From Atopobium sp. BS2 (lineage in GTDB: Bacteria > Actinomycetota > Coriobacteriia > Coriobacteriales > Atopobiaceae): a stretch of DNA of 64,000 nt. The notes beneath the pieces were generated by a model. It was not told the origin of the DNA and ran no database searches. It saw only the letters and a program-made list of their open reading frames with translations. Numbering within the stretch: position 1 is the stretch's first letter; each line of letters opens with the position of its first letter. The position numbers and the translations under genes were made by a program. Shown one piece after another: positions 1 to 64,000 of this stretch. The DNA lies in contig NZ_JDFG01000040.1 in the NCBI RefSeq assembly GCF_000565075.1, positions 1-64,000 of the forward strand, read 5' to 3'.

Positions 1-32
1 TCGCCCCTTTTTTAGGATGTATTTACTTGCTT

Positions 33-1205
33 TTAGTGCAAGTCTCTGTCTTCTTCATGTTCAGAAAGATCGCTTGTATCGCGGTCCAAAAGAACCGAGA
101 CATTCATATTAGGGTAGGCTGTTTCTACTTCATGAATAATATCGTGGACAATTTGCTTACCGTCATAGCCAAACTCAATGACTGCATCAAAGGCCATAAA
201 TTGATTTTCAATGTCAGCAATAAAACCATGAACTTGAAGAACACCTTCATGAGCTAAAGCCATTTCAGTTACTTCAGTGCGCATCTTTACAATGCGATTA
301 TCGGTGGTGTTTCTCGCATAAATACCAATAGCAGCAATGATTATTTTGCCTGATGTCTGCTTGTAAATCTCTGTACTCAGACGCCTAGTCATCGTATCAA
401 TCTCAATAGCTGAAGTGGTATCAAGAACCTCAGTGTGGAATGAGCCAACAAATTTATCTGGGCCATAGCTGTGGATAATAAGGTCGTAGACGCCTTCTGC
501 GTCTGGATCCTCTTTCACAATGTTGTAAATAAGTGTTGAAAGAGCAGCGTCAGGACGCATACCAATAATTTCTTTGATAGATCCCTGTAACAGCTCAATT
601 GAAGCTTTAATGATAAACACAGAGATAATAACGCCCACATATGCTTCAAGACTGATTTTTGTAAAGATAAAGATAAGCGCAGCTAATAAAACAGAAGTAG
701 AGAGTGTGGCGTCAAAAAGTGCATCTGAACCCGACGCAATAAGGGTGTCGGAGTTTACGCGATTACCTACAGAGCGGACGTAGCGACCCAAAATAATCTT
801 TACCAGCACAGCTACTGCAATGATGACTAAAGACAGGGGACTGTAGTCTGGAGTAACAGGATTCATGATGTCTTGGATAGATTTAAAAAGTGAAGAAATA
901 CCTGCATACATAATGATTGCAGCAATTACTGTTGTAGTGATGTATTCAATACGTCCGTGACCAAAAGGATGCTCGCGATCAGCTTTTTTGTTAGAGAGTT
1001 TAGTTCCCACAATGGTGATGATTGATGAGATTGCATCGGAGAGATTGTTCACTGCATCAAGAGTAACGGCAATTGAGTTAGATAAAATGCCCACAGCTGC
1101 TTTGAATGCCGCAAGAGCAACATTGGCTGTAATGCCTATGGCGCTAGTGCGTACAATGGCGGTTTCACGTTCAGAAGAGGTAATGGTTACCTGTGATTGG
1201 GTCAT
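33..1205 (-). CDS. Cation diffusion facilitator (CDF) metal exporter
   Basis: A 390-residue CDF-family protein that would export a divalent metal from the cytoplasm in exchange for protons. The N-terminal half holds the expected membrane helices (about residues 20-220), with DAVNNLSDA in the second helix and HPFGHGRIEY in the following loop, both family signatures. The Asn in NNLSD replaces the His typical of zinc-type members, which hints at Mn or Fe rather than Zn (inference). The C-terminal 170 residues form the cytosolic dimerisation domain. It is the last gene of a minus-strand run gpx-ohrR-CDF: its start lies 7 bases after the ohrR stop, so it is probably co-transcribed and peroxide-induced. 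No clear terminator is visible in the 32 bases left in the window. Confidence 0.9.
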   Translation of the reverse strand: MTQSQVTITSSERETAIVRTSAIGITANVALAAFKAAVGILSNSIAVTLDAVNNLSDAISSIITIVGTKLSNKKADREHPFGHGRIEYITTTVIAAIIMYAGISSLFKSIQDIMNPVTPDYSPLSLVIIAVAVLVKIILGRYVRSVGNRVNSDTLIASGSDALFDATLSTSVLLAALIFIFTKISLEAYVGVIISVFIIKASIELLQGSIKEIIGMRPDAALSTLIYNIVKEDPDAEGVYDLIIHSYGPDKFVGSFHTEVLDTTSAIEIDTMTRRLSTEIYKQTSGKIIIAAIGIYARNTTDNRIVKMRTEVTEMALAHEGVLQVHGFIADIENQFMAFDAVIEFGYDGKQIVHDIIHEVETAYPNMNVSVLLDRDTSDLSEHEEDRDLH

Positions 1206-1212
1206 AGTAAAT

Positions 1213-1728
1213 CTAGCTTTCTGTAACGTTAGAAAGAACCTTTAAAAGCAATCGTTTAAGCTCAGCGCCTTCTTCGGGCGAGAGATTAACGCATGAGCCA
1301 ATCTGATGTGGGACTATTTGCATTTCTCGCCTAAGGTCTTTGCCTTTTTGGGTGAGGGAAACAATCAGCTGACGTCCGTCTTTGTTTGTTTTTTGACGCA
1401 GTACAAGGCTCTTCTCCTCAAGCTTTTTAAGAAGTGGAGTCAAGGTGCCTGAATCAAGAAATAAAAGCTCACCTAAGGTTTTGACATCCAAGGATTCATG
1501 TTCCCAAAGCGCCATCATGGCAATGTATTGCGTATACGTCAGATTAAAGGGCTTAAGTAGCGGCGTATACCTTCGTACCACTTCTTTTGAGGCGCTGTAG
1601 AGCGGGAAGCAGAGCTGGTTTTTGAGGAGAAGCTCGGGGATATCGGGGGAGTTGTCGAGTGTAGAAGAGCCGCCAGCAAACGTGCTGGCGGCTGTGACGG
1701 ACTGCATTTCTTTCTGAGAAGAACTCAT
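1213..1728 (-). CDS. ohrR: OhrR-type MarR-family organic peroxide sensor/repressor
   Basis: A winged-helix MarR repressor of 171 residues. The stretch KNQLCFPLYSASKEVVRRY, followed by LTYTQYIAMMALWE and LDSGTLTPLLKKLE, is the OhrR pattern. C40 in QLCFPLYS matches the single peroxide-reactive Cys of one-Cys OhrR proteins (Cys15 in Bacillus subtilis), where oxidation releases the operator. The N-terminus is about 25 residues longer than usual and no good internal start is visible. It sits 21 bases behind the glutathione peroxidase gene and directly before the CDF exporter on the same strand. A palindrome ATTGTACACAAT-type operator lies in front of the first gene of this run, so autoregulation is likely. 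General MarR function would be the fallback reading. Confidence 0.9.
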   Translation of the reverse strand: MSSSQKEMQSVTAASTFAGGSSTLDNSPDIPELLLKNQLCFPLYSASKEVVRRYTPLLKPFNLTYTQYIAMMALWEHESLDVKTLGELLFLDSGTLTPLLKKLEEKSLVLRQKTNKDGRQLIVSLTQKGKDLRREMQIVPHQIGSCVNLSPEEGAELKRLLLKVLSNVTES

Positions 1729-1749
1729 GAGTAGACCGGTCCTCTCGCC

Positions 1750-2304
1750 TTAGGCAAGAAGGTTTTTAATTGCAGACTCAACTTCTGCCATATCGGTGGT
1801 TGGCTCAAAGCGTGCAACAACGTTTCCCTGGCGGTCTACAAGGAATTTAGTGAAGTTCCACATGATATAGGCCTTGTCACCAAACTTCTTGTTGTTTGCC
1901 TTCGCAAATTTATCCAGCGCAAGGGCCTTGATGCCCCTACCAAAGCCTTGGAAGGGGAAAGCTGTTGCAAGACGCTCAAAGAGAGGATTTGCGGTCTCTC
2001 CGTTGACGTCGCCCTTCTTGAACTGTGGAAAATCGGTGCCAAATTTCATAGTGCAGAACTGGTGAATCTCCTCATCGGACTCTGGGGCTTGGTCTGCAAA
2101 CTGATTGCAAGGGAAGTCTAAAATCTCAAAGCCCTGGTCCTTGTATGCGGCATAAATGCGCTCAAGGTCCTCATACTGTGGGGTAAAGCCGCAACCGGTT
2201 GCAGTGTTGACAATCAGAAGAACCTTTCCATCAAAAGAGGAGAGGGAAGTTAGGGAGCCGTCACGCTCTTCTACGGAGAGGTCATAGATATTGGAGTTTG
2301 CCAT
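1750..2304 (-). CDS. Glutathione peroxidase family (thiol peroxidase)
   Basis: A 184-residue thioredoxin-fold peroxidase that reduces hydrogen peroxide and organic peroxides. The peroxidatic Cys is C38 in NTATGCGFTPQY (Cys rather than selenocysteine), the FPCNQF motif supplies the likely resolving region (C66), and WNFTKFLVD is the conserved C-terminal Trp-Asn-Phe block. There is no signal peptide, so it acts in the cytoplasm. Bacterial Cys-type members usually draw electrons from thioredoxin (family knowledge). It is the first gene of the gpx-ohrR-CDF run, and its promoter region overlaps the OhrR-like operator at 2394-2417. Confidence 0.93.
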   Translation of the reverse strand: MANSNIYDLSVEERDGSLTSLSSFDGKVLLIVNTATGCGFTPQYEDLERIYAAYKDQGFEILDFPCNQFADQAPESDEEIHQFCTMKFGTDFPQFKKGDVNGETANPLFERLATAFPFQGFGRGIKALALDKFAKANNKKFGDKAYIMWNFTKFLVDRQGNVVARFEPTTDMAEVESAIKNLLA

Positions 2305-2393
2305 GATGTTCCTTTCAACGAGCCGCGGATTGTCCGAAGCATTGGATGGCTTTGTGTATTGGGTAGTGTACCCCAGCAGCTGTAACCTAACAC

Positions 2394-2417
2394 AAATAAA
2401 TTGTACACAATTTATTT
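2394..2417. promoter_or_regulatory. OhrR-type operator palindrome upstream of gpx
   Basis: A 24-base inverted repeat with perfect 11-base arms (AAATAAATTGT / ACAATTTATTT) around AC. It resembles the AT-rich OhrR boxes of other bacteria (TACAATT/AATTGTA type). On the minus strand it contains TACAAT, a good -10 for gpx, so a bound repressor would block the polymerase. Gene context (ohrR in the same operon) supports the assignment. Confidence 0.75.
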
Positions 2418-2595
2418 TTCATAGTAACGACACAGAATAGTTGTTATTTTCATTTAGTTGTTAACCTATACGAACAAATATCAATAATTTAAGTAACGCC
2501 TCAGAGCGGCATCTTCACAAAATTTATATGTATACCATGGCTAACCATAGGAAACGTTTTCGCAGGTAAGAAATTACTTGTGTGCAATTGTTTTA

Positions 2596-2615
2596 TTAGG
2601 ATAACTAATTAGTAA
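2596..2615. promoter_or_regulatory. Possible metal-repressor operator
   Basis: TTAGGATAACTAATTAGTAA contains the perfect palindrome ACTAATTAGT (2604-2613), and its left half resembles the TTAGG-TAA half-site of DtxR/IdeR-type repressors. It lies about 90 bases upstream of the metal ATPase operon. The match is partial, so this is a weak proposal. Confidence 0.3.
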
Positions 2616-2703
2616 TGATTTTCACTTGTTTTTTTCGTAAAATAATTTTATCTTCAATAGGTCATTAACCGATTAATTTGCAAATAGCAGATGGGGGATT
2701 TTT

Positions 2704-3006
2704 ATGAAACTGAACAATTGGTGTCTTGCAGCCGGTGGCGCTGCACTTGCTGGCGTTGTTGCTGGTCTTGCTTCTAACGGCACTCTTCACAAGGCAGCTG
2801 TCAAGGCAACTGCATGTGGTCTTCGCGTAACTGACCGCGTTTCCGCAGAGACTCAGAACGTCGTTGACGAGGCTAACGACGTTGTTGCAGAGGCTCGTCG
2901 TGAGTCCAAGATTGACGCTGCAGTTCGCGCTCGCCTTGCTGAGCTCGAGGAGGGTATCCGCGCTGAGGTTACCAAGCAGGTCGACGCAGAGGGCGCACAG
3001 GCATAA
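2704..3006 (+). CDS. Small PacL-like / DUF6110-like membrane protein, partner of the P-type ATPase
   Basis: A 100-residue protein with one N-terminal Ala/Gly-rich membrane helix (about residues 6-26), followed by a charged Glu/Ala-rich helix (VVDEANDVVAEARRESK, then AELEEGIRAEV). Small proteins of this layout (DUF1490/PacL in mycobacteria, DUF6110 in other phyla) are encoded next to P1B-type ATPases; PacL1 stabilises CtpC and helps resist zinc. Here it directly precedes the ATPase (stop TAA at 3004-3006, next start 3010), which argues for the same role. Unlike PacL1 it has no Asp/His metal-binding tail. Assignment to DUF6110 is from memory of the family pattern and needs a profile search. Confidence 0.7.
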   Translation: MKLNNWCLAAGGAALAGVVAGLASNGTLHKAAVKATACGLRVTDRVSAETQNVVDEANDVVAEARRESKIDAAVRARLAELEEGIRAEVTKQVDAEGAQA

Positions 3007-3009
3007 TTC

Positions 3010-5178
3010 ATGCGCTTCACAATTACTAATGAAATCTCAGGTCGCATTCGTGCAAAATGCGACCTGGGTCATATTGATGAGGCTGAAGCCCGTGGTATTT
3101 CCTATGAGCTGATGCGTGTTGACGGTGTTCGTCACGCAGAAGTTCACATGGCAAACGGTTCTCTCTTGCTAAGGTTTGATCCTCTCAAGAGAGATCAGGT
3201 ACTTGCGGCTGTTGGCGCTTTTGATGTCTTGAACTTGCCGCGAGAAGAAGAGGCAGGCCTTGAAGACTTCTGCAGCTCAATCGAGATGGCTCTTGAGAAC
3301 AATCGTTTCCAGATGGAGGTTGTGACCACATTCGCACGCCGCTGGATTATGCGTTCTTTGCCACTGCCTGCAGTTGCTAACTACGCGTATGTCATTCTCC
3401 GCGCCATTCCATTTGTCGTGGAAGGCGTTAAGCGCCTATTTAAGAAAGAGCTGACTGTTGAGGTTTTGGACGCAACTGCTATCACCACTTCAATTCTAAG
3501 AAATGAGTGGGCAGATGCATCTACGGTCATGTTCTTGCTTGAGCTGTCTGCTGCTATGGAGAACCACGTGGCAAGCCGAGCACGTCTTGCACTTCGTGAT
3601 GGCCTAATCACTCGTTCTGAGAACGTCTGGGCTCGTATTGACGGCAAGGACGTAATGATTGCCCTTTCTGAGGTTGAGAAGGGTATGATTCTGCACCAGC
3701 GTGCTGGTGGCGTTCTTCCTGTTGATGGCAAAGTTGTTGAAGGCATCGGCCAGATGAACGAGGCTGCCATGACAGGTGAGTCTCGCCTTGTTACCAAAGA
3801 GCCTGGTTCAACCGTTTACGCAGGCACCGCTCTTGAAGACGGCGACCTTATGGTAAGCGTTACTGCTCCTCCAGGAATGTCTCGTATCGACAACATTGTT
3901 GATATGGTTGAGCAGTCTGCTGAGCTTAAGGCTGGCGCACAGTCTAAGGCAGAGCGCCTTTCTGATGCACTGGTTCCTTACAGCTTCCTTGCCTTCTTTG
4001 GTATTTGGGGTATCACCCGAAACATCACTAAGGCTATGACCGTTCTTATGGTTGACTATTCCTGCGCCATTAAGCTTTCCACTCCTGTTGCAGTGGGTAG
4101 CGCTATGGATGAGGCAGCTAAGTTTGGCATGACGGTTAAGGGCGGCAAATACCTCGAGAAGATCGCTGCAGCAGATCTTATCGTCTTTGATAAGACAGGC
4201 ACGCTGACAAAGGCAGTTCCACACGTTGAATGTATTGTCAGCTTCTGCGATCGTACCGAGGACCAGCTCTTGCGCCTTGCTGCATGTATTGAGGAGCACT
4301 TCCCACACAGCATGGCTCGTGCAATTGTGAACGAAGCAAAGGTACGTGGCCTCAAGCACAAAGACGAGTTCCACGCAGAGGTTAAGTATGTTGTTGCTCA
4401 CGGTATTCGTACCAAGGTTAACGACAAAGAGGTCTGCATTGGTTCTGCTCACTTCATTTTTGATGACGAGAAGACCCCAATGCCTGAGGGAATTCAGGAC
4501 GACCTTGCACAGATTGCTCCAACCTCGTCCATTATCTTTATGTCCGAGGATTCAAAACTTATTGCAGCAATTTGTATTACCGATCCTGTAAGGGAAGATG
4601 CAGCAGCAACTATTACGCAGCTCCGTGCTCTTGGTGTTAAGCGTATGGTTATGCTGACCGGCGACTCAGAAAACGTTGCAGCAAGTGTTGCTAAGAAGCT
4701 TGGTCTTGATGACTACGTCGCACAGATTCTCCCAGAGGATAAGTGTGAGTATGTTAAGAAGTTCCAGCAGGAGGGTTACACCGTTGCAATGGTAGGCGAT
4801 GGTATCAACGATTCACCTGCACTAGCCGTATCTGATGTTTCACTGGCGCTTTCTGATGCAACTGATATTGCTCGTGCTGTTGCGGATATTTCAATTAAGA
4901 ATGATTCGCTTGAATCTTTGGTAATCATGCGTCTTTTAGGCCAGCAGGTAATGAAGAGGATTCACGCCGACTATCGCACGATTGTTGCGCTGAACAGCTC
5001 CTTCATTGCTGCAGGTGTTGCAGGTCTTATTACCGTAAGTGCTGCTGCATATATGCACAATCTTCTGACACTTATGGTAACGCTTGCAAACACAAGGTCG
5101 CTGCTTACCACTGCAGCTCATAACCCTAATGTTCCTTCTGAGGTAAAGATGCTCTTGACTGAAGGACAGATTGCTTAG
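3010..5178 (+). CDS. P1B-type heavy-metal exporting ATPase
   Basis: A 722-residue heavy-metal P-type ATPase. Residues 1-75 form an HMA-like domain without the CxxC pair. TGES (255-258) is the actuator motif, DKTGTL gives the phosphorylated D394, and GDGIND (596-601) is the hinge. The transmembrane metal site reads D349-Y-S351-C352-A-I-K-L rather than CPC, so this is not a copper CopA; the pattern recalls CtpC-like and other Mn/Fe/Zn exporters (inference). It is translationally adjacent to the small PacL-like protein. A strong terminator follows at 5221-5258, so the two genes probably form a closed operon. Confidence 0.9.
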   Translation: MRFTITNEISGRIRAKCDLGHIDEAEARGISYELMRVDGVRHAEVHMANGSLLLRFDPLKRDQVLAAVGAFDVLNLPREEEAGLEDFCSSIEMALENNRFQMEVVTTFARRWIMRSLPLPAVANYAYVILRAIPFVVEGVKRLFKKELTVEVLDATAITTSILRNEWADASTVMFLLELSAAMENHVASRARLALRDGLITRSENVWARIDGKDVMIALSEVEKGMILHQRAGGVLPVDGKVVEGIGQMNEAAMTGESRLVTKEPGSTVYAGTALEDGDLMVSVTAPPGMSRIDNIVDMVEQSAELKAGAQSKAERLSDALVPYSFLAFFGIWGITRNITKAMTVLMVDYSCAIKLSTPVAVGSAMDEAAKFGMTVKGGKYLEKIAAADLIVFDKTGTLTKAVPHVECIVSFCDRTEDQLLRLAACIEEHFPHSMARAIVNEAKVRGLKHKDEFHAEVKYVVAHGIRTKVNDKEVCIGSAHFIFDDEKTPMPEGIQDDLAQIAPTSSIIFMSEDSKLIAAICITDPVREDAAATITQLRALGVKRMVMLTGDSENVAASVAKKLGLDDYVAQILPEDKCEYVKKFQQEGYTVAMVGDGINDSPALAVSDVSLALSDATDIARAVADISIKNDSLESLVIMRLLGQQVMKRIHADYRTIVALNSSFIAAGVAGLITVSAAAYMHNLLTLMVTLANTRSLLTTAAHNPNVPSEVKMLLTEGQIA

Positions 5179-5220
5179 AACGCACTTGTGCGTCAACAAA
5201 GTGTTTTTAGATCGCGTTAG

Positions 5221-5258
5221 AGCTCTCGTTTCTTATTCGTAAGAGGCGAGAGCTTTTT
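5221..5258 (+). terminator. Intrinsic terminator after the metal ATPase
   Basis: AGCTCTCG and CGAGAGCT form an 8-base stem around a loop that can extend the pairing; a run of six T follows. It closes the PacL-like/P-ATPase operon. Confidence 0.85.
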
Positions 5259-5302
5259 TCTGTCTTGAATTGTCAAAAAGTAAAAATATTTTGAGTTTTC
5301 TC

Positions 5303-5330
5303 TTGCATTTAGTTAGCTATGGCTTACACT
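5303..5330 (+). promoter_or_regulatory. Sigma-A type promoter for the DUF3793 leader
   Basis: TTGCAT (5303-5308), a 16-base spacer, and TACACT (5325-5330). Transcription would start near 5337, leaving a leader of about 165 bases before the DUF3793 gene. Confidence 0.5.
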
Positions 5331-5336
5331 TTAAAT

Positions 5337-5501
5337 AGTTAGAAGAGGTTAACTTGTTAAGGTTTTTATATAACAGGAGCTAGTTCTAACAAAATTGCTT
5401 TATCAGCCCGGAACCTTTCCCCTCTCCAAGGGTCCGGAATCCAGGCGCCGTCGGCTCCCTTTTAGTCGACGGCGCATTTTTAAGAAGGGAGCAAGTGCGG
5501 T
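5337..5501 (+). ncRNA. Attenuator/riboswitch-like leader of the DUF3793 gene
   Basis: The leader holds, in order: a TTAAC-tt-GTTAA palindrome (5349-5360); an AGGAGC (5375-5380); a hairpin CCGGAACCTT/AAGGGTCCGG (5408-5417 with 5428-5437, one mismatch); and a terminator-like hairpin GCGCCGTCG/CGACGGCGC (5445-5453 with 5467-5475) followed by ATTTTT. The terminator loop carries GCTCCCTT (5454-5461), an exact complement of AAGGGAGC (5485-5492), which is the ribosome binding site of the gene. The upstream GGAGC could compete for the same GCTCC. This is the architecture of a ligand-controlled expression platform; the ligand and RNA class are not identified. Confidence 0.55.
5445..5481 (+). terminator. 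Terminator-like hairpin in the DUF3793 leader
   Basis: A perfect 9-base GC-rich stem (GCGCCGTCG / CGACGGCGC), 13-base loop, then ATTTTT. It ends only about 20 bases before the start codon, so it would attenuate rather than close an operon. Confidence 0.7.
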
Positions 5502-6248
5502 ATGGATTGTCTTACTTCTTTTGAGAATTCATCGCTTTTTGACGTTACTTCTCCCTATGTATATTCCGCTGATAAAAAGCTTGCTTCTACCGGAAGTGAA
5601 AGAGCTTATACGCCTGAACTTTGTCATGATTTTGCGACAACGTTTGTTCGCTGTGCCGCTGGTGTTATTGCTCACGTCAAGCCAGCTGCACTCTTTTCAT
5701 TTGCGTCCCACAAGTCTTGCAGTTCTTGTACAAGCCTTATTTGCACCGATCCAACACTGAGGGCATTTCTCTGCAACGCTACGCACGAGCTCTCGTTGTT
5801 TGGGGTAACGCTCCTTGCCACCTCTGCTATTTCGGGTGGAAAGGTATCGTTCGTTGCGTATAGACCTGAGCTTGTTGAGGATATTCTCGCCAAACCAGAG
5901 CACTGTGAGTTCTTGGCTACGTTTGGCCATTCCACTGAGTCGGTGCAAGCGTTGATGAAGAGCATGCGCTCAAAAATCTTTGCCTTCCATGCAAGAAAAG
6001 CCGCGTTTCCGCACGAGATTGGACTGGTACTGGGCTATCCACTTGCTGATGTTCAGGGCTTTATGAATGGACAGTCTGAGCTTTTTACTGGTGCTTGGAA
6101 AGTCTATGACAACACGGAAGAAACTCGCCTTCGTCTCGAGAGACTTAAAGATGCAGAAGACCAGTGTAAGCATCGTTTTTATCAAGGGGAATCTTTAGCT
6201 CAGATTCTCTCATCGTATGGCAATACCAAGAAATGTCAGGTTGCATAA
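5502..6248 (+). CDS. DUF3793 family protein
   Basis: A 248-residue protein whose C-terminal part HEIGLVLGYPLADVQGFM, followed by GAWKVYDN and a Cys near the end, is the DUF3793 signature. The function is unknown. Such genes are common in anaerobic Firmicutes and Coriobacteria, often beside flavodoxin, as here. Cys residues cluster in KSCSSCTSLIC (about residues 70-80), which could bind a metal (inference). The start ATG 5502 has AAGGGAGC 9 bases upstream, and that site is complementary to the loop of the preceding terminator hairpin. The flavodoxin gene follows after 84 bases. Confidence 0.8.
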   Translation: MDCLTSFENSSLFDVTSPYVYSADKKLASTGSERAYTPELCHDFATTFVRCAAGVIAHVKPAALFSFASHKSCSSCTSLICTDPTLRAFLCNATHELSLFGVTLLATSAISGGKVSFVAYRPELVEDILAKPEHCEFLATFGHSTESVQALMKSMRSKIFAFHARKAAFPHEIGLVLGYPLADVQGFMNGQSELFTGAWKVYDNTEETRLRLERLKDAEDQCKHRFYQGESLAQILSSYGNTKKCQVA

Positions 6249-6332
6249 GGGGTGTGCTTGGATTTCTTGTTGAGGTATTGAAAGTAATGTGTAGTTTTCC
6301 AGGGGGAACCTGGACACAGAAGGAGGAAATGT

Positions 6333-6737
6333 ATGAGTAAAGTAGCAGTTGTGTATTGGTCCATGACGGGCAATACTGAGGCAATGGCAAAAGAGCTTGC
6401 AAGTGCTGCAGACACCGAGGCTATTGAGTCTTCTGAGTTCTCTGCAGATATGTGCGATCAGTACGATGCATTTGCTTTTGGTTGCCCTGCTATGGGTGAC
6501 GAGGAGCTTGATCCTGATTTTGAGGAGCTCTTCAATGACTGCGCAGGCAAGCTTGGTCAGAAGCCAACCGCTCTCTTTGGTTCTTACGACTGGGGAACCG
6601 GCGACTGGATGGAGACTTGGAAGCAGAATGCTGAAGCAGAGGGCGTCAACGTTGTTGAGACTTTTATCTGCAACCTTGAGCCAGATGACGATGCTCTCGA
6701 GGCTCTTCGCGGCCTTGGTGCAAAGCTTTCTGCTTAA
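6333..6737 (+). CDS. Flavodoxin
   Basis: A 134-residue flavodoxin. SMTGNTEAMA (about residues 10-19) is the FMN phosphate-binding loop, FGCPAMGDEEL and FGSYDWGTGDWM are the two loops that sandwich the isoalloxazine ring. It carries one or two electrons at low potential and in anaerobes often substitutes for ferredoxin when iron is short (family knowledge). It follows the DUF3793 gene with its own strong ribosome binding site (AGGAGG), and a small hairpin TCCAGG/CCTGGA (6298-6314) lies just upstream of it. It may be read through from the attenuated DUF3793 leader. Confidence 0.92.
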   Translation: MSKVAVVYWSMTGNTEAMAKELASAADTEAIESSEFSADMCDQYDAFAFGCPAMGDEELDPDFEELFNDCAGKLGQKPTALFGSYDWGTGDWMETWKQNAEAEGVNVVETFICNLEPDDDALEALRGLGAKLSA

Positions 6738-6846
6738 GCTGCATTACGATTTTTGCTGTTGCTGAAAAATTTGGCGAGAAAAACATCATTTTTTGAATAA
6801 TCTAGAAAATGGTGGGTAGTAAAACAGCAACAGAAAGGAAGTTTGT

Positions 6847-7239
6847 ATGTCACCAATCAATATTATTGTTATTCTTGCTGTTGTAGCGCTTTGCGGTTTT
6901 GCGGTTTATCGTGTTTACGGAATTGCTGCAGGTAAAAAAGGCTGCTGCTCTGATGAGGGAACAGGTGTTACCACCTGTAACACAGAGCAGGTTTCTGCTG
7001 CAGATGGTCCAGAAGACAAAGATGAATCTCATTACCCTTATGTTCAAACATTTGAGATTGGTGGTATGACTTGCCAGAACTGCGTCAATCATGTGACTCG
7101 AGCTCTCGATAGTATTGAGGGAACATGGGCGCAGGTTACTCTAGCTGGTGGTCAGGCACGTATCCTCAGCAAAAATCCGATTGATGTCGATGCGTACCGA
7201 GCTGCCGTAGAGAAAGAGGGCTATCGTCTTCGTGCGTAA
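6847..7239 (+). CDS. Membrane-anchored HMA (heavy-metal-associated) domain protein
   Basis: A 130-residue protein with an N-terminal membrane helix (about residues 4-26), a KKGCC plus TTC Cys-rich linker like the FeoB-associated Cys-rich membrane proteins, and a C-terminal HMA domain with the metal site GMTCQNC (about residues 75-81). It probably hands copper or another soft metal between carriers at the inner face of the membrane. A free-standing HMA domain is normally a soluble CopZ-like chaperone, so the fused anchor is unusual. It lies downstream of flavodoxin with its own AGAAAGGAAG ribosome binding site. A terminator-like hairpin follows at 7314-7350. Confidence 0.8.
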   Translation: MSPINIIVILAVVALCGFAVYRVYGIAAGKKGCCSDEGTGVTTCNTEQVSAADGPEDKDESHYPYVQTFEIGGMTCQNCVNHVTRALDSIEGTWAQVTLAGGQARILSKNPIDVDAYRAAVEKEGYRLRA

Positions 7240-7313
7240 GCACAACAAGACCATCTCGTAAGAAACAAACTTTGAAGAAATTTTGTAAAACTTGCGTAAT
7301 AGCTGTGCAAAGT

Positions 7314-7350
7314 AGCGCTCTTTGGCTTGTTTAATCAGCCGAAGAGCGCT
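7314..7350 (+). terminator. Strong hairpin after the HMA gene (no T-run)
   Basis: A 13-base stem AGCGCTCTTTGGC / GCCGAAGAGCGCT with one G-T pair and an 11-base loop. No T-run follows, so termination is only presumed; it may also begin the rpsA leader. Confidence 0.5.
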
Positions 7351-7389
7351 ATCCTATTGCCCGTATGGCGTCAAGCTATGCACTGTATC

Positions 7390-7494
7390 TGTTGGCCCCC
7401 GAGAGCATGTAAGTTTCCGAGTAGAGAAGCCCGCGTATTGGCACTCTGGCAGCAACCATGTTGACCGGGGCCCCGTTTTGGAAGGGGTCCACCT
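7390..7494 (+). promoter_or_regulatory. Structured rpsA leader with sequestered ribosome binding site
   Basis: GGGCCCC (7468-7474) can pair with GGGGTCC (7484-7490), which contains the ribosome binding site GAAGGGG of the TTG-started rpsA. A second GGCCCC at 7394-7399 can pair with GGGGCC (7467-7472) instead and free the site. S1 is known to repress its own translation in Escherichia coli; a similar control here is inference. Confidence 0.4.
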
Positions 7495-8739
7495 TTGAGT
7501 GAGATTCAGAACTCGTCCATCTTCTCTTTGGATGAAATTTCCGATGAGGAAATGAACAGCCTGATCGACGGCACTGTCACCGACTTTGATGAGGGAGATC
7601 TTGTCAACGGCACCGTCGTCAAGATTGAGCGCGATGAGGTCCTCGTAGACATTGGCTACAAGTCTGAGGGCGTTATTCCTGCTCGTGAGCTTTCTATTCG
7701 TAAAGACGTTAACCCTGCAGAGGTCATCTCCCTGGGTGAGGACGTCGAGGCTCTTGTTCTCCAGAAAGAGGACAAAGAGGGCCGTCTGGTTCTCTCCAAG
7801 AAGCGTGCTGAGTACGAGCGCGCTTGGAAGGCAGTTGAGGATAAGTTCAACGCTGGTGAGACCGTTGAGGGCGAGGTTATCGAGGTTGTTAAGGGCGGCC
7901 TGATTCTTGACATTGGCCTCCGTGGCTTCCTGCCTGCATCCCTTGTTGACCTCCGTCGTGTCAAGGACCTTGGTGCATTCATGGGCACTCGTATTGAGGC
8001 TCGTGTTATCGAGATGGATCGCAACCGCAACAACGTTGTTCTTTCTCGCCGTATTGTTCTTGAGGAGGCTCGTAAGGCAGAGCGTCAGGACATCCTGGGC
8101 AAGCTCCAGGTTGGCATGAAGCTCAAGGGTACTGTTTCCTCCATCGTTGAGTTTGGTGCATTTGTTGACCTTGGCGGCATTGACGGCCTGGTTCACATTT
8201 CCGAGCTTTCTTGGAACCACGTTAACCACCCATCTGAGGTTGTTAAGGTTGGCCAGGAGGTTGAGGTTCAGGTTCTCGACGTTGACCTTAACCGTGAGCG
8301 TATCTCCCTTGGTCTTAAGCAGACTTCCGAGGATCCATGGCGTGTACTTGTTTCCAAGTACCCAGTTGACGCTATCATCGAGGGCACTGTCACCAAGCTT
8401 GTTACCTTCGGTGCATTTGTTGACCTTGGCAACGGCGTTGAGGGCCTTGTCCACATCTCCGAGATGGCTAAGCAGCACGTTACCGCTCCATCTCAGGTCT
8501 GCAAGGTTGGCGACGTTGTACAGGTAAAGGTCATGGAGATTGATCTTGACCGTCGTCGCATCTCCCTATCTATGAAGGCAGCTGCAGAGACCCTTGGTAT
8601 TGACATTGAGGTCACTCCACTTCCAGAGGAGGAGCGTGCAGCAGCAGAGGCAGCAGCAGCTGAGGCTGAGGCTGATCTTGAGGCTCACCTTGTTGAGTCT
8701 GAGGCTAACACACAGGCAACCGAAGAGGCTGCAGAGTAG
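7495..8739 (+). CDS. rpsA: 30S ribosomal protein S1
   Basis: A 414-residue S1 protein that helps mRNA bind the 30S subunit. Four S1 RNA-binding repeats are visible at roughly residues 33-105, 120-190, 205-275 and 290-362; the last two share FGAFVDLG and GLVHISE, the best-conserved repeat core. The C-terminus is a Glu/Ala-rich acidic tail, as in other Actinobacteria. The start is TTG at 7495 with GAAGGGG upstream, chosen because the N-terminal MSEIQNSSIFSLDEISDEE is the usual S1 beginning. The gene is monocistronic, with a terminator at 8767-8799. Long reverse-strand open frames over it are codon-bias shadows. Confidence 0.95.
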   Translation: MSEIQNSSIFSLDEISDEEMNSLIDGTVTDFDEGDLVNGTVVKIERDEVLVDIGYKSEGVIPARELSIRKDVNPAEVISLGEDVEALVLQKEDKEGRLVLSKKRAEYERAWKAVEDKFNAGETVEGEVIEVVKGGLILDIGLRGFLPASLVDLRRVKDLGAFMGTRIEARVIEMDRNRNNVVLSRRIVLEEARKAERQDILGKLQVGMKLKGTVSSIVEFGAFVDLGGIDGLVHISELSWNHVNHPSEVVKVGQEVEVQVLDVDLNRERISLGLKQTSEDPWRVLVSKYPVDAIIEGTVTKLVTFGAFVDLGNGVEGLVHISEMAKQHVTAPSQVCKVGDVVQVKVMEIDLDRRRISLSMKAAAETLGIDIEVTPLPEEERAAAEAAAAEAEADLEAHLVESEANTQATEEAAE

Positions 8740-8766
8740 AGCACTTTGCGCATCTAGAGATTTGTC

Positions 8767-8799
8767 AAGAGACGTCATCGAAAGATGGCGTCTCTTTTT
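8767..8799 (+). terminator. Intrinsic terminator after rpsA
   Basis: AAGAGACGTCATC / GATGGCGTCTCTT, 13-base stem with one wobble pair, GAAA tetraloop, and a T-run. Confidence 0.9.
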
Positions 8800-8887
8800 A
8801 TGTAAGTAACAAATATCTCCATTCCTTCAACAGGGTGTTAATGCGAAAATATAACGCTAAGTTTTTATTCTGAGGAGGAATACGCCT

Positions 8888-10609
8888 ATGACATCAAAGA
8901 TGCAGGGCCGCAGTTTTCTTGCTGTTATGTTTGCATTTTTGGCAGCTTTAATCTTTATGCCAAATATTGCATACGCTGCAAGTAACAATTCGTTCTATAA
9001 CGGCACTACTACTAACGTGTCTCCATCTGTGAGTGCAGATGGCCTTATTGAGCGTTCTATTTACTTTACAGATGCTTCTGGTCAGACATCTAACTACGCT
9101 TATAAGGATAATGACACCACTCAGATGAACCGCTCCATTGTAGATATTGATAAGTATCAGAATCTACAGGCAGTGGTAAAGATTACCAACATCTCTTCAT
9201 CTCCAGTTTCTGTAAACGAGGTTATGCAGCTGCCACTTACTTACTATGTCAGCTCAAGCCCTAATCCTGATTTGCGTGCAACTGGATTTACCTTCTCGTC
9301 AACTAATACAGCAACTGCAATTAATCTGAACATTAGTGGACTGAACGGTGGTTCTGGCTCTCAGCCTGCAGCTAATGCTTATGCTGCATACCAGGCAGCT
9401 GGTCAGGACAATGCTGAGATGCGTTCCGTTTCTGTCTCTGGTACTCTGGCCGCTGGTGAGACCATTACGCTTACTGTTCCTCTGACACTTACCAATGGCT
9501 CTACTCTCAATCTGTACGGTACCAACTATGTGGGTCTTACCCAGTATCTGCTTGATCACAGAACCTCTTACGGAAACCCTCGTGTTTCAGTTAGGTTTGC
9601 AAGGCAGGTCCTGGAAGAGGGAACAAACAATTCCATTCTTAGCAGCAATAAGAAATATCTGGGCGTAATTATTAGGCCTGACGGTAGCTATTACGCTATC
9701 CCACAGGACGAGTGGAATTACATGCCAACTATTTCTGCAAGTGATATTCACGTTGACAATATCCTGTATGAAGATCGCCACAGCGCAACGGAGAACGATG
9801 CTCTGTATACCGGCGGTGCGTACTACATTGATTTGACCAACATTAAGAATGCCATGAGGGATTATGGCTATTCAGTTCATACTGGAAATTCCAATAGGGG
9901 GCTGTACCTCAATCTTCCTGGCTGGCAGCTGGCTGTTGATAATGACCTTACTGATGATGTGTATCAGGAGTATTCGTACACTTCTCTTTCTAGCGGCAAC
10001 CTTGTCATCAATGCTTCTGAGAATTCAACTGACGAGCTTGATCTTAATAACGGCGTTATCTCTCCTCTTTATACAGAGCTTAGGCAGGTAGTTACGGCAC
10101 ACGACAGTACTATTACCGCCAATCAGGATTCCTGGACTATTCTTGATAACCTTGATGCTATGGTTGATCACAGCGCTGGTCAGGTTACCCCTGCTGCTGG
10201 TTCTGCTGACGCTCGCGTTAAGGTTGTTGATCAGAGCGGTACAGTTGTACTTGATACAGCAACTATGGATGCAGCAACTGTTGCTCAGAAGACAGAAGAG
10301 ATTTCTAAGACTCCAGGCGCATATTCCGTCACCTATTACTATTACTTCAATGGTAATGCCGCAGCTGCAGGTAATGACTATGAGGCAGCAAAGACAGTTA
10401 CCCTTACTGTTGAGTCTGATACTCCAACTCCAGCACCAACTCCAGCTCCAGAAGAGCCTTCTAACCCTGCCTCTCCTGTAAAAGAGAAGAAGACAAAGAA
10501 GAAGAAAGCACAGCTTCCAAATACGGGTGAAGAGCTTCTGGTAATGCCTCTTATGGTTATGGGTGGAGCTGCTTTGACAGCCGCAGGTCTTATGAAGCGT
10601 AAGCACTAA
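8888..10609 (+). CDS. LPXTG-anchored cell-surface protein
   Basis: A 573-residue secreted wall-anchored protein. Residues 1-32 form a signal peptide ending in YAA; the C-terminus has a Pro-rich spacer (PTPAPTPAPEEP), a Lys-rich stretch, the sortase motif LPNTG, a hydrophobic helix and the RKH tail. The body (about residues 35-430) is rich in Ser, Thr, Asn and Tyr, as in beta-rich surface adhesins, and resembles MucBP/Big-like surface proteins only loosely; no enzyme motif is recognised. The start ATG 8888 is preceded by GAGGAGG. It stands alone between terminators, and its sortase is not in the window. A role in adhesion is inference from the architecture. Confidence 0.85.
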   Translation: MTSKMQGRSFLAVMFAFLAALIFMPNIAYAASNNSFYNGTTTNVSPSVSADGLIERSIYFTDASGQTSNYAYKDNDTTQMNRSIVDIDKYQNLQAVVKITNISSSPVSVNEVMQLPLTYYVSSSPNPDLRATGFTFSSTNTATAINLNISGLNGGSGSQPAANAYAAYQAAGQDNAEMRSVSVSGTLAAGETITLTVPLTLTNGSTLNLYGTNYVGLTQYLLDHRTSYGNPRVSVRFARQVLEEGTNNSILSSNKKYLGVIIRPDGSYYAIPQDEWNYMPTISASDIHVDNILYEDRHSATENDALYTGGAYYIDLTNIKNAMRDYGYSVHTGNSNRGLYLNLPGWQLAVDNDLTDDVYQEYSYTSLSSGNLVINASENSTDELDLNNGVISPLYTELRQVVTAHDSTITANQDSWTILDNLDAMVDHSAGQVTPAAGSADARVKVVDQSGTVVLDTATMDAATVAQKTEEISKTPGAYSVTYYYYFNGNAAAAGNDYEAAKTVTLTVESDTPTPAPTPAPEEPSNPASPVKEKKTKKKKAQLPNTGEELLVMPLMVMGGAALTAAGLMKRKH

Positions 10610-10640
10610 GACAGAGAGTTCTTCTCGTTACATGCATTTG

Positions 10641-10678
10641 TATTGGCAGGTATCTCTTTAGTACCTGCCAATATTTTT
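10641..10678 (+). terminator. Intrinsic terminator after the LPXTG gene
   Basis: A perfect 12-base stem TATTGGCAGGTA / TACCTGCCAATA, 9-base loop, and five T. Confidence 0.92.
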
Positions 10679-10687
10679 ATGGAAAAA

Positions 10688-10748
10688 TGGACAACTGTCC
10701 AAAAATGCTTAGTCAATTTTTATGTTTCAATATAGGTAATTCCTATAT
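10688..10748. promoter_or_regulatory. Two small palindromes upstream of the peptide transporter
   Basis: TGGACA-AC-TGTCCA (10688-10701) and ATATAGG-TAATT-CCTATAT (10730-10748) lie in the 311-base gap before the binding-protein gene. They are candidate operators; no regulator is identified. The rest of the gap is AT-rich and shows no ORF. Confidence 0.35.
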
Positions 10749-10920
10749 GGTTAGACAAAAAGTGCAGGTAAATAGATTTTGCTGTTATCGTCGCAATTTA
10801 ATGTTTCATGTCTATTTCATCCTAGGTATATATAGGTAGATGCTGGTAATTGTTTTGTATAGTTATCTGACCCCAGCAGGGTTGTCTTATAAATCGTTTT
10901 AATAAGAAAGAAGGGTTAAC

Positions 10921-12567
10921 ATGCTGGAGAACTCACTAAGCCGTCGTAATTTTTTGAAGGCATCAGGTATGGTAGCGGCTGGTGGTGGCGCATCTATGAT
11001 GCTGGCTGGCTGCAATCCTTCCTCCACTGATACTCCTCAGGCATCTGATAAGAAGAAGATTCTTCGCTATGGCTCCGCAAATTCTAAGCAGGGCCTTGAT
11101 ATGCAGCGTGCAAATAACTCCCAGTCCGCATGTGTTGCAGACTCTGTTTGCGAGTCTTTGCTTCGTTGGACTGAGGATAATGAGCTTGTCACATGTCTGC
11201 TTAAAGAGATTCCAACCTTTGAGTCTGACGGTCTTACTCTTAAGTGCGAGCTCAAAGAGGGCATTAAGTTCCACGACGGTACTACTTTGACCGCAAAGGA
11301 TGTTAAGTACACCTTTGAGCGTATGTTTAAGCCAGAAACTAAGGCTCTCTCCACCAGCTTCTTTGACAAGATTAAGGGTGCTCCAGAGATGCTTGCCGGT
11401 AAGGCAACTGAGCTTGAGGGCCTGACTGTTCAGGATGATACTCACTTCACCTTTACGCTTTCTGAGCCTTACATTGTCTTTGTAAGCGTTCTTGGTATCT
11501 CCTATGCTTGCATTTTCCCAGAGAAGGCTTGTGAGGCTGCTGGCGCTAATTGGGGCACTGGTACTAACCTCATTGGTACTGGTAAGTACAAGATTAAGAG
11601 CAACGATGACACCACTGAGGTAGTTCTCGAGCGCTTTGATGACTACCATGACGGCAAGCCTGCACTGGATGAGATTCGTATTCACTACTACGATGACACC
11701 AACACTCAGCTGCTTGCATTCAAGAACAACGACATCGATTTCTGCGATCTTCCATCTTCTCTGTATCAGCAGTATTCAAGCGATGCTGACGTCAAGGATC
11801 TTATCACTGCATATCAGACCCTTGGTGTTAACTTCATCAACCTTAACCTCAAAGAGGGTCTGGGTCTGACTGACCCTAAGGTTCGTCAGGCACTTTCTCT
11901 GGCAATCAACCGTCAGGAGCTTGTTGATAACATTGCTTCTGGTAACGGTACCGTTGCAAGTGGCTGGCTCGCACCAGCAACCCCTGGTTACGACAAGAGC
12001 GCACCTGCGTTTGAGTACGATCCAGAGAAGGCTAAGTCTCTTCTTGCTGAGGCTGGTGCATCTGACCTTAAGCTTTCTGCAAAGGTTAGAAAGTCTTACG
12101 AAAAACTCCTTGTTGCTGTTCAGGAGTACTGGAGCAAGGTTGGCGTTACCCTTGATGTTCAGGTAGAGGACAACGCAGTCTGGAATACTGACTGGGCCGC
12201 TGGTAACCTCCAGATTACTACCCTTGCTTGGTATCCACTGTTTGCCGATGGTGACCAGCACCTGTACACCTACTTCTACAGCACTAACGCTGCAAAGAAG
12301 TCTTCCTTCTACAACAACCCAGAGTTTGACAAGCTTCTTGTTGAGGGTCGCTCTGAGTCCAACAAGGATAAGAGAACAGAGGATTACAAGGACGCAGATA
12401 ACCTGCTGACTCGTACAGACTTTGCTACACTTCCTCTGTATTGGCCAAAGAACTCCTTTGTCGCTAAAAAGTACGTCAAGAACGCTAAGGTTGGAAACTT
12501 GATTTATCACTTCTTTGATGTCGATATTGATACATCTAATTCCGATTACACCGTTCCAGAGGACTAA
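10921..12567 (+). CDS. Peptide ABC transporter substrate-binding lipoprotein (family 5)
   Basis: A 548-residue solute-binding protein of the DppA/OppA family. The signal has a twin-arginine-like SRRNFLKASG (about residues 7-16) and a lipobox ending at the Cys of LAGCNPS, so it is a Tat-exported lipoprotein. LREGI-type family-5 motifs are present: LKEGIKFHDGTTLTAKDVKY and VRQALSLAINRQELVDNI. It captures short peptides outside the membrane for the four-gene machinery that follows. It starts at ATG 10921 after AGAAAGAAGGG. A terminator (12592-12622) separates it from the permease genes, which would make the binding protein more abundant than the membrane parts. The C26-linked gene at 16896-18500 is its paralogue. 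Confidence 0.93.
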   Translation: MLENSLSRRNFLKASGMVAAGGGASMMLAGCNPSSTDTPQASDKKKILRYGSANSKQGLDMQRANNSQSACVADSVCESLLRWTEDNELVTCLLKEIPTFESDGLTLKCELKEGIKFHDGTTLTAKDVKYTFERMFKPETKALSTSFFDKIKGAPEMLAGKATELEGLTVQDDTHFTFTLSEPYIVFVSVLGISYACIFPEKACEAAGANWGTGTNLIGTGKYKIKSNDDTTEVVLERFDDYHDGKPALDEIRIHYYDDTNTQLLAFKNNDIDFCDLPSSLYQQYSSDADVKDLITAYQTLGVNFINLNLKEGLGLTDPKVRQALSLAINRQELVDNIASGNGTVASGWLAPATPGYDKSAPAFEYDPEKAKSLLAEAGASDLKLSAKVRKSYEKLLVAVQEYWSKVGVTLDVQVEDNAVWNTDWAAGNLQITTLAWYPLFADGDQHLYTYFYSTNAAKKSSFYNNPEFDKLLVEGRSESNKDKRTEDYKDADNLLTRTDFATLPLYWPKNSFVAKKYVKNAKVGNLIYHFFDVDIDTSNSDYTVPED

Positions 12568-12591
12568 GTAGCAAACTTGCTATAAACTTTA

Positions 12592-12630
12592 AAGCGGCAT
12601 CTAAGATTCTTGGATGCCGCTTCATTTTCT
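12592..12630 (+). terminator. Partial terminator between binding protein and permease
   Basis: AAGCGGCATC / GATGCCGCTT, 10-base stem, followed by CATTTTCTT. It sits inside the operon and probably sets stoichiometry. Confidence 0.75.
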
Positions 12631-12651
12631 TGAGGGGAGAGGAGCTCAAGA

Positions 12652-13587
12652 GTGAGATCGTTTCTAATCAAACGAATCCTTCAAGCAGTGAGCGTTGTAG
12701 TTTGTATTTCTGCTTTAACGTTTTTTGTCTTGAACATTGTCCCAGGTGACCCAGTACGAGTCATGATGGGCGATATGGCTGATGAGGCTACTGTTCAACA
12801 GGTCCGTCACACCATGGGTCTTGATAAGCCAATTCCAGAGCAGTACGCAAACTGGTTTGTGAAAATGCTTAGTGGAGATTTTGGAACTTCTTACACTCAG
12901 AAGCGACCTGTCATTGCACTTCTGACTAAGGCTTTGGGAGTTACGCTACGCTTAGCAGTGTTTGCGTATCTTTTTGCCATAGTATTTGGTCTTTTGATGG
13001 GTATTCTCGCCGCAGTAAACCATGGAAAATGGCTTGATAGAACACTTATGTCAGCTGCAATCTTTGGTATTTCTGCTCCATCGTTTTGGGTGGCACTTGT
13101 ACTGCAGATTATTTTTGCTATGACGCTTAAGTGGTTCCCGTTGTCTGGTGTTAAAACGCCATCCGCGTACGTTCTTCCTGTTATTGCGCTGGGCTCTCGT
13201 TACGCAGCAAGTATTGCCCGCGTTACCAGGACCAGCATGCTGGACGTATTAAATCAGGACTACATTAGAACCGCTGAAGCTAAGGGCTTAAAGCGCTCCG
13301 CTATTGTTTTGAAGCACGCGCTCAGAAATGCTCTGATTCCAATCATTACCATTGCTGGATCTCAGCTGGGAGACATCCTTACTGGTTCCATCATCATTGA
13401 GCAGATCTTTAATATGAACGGTATGGGTAAGTTGCTTATTGATGCAATTAATGCTCGTGACCTGCCGTTGATTCAGGGTAGTGTCATGTACGTGGCAATT
13501 ATCTGCGTTGTGATTTATTTACTTGTTGATATTTTGTACGCAGTAGTTGATCCACGAATTCGTCTTGGAGAGGAGGCATCAGAGTAA
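12652..13587 (+). CDS. Peptide ABC transporter permease, DppB type
   Basis: A 311-residue inner-membrane permease of the DppB/OppB family with six predicted helices. The EAA-type loop that contacts the ATPase is visible as DYIRTAEAKGLKRSAIVLKH, and FNMNGMGKLLIDAI and VDILYAVVDPRIRLG are conserved C-terminal blocks. The start is GTG 12652, with GGGGAGAGGAG upstream; the N-terminal MRSFLIKRILQAV is typical. Its stop TAA overlaps the ATG of the next permease by one base, showing translational coupling. Confidence 0.94.
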   Translation: MRSFLIKRILQAVSVVVCISALTFFVLNIVPGDPVRVMMGDMADEATVQQVRHTMGLDKPIPEQYANWFVKMLSGDFGTSYTQKRPVIALLTKALGVTLRLAVFAYLFAIVFGLLMGILAAVNHGKWLDRTLMSAAIFGISAPSFWVALVLQIIFAMTLKWFPLSGVKTPSAYVLPVIALGSRYAASIARVTRTSMLDVLNQDYIRTAEAKGLKRSAIVLKHALRNALIPIITIAGSQLGDILTGSIIIEQIFNMNGMGKLLIDAINARDLPLIQGSVMYVAIICVVIYLLVDILYAVVDPRIRLGEEASE

Positions 13588-14543
13588 TGGCTTTGTTTAC
13601 GAGCGATAAAAATAGCGAGAAGGTCCAAAAGACTGAAGCTGTACTTGAAGATGCCGCCAAGGCTCAAGAAGCAGAACAGGCTGCCACGGGAAAAGTCCGT
13701 GCGCAGAGCTATTGGCAGGTTAGCTGGAACATCTTTAAGAAAAATAAACTGGGCATGATTTGCTTAGGCATTGTTTTGGCCCTTGCGATTATTGCAATTC
13801 TTGCTCCTGTGATTGCTCCTTACAGCTACAAGGATCAAAACCTTGCAATTATGAATCAGAATCCAACGTTTGCACATCTGCTTGGCACCGATGAGTACGG
13901 CAGAGATATCCTTTCTCGTATCATCTATGGCTGCCAGATTTCTCTGTCTGTTGGTATTATTTCGCAGGCTATTGCTCTCTTTATTGGCTTTGTTGCGGGA
14001 GTTGCAGCCGGATATTATGGCCGTTGGGTTGATGCAGTTGTTTCCTTTATCATTCAGGTTTTCTCCAGCTTCCCATTCTTGCTTTTTGCAATTTTGATTA
14101 TGTTTGTTATGGGCCCAGGTCTTATTAACCTCTATATTGCACTGGGTCTTCTGATGTGGACAACTACGGCAAGGCTGATTCGAGGCGACGTCATGCGCCT
14201 GAAGAATTCTGAATACATTCAGTCTTGTATTTTGTCTGGTGGTAACAGCTTCCGCATCATCATGAAGCATTTGCTTCCTAACTGCATTTCTACGCTGATC
14301 GTTGTTTCTACCCTGGGTATTCCAAGTGCAATTCTTTCTGAGGCAACGCTTTCGTTCTTGGGATTGGGCGTTCAGCCACCTGATGCAAGCTGGGGTCAAA
14401 TGATTGCAGCTTCTCAGCCATTCCTTGCATCACAGCCTATCTACAGTATTGCTCCAGGTATTGTCATCATCATTACGGTTATGTCTTTCAACTTGCTTGG
14501 CGACGCCCTTCGCGACGCCCTTGATCCAAAGATGCGTTCTTAG
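13587..14543 (+). CDS. Peptide ABC transporter permease, DppC type
   Basis: A 318-residue DppC/OppC-family permease. After a cytosolic N-terminal stretch of about 45 residues come six helices; GTDEYGRDILSRIIYG and the coupling loop SEYIQSCILSGGNSFRIIMKH mark the family, and the protein ends in DALDPKMRS as is usual. It pairs with the DppB-type permease to form the channel. It overlaps the upstream gene by one base, and the ATPase gene follows with AGAAAGGAGG in the gap. Confidence 0.94.
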   Translation: MALFTSDKNSEKVQKTEAVLEDAAKAQEAEQAATGKVRAQSYWQVSWNIFKKNKLGMICLGIVLALAIIAILAPVIAPYSYKDQNLAIMNQNPTFAHLLGTDEYGRDILSRIIYGCQISLSVGIISQAIALFIGFVAGVAAGYYGRWVDAVVSFIIQVFSSFPFLLFAILIMFVMGPGLINLYIALGLLMWTTTARLIRGDVMRLKNSEYIQSCILSGGNSFRIIMKHLLPNCISTLIVVSTLGIPSAILSEATLSFLGLGVQPPDASWGQMIAASQPFLASQPIYSIAPGIVIIITVMSFNLLGDALRDALDPKMRS

Positions 14544-14559
14544 AAAGGAGGTTACGTTT

Positions 14560-15684
14560 ATGGCAGAAAATACAGATGCAACATTTGAGCATGCCATTGA
14601 AGGTCCAAATGGACAGGCTGTGAAGTTTTGTAGTCTTGAGGAGCGCAAGCTTGCACAAGAAACCGCTCAAAAAGAGCGAGAAGAGCAGTGCAAGAAGAAC
14701 GTCCTTCTCGACGTTAATCATCTTGATGTTACGCTTTTCACCGAAGATGGCGCACTTCCTGCAGTAAGTGACCTCTCGTTTATTATGCGTAAAGGCGAGA
14801 CTCTTGCGGTAGTAGGAGAGTCTGGCTGCGGTAAGTCCATGACGGCATTGTCAGTCATGGGATTGCTTCCTACACCTCCTGCGCAGATTACTGGCGGAGA
14901 AATTATTTTTGAGGGAACTGATTTAACGCAGCTTCCTCGTGGTGGCATGCGTGACTTCCGCGGTAATCGCATTGGTATGATTTTCCAGGAGCCCATGACC
15001 TCCTTGAATCCTGTCATGAAATCTGGTCTACAGATTCGTGAGGGCATCCTTGTTCATAATCCCAACATGAGCAAACAGGAGGCAGATCAGAAGGCTCTTG
15101 ATATGATTAAGCTGGTGGGCATTCCTGCACCAGAGAAGATCTTCTCGTCATATCCACATGAGCTTTCTGGCGGTATGCGTCAGCGTGTCATGATTGCTAT
15201 GGCACTTGCCTGCCAGCCATCACTGCTTATCTGCGACGAGCCAACAACTGCTTTGGATGTAACGGTTCAGGCACAGATTCTGCAGATTATCGATCGCATG
15301 AAGCAAGATTTGGGCACCGCTGTCATGTTGATTACACATGACATGGGCGTTGTTTCCGAGATGGCTGACTGGGTTCTTGTCATGTACGCTGGTCATCGCG
15401 TTGAGTATGCGCAGTCTGCAGAGCTCTTTACTAACCCTCTGCACCCTTATGCTCAGGGCTTGATTGCGTCCATTCCATCGTTTGACGAGCGTACCAAGGA
15501 ACTCTATGCAATTCCTGGTAGCGTTCCTATGCTTTCTCATATGCCTTCTGGCTGCCCGTTCCATCCACGTTGTCCGTTTGCTAAGGACATTTGTAAGAAA
15601 CGTCGTCCTGGCCTGACTGCTGTTGGTGAAGACAATTGCCATACTGTCAGCTGTTGGAAATACACTGATGAGTGGGGTGAGTAG
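14560..15684 (+). CDS. Peptide ABC transporter ATPase, DppD type
   Basis: A 374-residue ATPase. Walker [10 protein letters not shown]-loop FQEPMTSLNPV, signature LSGGMRQRV and Walker B LLICDEPTTALDV are all intact. A C-terminal oligopeptide-transport extension with CPFHPRCPFAKDIC gives the four Cys that bind an iron-sulfur cluster in some DppD/OppD proteins. The N-terminus carries about 45 extra residues with a Glu-rich stretch. The start is ATG 14560, placed by AGAAAGGAGG; a longer frame beginning upstream lies inside the permease gene and is rejected. Confidence 0.94.
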   Translation: MAENTDATFEHAIEGPNGQAVKFCSLEERKLAQETAQKEREEQCKKNVLLDVNHLDVTLFTEDGALPAVSDLSFIMRKGETLAVVGESGCGKSMTALSVMGLLPTPPAQITGGEIIFEGTDLTQLPRGGMRDFRGNRIGMIFQEPMTSLNPVMKSGLQIREGILVHNPNMSKQEADQKALDMIKLVGIPAPEKIFSSYPHELSGGMRQRVMIAMALACQPSLLICDEPTTALDVTVQAQILQIIDRMKQDLGTAVMLITHDMGVVSEMADWVLVMYAGHRVEYAQSAELFTNPLHPYAQGLIASIPSFDERTKELYAIPGSVPMLSHMPSGCPFHPRCPFAKDICKKRRPGLTAVGEDNCHTVSCWKYTDEWGE

Positions 15685-15686
15685 TC

Positions 15687-16799
15687 ATGGCAGAAGAGAA
15701 GAACACAGACGTCAAAGACCTTTCTGGCGAGAAAACCATCTTGTCCGTAAAGAACTTGGTTAAGCGATTCCCCATCAAAAACGGGGTATTTGGTCGTTCT
15801 AACGCTTCCGTTCATGCTGTTGAGGACGTTTCGTTTGAGCTCAGGCGCAAAGAGACCTTGGCCATCGTTGGTGAGTCTGGCTGCGGAAAGTCTACAACCG
15901 GCAAGTGTGTGCTGCGCCTTACCGAGCCAACCTCTGGTACGGTTGAGCTTGATGGGGAAGATTTCACCTCACTTAAGGGAGAAGACCTCAAGCGAGCCCG
16001 TCAGAAGATGAAGCTTATCTTCCAGGATCCTTACAGCTCACTGAACCCTCGTATGACGGTCATGGATATCATTGGTGAGCCTATTGATATTGCAGGCACC
16101 TATAAGACTAAGGCAGAGCGTGATGCTCGCATTGAAGAGGTTATGGAGGAAGTTGGCCTTAACCTTGAGTTCAAGTACCGCTACCCTCATGAGTTCTCGG
16201 GCGGTCAGCGCCAGCGTATTGGTATTGCTCGCGCTATTGTGCTTGAACCAGAAATTGTTGTCTGCGACGAGCCTGTTTCTGCTTTGGACGTTTCTGTTCA
16301 GGCAAAAGTAATCAACTTGCTTGAAGAGCTTCAGAAGGACCACGGTCTGGCATACATCTTTATCAGCCATGACCTTTCCGTTGTTCGCCACATTGCTGAT
16401 ACTGTTATGGTCATGTATTTGGGCCACCAGATGGAGTTTGCTACCAAAGACGCCCTCTTTGAGCATCCTCTGCACCCCTATACTCAGGCACTTTTGGACG
16501 TTATTCCTCGTATTCGCCACGAGCGTATCCAGGAAAAGCGCATTCTTCAAGGCGATGTTCCAAGCCCTGCAAATCCACCTTCAGGTTGCGTATTCCACAC
16601 GCGTTGCCCTAAGGCAATGAAGGTTTGCTCCGAGCGCATTCCTAATCGCATCGAGGCTGAGCCAGGTCATTTCTGCGCTTGCCATCTGTATAACACCTCA
16701 CTTACGGATGGAGACCGCACACCACAGGTGGCTCATGCTATTGAGGCGGCTCAGAAGGCCGTAGAAGAAGCGCGCCTTGAGGAGAAGATTTCCGAGTAG
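15687..16799 (+). CDS. Peptide ABC transporter ATPase, DppF type
   Basis: A 370-residue partner ATPase for the DppD-type subunit. [12 protein letters not shown] is Walker [12 protein letters not shown] the Q-loop, [14 protein letters not shown] the signature, [12 protein letters not shown] Walker B. The OppF-type C-terminal extension has [14 protein letters not shown]. Its ATG follows the upstream stop by two bases. It closes the operon; a bidirectional terminator follows at 16845-16881. Confidence 0.94.
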
Positions 16800-16844
16800 C
16801 GCATCTTATTGTCGTGTCTTAAAACGGCATACAAACACAAAAAT

Positions 16845-16881
16845 GGCGAGAAGACCAATCGATCTTCTCGCCTTTGTTTTT
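16845..16881. terminator. Bidirectional terminator built from GGCGAGAA
   Basis: GGCGAGAAGA (16845-16854) and TCTTCTCGCC (16863-16872) form a perfect 10-base stem with an 8-base loop. T-runs lie on both sides, so it can serve the plus-strand transporter and the convergent binding-protein gene. Confidence 0.9.
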
Positions 16882-16895
16882 GGGTGTAGGAAACC

Positions 16896-18500
16896 TTACT
16901 TCTTCTTAACCTTATCGAAGTGAGGGTTAACCAAAACGCTGAGGCCGGTAAACTCTGGCTTCAAGACGTAAGGCATCTGTGGCCAGTCGATAGGCAGGCA
17001 TGCGTAGTCAGTGTGAGTCATGAGGCTATCTGCCTGACGGGTGAGTTCAAGTACCTTGTCGTTGTTGTTAACGGTAAGGCGAGCCTGGTCAACCAGGTTG
17101 TCAAACTCGGTGCTGTTGTAGAAGGAAGACTTCTTTGCGGCGCGGTCAGAGCGGAAGTAGGAGCCCATGTGCTCAACACCCTGGAAGGAGAGGGTAGACC
17201 AGGTAACAAGAGTGACTTCAAGGTCACCGTTAGTACGTGCGTCGCTCCAAACACCAGAGTCAATAACGCTTACGTTACAGGTAACGCCAATCTTTGACCA
17301 AGCATCCTGAAGGGCAACCATGAGGTTCTGATCCTGGCTTCTGACCTGTGCGTTAAGAGTGAGGTTAGAAACACCTGCCTGTGCAAGAAGCTGCTTTGCC
17401 TTGTCTACGTTGTACTCAAACTCTGGAGCGGACTCGTTGTAGCCGGTCTCAGAAGATGGGATAAATGACTTAGCAGGCTTTGCAACACCAGAAAGAATGG
17501 TGCTACAAATGGTGTCTCTATCAATTGCCATAGAGAGAGCCTGACGAACGCGAACATCTTTGAGGTTCTCGCTCTTAAGGTTCAGGTTTACAAACTGCGT
17601 GGATGCAGGTGTGTAGTTGACAATCTCTTTGGAAATAGACTCATCATTTTGGTACTGCTGGATAAGAGACTGAGAAATAAAGACCAGGTCAACATCATTG
17701 TTTTTGTAGTTAAGAATACGGGTGTTAGCGTCGTCAATGTAGACAAATCTGAGCTCATCCAGACCAGGCTTGCCCTCATGGTAGTCAGCAAATCCCTCAA
17801 GAACAACTTCTGTGGTGCTGTCATTAGAGACAAGCTTGTAAGCACCGGTACCAATGAAGTTGGTCTCAGTGCCCCAAGCCTCACCGGCTTCTTTGCAAGC
17901 CTTCTCTGGGTAGATAACAGCGTAGAACTGAGCCATGATTGCATTAAAGGTTGAATAAGGCTGTGTCAGCTTAATATCAAAGTGACGGTCATCCTTAATA
18001 ACAACACCAGAAAGCTCTTCTGTTGTGCCGGCAATGATGTCTTTAGCGCCCTCAATGTACGCATACGAGTCAATTGAGGTTGCCTTGGTAGCAGGCAAGA
18101 ACATACGTGTTAGGGTGTATTTAACGTCAGAGGACTTAAGGGTTTCTCCATTGTGGAATTTGATGCCATCCTTAAGCTCATATGAGTAGGTAAGGCCATC
18201 ATCAGAGACGGTAGGAAGGCCAGTTACCAGGTTTGGCTCAATTTCTTTTGTGTCTGGGTTAAGCACCAGCAAGGATTCTGCAACTGCCTCAGATACGCCA
18301 ACAGAGCCAGAGGTCTTCTGAGTGTCAAAGGTTACCTTTGGATTATTTACACCAAAGCGCAAAACTTTTTTATCACTGTCTCCGCCAGTTGAACCGCCAC
18401 AAGCAGAAAGTAGTGAAGCAGAACCGGCAGCAACGGCAGCCGCCAAAGATCCACGTAAGAATGTTTTACGGGAAAGATTAGTAAATACGTGCTCTTTCAT
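16896..18500 (-). CDS. Second peptide-binding lipoprotein (family 5), orphan paralogue
   Basis: A 534-residue family-5 binding protein on the minus strand. A twin-arginine-like SRKTFLRGS (RK instead of RR) precedes a lipobox at LLSACGG. It shares many blocks with the 10921-12567 protein, for example VRQALSMAIDRDTICSTIL and AAKKSSFYNSTEFDNLV, so the two arose by duplication. No permease or ATPase genes of its own are next to it; it probably feeds the Dpp-type transporter whose genes converge on it. A TGTAT-GCA-ATACA palindrome lies about 75 bases upstream of its start. Confidence 0.92.
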   Translation of the reverse strand: MKEHVFTNLSRKTFLRGSLAAAVAAGSASLLSACGGSTGGDSDKKVLRFGVNNPKVTFDTQKTSGSVGVSEAVAESLLVLNPDTKEIEPNLVTGLPTVSDDGLTYSYELKDGIKFHNGETLKSSDVKYTLTRMFLPATKATSIDSYAYIEGAKDIIAGTTEELSGVVIKDDRHFDIKLTQPYSTFNAIMAQFYAVIYPEKACKEAGEAWGTETNFIGTGAYKLVSNDSTTEVVLEGFADYHEGKPGLDELRFVYIDDANTRILNYKNNDVDLVFISQSLIQQYQNDESISKEIVNYTPASTQFVNLNLKSENLKDVRVRQALSMAIDRDTICSTILSGVAKPAKSFIPSSETGYNESAPEFEYNVDKAKQLLAQAGVSNLTLNAQVRSQDQNLMVALQDAWSKIGVTCNVSVIDSGVWSDARTNGDLEVTLVTWSTLSFQGVEHMGSYFRSDRAAKKSSFYNSTEFDNLVDQARLTVNNNDKVLELTRQADSLMTHTDYACLPIDWPQMPYVLKPEFTGLSVLVNPHFDKVKKK

Positions 18501-18575
18501 AGGGCGCCTTCCGTTTGTATCTTCAAAACATGAAGTTTAAATGTAAAGAACTGGCTTTTTAATACCCAAATTAAT

Positions 18576-18588
18576 TGTATGCAATACA
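18576..18588. promoter_or_regulatory. TGTAT-GCA-ATACA palindrome
   Basis: Perfect 5-base arms around GCA, in the 235-base gap between the divergent orphan binding protein and the C26 amidase. The form recalls GntR-family operators, but no regulator gene is near. Confidence 0.35.
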
Positions 18589-18735
18589 GAAAAATGTTTC
18601 ATGAGTGAAAAAACATTGTGAAGGAAGAGTTGTCAGGGTGGCATGAAGAACGTAAAAGCGATAAAGTCATAGACTCATTAAGGGTATACCTTTAACGTGA
18701 GTTTGGATAAAAGTACTAATTGATAAGAGGGTTTT

Positions 18736-19530
18736 GTGGTTATTCCAGATATCGTAAAAGATGCATTCAATGATGTTCCAGATCTTCCTGCTTCTGAGCG
18801 TCCTCTTATCTGTGTGACTCCTCGCTGGATGCCTGAAGAAAATTTTTCTGATTCTGCTTCTGTCGGACAGATCCAATTTGACGCCATCCTTGCAGCTGGC
18901 GGCATTCCTATCATGGTGCCTTTGACTGATGACCCAGAGATTATTGCTCAGTTTGTTGAGATGTGTGACGGCTTCTGCCTTACCGGTGGTCATGATGTTG
19001 ATCCGCGTAATTGGGGAGAAGAACCACGTGATCTTAATCGTCTGTGTCCTATACGAGATGCGCTTGAGTTTGAGTTGGTAAAGCAGGTACTTGCTGCAGA
19101 TAAACCTTTACTTGCTATTTGCCGTGGCCTTCAGCTTTTAAACGTTGTGCTGGGCGGTACGCTTGTACAAGATTTGCACACCCTTGAACCAACAGAAAAT
19201 CATGCATTCTGGACTCATTCGGCAAATTTGTACCATCCAGCTCATGCTGTTCATGTTCAAAAAGATTCTTTGCTGTACAACGCCCTGGGTAAGGTTGAAG
19301 ACATTCAAGCAAACTCGTATCACGATGAGGCCCTGAAAAAGGTTTCCGCTGAGCTTAATGTAGTTGCCTATGCTTCAGACGGCATTATTGAAGGAGCCGA
19401 GGTCAAGGGCAAGACGTTTGCTCTAGGTGTGCAGTGGCATCCAGAGTATGGTTGGCAATACAGCAAAGCTGATTGTGAACTTTGGAAATCCTTTGTTACA
19501 GCTTCACGAGCCTCACGGTCTTCTCGTTAA
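18736..19530 (+). CDS. Peptidase C26 / gamma-glutamyl-GABA hydrolase-like class I amidotransferase
   Basis: A 264-residue class I glutamine amidotransferase-fold hydrolase of the PuuD/C26 group. C129 in AICRGLQLLN is the nucleophile, and the QWHPE motif supplies the catalytic His and Glu. GGHDVDP, near residue 83, is the family's conserved loop. Likely substrates are gamma-glutamyl amides or peptides, releasing glutamate. The start GTG 18736 follows AAGAGGG; no ATG lies near enough to replace it. A terminator at 19545-19579 separates it from pepT. The surrounding genes for peptide uptake and hydrolysis fit an amino acid salvage role. Confidence 0.88.
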   Translation: MVIPDIVKDAFNDVPDLPASERPLICVTPRWMPEENFSDSASVGQIQFDAILAAGGIPIMVPLTDDPEIIAQFVEMCDGFCLTGGHDVDPRNWGEEPRDLNRLCPIRDALEFELVKQVLAADKPLLAICRGLQLLNVVLGGTLVQDLHTLEPTENHAFWTHSANLYHPAHAVHVQKDSLLYNALGKVEDIQANSYHDEALKKVSAELNVVAYASDGIIEGAEVKGKTFALGVQWHPEYGWQYSKADCELWKSFVTASRASRSSR

Positions 19531-19544
19531 TACATTGATACTCT

Positions 19545-19579
19545 AAACTGCGTTAACTATTTGGTTAGCGCAGTTTTTT
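19545..19579 (+). terminator. Intrinsic terminator after the C26 gene
   Basis: AAACTGCGTTAAC / GTTAGCGCAGTTT, 13-base stem with one wobble, 6-base loop, then T-run. Confidence 0.9.
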
Positions 19580-19592
19580 GTAAGGGAGTTTT

Positions 19593-20843
19593 ATGAGTGA
19601 CGTTCTAGATAGATTTATTGCGTATTGCAAGGTTTCTTCTCAGTCTAATCCTCTGACGGCAGATGCCGTTCCTTCAACTGAGTCTCAGCACCAGATGGCT
19701 GAGGTTGTTGCGGCTGACCTTCGTGAGCTTGGCGCAGAGAATGTAGTTGTTGATGAGCACGCCTACGTGGTTGCTCACTGGCCGGCAAGCAAGGGTTTGG
19801 AGGACCTTCCAACTCTTGGTTTCTGCTGCCACATTGATACGGCTTGGCAGTCTTGGGGCAACCCCGTTCATCCTCAGGTTGTTACGTATGAGGGCGGCAA
19901 GCTAGTAGTTGGTTCTGATCGTGAGGGCAGAGAGGTCTACATTAGCCCGGAGACAAATCCTCAGCTTGAGCACATGGTTGGTTGGCAGCTTGTTACCACT
20001 GATGGCACGTCGTTGCTTGGCGGCGATGACAAAGCTGGCATTGCAATGCTGGTCAGCTTGCTTGCTCGCTACAAGGAGCATCCAGAGCTCAAGCACCCAC
20101 GTATTGCACTTGCGTTTGTTCCTGATGAGGAGATTGGCCACGGCGCCGCTCTTCTGGACCTTGATGCCTTTGGCGCAGCTTATGGCTACACCATTGACGG
20201 CGGCCCCTTTGGTGAGTTCTGCTACGAGACGTTCAATGCTGCTGAGGTGTTTGTGCGCGCTCACGGACTTTCGGTTCACACAGGTACCGCAAAAGGCCAG
20301 ATGATTAATGCATCTGAGGCAATCATGCGCTTCCACGAGCTGCTTCCACCTGCGGAGCGTCCTGAGTTCACTGAGGGCTATGATGGCTTCTTCTATCTGG
20401 AGCGCGTCAATGGTGATTGCGAGTCTGCTCGCGCTGATTACATTATTCGTGATCACGATCAGGCAAAGGTTGAGCGTCGCAAGCAGTTGATGGTTGACGC
20501 TGCGGCGTATGTAAACAGGCAGATTGGCTCTGAGGTACTTTCCGTTGAGATTCACGACCAGTATCACAACTTGGCTGACATCGTATTAAAGCCTGAGTAT
20601 GCGCACTTAATCGAGAATGCACGCACTGCATACGAGAAGGTCGGCGTAGAGATGACCTGCATTCCAATGCGTGGCGGTACCGACGGATCACAACTTTCCT
20701 TTAGGGGATTCCCTTGCGCTAATCTTTCTGCCTGCTACTACAATGCTCACGGTGTCAGAGAGTTTGTTCCTGTCCCCGAGCTTGAGAGCATGGTTGACAT
20801 GCTTGAGCACCTGGTAGAGCTCTATACTCACCCACAAAACTAG
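19593..20843 (+). CDS. pepT: Tripeptide aminopeptidase (peptidase T)
   Basis: A 416-residue M20 metallopeptidase close to PepT, which removes N-terminal residues from tripeptides using two zinc ions. H80 and D82 in CCHIDTAW are metal and catalytic residues, LLGGDDKAGIA carries the bridging Asp, PDEEIGHGA the catalytic Glu pair, and MRGGTDGS the final conserved block. PepT of other bacteria has LLGADDKAG, so the match is strong. It is cytosolic. The M42 aminopeptidase gene follows after 9 bases, making a two-peptidase operon. Confidence 0.93.
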   Translation: MSDVLDRFIAYCKVSSQSNPLTADAVPSTESQHQMAEVVAADLRELGAENVVVDEHAYVVAHWPASKGLEDLPTLGFCCHIDTAWQSWGNPVHPQVVTYEGGKLVVGSDREGREVYISPETNPQLEHMVGWQLVTTDGTSLLGGDDKAGIAMLVSLLARYKEHPELKHPRIALAFVPDEEIGHGAALLDLDAFGAAYGYTIDGGPFGEFCYETFNAAEVFVRAHGLSVHTGTAKGQMINASEAIMRFHELLPPAERPEFTEGYDGFFYLERVNGDCESARADYIIRDHDQAKVERRKQLMVDAAAYVNRQIGSEVLSVEIHDQYHNLADIVLKPEYAHLIENARTAYEKVGVEMTCIPMRGGTDGSQLSFRGFPCANLSACYYNAHGVREFVPVPELESMVDMLEHLVELYTHPQN

Positions 20844-20852
20844 GAGATAGTC

Positions 20853-21914
20853 ATGACTCATTTTGAAACTGATACACAGTATTTGATTGATACTACAAAG
20901 AAGCTTGTTGAGTGCGATAGCCCTGTTGGCTACTACGAGCGCATCCATGAGCTGCTTCGAGAGCTTGTTGCCGAGGCGGGCTATGAGCTTCAAATTGACA
21001 ATAAGGCTACTGCATACGTCCTGGTAGAAGGCAAGGATACCAGCAAGACTGTTGGCGTTAATGCTCACCTTGATACCATTGGCCTGATTGTCCGCGGCTT
21101 CAACTCAGACGGTACACTGCGCGTTCGTCAGCTGGGCGGTATCAACTATCACAGCATTGAGGGCGAGACCTGCCATGTTGTCTGTAGAGACGGCTCCGTT
21201 GTTGACGGCCAGGTAATCTGTAACCACCACTCTGTCCACGTTTTTGAAGACGCTAGAACCATGGAGCGCAACGAGGACAACATGTCCATCTCGCTTATCG
21301 CTGACGTTTCTTCCCCTGAGGAAGCTCGTGCACTGGGCGTTTCCGAAGGCGCAGTTATTGCTATTGATCCACACTTTGAGATGTATGACAACGGCTATAT
21401 GGTTTCTCGCTTTATTGACGATAAGGCTTGTGTTGCAGCGCAGCTTCATACGCTCCGTTGGCTTGCACAGTCTGGCGAGAAACCCCTCTATAACACCTTG
21501 TTTGCATTCCCCATGTACGAGGAGATTGGTCACGGCGGCGCATTCTTGCCTGTTGAGGTAGATGAGTACGTATCGCTGGACATTACCCTCATTGGTCCAG
21601 ATTACAATTCAAATGAACACCACGTAGGCATCATTGTTTCTGATATTCGCTCGCCTTACGATTGGGAAGTTTCCAACAAACTTATTGTGTGTGCACAGGA
21701 GGTTGTTGAGCCAGAAAAGTGGAACCAGCAGGTTGCCTTCCACTTCTCAACTGATGCTAACGCTGCATATTTCTCCGGCAACGATCTTAAGAGCGGCGCA
21801 TTTGGTCCAGCATGTCTCAACACTCACGGTCGTGAGCGCTGCCACATCGATGCAATTATCGGCACCGAGAACCTGTGTCGTGCGTACGTCCTTGGATATG
21901 GCGAGAAAAACTAG
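20853..21914 (+). CDS. M42 family metallo-aminopeptidase
   Basis: A 353-residue M42 peptidase (glutamyl aminopeptidase/TET type) that trims peptides in a large cytosolic complex. Metal-ligand motifs are NAHLDTIGL (His-Asp), SRFIDDKAC (bridging Asp) and YEEIGHGG (Glu pair), with a final His near LNTHGRERCH. The start ATG 20853 follows TAGGAGA. The stop codon lies within the terminator palindrome at 21898-21927, so the last residues YGEKN are encoded by the GGCGAGAA arm. Confidence 0.92.
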   Translation: MTHFETDTQYLIDTTKKLVECDSPVGYYERIHELLRELVAEAGYELQIDNKATAYVLVEGKDTSKTVGVNAHLDTIGLIVRGFNSDGTLRVRQLGGINYHSIEGETCHVVCRDGSVVDGQVICNHHSVHVFEDARTMERNEDNMSISLIADVSSPEEARALGVSEGAVIAIDPHFEMYDNGYMVSRFIDDKACVAAQLHTLRWLAQSGEKPLYNTLFAFPMYEEIGHGGAFLPVEVDEYVSLDITLIGPDYNSNEHHVGIIVSDIRSPYDWEVSNKLIVCAQEVVEPEKWNQQVAFHFSTDANAAYFSGNDLKSGAFGPACLNTHGRERCHIDAIIGTENLCRAYVLGYGEKN

Positions 21915-21927
21915 TTTTTCTCGCCAT
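21898..21927. terminator. Perfect palindromic terminator overlapping the M42 stop
   Basis: A 30-base perfect palindrome with 13-base arms (ATGGCGAGAAAAA / TTTTTCTCGCCAT) around CTAG. It includes the stop codon TAG and two copies of the octamer GGCGAGAA in opposite orientation. Confidence 0.8.
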
Positions 21928-22047
21928 GAGTGCGTCTTGTTCTCACAGATGTATCAAATAGTTTGTAAGATATGCTGTATATCGTGTGAATTTTGCCGTA
22001 GACATGATAAGGTAGCCTCAGTTAACTTTTCGAGTCAGGAGTGATTC

Positions 22048-23064
22048 ATGGATAGACGTTCGTTCCTTAAGCTTGCAGGTCTTATTCCAGCTACAGCACT
22101 GTTTGGCTGCAAGGGAACAGACCAAGAGAAGTCTCAGGACGCCACAAAAGATGAGGCTAAGAAATCTGAGCCTGTTGCGGTAAAAGTTGCAACGCTCAAA
22201 GGTCCTACTGCCATGGGCTTAGTTAAGTTCATGAGTGAGGTTGAGGCACAAAACATCACCGATAACAACTACTCGTTTGAGATTTTGGATGCTCCTGATC
22301 AGGTAGTTGCTAAGGTTGCTCAGGGTGACGTTGACGTTGCATCTATTCCTGCAAACCTTGCAGCTACGCTCTTTAACAAGACCAAAGGTGCCTATAAGGT
22401 AGCTTGTCTTAACGTATTGAACGTCCTTTACATTGTTGAGACGGGTAGCGCTATCTCTAAGCTTACTGACCTCAAGGGAAAGACGCTCTACGCTTCTGGT
22501 AAGGGTGCTGTCCCAGAGTACACACTGTCCTACCTGCTGAGCAAAAATGGCATGACACTTGGTGAGGACGTCCAGGTAGAGTGGAAGAGCGAACATACCG
22601 AGTGTGTTGCTGCTCTAGCTCAAGATCCAGAGGGAATTGCACTGCTCCCACAGCCTTTTGTTACGGTGGCACAAACCAAGAACAATCAGATTCGCGTTGC
22701 AATCGACCTTGGTGCTGAGTGGGAGGCTGTCAATCCTCAGAGCAAGCTGATTGCCGGCGTAACTATTATTTCTTCAAAGCTCATCTCAGATTCTCCAGAT
22801 GCGGTAACGGCCCTGCTTTCTCACTACAAAGACTCTGTTGCATTTGCGGTTGATCATCCAGATGATGCCGCCACGCTTGTAGGCAAATACGGTATTGTTC
22901 CAGAGCCTATTGCCAAGGTTGCGCTGCCTAAGTGTAATATTACGTATATTGATGGTGCAGATATGAAGAGCGCACTTTCAAGTTACTTAGGTATTCTGGC
23001 TGAGGCTAATTCTCAGGCAGTAGGCGGACAGGTCCCTGGAGACGATTTCTACTTTGGCGCATAA
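22048..23064 (+). CDS. ABC substrate-binding lipoprotein (NMT1/SsuA-like)
   Basis: A 338-residue binding protein of the NitT/TauT type. DRRSFLKLAG is a twin-arginine signal and LFGCKGT the lipobox. The fold is recognisable from GPTAMGLVKFMSE, DVDVASIPANLAA and LKGKTLYASGKGAVPEY. The family carries sulfonates, nitrate, taurine or pyrimidine thiamine precursors; the true ligand cannot be read from sequence. It starts at ATG 22048 after TCAGGAG and overlaps the next permease by 11 bases. Confidence 0.88.
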   Translation: MDRRSFLKLAGLIPATALFGCKGTDQEKSQDATKDEAKKSEPVAVKVATLKGPTAMGLVKFMSEVEAQNITDNNYSFEILDAPDQVVAKVAQGDVDVASIPANLAATLFNKTKGAYKVACLNVLNVLYIVETGSAISKLTDLKGKTLYASGKGAVPEYTLSYLLSKNGMTLGEDVQVEWKSEHTECVAALAQDPEGIALLPQPFVTVAQTKNNQIRVAIDLGAEWEAVNPQSKLIAGVTIISSKLISDSPDAVTALLSHYKDSVAFAVDHPDDAATLVGKYGIVPEPIAKVALPKCNITYIDGADMKSALSSYLGILAEANSQAVGGQVPGDDFYFGA

Positions 23065-23971
23065 CCCGCACATAAAAGATAGTATTTCTGCCCGAGGTAG
23101 CGCCGAGAAAGGCGCTGCCTCGGCAGATTTTTCTGTCGAGAAAAACGATCAGGCCCAAAGCGCAGGTCAGACCCAAGGTGCGGGCCGCGTGCAAGGCAAA
23201 CCGACTGTGCGCAAAGTTGCTTCTAGCTGGGGAGCACGTTTAGGCGCACTGGTATTTTGGCTTGTCGTGTGGCAGATAGCTGCGGTTGTCATCAATCAGG
23301 ATATTGTTTTAACTTCACCTATTCAGACCATTCAGACGCTTTTCTCGCTAGCTCAACTACGCGAGTTTTGGGTTTCTATTGGTCTTTCTCTTTTGCGTAT
23401 TTTTGCTGGTGGAGCACTTGCTTTTACCGTTGGTTCCTTGCTGGCGTTTTTGAGTTTTAAGTACAAGCTGATCAAGATTCTTTTTGAGCCGCTTATTTCT
23501 ACAATCAAATCAATTCCCGTGGCATCCTTTGTTATCTTGCTACTAATCTGGGTTCGCACGCCCTATCTCTCAATTTCAATTTCATTTTTGATGGCACTTC
23601 CCATCATCTACATTGCGGTACTTGAGGGGCTTCTCAGCACTGACCAGCAGCTTATTGAGATGGCTGATGTATACCAAATTCACGGTTGGCAACGCATTAA
23701 AGCAATTTATTTGTCGCAGCTTATGCCTTCGCTTAAGACAGCCACCTCACTTGCCATGGGATTTTGCTGGAAGTCAGGAATTGCTGCCGAGGTCATTGGC
23801 CTTCCCGCGTTCTCCATTGGCGAGCACCTCTATAACGCTAAAGTGTATTTGGATACGCCAGCCCTTTTTGCGTGGACGCTTGTGGTTATTGTGATGAGCG
23901 CACTTGGCGAGAAGATCGTGATGCGGTTAGTTTCATGGGCCGCTGCAAGGCTAGAAAAGAGCTGCTCATGA
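23054..23971 (+). CDS. ABC permease (SsuC/TauC-like)
   Basis: A 305-residue membrane permease. About 55 Gln/Ala/Ser-rich residues precede six helices; the coupling loop is LIEMADVYQIHGWQRIKAIYL, and GFCWKSGIAAEVIGLP matches the SsuC/TauC family. The TTG start at 23054 lies inside the binding-protein gene; a later start would remove only the low-complexity stretch, so the exact start is uncertain. The stop overlaps the ATPase start (ATGA). Confidence 0.85.
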   Translation: MAHNPHIKDSISARGSAEKGAASADFSVEKNDQAQSAGQTQGAGRVQGKPTVRKVASSWGARLGALVFWLVVWQIAAVVINQDIVLTSPIQTIQTLFSLAQLREFWVSIGLSLLRIFAGGALAFTVGSLLAFLSFKYKLIKILFEPLISTIKSIPVASFVILLLIWVRTPYLSISISFLMALPIIYIAVLEGLLSTDQQLIEMADVYQIHGWQRIKAIYLSQLMPSLKTATSLAMGFCWKSGIAAEVIGLPAFSIGEHLYNAKVYLDTPALFAWTLVVIVMSALGEKIVMRLVSWAAARLEKSCS

Positions 23972-24597
23972 GTATGAATACAACTAATTGTGCCTATGCA
24001 ACCGAGCAGTTGCTTGAGGTAAAAAACATCACTAAATCGTTTGGTAATACGGTTGTGCTTGATGATTTTTCCTACAAATTTGAGAGGGGAGTGTACGTAC
24101 TCTCTGAGCCCTCTGGAGCAGGTAAAACAACACTTCTTCGTATTCTTTGTGGTCTTGAAGTGACTGATTCAGGCACAGTGCTTAAAGCGCCTGACACTAA
24201 AACGGTCATGATGTTTCAGGAAGATAGACTGCTAGAAAACTTGAGCGTTATGGCAAATATCATGCTTGCTATACAGTTGCACTCAAAGGAGCAAAAACAA
24301 AGCGCTCGAGAGCGTATTAAAGAGGCGCTTTGTGAGGTAGGACTTGAAGGAACAGAAAACAAGCCTGTTTCTGAGCTTTCCGGTGGTCAAAAGAGACGCG
24401 TTGCTCTTTTACGTACACTCTTTGCAGATGCTGACATCTTGCTCTTTGATGAGCCGCTCAAGGGATTAGACGAAGCGCTTAAGCAGCAGGTTATTGCCTC
24501 TGTCAAACCGTTTATTGAATCAAAAATTGTAATTTGGGTAACTCATACTCCTGAAGAAGTAAAACTGCTAGGCTCTTATACAGCACTGCAGTTATAG
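23968..24597 (+). CDS. ABC transporter ATPase (SsuB/TauB-like)
   Basis: A compact 209-residue ATPase. Walker A is SEPSGAGKTTLLR, the Q-loop MMFQEDRLLENLSVMANIML, signature SELSGGQKRRVALLRTL, Walker B ILLFDEPLKGLD. It is near the lower size limit of the family and lacks an extended C-terminus. The start is set at ATG 23968, which overlaps the permease stop (ATGA) and gives the normal LLEVKNITKSFG beginning; a longer frame upstream is permease sequence. coaE follows within about 11 bases. Confidence 0.88.
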   Translation: MSMNTTNCAYATEQLLEVKNITKSFGNTVVLDDFSYKFERGVYVLSEPSGAGKTTLLRILCGLEVTDSGTVLKAPDTKTVMMFQEDRLLENLSVMANIMLAIQLHSKEQKQSARERIKEALCEVGLEGTENKPVSELSGGQKRRVALLRTLFADADILLFDEPLKGLDEALKQQVIASVKPFIESKIVIWVTHTPEEVKLLGSYTALQL

Positions 24598-24608
24598 GAG
24601 TGAGCTAC

Positions 24609-25223
24609 ATGTACAAGGTAATTCTCGCCGGCGGAATGGCGTCTGGTAAATCAACTGTTTCTAAAATGTTTGAAGCAGCAGGTGGTCTGCGCTTTGACCT
24701 TGATGAGGTTTCTCGTAGACTTCTGAGACCTGGATGCGAGTGTACGTATCGTGTGGCAGAGGCTTTTGGTAACGATTTGTTGGACCCCGTTACTCATGAG
24801 ATTAATAGGCGAGAGCTTGGTCGTAGGGCTTTTGCCACTAGAGAATCTGCTGAGCTCTTAGAAGAGCTTGAGATGCCTTTTATCAGGGAATATATGCGTC
24901 AATTCCTTACAAAAGAGGCTCCTGCTGTAGATGCTCAGTTCTGCTTTGTAGAGGTTCCGCTGCTTGACCGCGTTGAAGACTTGCTTGAGCTGGTTGATGA
25001 AGTTGTCGTTGTTGTAGCGCCTTTGGAGCTGAGAGCAGAGCGAGCTGAACAGCGAGGATCTTCTCGCCAAGAGTTTGAGCAACGTATAGCGCATCAGCCT
25101 TCCGATACGTATTTGCGTAATCAGGCAGATACGGTGTTTGTAAACTCTGAAGGCCTTGATGATCTTAAAGCACAGGTAGAGCTTTGGTTAAACGCTCGGT
25201 TTAATCAGCATTCAGAGCAATAA
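24609..25223 (+). CDS. coaE: Dephospho-CoA kinase
   Basis: A 204-residue P-loop kinase that phosphorylates dephospho-CoA in the last step of CoA synthesis. GGMASGKST is the Walker A, FDLDEVSRRLL the substrate-binding Asp region, and AEQRGSSRQEFEQRIAHQ the lid. ATG 24609 is preferred over GTG 24600, because the AGGAG ribosome binding site (24596-24600) would overlap the GTG. It lies close behind the ABC ATPase, so it may be co-transcribed, although there is no obvious functional link. Confidence 0.92.
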   Translation: MYKVILAGGMASGKSTVSKMFEAAGGLRFDLDEVSRRLLRPGCECTYRVAEAFGNDLLDPVTHEINRRELGRRAFATRESAELLEELEMPFIREYMRQFLTKEAPAVDAQFCFVEVPLLDRVEDLLELVDEVVVVVAPLELRAERAEQRGSSRQEFEQRIAHQPSDTYLRNQADTVFVNSEGLDDLKAQVELWLNARFNQHSEQ

Positions 25224-25246
25224 GTTATAGCTTACATGCGCGGTCT

Positions 25247-27331
25247 CTAGAAGGGCGTCCTCAGTGAACTCTCTACCTTGGCAGCTGCATCGTCAAAGGT
25301 AATTTCAAGGCAGTTCTTGAGCATGTTTTGGCCAACACAATAAATGCCATCGTTAACACATGCGCTGCCAATAGCAACTGCCTTGTTAAACACAGCTTTC
25401 TGGTCAAAGACAGGAACACCATTTTGCTTAAGGAACGAGAAGACTTCTTGAGGGGTATCCAGTTTCTTAACAGAAGCATCTGCCTTGAGAAGGTCTTCAA
25501 GCTCTTCTTTTGCTGGTTGAGCAACACTGCCGCCGATAATTATTGCCATTTGATAGCAAGCTGCACAAAGGTCAGAGCGTCCTAGCTTCCACTCCATATA
25601 GGCCAGGCGATAGTACACCAGAGCAACATCTGAACTAGAGAAAATGTGTGCGATAAGGTCTTTGAGCAGCTTTGCAGCCTCAAAAACCTTTGACTGATCT
25701 TCTAATGTTCTTACCAATAGCAGCGTTGCATCAATTCCCAAAGGAGAAATTCTATGGGCTTCTTGTGCATAGCGTTCTGCTTTTTCTGGCTGTTCAAGCA
25801 GGTTGTAGGCGCGAGCCATTCTTGCTAAAGACATAAAATAGGTGTCTGGAATAAGCACCAGTTTTCTTGGCTCATTGGGGAATGCAAGGTTATAAGCTAC
25901 GCGCTCTGAGAGGGAATCAAAATATCTGTAGATAGAATCAGAGTCATCCAGATACAGACCCATATCAAGGGTTGGTGAAACCTGAGACTCAAGCTCTGTA
26001 AGCACCTTTTCTAGAGCGTCTGCATCTGGCTCTCCATCCATGATGTTATTTATGGATTGAAGCGTTTTTTGCAAAGGCGAACCAAAGAGGAATTTCTCGG
26101 CCATAGACCTTCTGTCCGAGAAATCAATAGTGCCCTCAACCAGGCCATGGATGACTCTATCAAAGCCTTCAATGGCGTAAATATCAGAAGTTGAAGCTTT
26201 TGCTTCTTCAAATTTTCCAACTGCATCTGCGGTAGAGGCATCTTTTGGGATGTTGTTGAGAGTGGTGTTCCAAAGCCTAATGCGATGAGATGCCTCAGAG
26301 TATCCAAGATCACTTACCTTTTGGGCTCCACAAACAGCAGTAACTGCTGGCGAGCAGGGGCGATCAGAAAGGTCTGGCATTTCAAAGAAGCTACGAGGAG
26401 AAACCCACTCGTCCGTTTGCTTCATAAAAGGCTCAACCTCGCTAAACCAACCTTCAGAGTCAAAAGAAACTCTGAGCGCTGGATCTTGTGGGAAGCTGTT
26501 GCCGTCAATTTGAGTGTTTGCTGCAGTAGGCAGCAGGCGTGCCAGTGCAGCCTCGTTTAAGTCCATGGATAGAACAATACGCTCTTCTCCGCGCAAGCTG
26601 CCATTGATGCAGACGCGAGAGATTTTGCAGCTCTGAAGTGCCATACGAGCCACGCAAAGAGAAGCACGTAGTGCGTAAGCGCGTGCTGCCGCAATTTGCT
26701 CTGACTTTTCTGCAGATAAGAAGCTAAAGCAGCGAGGACGAGCTACAAAGAACTCAAATACCAAAATATCAAGTTGTGGATTGTAAGAGAAGTTGTATAC
26801 CATCCTAAAAGGGAATGGCGTGTTCTCAACATAGTTGGCAAACCAGAGACGCTTCATCCAGTCTGAGCTGCCATCAGCGTTACCACTAAAAGGAGCAACT
26901 TGCTCAGAAAGGGAAGCTGACTTGGGCATGAGGCTTGCTACCTGCGAAAGGCTAGTACGAACAAGCTGAAGATCTGTCTCAGAAGCATGTGTATTCTTTA
27001 GGGCTTCAACATCTTGTGAAATGTTGAGAATAGCCTCAGTTGCAATAAATGCATCGTACTCTTCCGGTGCACACTCCATCGTGTTAGCGTTGAACCACCA
27101 GCGACCCGTTCTGTCCAGCTTATGAACATCGCCCTTGGGCAGATTGGTATTCTCGAGATTTTTAGAGCGCATCAGCATCTCTTGAAGACCAGCCTCTGCA
27201 ATCTGATTGTTTGCAACAAGGTCTTTAAGAGCGGCAATGACATTATTTGAGCGCAGTAAAATCTTCTCTAGGGTAGAACCCTGAGGTTGCTTTGAAGCTT
27301 TATTTAGCGAGAAAAGATCTGAGACGCCCAA
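25247..27331 (-). CDS. Unknown protein with C-terminal TPR-like repeats
   Basis: A 694-residue soluble protein with no signal peptide and no catalytic motif that I recognise. Residues 1-130 contain an Arg-Trp-Trp-Phe element (GRWWFNANTMEC) and predicted helices; the middle contains beta-like stretches with FNYSYNPQLDILVFEFFVARP-like sequence. Residues about 490-610 have TPR-like helix pairs (ARAYNLLEQPEKAERYAQEA, then YRLAYMEWKLGRSDLCAACY). The start is TTG at 27331, supported by AAAGGAG upstream and the absence of an ATG there. It diverges from uvrB and converges with coaE. It is probably a scaffold protein specific to Coriobacteria, but this is inference. Confidence 0.7.
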   Translation of the reverse strand: MGVSDLFSLNKASKQPQGSTLEKILLRSNNVIAALKDLVANNQIAEAGLQEMLMRSKNLENTNLPKGDVHKLDRTGRWWFNANTMECAPEEYDAFIATEAILNISQDVEALKNTHASETDLQLVRTSLSQVASLMPKSASLSEQVAPFSGNADGSSDWMKRLWFANYVENTPFPFRMVYNFSYNPQLDILVFEFFVARPRCFSFLSAEKSEQIAAARAYALRASLCVARMALQSCKISRVCINGSLRGEERIVLSMDLNEAALARLLPTAANTQIDGNSFPQDPALRVSFDSEGWFSEVEPFMKQTDEWVSPRSFFEMPDLSDRPCSPAVTAVCGAQKVSDLGYSEASHRIRLWNTTLNNIPKDASTADAVGKFEEAKASTSDIYAIEGFDRVIHGLVEGTIDFSDRRSMAEKFLFGSPLQKTLQSINNIMDGEPDADALEKVLTELESQVSPTLDMGLYLDDSDSIYRYFDSLSERVAYNLAFPNEPRKLVLIPDTYFMSLARMARAYNLLEQPEKAERYAQEAHRISPLGIDATLLLVRTLEDQSKVFEAAKLLKDLIAHIFSSSDVALVYYRLAYMEWKLGRSDLCAACYQMAIIIGGSVAQPAKEELEDLLKADASVKKLDTPQEVFSFLKQNGVPVFDQKAVFNKAVAIGSACVNDGIYCVGQNMLKNCLEITFDDAAAKVESSLRTPF

Positions 27332-27445
27332 GGTATCTCCTTTATCTGATGTAACTTGTTTATTTAAATGCTAGTTTAACGCATATAGGTAATGTATTTA
27401 TTACCCGTCACACTTTGAAACTATACTGCAATTTATAAATAGTAT

Positions 27446-27459
27446 AGAACAAGTGTTTC
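27446..27459. promoter_or_regulatory. LexA-type SOS box upstream of uvrB
   Basis: AGAACAAGTGTTTC matches the Gram-positive LexA consensus CGAACRNRYGTTYG at 12 of 14 positions, missing only the two outermost bases. It lies about 20 bases before a TATACT -10 element (27477-27482) and 50 bases before the start codon, a proper site for SOS repression of uvrB. Confidence 0.7.
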
Positions 27460-27507
27460 AGTTTTGAGAAGTGGGGTATACTACTTTCACAAGAAAAGGA
27501 GAATCTC

Positions 27508-29748
27508 ATGAATGCATCTCATGCTGAAGATCAACATAAAGAATATATAGGTGCTGAACTGCGCCGATTTGGTCGTGAAGCAGGAGAAGAGAAGCTTCAG
27601 GTAGTATCTCCTTTTGAACCCGCAGGTGATCAGCCACAGGCAATAGAAAAGCTTGCCCAAGGAATTGAAGACGGGCTTAGGTACCAGACGCTCTTAGGTG
27701 TTACGGGTTCGGGTAAGACCTTCTCTATGGCTAAAACTATCGAGAAGCTCAACCGCCCCACGCTTATTATGGAGCCCAATAAAACACTGGCTGCCCAGGT
27801 TGCCTCAGAGATGAAGGAGCTCTTTCCTAACAACGCAGTTGTGTACTTTGTCTCGTACTATGACTACTACCAGCCAGAAGCATATGTTCCGCAATCAGAT
27901 ACGTACATAGAAAAAGATGCTTCTATTAATGAAGAGGTAGAGAAGCTCCGTCACCAGGCAACTTCGTCACTTTTGTCTAGGCGTGATGTCATTGTTGTGG
28001 CATCTGTATCGTGTATTTACGGTATTGGTAGCCCTCAAGATTATGCAGGTCTTGCTCCTAATGTAGATAAATCCGTTCCTCTTGAGCGTGATGATTTTAT
28101 TAAAGATCTTATTGATGTTCAGTACGATAGAAATGATTATGACCTGCAGCGCGGTATGTTTAGGGTGCGTGGAGACGTTGTTGATGTATTCCCACCGTAT
28201 GCAGAAAACCCGCTGCGTATTGAGTTCTTTGGGGATGAAGTAGAAAGCATCTCAGAGGTTAGCAATGTAACGGGAGAAGTACTGAGAGAGTTTGATGCTA
28301 TTCCCATTTGGCCTGCATCTCACTATGTTACTGAGCGTCCAAAGATTACCCACGCCCTTACAACCATTTCTGAAGAGATGGAAGCTCGTGTTAAAGAGCT
28401 TAAAGAAAACGATAAATTACTTGAAGCTCAGCGTCTTGCTCAGAGAACAAACTATGACTTAGAGATGCTTGAGACTATGGGTTATTGCAATGGTATTGAG
28501 AACTATTCGCGCCATTTGGATGGTCGTGCTCCAGGTGAGCCTCCCTATACGCTCATTGATTATTTCCCTAAAGATATGATTTGCATTATCGATGAGTCTC
28601 ACGTTACGGTTCCTCAAATTAGAGGTATGTATGAGGGTGATAGATCTCGTAAGGTTACGCTGGTAGATCACGGATTTAGACTTCCTTCTGCACTTGATAA
28701 CAGGCCGCTCAGATTTGATGAGTTTGAAGGACGCATTCCACAGTTCATTTACGTTTCCGCAACTCCTGGAGATTATGAAGAGACGGTTGCTCAGCAACAG
28801 GTGCAGCAAATCATTCGTCCAACTGGCCTCCTCGATCCAAAGATTGATGTCAGACCAGTAAGAGGTCAGATTGATGATCTAATTTCAGAGGTCAAAGAGA
28901 GAGTGGCAAAAAAAGAGCGCGTTCTTGTTACCACGCTTACTAAACGAATGGCAGAAGATCTTACAGATCACCTGTTAGACGAGGGTATCAAAGTCAACTA
29001 CATGCACTCAGATACAGCTACACTTGACCGTGTAGAAATCATTAGAGATTTGCGTCAGGGAAAAATTGACGTGCTTGTTGGAATCAACCTTTTGCGAGAA
29101 GGACTTGATATTCCAGAGGTTTCTCTCGTAGCTATTCTTGATGCTGATAAAGAGGGTTTCTTAAGAAACAGAAGGTCTCTTATTCAGACTATGGGTAGAG
29201 CCGCAAGAAACGCTTCCGGCCAGGTCATTATGTACGCTGATAAAATCACTGATTCTATGCGCATTGCCATAGATGAGACAAAAAGGCGTCGAGAAATTCA
29301 GGAAGCGTTTAACAAAGAGCACGGTATTGTGCCTAAAACCGTTAAGAAATCTATTACAGATATTGCAGGTTTTATTGCCGAGGCATCAGAGAACATTGAT
29401 AAACGCAAGCGCAAAAATGGAGAGTTCTACACCGCCTCAGATGATGAAGATTCGCTTGAAGAGCAGCAAGAATCAATTCTTGAAATGCCTGCAGAGTTGC
29501 TTGCTGAAGAGCTACAAAATCTTCCTCGCACAGAGGTTGAAGCAATGCTTTCTGGAATGGAAGCAGAGATGGCAGAAGCTTCTGCGTCTATGGATTATGA
29601 GCATGCAGCAGAACTCAGAGATCAGATTGTTGCCATTAGAAGTCAGCTCGAAGGCACTACCTCAGATGATGTTATCAAGAGGCTTAAAACTGGTGCTAGA
29701 AAAGGCAGCGCTCACGCAACTCGCAGACGCTATAGAGGCAAACATTAG
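27508..29748 (+). CDS. uvrB: Excinuclease ABC subunit B
   Basis: A 746-residue UvrB, the damage-verifying helicase-like subunit of nucleotide excision repair. K70 in GVTGSGKTF is Walker [13 protein letters not shown] is the beta-hairpin that probes damage, DESHVTVPQ is the Walker B region, and [13 protein letters not shown] and QTMGRAARN are late helicase motifs. The C-terminal UVR domain ([14 protein letters not shown]) binds UvrC. The protein is about 70 residues longer than the Escherichia coli form, mainly in an acidic linker before the UVR domain. A LexA-like box stands upstream. Its stop overlaps the stop of the convergent flavoprotein by two bases. Confidence 0.96.
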
Positions 29749-31415
29749 GCGTTGTTGTAGTGCTCTACTACAAGCTCGGCCATCCTAATGCCATCAGCTG
29801 CGGCGCTCATAATGCCACCGGCGTAGCCGGCACCTTCACCTACAGGCCACACACCAGGTGTGTTAATACTTTGTCCTGTTTCATCGCGGGTAATTCTTAC
29901 AGGAGAGCTTGATCTTGTTTCAACACCCGTAAGAACTGCATCGGGATGAGCAAAGCCATGAAGCTTTTTGTCCATAATTGGAAGGGCTTCTCGCAAGGTT
30001 TGTAGGATGTAGGGAGGCAGACAGTTTTCAAGTGAGGTCCAGGTAACACCACGCGGATACGTTGGTTTTACCGAACGCGGTCCAGTAGAAGCTTTCTTGT
30101 TTAGGAAGTCACCAACCAGCTGAGCAGGAGCAACATAAGAGCCGCCGCCTGCTTTAAAGGCCGCCTGCTCGCAAGAGCGTTGCAGCTCAATGCCAGCAAG
30201 TACGTCGTCCCCTGGTAGATCTTCTGGATAGACGTTAGCTAACAGGCCGGAGTTGGCATTTTTGCCCGCACGGTCAGACAGGCTCATGCCGTTTGTGACT
30301 ACGCCGTCCTTCTCGCTAGCTGCAGATACAACATAGCCACCAGGACACATGCAGAATGAGAAAGCACTCCTACCAGAGGGAAGATGAACAGAAAGCTTGT
30401 AGGGGGCCGCTCCAAGTACGGGATTGGTTGCTTCGGGACCGTACAACGATTTATTGATTTGAGACTGAAGATGCTCAATTCGCACACCCATAGCAAAGGT
30501 TTTTCTCTCCATAGAAATACCTTTGTCTTTGAGCATGACATACGTGTCTCTACTTGAGTGACCAGTCGCAAGAATCATTGTGCGAGTCTTTATGGTTTCA
30601 GCTTGAGTTGAGCCGTCTGGATTGGTCTTCTCAATCTGAATTGCAGAAAGGGAGCCATCTGAGGCTCGCTCTAGGGAGGCGAGTTTTGTTCTAAATGCAA
30701 CGGTTCCACCCGCCTCTTCAATCATTGTGACAATGTTGGTCACAACAGCGGGAAGAACATCACTTCCTACATGGGGTTTTGCATCCCACAAAATGTTTTT
30801 CTGTGCACCTGCTTTTACAAAAGTCTCAAGAATAAAGCGGTGAGAAGCACTTTTGGTACCCGTGTTGAGCTTGCCGTCAGAGAATGTACCAGCACCACCA
30901 AGACCAAATTGGATATTGCTCTCAATATCTAGCTGACCCGTTTGGTTATGATGCTCTACCGCTGCAGTTCTTCGTACTGCATCATCTCCGCGCTCGATAA
31001 GCAGGGGATTAAGACCAGCCTTGGCAAGCGTCAGCGCACAGAACAAGCCTGCACATCCTGCTCCTACAACAACGGGACGATTCTCTGAGGGAGCAGGTTG
31101 CTTCGCTTTGGGAAGTGTAAAAGCATTTGCCTCAGCAAGCTTGATATGCTTTGCCGCAGGTTTGCCTTGAATCTTGTTAAGGAGTTTTTGTTCCGCTGCG
31201 GACCCACCTTTAAGGTGTACGTGGTAGGTAAGGATAAGAACAATATCATTTCTTTTACGCGCATCAATTGAGCGTTTATGCAGCTCATATGAGGTAACCT
31301 CATCCGCAGAGACTCGGAGAGCGTGAAGCAGCGCATCAAACCCCGCCTTTGATTCTTTAGCAGGATGCTTACGAAGAGGAGCAACATGAACTTTAATGTT
31401 TGATACTTCCAGCAT
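29745..31415 (-). CDS. FAD-dependent dehydrogenase (COG2509-like)
   Basis: A 556-residue flavoprotein. [19 protein letters not shown] is the dinucleotide-binding loop (about residue 115), [15 protein letters not shown] and the [18 protein letters not shown]-terminal block are typical of the COG2509 group. An N-terminal domain of about 110 residues precedes the Rossmann fold, as is usual for this group. Substrate unknown. Start ATG 31415 lies one base after the stop of the next flavoprotein gene, so the two are coupled. It converges on uvrB with overlapping stops. Confidence 0.88.
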
Positions 31416-31416
31416 G

Positions 31417-32670
31417 TTAGTTGTCCTCTTTCAGAGATTCGCAATTCTGACCAGCGCTTTTTGCGGCAGCCAGACCGGCAACCATACCGCTCTTCCACGC
31501 CCACGAGAGGTTAAATCCTCCACATTGAGCATCAATGTCAAGAGCTTCTCCAGCGATAAACAGACCTGGAATGCTGCGCGCCTCAAGTGTGTCTGTACTC
31601 ACCTGTTCAACGGAAATACCGCCAACACAGACCTGTGGGACAACTTTGGCGGATGTACCTGTTACGGTAAATGCTATTTTGTGAGCCTTGGTAATAGTAC
31701 TCTCTACTGAGTCATGAGCACCTAGATAAGCGGCGATTTGTGGGTCTAGAAGACCGTCGGTGGTGTGAGCTTCTACAGCTGCTGAAACCTCTTCTTCTGT
31801 AAGCTGGGGGAGAAGGTCAATCTCAAGCACATCACCTGGAAGAGCGGTGCGGGACAAGTTAAAAATCATGATGCCCGAGAGTCCAAATGGTCTAAAGAGC
31901 AGCTCGCCCGGTTCCTGTTTAAGGACATTGCCATCTCTCAAAAGAACTGCATGCGCACGGACACGTTTGCCATCCAGGCTTGCAGGAGGCTCAGGGGTGC
32001 AGGTGAGCGCGCAGAGCCCAGGTCGCAGTGAAGTGGTCTGCAAGTTAAGGCTCTCTGCAAGATTTGTGGTTGCGAGTCCGCCAGTGGCTAGAACTACCGA
32101 TGATGCATGGACCTTGTGGGTTTTCTCGCCACTAAAGCATTCTTGAAAGGCAACGGTGAAGCCATTGTGCTGCGGATTTACCGATGTGACTTCTCGTCCC
32201 AGGGCAAATTGGACACCAGCTTTTTGGGCTCGCTTGAGTAGCAATGATTGGATGGAGCTTGCTTGCCTGGTAAGAGGGTACATTCTGCCTTCGTCTTCTG
32301 TAGCCCAAGCAAGACCGCTGGACCTAAAGAAAGTTAGGATGTCCGCAAGAAACGTGTCCTTGTCTTTGCAGACAGCCTGAACAAACTCTGGATGAGAGAA
32401 ATTCTCAAAGCTCAAATCTGCATTGGTAAAGTTACAGCGACCGCCGCCTGTTGCAAGGATGGTTCTGCCGCTCTCCAGTGCTTTTTCAAAGACAACAACG
32501 CGCTTATTGGCACCAAGAGCCTCGGCAGCAGTGATGGCAGCGCAGAGTCCTGCCGCGCCGCCACCTAAAATTGCTACATCAATGTTGTCTGGCACCATGA
32601 ACGCCTGAGCTTGCTTAATACGCTGAGCCTGTGCTGCTTGTCGTTCTTTAATGCGCGTTGTTTGAGCCAT
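31417..32670 (-). CDS. BaiN/HI0933-like NAD(P)/FAD-dependent oxidoreductase
   Basis: A 417-residue flavoprotein of the HI0933/BaiN group. AILGGGAAGLCAAITAAEALG is the FAD-binding loop, ILATGGGRCNFTNADLS the conserved family motif, and FIAGEALDIDAQCGGFNLSWA the C-terminal FAD contact. BaiN of Clostridium scindens acts in bile acid dehydroxylation, but the family is broad and the function here is open. It is the second of three minus-strand genes (mrp, this gene, COG2509 gene) separated by 45 and 1 bases. Confidence 0.9.
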   Translation of the reverse strand: MAQTTRIKERQAAQAQRIKQAQAFMVPDNIDVAILGGGAAGLCAAITAAEALGANKRVVVFEKALESGRTILATGGGRCNFTNADLSFENFSHPEFVQAVCKDKDTFLADILTFFRSSGLAWATEDEGRMYPLTRQASSIQSLLLKRAQKAGVQFALGREVTSVNPQHNGFTVAFQECFSGEKTHKVHASSVVLATGGLATTNLAESLNLQTTSLRPGLCALTCTPEPPASLDGKRVRAHAVLLRDGNVLKQEPGELLFRPFGLSGIMIFNLSRTALPGDVLEIDLLPQLTEEEVSAAVEAHTTDGLLDPQIAAYLGAHDSVESTITKAHKIAFTVTGTSAKVVPQVCVGGISVEQVSTDTLEARSIPGLFIAGEALDIDAQCGGFNLSWAWKSGMVAGLAAAKSAGQNCESLKEDN

Positions 32671-32715
32671 AGTAAGAATTACCTTTTGTATTGTGTAAGC
32701 ACCAGCTTCTAGGAC

Positions 32716-33564
32716 TTACAGGTCAAGAACGCTCTGTGTTGCGTCAGGAACAAGACCTTGAGGAAGCTCGGTGCTAAAGGTTCCTTTATCGGCGATCTGC
32801 GCAAAGGTTGCATCCATAGGAAGCTGTCCCAAAGGCTTGAGGTTAAATGCTGCTGCGGTCTCGGCAAGCTTTGATGGACCGTAAGGTTCAATGCGCTCAT
32901 CGCAGTGAGGACAGGTGATATATGCCATGTTCTCAATCAAACCAAGTACAGGTACATGCATCATTTCTGCCATGCGCACTGCCTTGCCCACAACCATCTG
33001 AACAAGATCTTGTGGAGAAGAAACAATTACAACGCCCTCAACAGGAAGGGACTGGAATACAGTCAGAGCAACATCGCCCGTTCCTGGAGGCATGTCGATG
33101 AGTAGGTAATCAAGGTCACCCCAGTTGCACTGGCTGTAGAACTGTTGGATAGCACCAGCAACAACAGGGCCCCTCCAGAGAACAGGATCGGTCTCGTTTT
33201 GAAGCACCAGGTTAGCGCTCATAATCTTGATACCATTTGCATCCTCGATAGGAATAAGCTGCTCTTCAACGCCGTAAGAGCGCTCATCAGAGATGCCAAA
33301 CATACGAGGAATTGAAGGTCCGGTAATATCGCCGTCAAGAATACCAACGCGCTTACCTGCGCGAGCAAGGTTAGTTGCAAGGATGCCAGTGACAAAAGAC
33401 TTGCCAACGCCACCCTTACCAGAAACAATGCCAATAACGTGCTTCACGCTTGAGTGCTGATTAAGTTCAAAGCCCGCTGGTGGCTGTGGCTCTTTCTTTT
33501 TGCCGTGAAGTGCAGCGTCAATCTCTTTGCGAAGCGCCTCACGATCAATATCTACGTCTGCCAT
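32716..33564 (-). CDS. mrp: Mrp/NBP35-type iron-sulfur carrier ATPase
   Basis: A 282-residue P-loop ATPase (ApbC/Mrp). SGKGGVGKSFVTGILATNLA is the deviant Walker A, DGDITGPSIPRMFGI the switch region, DMPPGTGDVALT the Walker B region, and CPHC near residue 222 holds the bridging 4Fe-4S cluster that it inserts into target proteins. It starts at ATG 33564 and leads the minus-strand flavoprotein run. The N-terminal MIP18-like domain found in many Mrp proteins is missing. Confidence 0.94.
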   Translation of the reverse strand: MADVDIDREALRKEIDAALHGKKKEPQPPAGFELNQHSSVKHVIGIVSGKGGVGKSFVTGILATNLARAGKRVGILDGDITGPSIPRMFGISDERSYGVEEQLIPIEDANGIKIMSANLVLQNETDPVLWRGPVVAGAIQQFYSQCNWGDLDYLLIDMPPGTGDVALTVFQSLPVEGVVIVSSPQDLVQMVVGKAVRMAEMMHVPVLGLIENMAYITCPHCDERIEPYGPSKLAETAAAFNLKPLGQLPMDATFAQIADKGTFSTELPQGLVPDATQSVLDL

Positions 33565-33639
33565 GTCTCTCCTTATGTAGCAGTTGTATGCAGTAACTAC
33601 TTAATTCTACCCATAGAACTTTATGGCAAACGAGATAGC

Positions 33640-33645
33640 TATAAT
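33640..33645 (+). promoter_or_regulatory. TATAAT -10 element for yhcH
   Basis: A consensus TATAAT about 40 bases before the YhcH start in the 118-base divergent gap. The -35 region is weak. Confidence 0.4.
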
Positions 33646-33682
33646 CTTTTCGGCGCACTTTAGCTGAACGTAGGAGGTTCAC

Positions 33683-34144
33683 ATGATTTTCTCGTCAATT
33701 AAAAACTTATCTGAGAATGACTTTGGTCAGAAATATATGGCCTGTGCTGCGAAGTTTCTAGCAACCCACAATCTGGATGAGCTGCCTTTGGGCAAAACAG
33801 AAATTGATGGAGATAACGTTTTTGTGAACGTCATGGAGTTTGAGCCAGCACTGCCTGGCGAGAAGGACTATGAGGCTCATAAGATTTACGCTGATATTCA
33901 TGTGGTTATTTCTGGCACCGAAAGCATCGCTGTTACCCCTCTTGAGCAGTGTGTTCTTAAGGGTGACTTTAATTTTGATGCTGATTTTGGTGCTTATACC
34001 AATCCTGGGGAAGAGACATGGGTTACCTTGCACGCTGGTGATTTTCTAGTGACACCTCCATCTGATGCTCACAAACCAGGCTGTACGCTGGAGAAATCTG
34101 GCTCAAAGCTCAAAAAAGCCGTGATGAAGGTTCGCATTAAATAG
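33683..34144 (+). CDS. YhcH/YjgK/YiaL family protein (NanQ-like)
   Basis: A 153-residue single-domain cupin-like protein. YEAHKIYADIHVVISGTESI and DAHKPG carry the His/Asp metal ligands of the family, and VMKVRIK is the usual C-terminus. YhcH (NanQ) in Escherichia coli acts on sialic acid anomers and belongs to the NanR regulon, so a link with the sialic acid locus at 44-54 kb is plausible though the genes are 10 kb apart. It has its own promoter and GGAGG ribosome binding site. A long hairpin follows at 34192-34232. Confidence 0.9.
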   Translation: MIFSSIKNLSENDFGQKYMACAAKFLATHNLDELPLGKTEIDGDNVFVNVMEFEPALPGEKDYEAHKIYADIHVVISGTESIAVTPLEQCVLKGDFNFDADFGAYTNPGEETWVTLHAGDFLVTPPSDAHKPGCTLEKSGSKLKKAVMKVRIK

Positions 34145-34191
34145 GGAAGCGCGCTTGCCGTGTTTTGGCGACACTATCTTGGGTATACTAG

Positions 34192-34240
34192 AACATCAGT
34201 ACGCACAAATTGTATCGGTGTGTACTGATGTTGTTTTCTA
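34192..34240. terminator. 15-base-stem hairpin between yhcH and uvrA
   Basis: AACATCAGTACGCAC / GTGTGTACTGATGTT form a 15-base stem with one wobble and an 11-base loop, followed by GTTTTCT. It is most simply the terminator of yhcH. A TATACT (34184-34189) directly before it could instead start transcription toward uvrA, putting the hairpin in that leader. Confidence 0.6.
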
Positions 34241-34299
34241 TTGTTTGGCAGTTGGCGCGTAAAAGAAATGCGCATGTCAAACTGGTTATGTGAGGAACT

Positions 34300-37194
34300 A
34301 TGGCTTCAAGCAAAATTGCTATCCGTGGTGCACGAGAGCACAACCTGCAAGACATTGATATTGATATCCCTCGTGATCAGCTGGTAGTTATTACGGGACT
34401 TTCTGGTTCGGGCAAGTCGAGCCTTGCCTTCGACACCATTTACGCAGAGGGACAGCGCCGCTACGTTGAGTCCTTGTCCAGCTATGCCCGTCAGTTCTTG
34501 GGACAGATGGATAAGCCAGATCTTGACTCTATTGACGGTCTTTCTCCAGCGGTGTCCATCGATCAGAAGACAACTTCTAGAAATCCTCGCTCTACCGTAG
34601 GTACCGTTACAGAAATCTACGACTATCTGCGCCTTTTATATGCTCGCATGGGCACTCCTCACTGCCCTGAGTGTGGTCGCGTTATTGAGCGCCAGACAAC
34701 AGATCAGGTTGCCGATAAAATCCTCGAGGCTGGTCAGGGACGTAGAGCTTATGTCCTGGCTCCTGTTGTTTTGGGTCGCAAGGGCGAGTACGTCAAGCTC
34801 TTTGAAGACTTGCGCAAAGAAGGATTTTCTCGCGTTCGTGTTGACGGTGTTGTGCGTGAGCTTGATGAAGAAATCACGCTGGGAAAGACCCTCAAACACG
34901 ATATTGAGGTGGTTGTAGACCGTATTGTCATTCGTCCTGATTCTTTGGGCCGCATTGTTGAGGGTGTTGAGCAGGCAACCAAGCTTGCCCAGGGCAAGGT
35001 AGGCATATTGCTCCTGGCCGATAAATCCAATCCAGAGACTACGCCAGAAGAGCTCTTGCAGTATTCGCTGGCGCTTGCTTGTCCTATTCACGGTCACTCT
35101 ATGGATGACCTGCAGCCTCGCGATTTCTCCTTCAACGCTCCTTACGGCGCCTGCCCTGACTGTGATGGTCTAGGAACTCGTAAAATTATTGATGCTGCAG
35201 CACTCATTGCTGATCCAAAACTGTCCGTATCAGAGGGCGTTTTTGGAAGCCTCTTTGGCCACTCCAATTACTATCCGCAGATTCTGTCTGCAGTCTGCAA
35301 ACATTTTGACGTGTCTGATACAACACCTTGGAACAAGCTGCCTAAGAAGGTGCAAGATGCCCTTCTCGGTGGCCTTGGTTCAACTAAGATTCGCGTTGAC
35401 TACAAAACGCGAGACGGCCGCAATACACACTGGTTTACCACGTTCTCTGGTGTCAGAAAGATTCTTTTTGACAAGTATCAAGAGACCACGTCAGAGAATA
35501 TGAAGACGCATCTTGAGAAGTACATTCGTGAGATGCCCTGTACAACTTGTCACGGAGCTCGCTTAAAGCCAGAAATTCTCTCCGTTACGGTTGGCGAGAA
35601 AAACATCTGGGAGATCTGTGAACTTTCCTGTAAAGAGTCGCTCCAGTTCTTCAAGCAGCTGACTATTACTGACCGTCAGAAGGTTATTGCAGGTCCTATT
35701 GTCAAAGAGATTGTGGCAAGGCTACAGTTCTTGGTTAACGTTGGCTTGGATTACCTCACGCTTTCTCGCGCAGCAGCATCGCTTTCTGGTGGAGAGGCCC
35801 AGCGTATTCGCTTGGCAACTCAGATTGGCGCTGGTCTCATGGGCGTCCTTTACATTTTGGACGAGCCTTCCATTGGTCTGCATCAAAGAGACAACAACCG
35901 CCTCATTGAGACCCTCAAGCAGCTCAGAGACCGCGGTAATACCGTACTTGTGGTCGAGCACGATGAAGATACCATTCGTGCAGCTGACTACGTTATTGAC
36001 ATGGGTCCCGGCGCCGGTGAGCTTGGTGGTCACGTTGTTGCTGCTGGCACTCCAGAAGAGATTGTTGAAAACCCTGATTCCATCACAGGTGCGTATCTCA
36101 CGGGAAAGAAGCAGATTAGGCTACCAGAGGCTCGTCGTAAGCCTGGTCGTGGAAAAATCAAGATTACAGGAGCTAGCGCTAACAACCTTAAGAACGTTTC
36201 CGCCGCTATCGAGCTGGGCACATTGACAGTAGTCACAGGTGTTTCTGGCTCTGGTAAGTCTTCTTTGGTTACCGATACCCTTGCTCCCGCGCTTACCAAT
36301 GCAGTTCAGCATTCAAAGCGCGTGGTGGGAGAGTATAAAAAGCTTGAAGGCGTAGATCTTATCGATAAGGTCATTGATATTGACCAGAGTCCTATTGGAA
36401 GAACACCTCGTTCTAACCCAGCAACCTATATTGGCCTTTGGGACGACCTGCGCGCATTGTACGCTTCAGTCCCAGAGTCCCGCGCACGCGGCTACTCGGC
36501 TGGTCGTTTCTCGTTTAACGTCCAGGGAGGCCGCTGCGAGGCTTGTAAGGGCGACGGCCAGATCAAGATTGAGATGAACTTCCTGCCTGACGTCTATGTT
36601 CCTTGTGAGGTCTGCCACGGCAAGCGTTATAACCGTGAGACGCTCGAGATTCTCTATCACGGCAAGTCTGTCTCTGACGTCCTTGACATGACGGTTCATG
36701 AGGCACTAGCGTTTTTTGCAAACATTCCTCGCATTAAGAACAAGCTGCAGACTCTCCACGATGTTGGTCTTGGTTACATTCACCTTGGTCAACCAGCAAC
36801 CACACTTTCTGGTGGCGAGGCACAGCGCGTCAAACTTGCAAAAGAGCTTCACCGTCAGCAGACTGGTAAAACTCTTTATATTCTGGACGAGCCAACAACT
36901 GGCCTTCATTTTGAGGATGTCAGGCAGCTTATTGTTGTTCTTGAGCGTCTTGTTGATGCAGGTAACACCGTTCTTGTTATTGAGCACAACCTGGATGTCA
37001 TTAAGATGGCTGACCGTATTGTTGACATGGGTCCAGAGGGTGGCGATGGTGGTGGAACCGTAGTTGTTTCCGGTACGCCAGAAAAGGTTGCGGCAACGCC
37101 AGAAAGTCATACCGGCAAGTTCCTTAAAGAAATTCTTGACCGCGATAACGCACGCCTAGCTGCAGAGAAAAAAGCTCAGAAGAAGCGCGCATAA
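34300..37194 (+). CDS. uvrA: Excinuclease ABC subunit A
   Basis: A 964-residue UvrA, the damage-sensing ATPase of excision repair. Two ABC modules are present: GLSGSGKSSLAFDTI and GVSGSGKSSLVTDTL (Walker A), LSGGEAQRIRLA and LSGGEAQRVKLA (signatures), and LYILDEPSIGLH and LYILDEPTTGLH (Walker B). Zinc modules are at CPECGRVI, at CPIHGH...CPDC and at CEACKGDG...CEVCHG. It leads a row uvrA-ybaK-murJ-uvrC with 1-base gaps or overlaps. No convincing LexA box was found upstream, unlike uvrB. Confidence 0.97.
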   Translation: MASSKIAIRGAREHNLQDIDIDIPRDQLVVITGLSGSGKSSLAFDTIYAEGQRRYVESLSSYARQFLGQMDKPDLDSIDGLSPAVSIDQKTTSRNPRSTVGTVTEIYDYLRLLYARMGTPHCPECGRVIERQTTDQVADKILEAGQGRRAYVLAPVVLGRKGEYVKLFEDLRKEGFSRVRVDGVVRELDEEITLGKTLKHDIEVVVDRIVIRPDSLGRIVEGVEQATKLAQGKVGILLLADKSNPETTPEELLQYSLALACPIHGHSMDDLQPRDFSFNAPYGACPDCDGLGTRKIIDAAALIADPKLSVSEGVFGSLFGHSNYYPQILSAVCKHFDVSDTTPWNKLPKKVQDALLGGLGSTKIRVDYKTRDGRNTHWFTTFSGVRKILFDKYQETTSENMKTHLEKYIREMPCTTCHGARLKPEILSVTVGEKNIWEICELSCKESLQFFKQLTITDRQKVIAGPIVKEIVARLQFLVNVGLDYLTLSRAAASLSGGEAQRIRLATQIGAGLMGVLYILDEPSIGLHQRDNNRLIETLKQLRDRGNTVLVVEHDEDTIRAADYVIDMGPGAGELGGHVVAAGTPEEIVENPDSITGAYLTGKKQIRLPEARRKPGRGKIKITGASANNLKNVSAAIELGTLTVVTGVSGSGKSSLVTDTLAPALTNAVQHSKRVVGEYKKLEGVDLIDKVIDIDQSPIGRTPRSNPATYIGLWDDLRALYASVPESRARGYSAGRFSFNVQGGRCEACKGDGQIKIEMNFLPDVYVPCEVCHGKRYNRETLEILYHGKSVSDVLDMTVHEALAFFANIPRIKNKLQTLHDVGLGYIHLGQPATTLSGGEAQRVKLAKELHRQQTGKTLYILDEPTTGLHFEDVRQLIVVLERLVDAGNTVLVIEHNLDVIKMADRIVDMGPEGGDGGGTVVVSGTPEKVAATPESHTGKFLKEILDRDNARLAAEKKAQKKRA

Positions 37195-37195
37195 C

Positions 37196-37705
37196 ATGGC
37201 GAGAAAAACGGCAAAGGTTCAAAAGACAAATGCCATGAGGGAGCTTGATGCTGCCGGCATTGCTTACGAGTTCCAATCTTACGAGGTAGACGAAGACGTT
37301 CCTTCTGGTGAGTTGGGAACTCATATTGCTGAGATGCTTGGAGAAGATCCAGACGCTGCGTTCAAAACGCTTGTCTGCGTGTCTTCAAGCGGAGAGCATG
37401 TGGTGTGTTGTATTCCTGTAGATCAAGAGCTTGATCTTAAGAAAGCAGCAGCCGCGTCCGGTCAAAAGAACCTTTCCCTGCTGCCTGTTAAAGAGCTTGA
37501 GGGCTTAACGGGCTATGTTCGTGGCGGCTGCACTCCCGTTGGTATGAAAAAGCAGTTTCCCACTATAATTGACGAGACTGCTCAGCTTTTTGAGCTCATT
37601 CATATCTCTGGTGGAAAACGTGGACTTAGTTTGACGCTTTCTCCAGAAGATCTAGCTTCATTTGTATCGGCTACGTTTGCAGATATTGTTCGCGAGGTGC
37701 ACTAG
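37196..37705 (+). CDS. ybaK: YbaK-type aminoacyl-tRNA deacylase (Cys-tRNA(Pro))
   Basis: A 169-residue YbaK/EbsC-family editing enzyme that removes cysteine mischarged on tRNA-Pro. FKTLVCVSSSGEHVVCCIP is the family core and GYVRGGCTPVGMKKQFPT the active-site block with the conserved Lys and Gly loop. The ATG follows the uvrA stop by one base and has no separate promoter, so it is translated with uvrA. Its stop overlaps the GTG of murJ. Confidence 0.92.
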   Translation: MARKTAKVQKTNAMRELDAAGIAYEFQSYEVDEDVPSGELGTHIAEMLGEDPDAAFKTLVCVSSSGEHVVCCIPVDQELDLKKAAAASGQKNLSLLPVKELEGLTGYVRGGCTPVGMKKQFPTIIDETAQLFELIHISGGKRGLSLTLSPEDLASFVSATFADIVREVH

Positions 37706-39588
37706 TGGCATATCAGCCCAAACATATGCGACTTTCAGCAGAGTCTTCTGATGGAACCTTATCTGAAGAAACTCTGAGCAAGGCTCTTGATCAGACCTTC
37801 GATGAGCCTCCTGTAGTGGACACCATTGTTGTTCCGGAGACGTTTCATCAACCAATTGAGGATGAAGCCTTTGAGCAGATTGTAAGTCAGAAACTCGAAG
37901 AGGCCGCTGTTGAAGAGGATAACTCTGAGGCAGATAACAGCTCTGTGTCAGACGGTAACTTCGACGCAGGTAATTCTTATAGTGAAGAGGCTTCTTCTGA
38001 TGAAGAGGATGTCTCTAAACAAAAAGACCTAAGTCGTTCTACCTCTATGATGAGTGTGCTTGTCCTGATTAGCCGTATTACGGGCTTTTTAAGAACCTGG
38101 GCTCAGGCATTTGCTATGGGTGCTACCGTTCTTGCAAGCTGCTATTCCATTGCAAATACTCTTCCTGACCAGCTCTATGAACTTGTTGGCGCGGGAATGC
38201 TCACCACGGCTTTCTTGCCAGTATATCTCTCTATTAAGAAGAAGGTTGGACAGGATGAGGCAAATGCCTACACTTCCAACCTGCTTTCCATTGTTGTTGT
38301 CGCAACTGGACTTGTTGCTGTTCTAGGTTTCTTCTTTGCTGCAGAAGTGGTGTATACACAGTCCTTCTCGGCAGGTGCTGATTTTGACCCAACGCTGGCA
38401 GTGTACTTCTTTAGGTTTTTTGTTATTGAGGTTATGCTGTATTGTTTCTCCACCATTTTCTCTGGTGTTTTGAATGCAGAGCGAGACTACCTCTGGCCAG
38501 CCGCAGCACCTATTTTTAATAACTTTGTGACTACGGCGTCGTTCTTTGCGTATGCTTTCTTGGTTAACACAAACCCTGAGCTGGGTCTTTTGATTCTTGC
38601 ACTGGGAAATCCGCTGGGCGTCTTAATTCAGGTTCTGATTCAGGTTCCGTCACTTAAACGCAAGGGGATTAAGCTCTCGTGGAGAATTAACCTCAAAGAC
38701 CCCGCACTTAAAGAGACGCTTAAGATTGGTGCACCTGCTCTGATCGTTGTGGTTGCCACGTTTGTAACTATGTCGGTTCAGACAAGTTCGCAGCTCAGCG
38801 TTTCCGCGTCTGGTGCATCCATTGCGGCGTACGCTCGCCTTTGGTATACGCTGCCATATTCCATTTTGACGGTACCTATTACCACAGCCCTCTTTACGGA
38901 GCTGTCTGATAGCTGGGCAAAAGAGAATATGGATCAGTTCAAGAAGGACTTTAAGCACGGTATTAACCAGATTCTTTTCTTTACCGTGCCATTCATGATG
39001 TATCTGATGATTTTCTCGATGCCCCTTGTTTCTATTATTGGAGCAAGCAAGTTTACTGAAGATCAACTGCTGTTAACCCAGCAATTCTTGATTGGTCAGT
39101 CGCTTGCTTTGCCTCTGTATGGCATTGGTATGTACCTGCAAAAAGTCTGTTCTGCTATGCGTCGCATGACGCTCTATGCAGTATCTGCAACACTCGGTTC
39201 TGTTGTACAGGTTCTGGTACTGCTGGTGGGTACTTCTCACTTTGGCATGATGTTTGTAGCAACTACCTCGGCCATCTTCTACGTGGTCATTGACACCATT
39301 ATGTTGATTAGCCTGCGTAAGCACCTTGGTCAAATTGGACTTAAGTCCATGGTGTTTGCGTTTGTCCGCTCAATTCTTTTTGGTCTGGCAGGATCAGCGG
39401 TGGCGCTTTTGATTATGGTGGGTCTGCGTGCCGTTATGGGCGCACCAGATGGACGAGCACTTTACGGCGTGCTGTATTGCATCTTTGCAGGTATTCCAGC
39501 TGTTTTAGTTACCTATGGCTTGGCAATTCTCTTTAAATCACCAGAGTCTGTCATGCTGCGTTCACTGGTTTCTCGCGTAAGGTCATAG
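37705..39588 (+). CDS. murJ: MurJ-type lipid II flippase (MviN family)
   Basis: A 627-residue MATE-like membrane protein. Residues about 114-620 contain 13-14 helices with SRITGFLRTWAQAFAMG, MLTTAFLPVYL and APIFNNF, all MurJ hallmarks; it flips lipid II for peptidoglycan synthesis. The first ~112 residues form a strongly acidic Ser/Glu/Asp cytosolic extension that common MurJ proteins lack, and which resembles the extended N-terminus of actinobacterial MviN. The start is GTG 37705, sharing a base with the ybaK stop. uvrC follows by one base. Its role is conserved, but the extension's role is unknown. Confidence 0.88.
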   Translation: MAYQPKHMRLSAESSDGTLSEETLSKALDQTFDEPPVVDTIVVPETFHQPIEDEAFEQIVSQKLEEAAVEEDNSEADNSSVSDGNFDAGNSYSEEASSDEEDVSKQKDLSRSTSMMSVLVLISRITGFLRTWAQAFAMGATVLASCYSIANTLPDQLYELVGAGMLTTAFLPVYLSIKKKVGQDEANAYTSNLLSIVVVATGLVAVLGFFFAAEVVYTQSFSAGADFDPTLAVYFFRFFVIEVMLYCFSTIFSGVLNAERDYLWPAAAPIFNNFVTTASFFAYAFLVNTNPELGLLILALGNPLGVLIQVLIQVPSLKRKGIKLSWRINLKDPALKETLKIGAPALIVVVATFVTMSVQTSSQLSVSASGASIAAYARLWYTLPYSILTVPITTALFTELSDSWAKENMDQFKKDFKHGINQILFFTVPFMMYLMIFSMPLVSIIGASKFTEDQLLLTQQFLIGQSLALPLYGIGMYLQKVCSAMRRMTLYAVSATLGSVVQVLVLLVGTSHFGMMFVATTSAIFYVVIDTIMLISLRKHLGQIGLKSMVFAFVRSILFGLAGSAVALLIMVGLRAVMGAPDGRALYGVLYCIFAGIPAVLVTYGLAILFKSPESVMLRSLVSRVRS

Positions 39589-39589
39589 T

Positions 39590-41647
39590 ATGGCCAGAAG
39601 CGGTGCTATAAGTAGCAAAGATAGCTCTCAGAACAACCTTGATCCCAACTACGTGCCTTCGGGGGCGCCGGGACTTGCGCCGTCATTTTCTTCCGAGCCT
39701 TCAGATGATCTGGTATCCATCAGAGAGCAGGTTAATCAGGTGCCAACTGATCCAGGCTGTTACCTCTGGAAAGATGGGTCTGGCAAGGTTATCTATGTAG
39801 GAAAAGCTAAGAACCTGCGTGCTCGCATGAGGCAGTACGTCACACTTCAAGATGATCGAGCCAAGATTCCACTGATGATGCAGGTCGTGCGTAGTTTTGA
39901 CTACATTGTGGTAGAAAACGAGCACGAAGCACTGGTGCTGGAGCGCAATCTTATCGCTCAGTATCGTCCGTACTTTAACGTGGACTTCAAAGACGATAAG
40001 AGCTATCCCTACATTGCCATTACCGAGTCAGATACCTTCCCAGCAATTAAATACACGCGCGAGAAACACAAGAAGGGTACGCGCTATTTTGGTCCCTACA
40101 CTGATTCTAACGCCGCTCGCCAGACCATTGAGACGCTCAGAAAAGTAGTGCCTATCTGCTCCGCTACGTGCGTGGAGTGGAAGCGTGCTAAGCGTTTGCT
40201 CGAAAAAGACCCTGATGGGGCGGCTGTTGCTAACTTGCTGCTGGCAAAGAAGGGACGTCCCTGCTTTGATTACCACGTAGGCAAGGGACCTGGCGTGTGC
40301 GTTGGCGCCATTGATACCGTTTCCTACGCAAAGAACGTCAGGCAGGTAGAAAACTTCCTCCGCGGAAATCGCTCTGAGATAGTCTCTGAGCTCAAAGATC
40401 AGATGCAAGAAGCTGCCGCTGACCTGGATTTTGAGAAGGCGGCTAGGCTCAAGTCCCGCCTGACTTCACTCTCTGATCTTGATGACCGCCAGCAAGTCAC
40501 GTTTCCTACCTCGGTCAACATTGACCTCATTGGCATTTATCGAGAAGAAACTATCTCCGCTGCCTGCGTTTTTGTTGTGCGAGAAGGTCGTACCATCCGC
40601 TCAGTTGAGTTTATCCTGGACAAAGGCTTGGACGTTTCCGAGGAAGAGCTGGTTTCGGGCTTCCTAAAGCGCTACTACGACGAAACCGCTGACATTCCCG
40701 CAGAGGTTAACCTGCCCATCGATCTTCTCGACGCAGAGGTTTTGTCCGAGTGGCTGACGCAAAAACGAGGTCACAACTGCGTACTTCACCACCCACAACG
40801 TGGCGAGAAGTTCCGTCTTCTCCAGATGGCTTCTGCTAACGCTCGCCATGCGCTGATGCGACACATGATTCGCACGGGCTATGCTGATGACCGCACTAAC
40901 CAGGCGCTTCTTCAGCTTGAAAGCGCACTTGCGCTTGATGCGCCGCCGCTGCGCATTGAGTGCTTTGATATCTCTACGCTTCATGGCAACTTTACCGTTG
41001 CCTCGATGGTGGTCTTTACTAACGGAAAGGCTGATAAAAGCCAGTATCGACGCTTTAAGATCCGTGCTGAGCTTGATGAAGCAAACGACTTTGTCTCAAT
41101 GACAGAGGTCCTGGGCAGAAGGTATAGCCCGGAACGCATGGCAGATGAGCGCTTTGGCTCACGACCTGATTTGCTGGTAGTTGATGGTGGTAAGCCTCAG
41201 TTGACCGCTGCCATCAACCAGCTTAATGAGCTGGGGTTGGATATTCCTGTCTGCGGCCTTGCTAAGTCTGATGAGGAAGTCTTTGTACCTTGGGACGACA
41301 CACCAATTGTGTTGCCTACGGGGTCAGCTTCTCTGTATCTCATCAAGCAAGTCCGTGATGAGTCTCACCGTTTTGCAATTACGTTCCATCGTGAGCTTAG
41401 AGATAAGGCAATGACCGTCTCTATTCTGGACGAAATCCCTGGTGTAGGACCTAAACGCAAAAAAGATATCATGCGCCATTTTGGCTCTTTTAAGCGCTTA
41501 AAGGCTGCAAGTGTTGAGGACATCTCTCAGGTAAAAGGTGTTTCTGTGAACTTGGCAGAAACTATTTATGAAGAGCTCAAAGCTTGGGAAGAATCTTCCA
41601 CGACTGTACATGAGAAGTTAGATGCAAGGGGAGGAACTCATGAGTAA
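39590..41647 (+). CDS. uvrC: Excinuclease ABC subunit C
   Basis: A 685-residue UvrC, the dual nuclease of excision repair. A GIY-YIG domain begins with DPGCYLWKDGSGKVIYVGKAK (Tyr in IYVG), the UVR domain is DLDFEKAARLKSRL, the RNase H-like domain has IECFDIS (catalytic Asp) and DLLVVDGGKPQL, and a C-terminal helix-hairpin-helix pair reads IPGVGPKRKKDIMRHFGS. An N-terminal Ser-rich stretch of about 45 residues precedes the nuclease domain. It is translated from ATG 39590, one base after murJ. Confidence 0.96.
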   Translation: MARSGAISSKDSSQNNLDPNYVPSGAPGLAPSFSSEPSDDLVSIREQVNQVPTDPGCYLWKDGSGKVIYVGKAKNLRARMRQYVTLQDDRAKIPLMMQVVRSFDYIVVENEHEALVLERNLIAQYRPYFNVDFKDDKSYPYIAITESDTFPAIKYTREKHKKGTRYFGPYTDSNAARQTIETLRKVVPICSATCVEWKRAKRLLEKDPDGAAVANLLLAKKGRPCFDYHVGKGPGVCVGAIDTVSYAKNVRQVENFLRGNRSEIVSELKDQMQEAAADLDFEKAARLKSRLTSLSDLDDRQQVTFPTSVNIDLIGIYREETISAACVFVVREGRTIRSVEFILDKGLDVSEEELVSGFLKRYYDETADIPAEVNLPIDLLDAEVLSEWLTQKRGHNCVLHHPQRGEKFRLLQMASANARHALMRHMIRTGYADDRTNQALLQLESALALDAPPLRIECFDISTLHGNFTVASMVVFTNGKADKSQYRRFKIRAELDEANDFVSMTEVLGRRYSPERMADERFGSRPDLLVVDGGKPQLTAAINQLNELGLDIPVCGLAKSDEEVFVPWDDTPIVLPTGSASLYLIKQVRDESHRFAITFHRELRDKAMTVSILDEIPGVGPKRKKDIMRHFGSFKRLKAASVEDISQVKGVSVNLAETIYEELKAWEESSTTVHEKLDARGGTHE

Positions 41648-41873
41648 AACAGCAGACGAGAAGATCTTGGCACTCGTGAATCCAGAATACATTAAGCGTA
41701 TTCCGTTCTTTGTTCGTGGTCACGCAACGGGAAAGTCTTGTGAGTATATTGCTCAGGAGTATCCAGAGCTTTACGCTGCATTTGAGGATGAACCCAGTGC
41801 TCAACAAGTTGAAGAGATGGCAAAGATTATCAACGAGCTCTTTGAGCAAAGGATGAAGAAGCACAATCTCTAA
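41640..41873 (+). CDS. Small conserved-looking protein after uvrC
   Basis: A 77-residue acidic soluble protein of unknown function. It starts at ATG 41640, inside the last codons of uvrC (8-base overlap), with GGGGAGG as a strong ribosome binding site, so it is translationally coupled. Sequence such as NPEYIKRIPFFVRGHATGKS suggests a small folded domain; the IPFFVRG pattern has no family that I recognise. An intrinsic terminator follows at 41902-41948, so this is the last gene of the uvrA operon. Confidence 0.7.
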   Translation: MSKTADEKILALVNPEYIKRIPFFVRGHATGKSCEYIAQEYPELYAAFEDEPSAQQVEEMAKIINELFEQRMKKHNL

Positions 41874-41901
41874 AACCAAATCAAACAATTGAGTTATTTG
41901 T

Positions 41902-41948
41902 AATAAGAATGGCAGCTATGAAGTGTTGTTATGCCATTCTTATTTTTT
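41902..41948 (+). terminator. Terminator closing the uvrA-uvrC operon
   Basis: A 13-base stem AATAAGAATGGCA / TGCCATTCTTATT with a 17-base loop and a T-run. Confidence 0.9.
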
Positions 41949-42081
41949 CATTCAACGCTGAAATATAGCCATTGGCCGACAGATTAGCTGTTAAAGCATA
42001 CTCGAACAGAATATTATTAGAGCTACCTAGTTATTACTTTTACTTCAGTTGCTACAAGCAGTTCTAATGAGGTGACAGCAG

Positions 42082-42729
42082 ATGAAGCGTAGAAAAAGGT
42101 TTGTAAAAGATCTGTCATTATTAGTAGTTCTTGTTGTTTGTGGTTTGCTAATAAATAATTGGTTTTTTAAGCTGAATACTATGAGGCTGCCAGAGTTAAA
42201 AAAGCAGGCAGCTCAGTATGTTGTGCAACAATATGAGAATAAGAAAAATGGTCTTAAGTCTGATTTTGGGTCCGCAGAAAATATTGATTTAGAGACCGCT
42301 ACTATCTCTGGGCCATTTTTAGGAGTCAGTCAAGCTAACCTACTTATGTTGAATGTAGATTTATATTGGGTAATAAGCTCTCAAGAAACGGTTGTTGGTA
42401 CTGTTGAGCAAGATTTGGGGCTATTCGCCATTGGGTCTTATTTTGGAACTCCAAAAATGTGGATTCAAACAAGGAACGCTGGGCTGTTACAAGAAATGCA
42501 TAATAGAAATTATAGATGTCTAGTTAGAAGTTTTTGTGGCTTAGGGTTAAGTGGATGGCCGCCACCGTATCTAGCTGATGGTTATTTAGGAAGTTATAGC
42601 CCAGATGACGGATATTTCGAAATTATAAAAGAAGATTATCACGTATCGGAAATTATTAGCTTCCGATTAGGGGAAGAACACTTGGACTTTATGGCAAATC
42701 CTGAGCGTGTTGTAGATTTAGTTAAGTAA
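42082..42729 (+). CDS. Unknown membrane-anchored protein, tandem copy 1
   Basis: A 215-residue protein with a basic start (MKRRKRF), one N-terminal membrane helix (about residues 11-28) and an extracellular domain of about 185 residues. No family is recognised. It is strikingly similar to the next gene: both share LPELKKQAAQYVVQQY, IQTRNAGLLQEM and a nearly identical last 40 residues. Low GC and rare-looking codons set this patch apart from its neighbours. It is likely an accessory surface protein. The start is confirmed by alignment with copy 2. Confidence 0.7.
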   Translation: MKRRKRFVKDLSLLVVLVVCGLLINNWFFKLNTMRLPELKKQAAQYVVQQYENKKNGLKSDFGSAENIDLETATISGPFLGVSQANLLMLNVDLYWVISSQETVVGTVEQDLGLFAIGSYFGTPKMWIQTRNAGLLQEMHNRNYRCLVRSFCGLGLSGWPPPYLADGYLGSYSPDDGYFEIIKEDYHVSEIISFRLGEEHLDFMANPERVVDLVK

Positions 42730-42764
42730 TTTCGAGGTGTTTTCTCTTCTTTAGAACTGAGAAA

Positions 42765-42941
42765 AATGTTCCTTTCGGTGGACCTAAGGGTTCAATGGTA
42801 GTTGGACAAAAGGCAAGAATAGACGGTGTTGTGTATGAATTTGATCAAAAAGGCATTGCTAGAAAAGTCTTAAATCCAAATATTGTTCCCGTGTTAGCGC
42901 CAACTACAGACTTAAGTGAGGTAACTGATGATGCAGCGTAG
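42765..42941 (+). pseudogene. Remnant of a wall-binding repeat gene
   Basis: A stop-free frame of about 58 codons encodes residues such as GSMVVGQKARIDGVVYEFD followed by QKGIARK, matching the rhythm of choline/glucan-binding repeats (GxxVxGxxxxxDGxxYxFdxxG). It ends at TAG 42939-42941, past the start of copy 2, and has no start codon or ribosome binding site. A short piece of the same tail (SSNEVTADEA then TAG) precedes copy 1, so both copies carry the 3' end of one ancestral upstream gene. Confidence 0.55.
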
Positions 42942-43578
42942 AAAAAGATTTATAAAAGGTCTGTCATTATTGGTAGTTCTTGTTATTTGTGGTTTGCTGA
43001 TAAATAACTGGATTTTTAAGTTGAATACTATGAGACTGCCAGAGTTAAAAAAGCAGGCAGCTCAGTATGTTGTGCAACAATATAATGCTTGTAAAAACGG
43101 TTCAAAGTCAGATTTTACTTCTGTTGATAACATTAACTTGGAAGATACAGAGATTGCTGGCCCGTTTTTGGGCGTTAGCAAAGATGGCCCAGTAGTAATG
43201 AACATAACGCTCTATTGGACAATAAGTTCTCATGGAGTTCTTATTGGAACTGTTGAGCAAGATTTGGGAGTCTTTGCTATAAGCGCATTTACGGGATCTT
43301 CATCAGAACTGTGGATTCAAACAAGGAATGCTGGGCTGTTACAAGAAATGAATAAGCAAAAATTACCGTGCTTGGTTTGGTCAGTTGCAGGAGAAAATGG
43401 ATGGCCTCCAAGCTACCGATCAGATGGTTATTATGGCCGCTATAGTCCAGCTGACGGAGATTTCGAAGTTATAAAAGAAGATGCATATCACGTATCGGAA
43501 ATTATTAGCTTCCGATTAGGGGAAGAACACTTGGACTTTATGGCAAATCCTGAACGAATCCTGGATTTAACCAAGTAA
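42931..43578 (+). CDS. Unknown membrane-anchored protein, tandem copy 2
   Basis: A 215-residue paralogue of the previous gene with the same layout: basic start, one membrane helix, outer domain. The start ATG 42931 is chosen over 42928 because it aligns with copy 1 (both reading R-R-K-R-F). The first 60 and last 40 codons are nearly identical between copies, including over 60 identical bases near the 3' end, while the middle (about residues 50-155) has diverged, which suggests gene conversion at the ends or selection for variation in the middle. A perfect terminator follows at 43603-43639. Confidence 0.7.
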   Translation: MQRRKRFIKGLSLLVVLVICGLLINNWIFKLNTMRLPELKKQAAQYVVQQYNACKNGSKSDFTSVDNINLEDTEIAGPFLGVSKDGPVVMNITLYWTISSHGVLIGTVEQDLGVFAISAFTGSSSELWIQTRNAGLLQEMNKQKLPCLVWSVAGENGWPPSYRSDGYYGRYSPADGDFEVIKEDAYHVSEIISFRLGEEHLDFMANPERILDLTK

Positions 43579-43602
43579 TTTTGCGGTGTTTTCGCTGTTC
43601 TA

Positions 43603-43639
43603 AAACAAGAGTCAGTTCAATTTGGGCTGACTCTTGTTT
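43603..43639 (+). terminator. Terminator after tandem copy 2
   Basis: A perfect 13-base stem AAACAAGAGTCAG / CTGACTCTTGTTT with an 11-base loop. Confidence 0.85.
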
Positions 43640-44000
43640 AATCTTCACAACATATCCGTAATTTCTAAAGGCAAACGGTAGTAAAACATCGGTAAACGGT
43701 AGTTGACTTTGCTTACTACTTGTGTAGTTAGTTAAATAATTTATATATTATACAAAGTAAAATAATAGTAAAGCCCGCTAACTGCGGGCCTTCTTAGCTG
43801 CTATTAAGATTTATATGCAGTAAATAATACAACAAAACACGTTTTCATATTTTGAGCAGCCAATGGGCGAGAAATTAATACCGTTGGGCGAACTGTGTTC
43901 AGAGGAAATATCTTTTCTTCATATAGTTATATAGATGTAAGCCACACAAGTGGCATTGGTGCCACGTTGTGGCAAGGAGAGTTTTTAGAAAGAGGCAGAA
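43640..44000. other. AT-rich intergenic region before the sialic acid importer
   Basis: About 360 bases with no ORF. It holds the direct repeat AAACGGTAGT (43673-43682 and 43694-43703), 21 bases apart, that is two helical turns, and a hairpin GCCCGC/GCGGGC (43773-43789). The repeats might bind a regulator; the hairpin has no T-run. Confidence 0.5.
43673..43703 (+). repeat. Phased direct repeat AAACGGTAGT x2
   Basis: Two identical decamers separated by 21 bases start-to-start, so they face the same side of the helix, as expected for cooperative binding of a regulator. No regulator is identified. Confidence 0.45.
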
Positions 44001-45602
44001 ATGAGCGAGTTTATTAACCGTCCACTTTCGCGTCGCGGCTTCCTTGGTGGAGCAACTGTTGCAGCTGGCCTTGGTCTCACCGCTTGCGGTGGTCAGCAGC
44101 AGAAGGCAGCTGAGGCTCCATCTGGAAAGGAAGGCGGCGGCACAATTACTGCTGGTACCGCTTATTCAACCCAGAACTATGATCCATCTACTACTTCATC
44201 AGCACTTGCCCTTGGTGTTAACTGGCAGGTAGTTGAGGGTCTCTATGGTCTTAACTTCCACGACTATTCCACCTTCAATGAGCTTGCTACTGCTGATCCT
44301 AAGAAGGTTGACGATTACACCTTTGAGATTACCCTCCGTGACGGCGCAAAGTTCTCTGATGGTAACGAGGTAAAGGCAGATGACGTTGTTGAGTCCTTCA
44401 ACCGTTCCGCTGCTAAGGGTAGCGTTTACGTCCCAATGCTCTCTCCAATTGCTTCCGTAGAGAAGAAGGATGACAAGACTGTCACCGTTAAGACTACTAT
44501 TGCTAACTTCTCCCTCCTCAAGGAGCGCCTGTCCATTGTTCGCGTTGTTCCATCAAGCAGCTCCCAGGATGAGATGAAGAAGCAGCCAGTTGGTTCTGGT
44601 CCATGGATGTATGAGTCCATCTCTGACAACACTCTTGACCTTGTTCCTAACAAAAACTACAACGGCGCAACTCCTGCTAAGGACGATAAGCTCCACTATG
44701 ACGTCCTTAAGGATCCAACCGCTCGTCTGACCGCACAGCAGGACGGAACCACCCTTGCTATGGAAATGGTCCCTGCAGACGCTGTAGACCAGCTCAAGGG
44801 CGCAGGCTGCACCGTTGACGCTGTTCAGGGCTTTGGTGTCCGCTTTGCAATGTTCAACCTTGGCAAGGCTCCTTGGGACAACGTTAAGGTTCGCCAGGCA
44901 TGCCTCTATGCACTTGATACAGATAAGATGCTTGCAAACGCATTCTCTGGTCAGGCAGAGGTTGCTACCAGCTACCTTCCTTCTTCCTTTGCTAACTATC
45001 ACAAGGCATCTACTGTCTATGCACACGATGTAGATAAGGCTAAGAAGCTCATTTCTGAGTCCGGTATTACCCCAGGTGATGTTGTTCTCCGCACCACCGA
45101 TAACGAGCAGGTTAAGTCCATGGCAACTCAGGTCAAGAACGATCTCGACGCACTTGGCTTTAACGTAAGCATCGTTTCCGATACTTCTCCTGCAACCTAT
45201 GCTGCAATCGACGCAGTTGACGGTTCTTGGGATATCCTGCTTGCCCCTGGCGATCCTTCCTGCTTCGGCGCAGACGTCGACTTGCTGCTTAACTGGTGGT
45301 ATGGCGATAACGTCTGGATGACCAAGCGTTGCCCATGGAAGGAGTCTGCTGAGTGGACCAAGCTCCACGACCTTATGACCAAGGCTCTTGGCCAGTCTGG
45401 TGCTGATCAGCAGTCCACTTGGAACGAGTGCTTCGACATCATCGCTGAGAACGTACCTCTGTACCCAGTTCTCTTTGCTAAGACTTTCACCGCTTCTTGG
45501 AGCGAGAAGCCAAACAGCAACGGCGTTGCTCTCAAGGGCTTCAAGGGCATCGGAACTACCGGTATGTCCTTCATTGATGTCAACACAGTTACTGCTAGCT
45601 AA
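44001..45602 (+). CDS. Substrate-binding lipoprotein of a SatA/SiaE-like importer (family 5)
   Basis: A 533-residue family-5 binding protein with a twin-arginine SRRGFLGGATVAA signal and lipobox LTACGG. LRDGAKFSDGNEVKADDVVE and VRQACLYALDTDKMLAN are family-5 blocks, which usually bind peptides. Context points elsewhere: it heads a four-gene transporter with a permease-ATPase fusion that sits beside nanA, nanK and nanE, the layout of the sialic acid importers SatABCD (Haemophilus ducreyi) and SiaEFGI (Corynebacterium glutamicum). Sialic acid binding is thus inferred. It starts at ATG 44001 and is followed by a terminator at 45641-45670. Confidence 0.85.
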   Translation: MSEFINRPLSRRGFLGGATVAAGLGLTACGGQQQKAAEAPSGKEGGGTITAGTAYSTQNYDPSTTSSALALGVNWQVVEGLYGLNFHDYSTFNELATADPKKVDDYTFEITLRDGAKFSDGNEVKADDVVESFNRSAAKGSVYVPMLSPIASVEKKDDKTVTVKTTIANFSLLKERLSIVRVVPSSSSQDEMKKQPVGSGPWMYESISDNTLDLVPNKNYNGATPAKDDKLHYDVLKDPTARLTAQQDGTTLAMEMVPADAVDQLKGAGCTVDAVQGFGVRFAMFNLGKAPWDNVKVRQACLYALDTDKMLANAFSGQAEVATSYLPSSFANYHKASTVYAHDVDKAKKLISESGITPGDVVLRTTDNEQVKSMATQVKNDLDALGFNVSIVSDTSPATYAAIDAVDGSWDILLAPGDPSCFGADVDLLLNWWYGDNVWMTKRCPWKESAEWTKLHDLMTKALGQSGADQQSTWNECFDIIAENVPLYPVLFAKTFTASWSEKPNSNGVALKGFKGIGTTGMSFIDVNTVTAS

Positions 45603-45640
45603 TTTGTTGTCGTCACGCGCTTAGCATCTCATACATTGGG

Positions 45641-45676
45641 GCCCGAGCGTTTTACTTATAACGCTCGGGCTCTTGT
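45641..45676 (+). terminator. Attenuating terminator after the binding-protein gene
   Basis: A perfect 11-base stem GCCCGAGCGTT / AACGCTCGGGC, 8-base loop, then TCTTGT. As in the first peptide operon, a hairpin separates the binding protein from the membrane genes. Confidence 0.85.
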
Positions 45677-45757
45677 GCTCAAAATTTAGTCTTGAGGTGC
45701 ACAAAGTCTCATCAAATTTTATTTGTACGGTTTGTTTTAAAGAGAGAGGGGGAGATA

Positions 45758-46714
45758 GTGAACAACCTATTACGTCTTATCGGACGCCGTCTTATTGCGC
45801 TGCCGATTATGGCTTTAGGCGTCACCTTTCTCGTATTCTTCCTAATGTCTTTCTCGCATGTTGATCCTGCATACAATGCCTTGGGAGAGTCTGCTTCTGA
45901 AGAAGCTATCCAGCAGTATCACATTGAGAATGGCCTTGATGACCCATGGCCTGTGAGATATGTACGCTATATCGGTGATGTTGCTCATGGAAACTTGGGT
46001 ACCTACGGCACTTCTCACTATTCAGTTGCTGAAAGAATTTCAAAGGCTCTGCCAGTAACTATGCAGTTGACCTTTATGGGTCTCTTTATTGGCGCAATAG
46101 TTTCGTTTACGTTGGGCGTTATTGCGGCTCTCTATAGAGATCAATGGCCCGATCAAATCATCCGCGTATTCTCAATTGCCGGTCTTGCAACGCCATCATT
46201 TTGGTTGGCAGTTCTTTTGATTCTGGTCTTTGCGTCTACGCTTAAACTGCTACCAGCCTCTGGAGCACTACCAGATCCTACGGTAAATCTTGGCGGCTAC
46301 TTTGCTCGTATGATTATGCCGGCATTTGCACTTGCGGTTCCAATGTCTGGTCAGATGACCCGTATTGTTCGTACCGCAATGGTTGAGGAGCTGGATAAGG
46401 ACTACGTCCGCACTGCTCGCGGCGCTGGTATTCCAGAGAGAATTGTCATCGCAAGAAACGTACTTCGCAACGCTCTTATTACCCCTGTAACCACGCTTGG
46501 TCTGAAGATTGGTTACCTCATGGGTGGCGCCGTTGTCATTGAGGTTATTTTTAACCTTCCTGGCATGGGTACCGCAATTCTTGAGGGCATCCAGGGTAAC
46601 GAGGCAATGCTTGTTCAGGGCGTTGTTGTTGTCGTTGCACTGTCCTTCATCATCATCAACATTGTTGTTGATATGTTGTACATCTTGATTAACCCACGCA
46701 TTAGGACGGTGTAG
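45758..46714 (+). CDS. ABC permease, DppB type (SatB/SiaF-like)
   Basis: A 318-residue DppB-type permease. GTG 45758 is chosen as start because AGGGGGAGA precedes it and NNLLRLIGRRLIALP is the usual beginning; an upstream ATG at 45692 would add 22 uncharacteristic residues. The coupling loop DYVRTARGAGIPERIVIARN and FNLPGMGTAILEG are intact, and it ends in INPRIRTV. It is the first membrane gene of the presumed sialic acid importer. Confidence 0.9.
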   Translation: MNNLLRLIGRRLIALPIMALGVTFLVFFLMSFSHVDPAYNALGESASEEAIQQYHIENGLDDPWPVRYVRYIGDVAHGNLGTYGTSHYSVAERISKALPVTMQLTFMGLFIGAIVSFTLGVIAALYRDQWPDQIIRVFSIAGLATPSFWLAVLLILVFASTLKLLPASGALPDPTVNLGGYFARMIMPAFALAVPMSGQMTRIVRTAMVEELDKDYVRTARGAGIPERIVIARNVLRNALITPVTTLGLKIGYLMGGAVVIEVIFNLPGMGTAILEGIQGNEAMLVQGVVVVVALSFIIINIVVDMLYILINPRIRTV

Positions 46715-46718
46715 TGCG

Positions 46719-48758
46719 ATGGTACAAATGAGAAAAAAACAAGTCGAGAAGCTCGAAGAAGCTGCTGCAAAGGGTTCAACCTTTGGTGGCTTTAAGAAGA
46801 TGAAGACAGCTTCCAAGATTGCTCTTGTCATTCTTGTCTTTGTTGTTCTTGCTTCTGTCTTTGCAAACTTTATTGCTCCACATAACCCACTTGAGATTTT
46901 TAACGCTCGTCAGGCTCCAGGCAATGGATTTATTTTTGGTACTGACGATAAGGGCCGCGATATTCTTTCTCGTATGTTCCATGGTGGTCAGTATTCACTG
47001 GTCATTGGTTTTGGTGCTACAGGTATGGCGCTACTGTGTGGCTCAATTATTGGTGCTATTGCCGCTGTTTCTAGGAAGGCTGTCTCTGAGGTCATCATGC
47101 GTGTGCTCGACATTATTATGTCGTTCCCAGGCATTGCTCTTGCAGCAGTCTTTGTTTCTATTCTTGGTAACAGCGTTCCTTCAATCATCTTTGCCATTGG
47201 CTTTATGTACACGCCACAGATTGCGCGTATTGTTCGTGCAAACATCGTAAGTGAGTACGGCGAGGATTACGTAAGGGCAACCATTGTTTCTGGTGCTCGT
47301 GCACCTTGGATTTTGTGGAAGCACGTTCTTCGTAACTGCATTGCTCCCATCATGGTCTTTACCGTTACACTGGTAGCAGATGCAATTATCTTTGAGGCAT
47401 CTTTGACCTTTATTGGCGCTGGTATTGCAGAGCCAACTCCTACATGGGGTAATATCCTGGCTGATGCCCGTGCTGGCGTTCTTGCTGGCCGTTGGTGGCA
47501 AGCATTCTTCCCAGGCCTGGCTATTATGATGACCTGCCTGGCACTGAACATCCTCTCCGAGGGTCTTACTGACGCTATGGCAGCAGCACCTGGAGCTCCT
47601 GTAGATACAGAGAACTCTGACTCCAGGCGTGCAGATGACATCTTGGCATCTGATCCAGTTCGTGCATATGCAGAGCAGGCAGAGTCCCTTGAGCGCAGGC
47701 TTAATGCACTCAAAGAGGTTGAGCTGTCTAGAACAGACAGACGTAAGCCAGACTTTGATGTTGCTCCATTGCTCAGTGTTAAAGATCTTTGCATCAGCTT
47801 TGAGTCTCACGGAGACGTTAAGGTTGTTGACCACGTAAGCTTTGATGTTCGTCCTGGTCAGTGCATGGCACTGGTTGGCGAGTCTGGCTGCGGCAAGTCA
47901 ATTACCACCAAGGTCATCATGGGTCTGACTGATCCAAAGGAAACCATTACTGGTCAGGTTCTCTATAAAGACCAAGACCTCCTGGAGCTCTCCAAAGAAG
48001 AGCACCGCAAGCTGCTTGGTCACGAGCTTGCAATGGTGTACCAGGATGCTCTGTCTTCACTGAACCCTTCCATGCTTATCTCTTCTCAGATGAAGCAGCT
48101 AACCAGTAGGGGAGGCACTCGTTCCGCAGAGGAGCTTCTGGAGCTTGTAGGCCTGGATCCAAAGCGTACGCTCGAGTCTTATCCACATGAGCTTTCTGGT
48201 GGTCAGCGTCAGCGTGTTCTGATTGCTATGGCATTAACCCGCGATCCTTCACTGGTTATCTGCGACGAGCCAACAACCGCTCTGGACGTTACTGTTCAGA
48301 AGCAGGTTATCAAGCTCTTGAATGACCTTCAGCGTCGTCTTGGCTTCGCAATGATCTTTGTTAGCCACGACCTTGCACTTGTTGCAGAGGTTGCTTCTGA
48401 GATTACCGTTATGTATGCAGGCCAGGTTATTGAGCAGGCAGCTACTACTGAGCTTCTGACCAATCCTGTTCACGAGTACACCCGCGGTCTTCTCGGCTCT
48501 GTTCTTTCCATTGAGGAAGGTGCACAGGACGGCACCAGGCTTCACCAGGTACCAGGTTCTGTTCCTTCTCCAGAGGACTTCCCAACAGGCGATAGGTTTG
48601 CTCCTCGTTCAAGCCACCCAGACTTGGGTCTTGAGGTACATCCTGTTATTAAAGAGATTCCTGGTAAGCACCATCGTTTCTCCGAGCTGCCTGATGAGTA
48701 TCTGAAGGAGCATGGTCTTGTGCCTTACCTTGAGCGTTCTCAAAAGGAGGTGAGGTAA
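46719..48758 (+). CDS. Permease-ATPase fusion of the ABC importer (SatC/SiaG-like)
   Basis: A 679-residue fusion. Residues about 25-295 are a DppC-type permease (GTDDKGRDILSRMFHGG, EDYVRATIVSGARAPWILWKH); a charged linker follows to about 345, then a DppD-type ATPase ([39 protein letters not shown]). The reading frame is continuous, so it is a real gene fusion, not a frameshift. The same permease-ATPase fusion occurs in the sialic acid transporters SatC and, as I recall, SiaG, which supports the substrate assignment. The stop TAA precedes the next ATG without gap. Confidence 0.92.
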   Translation: MVQMRKKQVEKLEEAAAKGSTFGGFKKMKTASKIALVILVFVVLASVFANFIAPHNPLEIFNARQAPGNGFIFGTDDKGRDILSRMFHGGQYSLVIGFGATGMALLCGSIIGAIAAVSRKAVSEVIMRVLDIIMSFPGIALAAVFVSILGNSVPSIIFAIGFMYTPQIARIVRANIVSEYGEDYVRATIVSGARAPWILWKHVLRNCIAPIMVFTVTLVADAIIFEASLTFIGAGIAEPTPTWGNILADARAGVLAGRWWQAFFPGLAIMMTCLALNILSEGLTDAMAAAPGAPVDTENSDSRRADDILASDPVRAYAEQAESLERRLNALKEVELSRTDRRKPDFDVAPLLSVKDLCISFESHGDVKVVDHVSFDVRPGQCMALVGESGCGKSITTKVIMGLTDPKETITGQVLYKDQDLLELSKEEHRKLLGHELAMVYQDALSSLNPSMLISSQMKQLTSRGGTRSAEELLELVGLDPKRTLESYPHELSGGQRQRVLIAMALTRDPSLVICDEPTTALDVTVQKQVIKLLNDLQRRLGFAMIFVSHDLALVAEVASEITVMYAGQVIEQAATTELLTNPVHEYTRGLLGSVLSIEEGAQDGTRLHQVPGSVPSPEDFPTGDRFAPRSSHPDLGLEVHPVIKEIPGKHHRFSELPDEYLKEHGLVPYLERSQKEVR

Positions 48759-49580
48759 ATGGCTACAACAACTGAAGAACAGCCAATTATCTTCCTCGAT
48801 GATATTTCGGTTACGTTTAAAACACGTACGGGTTCAATCTTTAAGCCTAATAAGGTTCACGCAGTACAGAATGTTTCTCTCAAGCTTATGCCTGGCGAGA
48901 CCATTGGTATTGTTGGTGAGTCTGGCTGCGGAAAGTCCACTACTGCAAATGTCATGTGTGGCCTTCAGTCACCGACGTCCGGTCATGTGTACTTCAAGGG
49001 AATGGATGTTACCAAGCGTACTCCAGAGCTCAGAAAGCAGATTGGCCGCGTTGTCTCCGTTGTTTTCCAGGACCCAGCAACTGCTCTTAACCCTCGCATG
49101 ATTGTTAAAGATCAGCTCATGGATCCACTGCTCGTGCATAAGGTAGGAACAGAAGAGGAGCGAGAAGCCCGTATCAATGAGCTTGTTGGACTGGTTGGAC
49201 TTCCACATTCAGCACTTCGCGCCCTTCCTGGTCAGCTCTCTGGTGGTCAGCGTCAGCGTGTTGCAATTGCACGTGCGCTTTCTCTGAATCCATCGGCAAT
49301 CATTGCTGACGAGCCTACTTCCGCACTAGACGTTTCTGTTCGCGCGCAGATCTTGAACCTGCTTACAGACCTCAAGTCTGAGCTGGGTCTCTCGATGATT
49401 TTTATTTCGCACGATATCCAGACTGTCCGCTATGTTTCTGACCGCATCATTGTTATGAACCACGGCCAGATCATGGAAGATGGTCCTGCTAAGCAGGTCT
49501 TTGAGCATCCAACAGATCCTTACACTAAGACGCTTTTGGGTGCTGCACCATCTCTGCTTCATCCTAAACTGGGTGAGTAG
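48759..49580 (+). CDS. ABC ATPase, DppF type (SatD/SiaI-like)
   Basis: A 273-residue ATPase that pairs with the fused one. [40 protein letters not shown] and IIADEPTSALDV are all present. It is shorter than most OppF proteins because the C-terminal Cys-rich extension is missing. The ATG directly follows the upstream stop. It ends before a terminator (49602-49628) that separates the transport genes from the esterase genes. Confidence 0.93.
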   Translation: MATTTEEQPIIFLDDISVTFKTRTGSIFKPNKVHAVQNVSLKLMPGETIGIVGESGCGKSTTANVMCGLQSPTSGHVYFKGMDVTKRTPELRKQIGRVVSVVFQDPATALNPRMIVKDQLMDPLLVHKVGTEEEREARINELVGLVGLPHSALRALPGQLSGGQRQRVAIARALSLNPSAIIADEPTSALDVSVRAQILNLLTDLKSELGLSMIFISHDIQTVRYVSDRIIVMNHGQIMEDGPAKQVFEHPTDPYTKTLLGAAPSLLHPKLGE

Positions 49581-49601
49581 CGCTTACGTTTTTGTTTGAC
49601 C

Positions 49602-49628
49602 AGAGCGCAGCTTAGGCTGCGCTCTTTT
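49602..49628 (+). terminator. Terminator after the sialic-type importer
   Basis: AGAGCGCAGC / GCTGCGCTCT, a perfect 10-base stem with a TTAG loop and TTTT. Its presence rules out the upstream candidate start of the esterase gene. Confidence 0.88.
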
Positions 49629-49646
49629 AGCTTGTTAGGTGGAGAA

Positions 49647-50687
49647 ATGCACCAAGAAACGCTTGAGCTTGCAGAATTGAAGGCAGCTCATGCTCTGACG
49701 CCCTATCCTCCAGATTTTGAGGCGTTTTGGAAGGCACGTATGGAGGAAGCAGATAATGCTCCTTTAAGCTGGCAGATTGTTCCTTCAACAGAGGTCACGT
49801 CAACTGCTTCAGCTCACTTTTTTGACCTAACGTTTGTGGGTATTGATGGCGCAGAAGTCTACGCAAAGTACCTGCGTCCACAGACTGCCTTAGATGTACA
49901 AACTCCGCTTGTTTTACAGTTTCATGGCTATCCAGGATCTTCTCGCAGTTGGTTTGAGCAGAGCTCATTTTTGGGCTTGGGCTGCTCGCTGATTGCGCTT
50001 GATAATCCTGGGCAGGGTGGCCGTAGTTTGGACGGAAGCTCGTACAAGAGCACTACCGTCTCTGGTCACTTGGTGCTTGGACTGGATGGACCTGTAGAGG
50101 ACCTTTACTTTGTTCATCTGTATCAGAACATTCGCTTGCTCTGCAGAATTGTTAGACAGCTTGAAGGAATTGATACAGATCGCGTTTTTGTCAACGGCGC
50201 CTCGCAGGGAGGCGGTATTGGTCTTGCTACCTGCGCACTCAATCAAGAGCTGATTAATAGGGCAGCAATTCTTTATCCCTTCCTCACTGATTTTAGGTGT
50301 GTGTGGGAGCTTAATGCTGATGAGGTTGCCTACGAGGGCATCCGTTATTATTCCCGCTGGTTTGACGCAGATGGTTCTCGCGTTGATGAGGTTTTTGCAA
50401 AGCTTGCCTATATTGATTCAGCTAATTTTGCACGCCTGGTTACCTGTCCTGTGCTTTTTGGCACCGGACTTGATGATCCGGTAGTTCCTCCCGAGGCTCA
50501 GTTTGCGGCTTACAATGCCTTGACCTGCCCAAAGAGACATCTTCTTTATCCCGGATATGCGCATGAAGAGATTGGCGATTTTGACGATAAGATCATTGAT
50601 TTCTTCTGCTCAGACAAGGGAGAGCAAGCTCTTGAAGAGTTGGACTCGTCATTTCCTGCTCAAGCAGAAGGCGAGGTGAAAGCATGA
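49647..50687 (+). CDS. CE7 family acetyl esterase (AXE1/cephalosporin C deacetylase-like)
   Basis: A 346-residue alpha/beta hydrolase of carbohydrate esterase family 7. S186 in NGASQGGG is the nucleophile, FHGYPGSSRSW the oxyanion loop, GTGLDDPVVPPEAQFAAYNAL supplies the Asp, and YPGYAHEEI the His. RGQGGR-like LDNPGQGGRS is a typical CE7 block. CE7 enzymes deacetylate sugars; next to nan genes, a role in removing O-acetyl groups from sialic acid or glycan pieces is plausible. The ATG 49647 follows AGGTGGAG. Its stop overlaps the next ORF by 4 bases (ATGA). Confidence 0.9.
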   Translation: MHQETLELAELKAAHALTPYPPDFEAFWKARMEEADNAPLSWQIVPSTEVTSTASAHFFDLTFVGIDGAEVYAKYLRPQTALDVQTPLVLQFHGYPGSSRSWFEQSSFLGLGCSLIALDNPGQGGRSLDGSSYKSTTVSGHLVLGLDGPVEDLYFVHLYQNIRLLCRIVRQLEGIDTDRVFVNGASQGGGIGLATCALNQELINRAAILYPFLTDFRCVWELNADEVAYEGIRYYSRWFDADGSRVDEVFAKLAYIDSANFARLVTCPVLFGTGLDDPVVPPEAQFAAYNALTCPKRHLLYPGYAHEEIGDFDDKIIDFFCSDKGEQALEELDSSFPAQAEGEVKA

Positions 50688-51670
50688 GAGGCTTAACACA
50701 AAGGCTTGAAGATGCCCGTTCTTATCGCGGTGCGTGGCTTAGACCATCAAACTTTGAATCATTTTGGGAGACGTCGGTAACGTTTGCACAAAATGCGCAG
50801 GTAAAAAGTGTGGTTGAGCTTCCGTCTGCTACCCAGGTGGCAACGTTTAAGCGCATCACATTCACCTCAACTGACCAGACGCAGCTGCGTGCTCGCGTCA
50901 TCCTTCCAGCAGCCGCATCGGCAGCAGAGCTGACCACCGCAGTGGAGGCCCTGCCAGCGGCTGAGCCGTCAGCAACGACAGAGCTGCCAGCGGTGGTGCT
51001 CTTCTCTGATCTTGGTCGGGGAGTGCGCAGCTGGCTGCACCTTTTGCGCTTCTCGGCGCTTGGTCTGCCCGTCGTGGCCCTGGAGGCTCGTCCGTGCGAG
51101 CCCCAGCTCAAAGACGCTTGGAGGGGAACCTTTACCGCAGAGGAGCTTGCTCACGCACTCATCAACCCAGATGACGCCGCATCCTCCACGCTCAAGCAGC
51201 TCATCGATGACGCGCTGGTAACTACCGCGGTTGCATCGCGCTTCCTCGGGCGCACAATCGTCACCTGGGGAGAAGGTCTAGGCGGCTCGCAAGCATTGTT
51301 TACGGCGGCGCTTCTGCCCAAGGAAGTGAGCGTTACCATGGCACTGAACCCACTCTTTGCCGACAACGCAACAACCCTGCGTACGGTTGTCGGGTGCGGA
51401 GACACCCCGCAGTCAGATACAGCTATCGACGCGGTCGGTCTTCTCGACAGCGCGTGCGCGGCAGAACTGGTGCGTGTGCCTGCGCTTATCGGCACGGCCC
51501 TGCTGGACCAGAGCGCGCCAACAGAGGGAACGTTTGCGCTGTACAATCGCCTGCCAGGACAGAAGGAAATGCGCGTGTACCCCAAGTATGGCCACGAGCG
51601 CATTAATCAGTTTGAGAACGAGCAAATCAACTATCTCTGTGAGGTTATATCAGGGCTTTGTCATAACTAA
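50684..51670 (+). CDS. CE7-like paralogue lacking the catalytic serine (pseudoenzyme)
   Basis: A 328-residue protein that aligns with the CE7 esterase just upstream: LYNRL and YPKYGHERIN match AYNAL and YPGYAHEEI. The nucleophile motif reads TWGEGLGG, so the Ser of GxSxG is Gly198, and the Asp motif is changed to GTALLDQSAP. It is probably inactive as an esterase and may be a partner or sensor. Bases 50900-51600 have clearly higher GC than the neighbourhood, with Ala/Glu-rich low-complexity around residues 67-105. It is translationally coupled to the active esterase. Confidence 0.75.
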   Translation: MRGLTQRLEDARSYRGAWLRPSNFESFWETSVTFAQNAQVKSVVELPSATQVATFKRITFTSTDQTQLRARVILPAAASAAELTTAVEALPAAEPSATTELPAVVLFSDLGRGVRSWLHLLRFSALGLPVVALEARPCEPQLKDAWRGTFTAEELAHALINPDDAASSTLKQLIDDALVTTAVASRFLGRTIVTWGEGLGGSQALFTAALLPKEVSVTMALNPLFADNATTLRTVVGCGDTPQSDTAIDAVGLLDSACAAELVRVPALIGTALLDQSAPTEGTFALYNRLPGQKEMRVYPKYGHERINQFENEQINYLCEVISGLCHN

Positions 51671-51787
51671 GCGGACTATAATTACGTAGGTTCTTTGAAG
51701 TTGCTTTTGATCAATGCTTTGGTCGGCTACTTCAGTACATTGTTGTATGAAACCAGTTGGATTTTCCAACGTGTGAAAGGATAAAGC

Positions 51788-52711
51788 ATGTCCAGTAACG
51801 TACCATTTAGCGGTGTTGTTCCACCAGTTGTAACCCCAGATACCCCAGACCATCAGCTTGATGTTGTGTCGTTTGAGCGCTCTATTAATCGTCTCATTGA
51901 GGCTGGCGTAGACGGCCTGTTCTTCCTTGGCTCTTCTGGCGAGGTTGTTTTTGCAACTGATGAGCGTCGTGATCAGATTGTGCGCGAGGCTGTTCGCATT
52001 GTTGACCACCGTGTTCCGGTTCTTGTGGGCATCATTGATACCGAGACCGAGCGCGTCTTGGAGCACGGTCGCCGTGCCCTCGCACTGGGCGCAGACGCTC
52101 TTGTAGCAACCGCTCCTTTCTACGCACTTGGCGGCCCAGCTGATGTTGAGGAGCACTTCCGCATCCTTCACCAGGAGCTGGACGCACCTCTGTTTGCGTA
52201 TGACATTCCTGTCTGCGTTCACACTAAGCTTTCTTGGAAGATGCTTGCTCGTCTGGGCGCAGAGGGTGTTCTTGCAGGCGTTAAGGACTCTTCTGGCGAT
52301 GACGTTTCCTTCAGGTATCTTGTTCAGGAGAACGAGAAGAACGGTCACCCTCTGACCCTTCTGACTGGTCACGAGATTGTTGTTGACGGCGCTCTTCTTT
52401 CTGGTGCAGACGGTTCCGTTCCTGGTCTTGCTAATGTTGAGCCAGAGGGCTACGTCCGCATGTGGAAGGCAGCTCAGGAAGGTAACTGGGCAGAGGTCAA
52501 GCGTGAGCAGGACCGACTCAACGAGATTTCCCACATCTTTGATGTAACCACAGGCGTTCAGGGTTATGGCGCTGGCGTTGGTGCATTTAAGTGCGCACTT
52601 AACCTCATGGGCATCTTTGATTCTGACCAGATGCCTCGCCCTGTTAAGCCACTTGATGGCCAGAACCGTGAGGCAATCAAGCAGGTTCTTATTGCAAACG
52701 GCCTTCTCTAA
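51788..52711 (+). CDS. nanA: N-acetylneuraminate lyase-like (DHDPS/NAL family)
   Basis: A 307-residue class I aldolase of the DapA/NanA family. K166 in LAGVKDSSGD is the Schiff-base lysine, Y138 in FAYDIP the catalytic Tyr, and GLFFLGSSGEV the substrate-carboxylate loop. Sequence alone does not separate NanA from DapA, but the following nanK and nanE make a sialic acid lyase by far the better reading: it would split Neu5Ac into ManNAc and pyruvate. Start ATG 51788 after GAAAGGA. A small hairpin GTTGGA/TCCAAC lies just upstream. Confidence 0.82.
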   Translation: MSSNVPFSGVVPPVVTPDTPDHQLDVVSFERSINRLIEAGVDGLFFLGSSGEVVFATDERRDQIVREAVRIVDHRVPVLVGIIDTETERVLEHGRRALALGADALVATAPFYALGGPADVEEHFRILHQELDAPLFAYDIPVCVHTKLSWKMLARLGAEGVLAGVKDSSGDDVSFRYLVQENEKNGHPLTLLTGHEIVVDGALLSGADGSVPGLANVEPEGYVRMWKAAQEGNWAEVKREQDRLNEISHIFDVTTGVQGYGAGVGAFKCALNLMGIFDSDQMPRPVKPLDGQNREAIKQVLIANGLL

Positions 52712-52726
52712 ACAAGCGGGGACATC

Positions 52727-53716
52727 ATGGACTCTAAGTTTGTTTATCCAACACATGTTTGCGCCGTTGATATTGGCGGCACAAAAATCGCCTGTGGCAT
52801 AGTCACTCTTAACGGCACCGACGCCCCAAACGTTCAGTCCGTAAAGAAGGTTCCTACCAATGCAAAAGAGGGTGGCAAGCAAGTTCTTGCTACCGTTCTG
52901 CAGGCAATTAGGGAGGCTCTTGCTCGCGCGCAAGAGCTGGGCCTTACCATATCTGGCGTGGGTATTTCTTCTGCCGGTGTTGTTGACCCTCGCACCGGAG
53001 ACATCACCTACGCAAACGAGCTTATGCCAGGCTGGGGCGGAACCGCTCTTGGCTCAGCAGTTACCAGCGAGTTTGGCCTTCCTTGCAGCGTCCTCAATGA
53101 CGTTCACGCCCATGCCCTGGGTGAGGCTCGCCACGGCGCTGGTCACGGCAAAGACAGCGTTTTAACCGTAGCGGTTGGCACGGGCATTGGTGGTGCCTTT
53201 GTGAACCACGGCATTTTGATGCTGGGTGCTCATGACGAGGCTGGCCACATTGGTCACGTTGCAACTCCAGCAGCAGCCGGCGTTGACTGCCCTTGTGGTG
53301 GAACTTCTCACCTTGAGCCTGTTTCCGCAGGTCCTGGCATTATTCGCGAGTATGTCCGTCTTGGCGGCTCCGATACGCTTGAAGACGGTTCTGCTCTTGA
53401 TGGCGCAGAGATTGACCGCAGGGCTCTTGCTGGCGAGAAGATCGCTCAGGCTGCAGAGGAGCGCTCAGGCCGCGCACTTGGTGAGGTCTTGGGTAGCATG
53501 TGCAACATGCTTGATCCTTCTGTCATCATTCTGTCTGGTTCCGTTGCAGAGTGCGGCAAGTACTGGCACGAGGCACTTGAAGCTGCATTTAAGCTGCAGG
53601 CAATGCCTCCTGTTCAGGCAACGCCTCTTGTGAAGGGCACGCTTGGTGGAGAAGCTCCTCTTATTGGAGCTGCAGAAAACCTTGTTCTACCTGGCTATTT
53701 AGAGACACGTCTTTAG
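52727..53716 (+). CDS. nanK: ROK family N-acetylmannosamine kinase
   Basis: A 329-residue ROK sugar kinase. DIGGTKIACGIV is the ATP phosphate loop, GTGIGG the second phosphate motif, and the Asp of LNDVHAHALGEA the catalytic base. The ROK zinc motif CxCGxxGCxE here reads CPCGGTSHLE, with the second Gly-Cys replaced by Ser-His, which may still bind zinc. By context it phosphorylates ManNAc to ManNAc-6-P. It follows nanA after 15 bases; a hairpin separates it from nanE. Confidence 0.9.
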   Translation: MDSKFVYPTHVCAVDIGGTKIACGIVTLNGTDAPNVQSVKKVPTNAKEGGKQVLATVLQAIREALARAQELGLTISGVGISSAGVVDPRTGDITYANELMPGWGGTALGSAVTSEFGLPCSVLNDVHAHALGEARHGAGHGKDSVLTVAVGTGIGGAFVNHGILMLGAHDEAGHIGHVATPAAAGVDCPCGGTSHLEPVSAGPGIIREYVRLGGSDTLEDGSALDGAEIDRRALAGEKIAQAAEERSGRALGEVLGSMCNMLDPSVIILSGSVAECGKYWHEALEAAFKLQAMPPVQATPLVKGTLGGEAPLIGAAENLVLPGYLETRL

Positions 53717-53726
53717 GCAGAAGCAT

Positions 53727-53751
53727 GTCAGCAGGCAAATTGCTTGCTGAC
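53727..53751 (+). terminator. Hairpin between nanK and nanE
   Basis: GTCAGCAGGC / GCTTGCTGAC form a 10-base stem with one wobble and a 5-base loop. There is no T-run, so it may be a processing or partial termination site. Confidence 0.5.
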
Positions 53752-53811
53752 TAGGTATGTCGCAAAGACAGATATCTTTTAACGTACGTACATTCTGGTA
53801 AGGAGAATACC

Positions 53812-54501
53812 GTGGCATATTCAGAGCTTGTTGAGTCACTTAAAGGAAAACTCATTGTCAGCGTCCAGGCGTATCCTGGTGAGCCTATGAGGCATCCAGA
53901 GACCATGGCTCAGATTGCTCGCGCCTGTGAGCTTGGCGGCGCTGCAGCTATTAGGTGCCAGGGTTTGTCTGACATCTCTGCCATTAAAGGCAGAGTTGAA
54001 ATTCCTGTTATTGGCCTCTGGAAAGAGGGTCATGAGGGTGTCTACATTACTCCTACGCTTCGTCATGCGCGTGCTTGTATTCACGCCGGCGCAGATGTTG
54101 TTGCCCTGGATGCAACAGACCGTCCAAGGCCTGATGGTAGAACCTTTGAAGAGACTGTTGCAACTCTGCGTACAGAGTCTGACGTGCTGATTATGGCTGA
54201 CTGCATGACTATGGATGACATCCGTCGCGCTGTTGCCGCTGGTTGTGACCTCGTTTCAACTACACTTTCTCACAACAAGGCCGCTATTGATACAACGCTT
54301 GACGATGGCCCGGACATTGCCCTTCTCCAGCAGGCAACTACTGAATTCCCAGGTATTGCCATTATTTGCGAGGGTCACGTCCACACACCACAAGACGCAA
54401 AAGATGCTCTGGATGCAGGCGCTTGGGCAGTTGTTTCAGGTACAGCCATTACACATCCAACTTCAATTACTTCTTGGTTTGCTGCAGCACTTGAGGATTA
54501 A
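53812..54501 (+). CDS. nanE: N-acetylmannosamine-6-phosphate 2-epimerase
   Basis: A 229-residue TIM-barrel epimerase that turns ManNAc-6-P into GlcNAc-6-P, the third step of sialic acid breakdown. SVQAYPGEPMRHPE, IGLWKEGHEGVYITPT (catalytic Lys) and GADVVALDATDRPRPDG are diagnostic NanE blocks, along with ICEGHVHTPQDAK. It starts at GTG 53812, with TAAGGAG 6 bases upstream. NagA and NagB, needed for the last steps, are not in the window. Confidence 0.93.
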   Translation: MAYSELVESLKGKLIVSVQAYPGEPMRHPETMAQIARACELGGAAAIRCQGLSDISAIKGRVEIPVIGLWKEGHEGVYITPTLRHARACIHAGADVVALDATDRPRPDGRTFEETVATLRTESDVLIMADCMTMDDIRRAVAAGCDLVSTTLSHNKAAIDTTLDDGPDIALLQQATTEFPGIAIICEGHVHTPQDAKDALDAGAWAVVSGTAITHPTSITSWFAAALED

Positions 54502-54547
54502 CGCTTGGAGCGGTAAGGTTTTCTCGTCACGTATTTAAGGAGCGCCT

Positions 54548-55465
54548 GTGAAGAAAAACGATCCTACATCTTCAGTTATTCCCGACATTGTCATTATTAC
54601 GGGTATGTCTGGATCGGGTCGTACGCAGGCGCTTCATGTGTTTGAGGACATGGGTTATTTCTGCATTGATAACCTGCCACCAGCTCTTATTTTGCAGCTT
54701 TCTAACCTTGTGGGCATTAACACGGGCGTTGGTCGTCATCTGGCTGTTACCTGTGATTTGCGCTCGCAAGGTCTTTTTGATGACATTTCTGAAGCGCTGA
54801 AGTCTCTTGCAGATCACGAGCTCACCTACAAGATTGTCTATCTGGACTCCTCAGACGAAGTACTTATGCGTCGCTATAGCGAGAATCGCCGTCGTCATCC
54901 TTTAGCGCAGGAGGGAGAAAATCTCTCATCTGCAATTTCTAAGGAGCGCGCACAGCTTCAAGACATAAAAGCGCTGGCAGATGTTGTCCTGGATACCTCA
55001 TCTATGCGCACTAATACGCTCAAGAGTCGTCTTCGTCGCGCATTTTCAGAGCTTGCTGAACAGCAGCTTATGGATGTTAGCGTGTTTTCCTTTGGCTTCA
55101 AAAATGGTTTGCCCGTTGAGGCTGACCTTATGATTGACGTGCGATTCCTGCCTAATCCTTACTATGATCCAGAGCTCAGACCGCTTACCGGTCTTGATGA
55201 GCCAGTAGCTCAGTTTGTCCTTCAGCACGGCACTACTAAGAAATTCCTTAAGTCTTGGTTTGAGCTGCTTGATGTAGTAATGCCTGGCTATGTGCAGGAA
55301 GGCAAGAGTTTGCTTTCTATTGCGGTAGGTTGTACAGGCGGCCAGCATAGAAGCGTTGCAATCGCCCGTGCTACGGCAGAGCACCTTACCAGCCAGGGCT
55401 ACCGCGTAACGCTGTTCCATCGCGATCTTGATGCGGCCCAGAAGAAGTCTCAGCAGGCTGAGTAG
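54548..55465 (+). CDS. rapZ: RapZ/YvcJ-type nucleotide-binding RNA regulator
   Basis: A 305-residue RapZ/YvcJ protein. TGMSGSGRTQAL is the P-loop, with Arg25 in place of the usual Lys, as in other Actinobacteria. The conserved DNLPPALI and the C-terminal RNA-binding half with CTGGQHRSVAIAR are present. The start is GTG 54548 after AAGGAG. It is followed 13 bases later by whiA; in most Gram-positive genomes yvcK (cofD-like) stands between these two genes, and here it is missing from this place. Confidence 0.93.
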   Translation: MKKNDPTSSVIPDIVIITGMSGSGRTQALHVFEDMGYFCIDNLPPALILQLSNLVGINTGVGRHLAVTCDLRSQGLFDDISEALKSLADHELTYKIVYLDSSDEVLMRRYSENRRRHPLAQEGENLSSAISKERAQLQDIKALADVVLDTSSMRTNTLKSRLRRAFSELAEQQLMDVSVFSFGFKNGLPVEADLMIDVRFLPNPYYDPELRPLTGLDEPVAQFVLQHGTTKKFLKSWFELLDVVMPGYVQEGKSLLSIAVGCTGGQHRSVAIARATAEHLTSQGYRVTLFHRDLDAAQKKSQQAE

Positions 55466-55478
55466 AAGTTAGTCTGTC

Positions 55479-56447
55479 ATGTCCTATACTGCCTTGGTAA
55501 AAAATGAGCTGGTCAGCGTGCCAGAAATTCAGACGGACTGTGAATTAGCCCAGCTTTCTGCGCTTATTCGTGTTTCTGGAACATTATCGATGCACGGTCC
55601 TGGCAAATTTGCCGTTCGTATTGTTACTGAGACTGGCACGGTTGCTCGTACGGTTATTAGTTCTTCTCGCCGTCTGTTTGATCTGGGTACTTCCGTTGAG
55701 TACCGCCGCTCTATCATGCATAAAAAACGCAACTATTTGCTTGAGATTTCTAACCAGGATTCGCTTGCAGAAGCACTTTCCGCTCTTGGCATTTATATAC
55801 CGGGAGAAGGCCTGGTAAGTGGCATTCCTAAAAGCGTTATCCGCACCAAGCAGGCGCAGCGAGCTTTTTTGCGCGGAGCGTTTATGGCGGGCGGATTTTT
55901 GGCCGATCCCTTAAAAGATTTTCACTTAGAGATTGCTGTCTCGGGAGAAAGATTTGCCACTGAGCTGGTAAAACTTATGGGATCCATTGGGGTCAAGGCG
56001 CGTCTTAATCATCGTAACCGTCATACCAATGCGCTCATGCGTACCAGAGAAATTTATGCCGTCTACCTTAAGAGCTCTGATGACATCATCAAGTTTTTGC
56101 GAGAGATTGGTGCGCCTACTATGGCGCGCGCTATTGCGTTTACGCGTGTGCAAAAGCATTATCGCAACAACGTCAACCGAGTTGTCAACGCAGAGATGGC
56201 AAATCAAACACGCTCTTCAAATGCAGCGGCAGACCAGTTGATGCTTATAGAAAAGGCCGAGAAACTCGTTGGACTCAGAGCTCTACCGCCAGCGGTCAGA
56301 GATTTTTGTCTTGCACGAAAAGATAACCCTGAGCTGTCATTATCAGCGTTGGGGGAGTCGTTTGTACCACCCGTATCCAAGTCCGCCATGTATCACCGAC
56401 TGCTTCGTTTAGAAAAAATCGTTCAGGATTTAGAAAAAGATGCATAA
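55479..56447 (+). CDS. whiA: Sporulation/division regulator WhiA
   Basis: A 322-residue WhiA, a DNA-binding protein with an N-terminal LAGLIDADG-like fold and C-terminal helix-turn-helix. FLRGAFMAGGFLADP is the homing-endonuclease-like core (catalytic acids lost), and NRVVNAEMANQTRSSNAAA with LGESFVPPVSKSAMYHRL the HTH. It controls cell-division genes in Actinobacteria and Firmicutes. Its place behind rapZ is conserved. The start ATG 55479 lies in AGTCTGTCATG, without a strong ribosome binding site. Confidence 0.94.
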   Translation: MSYTALVKNELVSVPEIQTDCELAQLSALIRVSGTLSMHGPGKFAVRIVTETGTVARTVISSSRRLFDLGTSVEYRRSIMHKKRNYLLEISNQDSLAEALSALGIYIPGEGLVSGIPKSVIRTKQAQRAFLRGAFMAGGFLADPLKDFHLEIAVSGERFATELVKLMGSIGVKARLNHRNRHTNALMRTREIYAVYLKSSDDIIKFLREIGAPTMARAIAFTRVQKHYRNNVNRVVNAEMANQTRSSNAAADQLMLIEKAEKLVGLRALPPAVRDFCLARKDNPELSLSALGESFVPPVSKSAMYHRLLRLEKIVQDLEKDA

Positions 56448-56539
56448 GTTATCGGCGAGTGCGGTAAAATACTCGGTGTACGGTTTAAATGTTAATGAAT
56501 CCGGAGAATGGCTCTGGGTCACCGAAAGGAGCATTACGT

Positions 56540-57565
56540 ATGGCAGTAAAGGTTGCTATTAACGGTTTTGGCCGCATTGGTCGCCTTGCATTTAGGCAGA
56601 TGTTTGGTCACGAGGGTTCCGAGATTGTTGCAATCAACGACCTTACTTCTCCAGAGATGCTTGCATATCTTCTGAAGTATGACTCTACTCAGGGCAACTA
56701 TTCCCGCGATCACAAGGTAGAGGCAACTGACCACTCCATCATCGTTGACGGTCACGAGATTGTTATTTACAAGGAGGCAGACGCTAACAACCTGCCTTGG
56801 GGCGATCTCAACGTTGACGTTGTTCTTGAGTGCACCGGTTTCTACACTTCTAAGGACAAGGCACAGGCTCACATCAACGCTGGTGCTAAGAAGGTTGTCA
56901 TTTCTGCTCCTGCAGGCAATGACCTCCCAACCGTTGTCTTTAACGTTAACCATGAGACCCTCACTGCAGATGACAACATCATCTCCGCAGCTTCCTGCAC
57001 CACCAACTGCCTTGCTCCTATGGCAAAGGGTCTTAACGACTTCGCAACTATCAAGTCCGGTATCATGACCACCATTCACGCATACACTGGTGACCAGATG
57101 ATCCTCGACGGCCCACAGCGCAAGGGTAACTTCCGTCGTTCCCGTGCTGGTGCAGAGAACATCGTTCCTAACTCCACCGGTGCTGCAAAGGCTATTGGTC
57201 TTGTTCTTCCTGAGCTCAACGGCAAGCTCATTGGTGCTGCTCAGCGCGTTCCTACGCCAACTGGCTCCCTCACCAACCTCTATGCTGTTGTTGACAAGAA
57301 GGTCACCGTTGACGAGGTCAACGCTGCAATGAAGGCATATGCAGAGACTATCCCAGAGACCTTTGGTTACAACGAGGATGACATTGTTTCCCGCGACATC
57401 GTCGGCGAGACCCACGGCTCCATCTTCGACGCAACTCAGACCATGTGCTCTGACCTTGGCGACGGCACCACTCTTGTTCAGGTCACCTCTTGGTACGACA
57501 ACGAGAACTCCTACACTTCTCAGATGGTCCGCACCATTAAGTACTTCGAGAAGTTCGTTGCTTAA
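56540..57565 (+). CDS. gap: Glyceraldehyde-3-phosphate dehydrogenase
   Basis: A 341-residue glycolytic dehydrogenase. [13 protein letters not shown] binds NAD, C153 in [12 protein letters not shown] is the catalytic Cys, and the C-terminal [14 protein letters not shown] is universal. The start is ATG 56540 with GAAAGGAG; a longer frame beginning at 56489 lacks a good site. Strong codon bias (preferred codons throughout) suggests high expression. A terminator (57589-57626) separates it from pgk. Confidence 0.97.
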
Positions 57566-57588
57566 GTTCTAGTTACATAGACGCCTTA

Positions 57589-57627
57589 GGCGCGGTCGCA
57601 GCATCTGCCGCGATCGCGCCTTCTTTT
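57589..57627 (+). terminator. Terminator between gap and pgk
   Basis: GGCGCGGTCGC / GCGATCGCGCC, 11-base stem with one wobble, 10-base loop, then TTCTTTT. It may lower pgk-tpiA expression relative to gap. Confidence 0.85.
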
Positions 57628-57653
57628 GTTGGAAACGTATTTAAAGGAGTGAC

Positions 57654-58844
57654 ATGGCTTTTACAAAGAAGACTGTCCGCGATGCAGATGTTGACGGTAA
57701 GCGCGTTCTTATGCGCGTTGACTTCAACGTGCCTCTAAAGGACGGCGTTGTTACTGACGACACCCGCGTTCGCGCTGCACTTCCAACCATCCAGTATCTT
57801 CTCGACCACAACGCAAAGGTCATCCTGATGAGCCACCTTGGTCGTCCAGATGGCACCGGCTTCCAGCCAGAGCTTTCCCTGCGTCCAGCTGCAGAGAAGC
57901 TTGCTGAGCTTCTTGGCCACGAGGTTAAGTTTGTTGAGGACACCTATGGCGAGAAGGCCCGTGAGGCTGTAGACGCACTCAAGGACGGCGAGGTTCTTGT
58001 TCTCGAGAACGTCCGTTTTGACAAGCGTGAGAAGAAGAATGACCCAGAGATTGCAAAGACCCTTGCATCTTATGGTGACATCTTTGTTCTTGATGCCTTT
58101 GGTACCGCTCACCGTGCACAGGGTTCTGTTGTGGGACCAGCAGCTTACCTTCCTGCATATGCTGGCTTCCTGCTTGAGAAAGAGGTTGACACTCTTACCT
58201 CTATCTTCTCTAACCCAGAGCGCCCACTTGTAGCTATCGTTGGTGGCTCCAAGGTTTCTTCTAAGATTGGTGTTCTTGATCACCTTATCGACTCCGCTGA
58301 TACCCTCATCATTGGTGGCGGTATGGCATACACCTTCTTCCTGGCTAAGGGTTATACCGTTGGTACTTCTCTTCAGGAGCCAGACTGGATTGAGCGCGCA
58401 GGCGAGATGCTCAAGAAGGCTGAGGAGAAGGGCGTTAAGATTCTGCTTCCTGTTGACAACGTTGTTACCGATCACTTTGGTGAGGACGCTGTTGGTGAGG
58501 TAGTTCCTTCCGATCAGATTCCTGCAGACCGCATGGGTATGGACATTGGTCCTAAGACTGTTGAGCTTTACTCTGAGGCTATCAAGGGTGCAAAGACCGT
58601 CTTCTGGAATGGTCCTATGGGCGTCTTTGAGTTTGACCAGTTTGCAAAGGGCACCGAGGCTGTTGCTCGTGCTGTTGCAGATGCTGATTGCACCTCCATC
58701 ATTGGCGGCGGCGATTCCGTTGCAGCAGTTAACAAGTTCCACCTTGCTGATAAGATGAGCTGGATTTCCACTGGCGGCGGCGCTTCCATGGAGCTCGTTG
58801 AGGGTAAGGCACTTCCAGGAGTGGAGGCGCTTCTCGATGCGTAA
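57654..58844 (+). CDS. pgk: Phosphoglycerate kinase
   Basis: A 396-residue kinase that makes ATP from 1,3-bisphosphoglycerate. VLMRVDFNVPLKDG and MSHLGRPDG are the N-domain 3-PG motifs, GGSKVSSKIGVLDHL and GGGDSVAAVNKF the nucleotide and hinge motifs. Start ATG 57654 after AAAGGAG. It ends within the first codons of tpiA, an 8-base overlap. Confidence 0.97.
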   Translation: MAFTKKTVRDADVDGKRVLMRVDFNVPLKDGVVTDDTRVRAALPTIQYLLDHNAKVILMSHLGRPDGTGFQPELSLRPAAEKLAELLGHEVKFVEDTYGEKAREAVDALKDGEVLVLENVRFDKREKKNDPEIAKTLASYGDIFVLDAFGTAHRAQGSVVGPAAYLPAYAGFLLEKEVDTLTSIFSNPERPLVAIVGGSKVSSKIGVLDHLIDSADTLIIGGGMAYTFFLAKGYTVGTSLQEPDWIERAGEMLKKAEEKGVKILLPVDNVVTDHFGEDAVGEVVPSDQIPADRMGMDIGPKTVELYSEAIKGAKTVFWNGPMGVFEFDQFAKGTEAVARAVADADCTSIIGGGDSVAAVNKFHLADKMSWISTGGGASMELVEGKALPGVEALLDA

Positions 58845-59604
58845 TCGTATGATCGCAGGTAACTGGAAGATGAATGAGACTTTCGCTGAGGGCGTTGAGC
58901 TTGCTCAGGGAATTGTCGATCAGCTTGCTTCCGGTACCGGAAACGTTGATGTTGTTATTGCTCCACCTCTTGTAGACCTTAAGGGCGTCTCTGAGGTTCT
59001 TACCCAGGCCAACTCTTCTGTTGCTCTCTCTGCACAGAATGTGTACTGGGAGGAGTCTGGTGCATTTACTGGTGAGACCTCTCCAGCAATGCTGACTTCT
59101 GTTGGTGCAACTTACTGCATCATTGGTCACTCCGAGCGCCGTGGCTACTTTGGAGAGACCGACGAGGACATTAACCGCAAGGCAAAGGCATTGATGGCTC
59201 ATGACATCGTTCCTATTTCTTGCTGCGGTGAGTCACTTGAGGTCCGCAACGCTGGTACTCACGTTCAGTTTGTTGTTGACCAGATTAAGGAAGATACCAA
59301 GGGTCTTGAGATTACTGATCCTTCCAAGTACGTTATTGCTTACGAGCCAATCTGGGCAATTGGTACTGGTATGACTGCAACTGCTGATGACGCTCAGGAA
59401 GTTTGCGGTGCAATCCGTAAGACCCTGGTAGAGATCTTTGGCGCAGAAATTGCAGACGGTATCCGTATTCTTTACGGTGGTTCTGCTAAGCCAGAGAACG
59501 TTGGTGGCTTCCTCGAGAAAGAGGACGTCGACGGTGCACTTGTTGGTGGCGCATCTCTCAAGGCCGATTCCTTCGTTGCAATGGTTAAGAGCGCAATGAA
59601 CTAA
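58837..59604 (+). CDS. tpiA: Triosephosphate isomerase
   Basis: A 255-residue TIM-barrel enzyme. RNRMIAGNWKMNE gives the catalytic Lys, GHSERRGYFGE the His, and AYEPIWAIGTG the Glu; GGSAKPENVGGF is the phosphate loop. The start is ATG 58837, where AGGAGTGGAGG lies upstream; this matches the MRNRMIAGNWKM beginning, and the frame open from 58798 belongs to pgk. A strong hairpin with a T-run follows before secG. Confidence 0.97.
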   Translation: MRNRMIAGNWKMNETFAEGVELAQGIVDQLASGTGNVDVVIAPPLVDLKGVSEVLTQANSSVALSAQNVYWEESGAFTGETSPAMLTSVGATYCIIGHSERRGYFGETDEDINRKAKALMAHDIVPISCCGESLEVRNAGTHVQFVVDQIKEDTKGLEITDPSKYVIAYEPIWAIGTGMTATADDAQEVCGAIRKTLVEIFGAEIADGIRILYGGSAKPENVGGFLEKEDVDGALVGGASLKADSFVAMVKSAMN

Positions 59605-59677
59605 ACTCTGACAAAGTTCCTTACCACCGGTGAGGCGCTTGGCTCATTTGTTAAGTTCTTGTTTGTTTTGCAACTTG

Positions 59678-59720
59678 GCACACGTCATTCCCAAAGGGGA
59701 GTGGCGTGTGCTATTCTTTT
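59678..59720 (+). terminator. Terminator after tpiA
   Basis: GCACACGTCATTCCC / GGGAGTGGCGTGTGC, 15-base stem with two wobble pairs, AAAG loop, then TATTCTTTT. Confidence 0.88.
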
Positions 59721-59778
59721 CTCTTGTACGTGAAAATAACTAGGGCTGGATTTTCTCGCCAGCAAGAGGGGGAACCTC

Positions 59779-60030
59779 GTGGGCGTTCTGAATACAATTC
59801 TTTTAGTGCTGTTTGTACTTTCTGGCATTTTGACGGTGCTGCTTGTTTTAGCACACTCCGGAAAGGGCACCGGCGTTTCTGACATGATTGCTGCATCTAT
59901 GTATAACGCAAGCGCTGGTTCAGGCATTATGGAGAAGAACCTTGATCGCCTTACCGTCATCACTACAACCATCTTTATGGTTTGCGCTATTGTGATGGCT
60001 TTGACGTTCCCTGTTGGTGCTATTGGCTAA
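59779..60030 (+). CDS. secG: Preprotein translocase subunit SecG
   Basis: An 83-residue membrane protein with two helices (about residues 3-23 and 57-78) joined by HSGKGTGVSDMI, the usual SecG loop. It assists SecYEG in protein export. The start GTG 59779 follows AGAGGGGGAAC. The position after tpiA is shared with other Gram-positives. A hairpin terminator follows at 60059-60090. Confidence 0.9.
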   Translation: MGVLNTILLVLFVLSGILTVLLVLAHSGKGTGVSDMIAASMYNASAGSGIMEKNLDRLTVITTTIFMVCAIVMALTFPVGAIG

Positions 60031-60058
60031 GCAGTCGCTTGCATATTTGAATCATCTG

Positions 60059-60090
60059 CCGAGAAACCCGAGTTTCTCGGCATTTTTTAT
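60059..60090 (+). terminator. Terminator after secG
   Basis: GCCGAGAAA / TTTCTCGGC, a 9-base stem with a CCCGAG loop and TTTTTT. The arms are close to the octamer GGCGAGAA. Confidence 0.9.
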
Positions 60091-60455
60091 TCGTAGCCTG
60101 CGGAGCATGTGAAAATTTGCTGTTAGGAATACCAGCAAAAAAAGCTGTGTGCGGCAGATAGAAGTTGTCTGTTACTTCTTAACAGAATTTTCAATAACGT
60201 TTCTCATATGTAAACAAATTTGATTGTGACCTGCACGCTGGACTTTAACAGTCATTATATGTGGATACGTTTTACTGGGATTGGTATGCATAATCTTGCT
60301 TATCTAAGAGATATTTTTTGGGTTAAGCAGCTTATCCATGGTAAAATTGCACTTTGCTGTGTATTCACGGCATGTTTGTTGTAGGAATGCTAGGTTGCCA
60401 TACCGAGAAAACCTCGCTTATCGGGTGGATAAGCGCAAGGCGGTGAGGAGAGTCA
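60091..60455 (+). other. Intergenic region before the third importer, candidate promoter
   Basis: About 365 bases, AT-rich. A possible promoter is TTGGGT (60318-60323), 18-base spacer, TAAAAT (60342-60347). Downstream in the leader is an 8-base hairpin CGCTTATC/GATAAGCG (60415-60435) shortly before the GAGGAG ribosome binding site. No ORF or RNA gene was identified. Confidence 0.45.
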
Positions 60456-61448
60456 ATGGCACGGTTTGTTTGGTACGTTACAAAGAGGATTTTGAGCTAC
60501 ATTGTGATGATTTTTGTTGCAACTTCGCTCACATTCTTCCTCGCATCATCATTTATGAACCCACGCTCCAACTTTGAGCAGCGTACTCCACGTCCTCCAC
60601 AGGAGTCTATTGAGGAAAACCTGTATAGGACTAATCTGAATGATAAGACTCCAGTTATTGAACGTTATCAGGTTTGGGTTACCAATCTATTTACCAAGTT
60701 TGATCTTGGTATGACTCCAACAGGCGATAACGTTAACCGTGAGATGAGCTCTAAGTTTATGGCTTCTATTGAGCTTATGACTCCAGCAACTATTTTGTCA
60801 GTTGTTATTGGTGTTAGCCTGGGCGTTTATACCGCCCAACGTCAGTATCAGTGGCAGGACCGCTTCTTAAGTGGTGTTGCTTCGGTTTTGCTGGTTATTC
60901 CAACCGTTGTTATGGCAATCTTGATTGTTTTTGCAGCAATCGAGATTAACGCACGTGCCGGTTCTCGTATTTTCTACGTTACCGACCTTTCTAGTGGAGA
61001 TACCGGAAACTTTTTCACTTGGCTCATTGACTTCCTCCAGCACATTATTCTTCCAACCATTGTTCTTACTATCGTAAGCTCCGTTGGTTACCACCTCTCT
61101 CAGCGTACGTACCTGCTTGACGAGATGCACGCAGACTATGTCCGTACTGCTCGCGCAAAGGGACTTACTCGTAAGAAGGCAATTCGTAAGCACGCTCTTC
61201 GCGTTTCTTTGATTCCAACCGCTGTTTCAGTTGCTTTCTCTCTTGCAGGTATCTTCACAGGTGCTGTTATGACCGAGAAGGTCTTTGCAATTCACGGTCT
61301 TGGTGAGTACTTCATTAACTGTATTAACAACAACAATATTCACGGTGCAGTTGCAGTTGCAGCATTCTCTGGCGCAATGACTCTTGTTGGCGCTCTTCTG
61401 GCTGACCTCTTTGCTGCTGCTCTTGATCCACGAATTAAGATGAGCTAA
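60456..61448 (+). CDS. Peptide ABC transporter permease, DppB/OppB type
   Basis: A 330-residue permease. MARFVWYVTKRILSYIV is an OppB-like start, and the outer loop after the first helix is long and charged (about residues 35-95). DYVRTARAKGLTRKKAIRKHALR is the coupling loop and FAIHGLGEYFINCI a conserved block. The next permease follows after 10 bases. No binding-protein gene is upstream; it may lie beyond the window. Confidence 0.93.
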   Translation: MARFVWYVTKRILSYIVMIFVATSLTFFLASSFMNPRSNFEQRTPRPPQESIEENLYRTNLNDKTPVIERYQVWVTNLFTKFDLGMTPTGDNVNREMSSKFMASIELMTPATILSVVIGVSLGVYTAQRQYQWQDRFLSGVASVLLVIPTVVMAILIVFAAIEINARAGSRIFYVTDLSSGDTGNFFTWLIDFLQHIILPTIVLTIVSSVGYHLSQRTYLLDEMHADYVRTARAKGLTRKKAIRKHALRVSLIPTAVSVAFSLAGIFTGAVMTEKVFAIHGLGEYFINCINNNNIHGAVAVAAFSGAMTLVGALLADLFAAALDPRIKMS

Positions 61449-61458
61449 GGAGGCGGAC

Positions 61459-62526
61459 ATGTCTAAAGAAGAGCTTCAGAATAAAGACGAGAAAAACGTC
61501 TCCATTGATGCAGGTCTTACTAACGCTGAGCGTGAGCTTCAGGCAGATGCTAAGTCTGACAATAAAGAAGTTAAAAGAATTAGTTATGCTGGCCTGATTG
61601 CAAGGCGTTTCTTCCGCCAGCGTTCTGCAGTAATCGGTTTGATTATTCTTGGAATTATGGTTCTCATTGCAGTTTTTGGACCATATGCCACTCCGTTTAA
61701 TTACACAGATGCTGACTTTACTGCAATTAACATGGCTCCTAATGCAAAGCATTGGTTTGGTACTGATGGTGCTGGTATTGATTTGTATGCCTGTGTTGTC
61801 CACGGTCTTGGCCGTTCGTTGACCATTGGTATCAGCTATGCAATCTTGACCACTATCATTTCTGCAATTATTGGTACTGCCATTGCTTATGTTCGCGGCA
61901 TTCCAGAGAAGATTGGTATGTGGCTTCTTGATATGCTCATGGTCATCCCTAGCTTCTTGCTGGTTGCTATGATTGTTCGTGCAGCAGGCGGTGAGTCTGG
62001 TTGGCTCATGCTTATCTTTGGTCTAACTGCTTTTGGTTGGATTGGTCGCGCGCGTACTATCCGTACCATGGCTCTGTCTTTGCGTGAGAGAGATTACGTC
62101 AAGGCCGCTAAGTACATGGGCGTTCCACCATTTACCATCATTGTTCGTCACCTTATTCCAAACCTTGGTTCAATTCTTATTATTGATTTGGTCTTGGCTG
62201 TTATTGGTGGCATTAACTCTGAGACTGCATTCAGCTTCTTGGGTCTTGGTATCAAGGCACCAGATACCTCTCTTGGTTATCTTCTGAGTGCTGGTTCCTC
62301 TGCAATGCTTACTACTCCATGGATGATTCTGATTCCATCGGCATTTCTGATTGTTGTTTGTGTTGGCCTGCAGCTCATCGGCGACGGCCTTCGCGATGCC
62401 TTTGACCCTTATTCACGCGCTGCTGGTAGCGTTAAAGATCAGGAAGAGGATTCTTCCAAGGATGACGCTCAGCTCGGTGATCTTGAGGGAAGCATCGTTT
62501 CTGAAGAAACTACGGAGCGTGCATAA
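61459..62526 (+). CDS. Peptide ABC transporter permease, DppC/OppC type
   Basis: A 355-residue permease with a 45-residue charged cytosolic N-terminus and an acidic C-terminal tail of about 40 residues that is not common in the family. WFGTDGAGIDLYACVVHGLG (note Ile-Asp-Leu where GRDI is usual) and DYVKAAKYMGVPPFTIIVRH mark OppC. Start ATG follows TAAGGAGG. Its stop TAA shares a base with the next ATG (TAATG). Confidence 0.92.
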   Translation: MSKEELQNKDEKNVSIDAGLTNAERELQADAKSDNKEVKRISYAGLIARRFFRQRSAVIGLIILGIMVLIAVFGPYATPFNYTDADFTAINMAPNAKHWFGTDGAGIDLYACVVHGLGRSLTIGISYAILTTIISAIIGTAIAYVRGIPEKIGMWLLDMLMVIPSFLLVAMIVRAAGGESGWLMLIFGLTAFGWIGRARTIRTMALSLRERDYVKAAKYMGVPPFTIIVRHLIPNLGSILIIDLVLAVIGGINSETAFSFLGLGIKAPDTSLGYLLSAGSSAMLTTPWMILIPSAFLIVVCVGLQLIGDGLRDAFDPYSRAAGSVKDQEEDSSKDDAQLGDLEGSIVSEETTERA

Positions 62527-64000
62527 TGGCTGACATTACTAATACTTCTGCAAAGCAGGGAAATGTAGAGATGGATGATGTCCTACGCTATGAGCTGCTT
62601 GAGTCAAATGGTCCTAAGGGTGCACCAACAGGAGATCCAGTTCTTTCTGTTCGTGATCTTAAGGTTTCCTTTAACACTGAGGCTGGTCGTGTAGATGCAG
62701 TTCGTGGTGTTAACTTTGATCTTTGGGGTGGCCGTACCCTCGGTATCGTAGGTGAGTCCGGTTCTGGTAAATCGGTCACGGCGCTTTCTCTTATCGGTCT
62801 TCTTGATGACAACGCTCACGTTACCGGCTCCATTAAGCTTGGTGATGAGGAGCTCATTGGTAAGACCGACGAAGAGATGTCAGAGCTTCGTGGCACTAAG
62901 ATTTCTATGATTTTCCAGGATCCACTGTCTGCTTTGACTCCAATGTTCTCTATTGGAGATCAGCTTGCAGAGGCTCTGCTTACCCATAATCCTCACATGA
63001 GCAAGGCAGACGTTCGTAAGCGTTGTATTGAGCTTCTCTCTATTGTTGGTATTACTGATCCAGAGAATCGTCTGGATTCTTTCCCACATGAGTTCTCTGG
63101 TGGTATGCGTCAGCGTGTTGTTATTGCAATTGCTATTGCAAACAACCCTGACATCATCATCGCAGACGAGCCAACCACCGCTCTTGACGTAACTATTCAG
63201 GCTCAGATTCTTGACGTCTTGAAGGTTGCACAGAAAGAGACTGGCGCAGCAGTTGTTCTGATTACTCACGACCTTGGTGTTGTTGCAGGTACCGCTGATG
63301 ACATTATGGTTATGTATGCAGGCCGTGGCGTAGAGCGCGCAAGTGTTGATACACTTTTTGCTGAGCCTCGCCATCCTTATACCATGGGTCTTCTGGGCGC
63401 TGTTCCAAAACCTCACCTTCAGGCAGAGCATAGGCTTGTTCCTATTAAGGGTAATCCACCATCACTTGCTGCTATTCCAACTGGCTGTCCTTTTAACCCA
63501 CGTTGTCCTATGGCTACCGAGGAATGCTCCAAGAAAGAGCCAGCGCTGCTTCCTGCAAATGCTGCCGAGGGTCACTTGGCATCTTGCCATCACCTTCAGG
63601 AAATTTGCGAGAAGAAGCTCACTTACGCTGAGGTATATCCAGACTTTGAGCCAATCCTTCCAAAGTGGGTTGATGTCCCTCGTAACAAGCGTCCTGTTGT
63701 ACTTAAGGTTGAGAATCTTACCAAGACTTTCCCTGTTCAGGGTAAGGGCTTTATTAGGCGCAGCAAGGGCACTATGACTGCTGTTGACCGTGCAAGCTTT
63801 GAGATCCATGAGGGAGAAACTCTTGCGCTTGTTGGTGAGTCTGGTTCTGGTAAATCAACAACTCTGATGCAGATTATGGATTTGCTGAAGCCTGAGGATG
63901 GTCGTATTACGGTCCTTGGCAAAGATGTTGCTGAGCTTAAGAACGCTGCACAGCGTAGAGAGCTTCGTAAAGATCTTCAGGTTATCTTCCAGGATCCAAT
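62526..64000 (+). CDS. Dual-ATPase fusion of a peptide importer (partial at window end)
   Basis: A long frame that begins at ATG 62526 and remains open to the last base. Module 1 is OppD-like: GESGSGKSVTAL, FQDPLSALTPM, FSGGMRQRVVIA, IIADEPTTALDV, and the Cys block CPFNPRCPMATEEC. After a linker, a second module begins near 63700 (VVLKVENLTKTFPVQ, GESGSGKSTTLM, VIFQDP) and is OppF-like. The two ATPases that are separate genes in the 14.5-16.8 kb operon are thus joined here. At least 491 residues are visible; the end is outside the window. Confidence 0.93.
   Translation, partial: MADITNTSAKQGNVEMDDVLRYELLESNGPKGAPTGDPVLSVRDLKVSFNTEAGRVDAVRGVNFDLWGGRTLGIVGESGSGKSVTALSLIGLLDDNAHVTGSIKLGDEELIGKTDEEMSELRGTKISMIFQDPLSALTPMFSIGDQLAEALLTHNPHMSKADVRKRCIELLSIVGITDPENRLDSFPHEFSGGMRQRVVIAIAIANNPDIIIADEPTTALDVTIQAQILDVLKVAQKETGAAVVLITHDLGVVAGTADDIMVMYAGRGVERASVDTLFAEPRHPYTMGLLGAVPKPHLQAEHRLVPIKGNPPSLAAIPTGCPFNPRCPMATEECSKKEPALLPANAAEGHLASCHHLQEICEKKLTYAEVYPDFEPILPKWVDVPRNKRPVVLKVENLTKTFPVQGKGFIRRSKGTMTAVDRASFEIHEGETLALVGESGSGKSTTLMQIMDLLKPEDGRITVLGKDVAELKNAAQRRELRKDLQVIFQDP

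Follow-up and report, generated by a model that had tools for sequence, protein, structure and literature searches.

The region upstream of the DUF3793 gene (5303-5501) in Atopobium sp. BS2, analysed within a window of 64,000 nucleotides, is probably the gene of a trans-acting, metal-(iron)-regulated small RNA (sRNA) of a new family, with C-rich loops that would pair with Shine-Dalgarno sequences. Computational comparison with relatives revealed a conserved fold, covariation, a constant loop, stand-alone copies and a shared operator. Transcription would start near 5337 from an operator-covered promoter and would mostly end at 5476-5481, yielding an RNA of about 145 nt. The conserved core (5395-5481) would form its 3' part. 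The features are as follows:

2529-2546, no strand assigned: operator-like palindrome upstream of DUF1490 and a P-type ATPase (PWM score 13.2; GTTAGCCATGGTATAC in a sister species, L127)
5303-5330, plus strand: sigma-70-type promoter assigned from sequence (TTGCAT at 5303-5308, 16-nt spacer, TACACT at 5325-5330)
5311-5328, no strand assigned: operator 1, AGTTAGCTATGGCTTACA, overlapping the -10 element (PWM score 21.9)
5337-5354, no strand assigned: operator 2, AGTTAGAAGAGGTTAACT, at the presumed +1 (PWM score 18.3)
5338-5390, plus strand: 5' hairpin (GTTAGAA/TTCTAAC) in the fold of the window, outside the conserved core
5395-5481, plus strand: conserved sRNA core of about 90 nt (covariance model R1, 47 bits, E 5.1e-7; R2, 57.6 bits, E 8.3e-11)
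5408-5437, plus strand: hairpin H1 with a 9-nt unpaired C-rich loop, CCCCUCUCC, at 5419-5427 (covariation)
5445-5481, plus strand: intrinsic terminator hairpin with the C-rich loop CUCCCUUUU and a T-run (fold, terminator scan, covariation)
5485-5492, plus strand: Shine-Dalgarno sequence of DUF3793, AAGGGAGC, complementary to 5454-5461
5502-6248, plus strand: DUF3793 protein (PF12672, E 1.6e-34; Pfam match), ATG at 5502
6333-6737, plus strand: flavodoxin (PF00258; Pfam), in the same operon as DUF3793 and co-localised with it in relatives

The RNA is composed of a 5' single strand, H1 and the terminator with its C-rich loop. The perfect 9-base GC stem with a T-run, described in an earlier note on this DNA, was found at 5445-5453/5467-5475, followed by ATTTTT; a terminator scan counts 12 pairs and ranks the hairpin best in the region. 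All 19 copies folded adopt the same two-hairpin shape. Among 45 distinct copies, 93.9% of the pair cells are standard, compared with 74.7% after shuffling and 35-54% after sliding, and compensatory two-sided changes occur at 20 of 22 pairs. Within the terminator stem, such changes affect 11 of 12 pairs. In all 45 distinct copies, CUCUCC occupies an unpaired hairpin loop, carried by 32 different stems, a constancy that is partly selected because some copies were retrieved through the loop motif (20-odd loci; the covariance model was seeded with motif-anchored copies). The same loop is present in loci found by protein synteny alone (L001-L006, L023). The RNA combines covarying stems with an unpaired C-rich loop that is conserved. 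Judged from the aligned copies, the conserved part is this loop and not an alternative fold, and the H1 loop is the likely seed. The terminator loop is C-rich in nearly all copies; in the feoB-linked ones it is not.

The promoter TTGCAT-16-TACACT lies exactly where the earlier note had placed it. It scores below the threshold of a simple promoter scan; the arrangement TTGCA...TACTCT/TACACT recurs at DUF3793-adjacent and stand-alone RNA copies, and a start at about 5337 is predicted from it. The leader folds at -60 kcal/mol, compared with -48.2 kcal/mol in shuffles (z -3.0), and is thus more stable than shuffled sequence. The elements listed in the earlier note are all at the stated positions; the conserved hairpin with the CCCCUCUCC loop and both palindromes had been missed. 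In aligned leaders, the 5' segment of the unit differs from genus to genus. An AGGAGC, formerly regarded as a competitor for the pairing of the ribosome binding site (RBS), is present at 5375-5380; the closest sister species has CAGAGGCTC instead, which does not support such a role. A TTG-started frame of 121 codons (5395-5760) was rejected as a leader peptide because, from copy to copy, the arms of the hairpins are free to change in length as well as in sequence.

The first covariance model (R1), built from 12 of the 19 copies, has matches in 46 of 100 relatives. A second model (R2) detects it in 58 of the 78 listed genomes of Atopobiaceae, the family of the window, and yields two weak matches among the other 220 genomes of the class. 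About a quarter of the family genomes are without a detectable copy; among the carriers that have names are species of Olsenella, Thermophilibacter and Atopobium. The window's genome has two copies of the RNA. The second one (R2, E 2e-8) sits behind feoB and has its own operators. In two sister genomes (L126, L127), the feoB-linked copy ends as terminator and T-run opposite a convergent cation-efflux gene. Copies L073, L082 and L083 likewise face convergent genes, and since none of these copies has a downstream gene, nothing is there to attenuate. The RNA occurs in genomes that lack DUF3793 by both protein search and Pfam model (G007, G010, G021, G032, G034).

DUF3793 loci were collected by a protein search of 100 relatives, and their upstream DNA was compared in the correct orientation. 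Many share one module: a palindrome at the -10 element, often a second one past +1, a hairpin whose loop ends in CUCUCC, and a GC terminator whose loop is rich in C. The unit of promoter, leader and terminator is real, and its structure is conserved through compensatory changes, which supports this part of the earlier note. In L015-L017, L022, L025, L027 and L029, the palindrome stands directly before DUF3793, with no RNA at that position. L018 and L026 have an RNA that closes with its own terminator, and DUF3793 there has a separate operator-promoter about 200 nt downstream. Both arrangements indicate that a leader relation to DUF3793 is not essential. Promoter and intrinsic terminator belong to the RNA unit itself, which occurs whether or not a particular gene follows downstream. 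In L020 and L021, short membrane-type ORFs separate the RNA from DUF3793, and a short conserved ORF (MIQAVIFAVAVSVLGLAIHN...) lies between operator and sRNA in L082/L083.

The operator is an 18-bp palindrome (consensus AGTTAGCCATGGCTAACT), described by a PWM trained solely on DUF3793 promoters without the RNA. This PWM matches within 250 nt upstream of 13 of the 14 distinct-promoter copies tested (p<=0.005 each; exception L084), and also upstream of the window copy and three feoB-linked copies (p<=0.005 each). Paired sites are the usual arrangement. The palindrome is common to the DUF3793-flavodoxin operons and the feo-linked RNA copies, i.e. the operator is shared with genes of iron acquisition and iron sparing, and the metal link suspected in the earlier note gains support. 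RNA copies in the 3' UTR of eno have no operator there, and one or two upstream of eno. The operator precedes eno in L074, L075, L081, L085 and L087; the RNA adjoins eno in L067, L076 and L077. By these positions, enolase repeatedly falls within the same putative metal regulon, and the sRNA lies next to eno or in its 3' UTR. The half-site GTTAG/CTAAC is the core of DtxR/IdeR boxes; the spacing in this operator is wider, and the operator is not exactly like any textbook DtxR box. The window's genome encodes a single DtxR-type protein, about 142 aa long, and a single protein of the Fur family. The repressor is most likely the single DtxR/MntR-type protein, which would sense Fe2+; iron as the signal is suggested by the association with FeoB and flavodoxin.

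Proteins encoded nearby comprise an HMA-domain protein, a P-type ATPase with DUF1490, a cation-efflux protein, a MarR regulator and a glutathione peroxidase. The operator-like palindrome at 2529-2546 stands in front of DUF1490 (PacL-like, 2529-3006) and a P1-type ATPase (3010-5178) and is kept in L127. It is put forward for its position and conservation, because a PWM scan of the window at its threshold gave five matches, compared with 0-5 in shuffles. Pairs of DUF1490 (PacL-like) and P1-type ATPases are known from mycobacterial metal efflux platforms (PMC9374683). Genome-wide, a one-mismatch operator pattern was not above control (70 versus 61 matches). Strong operator-like palindromes elsewhere in the genome (G000:C12:80893, C19:12941, C34:30602, C33:13934, C3:20990) precede a neighbour of the signal-recognition locus, an amidohydrolase beside a CobW/G3E-like GTPase, and others; their regulon membership is putative.

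The proposed mechanism starts from a metal-dependent repressor, which would block sRNA transcription in iron-replete cells. Under iron shortage, the sRNA would be made together with Feo, flavodoxin and DUF3793. The C-rich loops of the sRNA, CCCCUCUCC and that of the terminator, would base-pair with G-rich Shine-Dalgarno sequences on mRNAs that encode iron-rich enzymes, e.g. that of a monomeric [FeFe] hydrogenase, and block translation. The probable outcome is repression of proteins with a high iron demand during iron scarcity. The flavodoxin is an iron-free replacement for ferredoxin, and DUF3793 and flavodoxin would be produced by partial read-through of the terminator. One operator would then yield an sRNA and, via read-through, an uncharacterised iron-starvation protein, which offers a functional setting for DUF3793 and would make an apparent riboswitch leader an example of an sRNA gene that is read through. 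With its covariation, family-wide occurrence and fixed C-rich seed, and with one operator tying it to feoB, flavodoxin and DUF3793, the RNA is a testable candidate for an iron-sparing regulator in Actinobacteria. Coriobacteriia, the class concerned, are anaerobes common in the gut and the mouth. A wider interpretation is held tentatively, at slightly less than an even chance: an Atopobiaceae-wide, often multi-copy class of metal-regulated sRNAs, sparing iron by Hfq-free base pairing, with copies within coding operons (operator-eno-sRNA-DUF3793-flavodoxin) and enolase in the iron regulon in several genera.

The earlier note had interpreted the leader as a switch acting on both transcription and translation of DUF3793. 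A purely cis-acting attenuator or riboswitch, sensing a metal or redox ligand through termination and masking of the RBS, would account for the terminator, the metal gene context and the complementarity of the terminator loop GCTCCCTT (5454-5461) to AAGGGAGC. This complementarity is exact, as claimed, and the 8-nt match has a p of 0.006 against shuffled loops. Among DUF3793-adjacent copies, however, the pairing of a loop with its own Shine-Dalgarno sequence averages 5.0 nt, compared with 4.8 nt across species; the pairing is not specific to loops and sites of one species. The match in the window is better explained by the tendency of the C-rich loops, as a group, to complement Shine-Dalgarno sequences. 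A conserved, mutually exclusive pairing (terminator loop against RBS, or an antiterminator) was not found among the copies. Nor are the copies confined to the 5' UTR of a regulated gene: they occur in genomes without DUF3793, upstream of its own promoter, and facing convergent genes without a same-strand gene downstream. AGGAGC and the 5' region are not conserved, and the search of Rfam riboswitch models, recommended earlier, gave nothing above the curated cut-off. The cis-only explanation is largely refuted and highly improbable.

Some regulation in cis may accompany the activity in trans. The DUF3793-adjacent terminator could double as a regulated attenuator, dependent on metal, protein or translation, that sets read-through into DUF3793 and flavodoxin. 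In at least 10 species, the terminator directly separates the operator-promoter from DUF3793 and no further promoter can be seen, and a single operator serves both the RNA and the DUF3793-flavodoxin genes. Such a dual function is nevertheless unlikely, as no conserved antiterminator or alternative fold was found, the pairing of loop and Shine-Dalgarno sequence is not specific in cis, and the RNA-less loci listed above keep the operator-DUF3793 unit. Alternatively, the C-rich loops might bind a cold-shock-type or other poly-C-binding protein, making the RNA a sponge and not a base-pairing sRNA. A loop that is short, single-stranded and almost constant while its stems vary would fit a protein site equally well, but the loop is the exact complement of the G-rich Shine-Dalgarno motif, and two C-rich loops per RNA are a known layout of base-pairing sRNAs in Gram-positive bacteria (PMC9410917, PMC8628891). 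The sponge is quite improbable.

The trans-acting iron-sparing sRNA resembles several known systems in kind. FsrA of B. subtilis and IsrR of staphylococci share the iron-linked operator, C-rich single-stranded stem-loop regions and the intrinsic terminator; their C-rich motifs bind Shine-Dalgarno sequences of iron-enzyme mRNAs (PMC9410917). Both are Fur-regulated and belong to Firmicutes, while the RNA of the window has a DtxR-like palindrome, two hairpins and multiple copies and belongs to Coriobacteriia. Unlike FsrA and IsrR, its copies often lie inside a DUF3793-flavodoxin operon or behind eno or feoB, and no relation to either in sequence or synteny was found. MrsI of Mycobacterium tuberculosis, an iron-sparing sRNA whose promoter carries an IdeR site, acts without Hfq (PMC8628891, PMC9410917). 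Compared by description, it is likewise actinobacterial and of an iron-sparing class with an IdeR-linked promoter, but has a six-nt seed not reported as C-rich and a different operator spacing. The 6C RNA (RF01066) of Actinobacteria, whose C-rich loops bind several mRNAs without chaperones according to the passage citing it in PMC8628891, shares the phylum and two hairpins with C-rich loops; in the window's RNA, however, the second hairpin is the terminator. Membership in 6C was rejected: RF01066 gave no match in the genome at E<=10, nor in 13 loci. 6C is not known to have a metal operator. The proteobacterial sRNAs sX13 (RF02232; 25.9 bits, cut-off 50, E 0.005) and CcsR1 (RF02791; 21.4 bits, cut-off 65.3) also have C-rich loops, in a different phylum, and were rejected; the resemblance arises from C-rich loops on GC stems. 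No Rfam riboswitch or sRNA family matched the window at gathering level. Since FsrA, IsrR, MrsI and 6C are not matched by sequence, the RNA is classed as a new family within an already known functional type. A literature search found no sRNA or RNA-based metal response for Coriobacteriia and no sRNA of Atopobiaceae; DUF3793 was mentioned in an unrelated context.

The H1 loop is complementary to Shine-Dalgarno sequences of the GGAGAGGG type. GGAGAGGG sites in the window's genome are few at start codons. A scan for GGGGAGAGGG N ATG was modestly above its reversed-pattern control, with many matches in non-iron genes, and the recurrent GGGGAGAGGGAGTAGATG was rejected as a target site, being antisense feoB coding sequence. 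The monomeric [FeFe] hydrogenase was identified by the Pfam domains Fe_hyd_lg_C and 4Fe-4S. GAGAGG occurs in the RBS region of 19 of 28 hydrogenase orthologs, which share ancestry, compared with 10 of 91 other genes, and in 17 of 26 after the two genomes whose matches prompted this post hoc choice were dropped. The RNA-less genomes G015, G018, G030 and G033 have the same hydrogenase Shine-Dalgarno sequence. The hydrogenase mRNA as target is only suggestive because of the post hoc choice, the relatedness of the orthologs and the sequence common to RNA-less genomes. Pairing of the genome's own hydrogenase leader with the H1 loop reaches -19.2 kcal/mol, which is among the strongest values for 43 window genes (median -10.1 kcal/mol). 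The window genes 12652 and 45692 pair with the loops as well as the hydrogenase does and are not iron-dependent in appearance. The genes with a G-rich RBS at 12652-14543 and 45692, which match the hydrogenase leader in this pairing, comprise two ABC-permease-like genes and one uncharacterised frame. The contig breaks at the window start (C40:1) and at G000:C7:1 adjoin the second sRNA copy, and synteny with G002 suggests that contigs C7 and C40 are neighbours in the genome.
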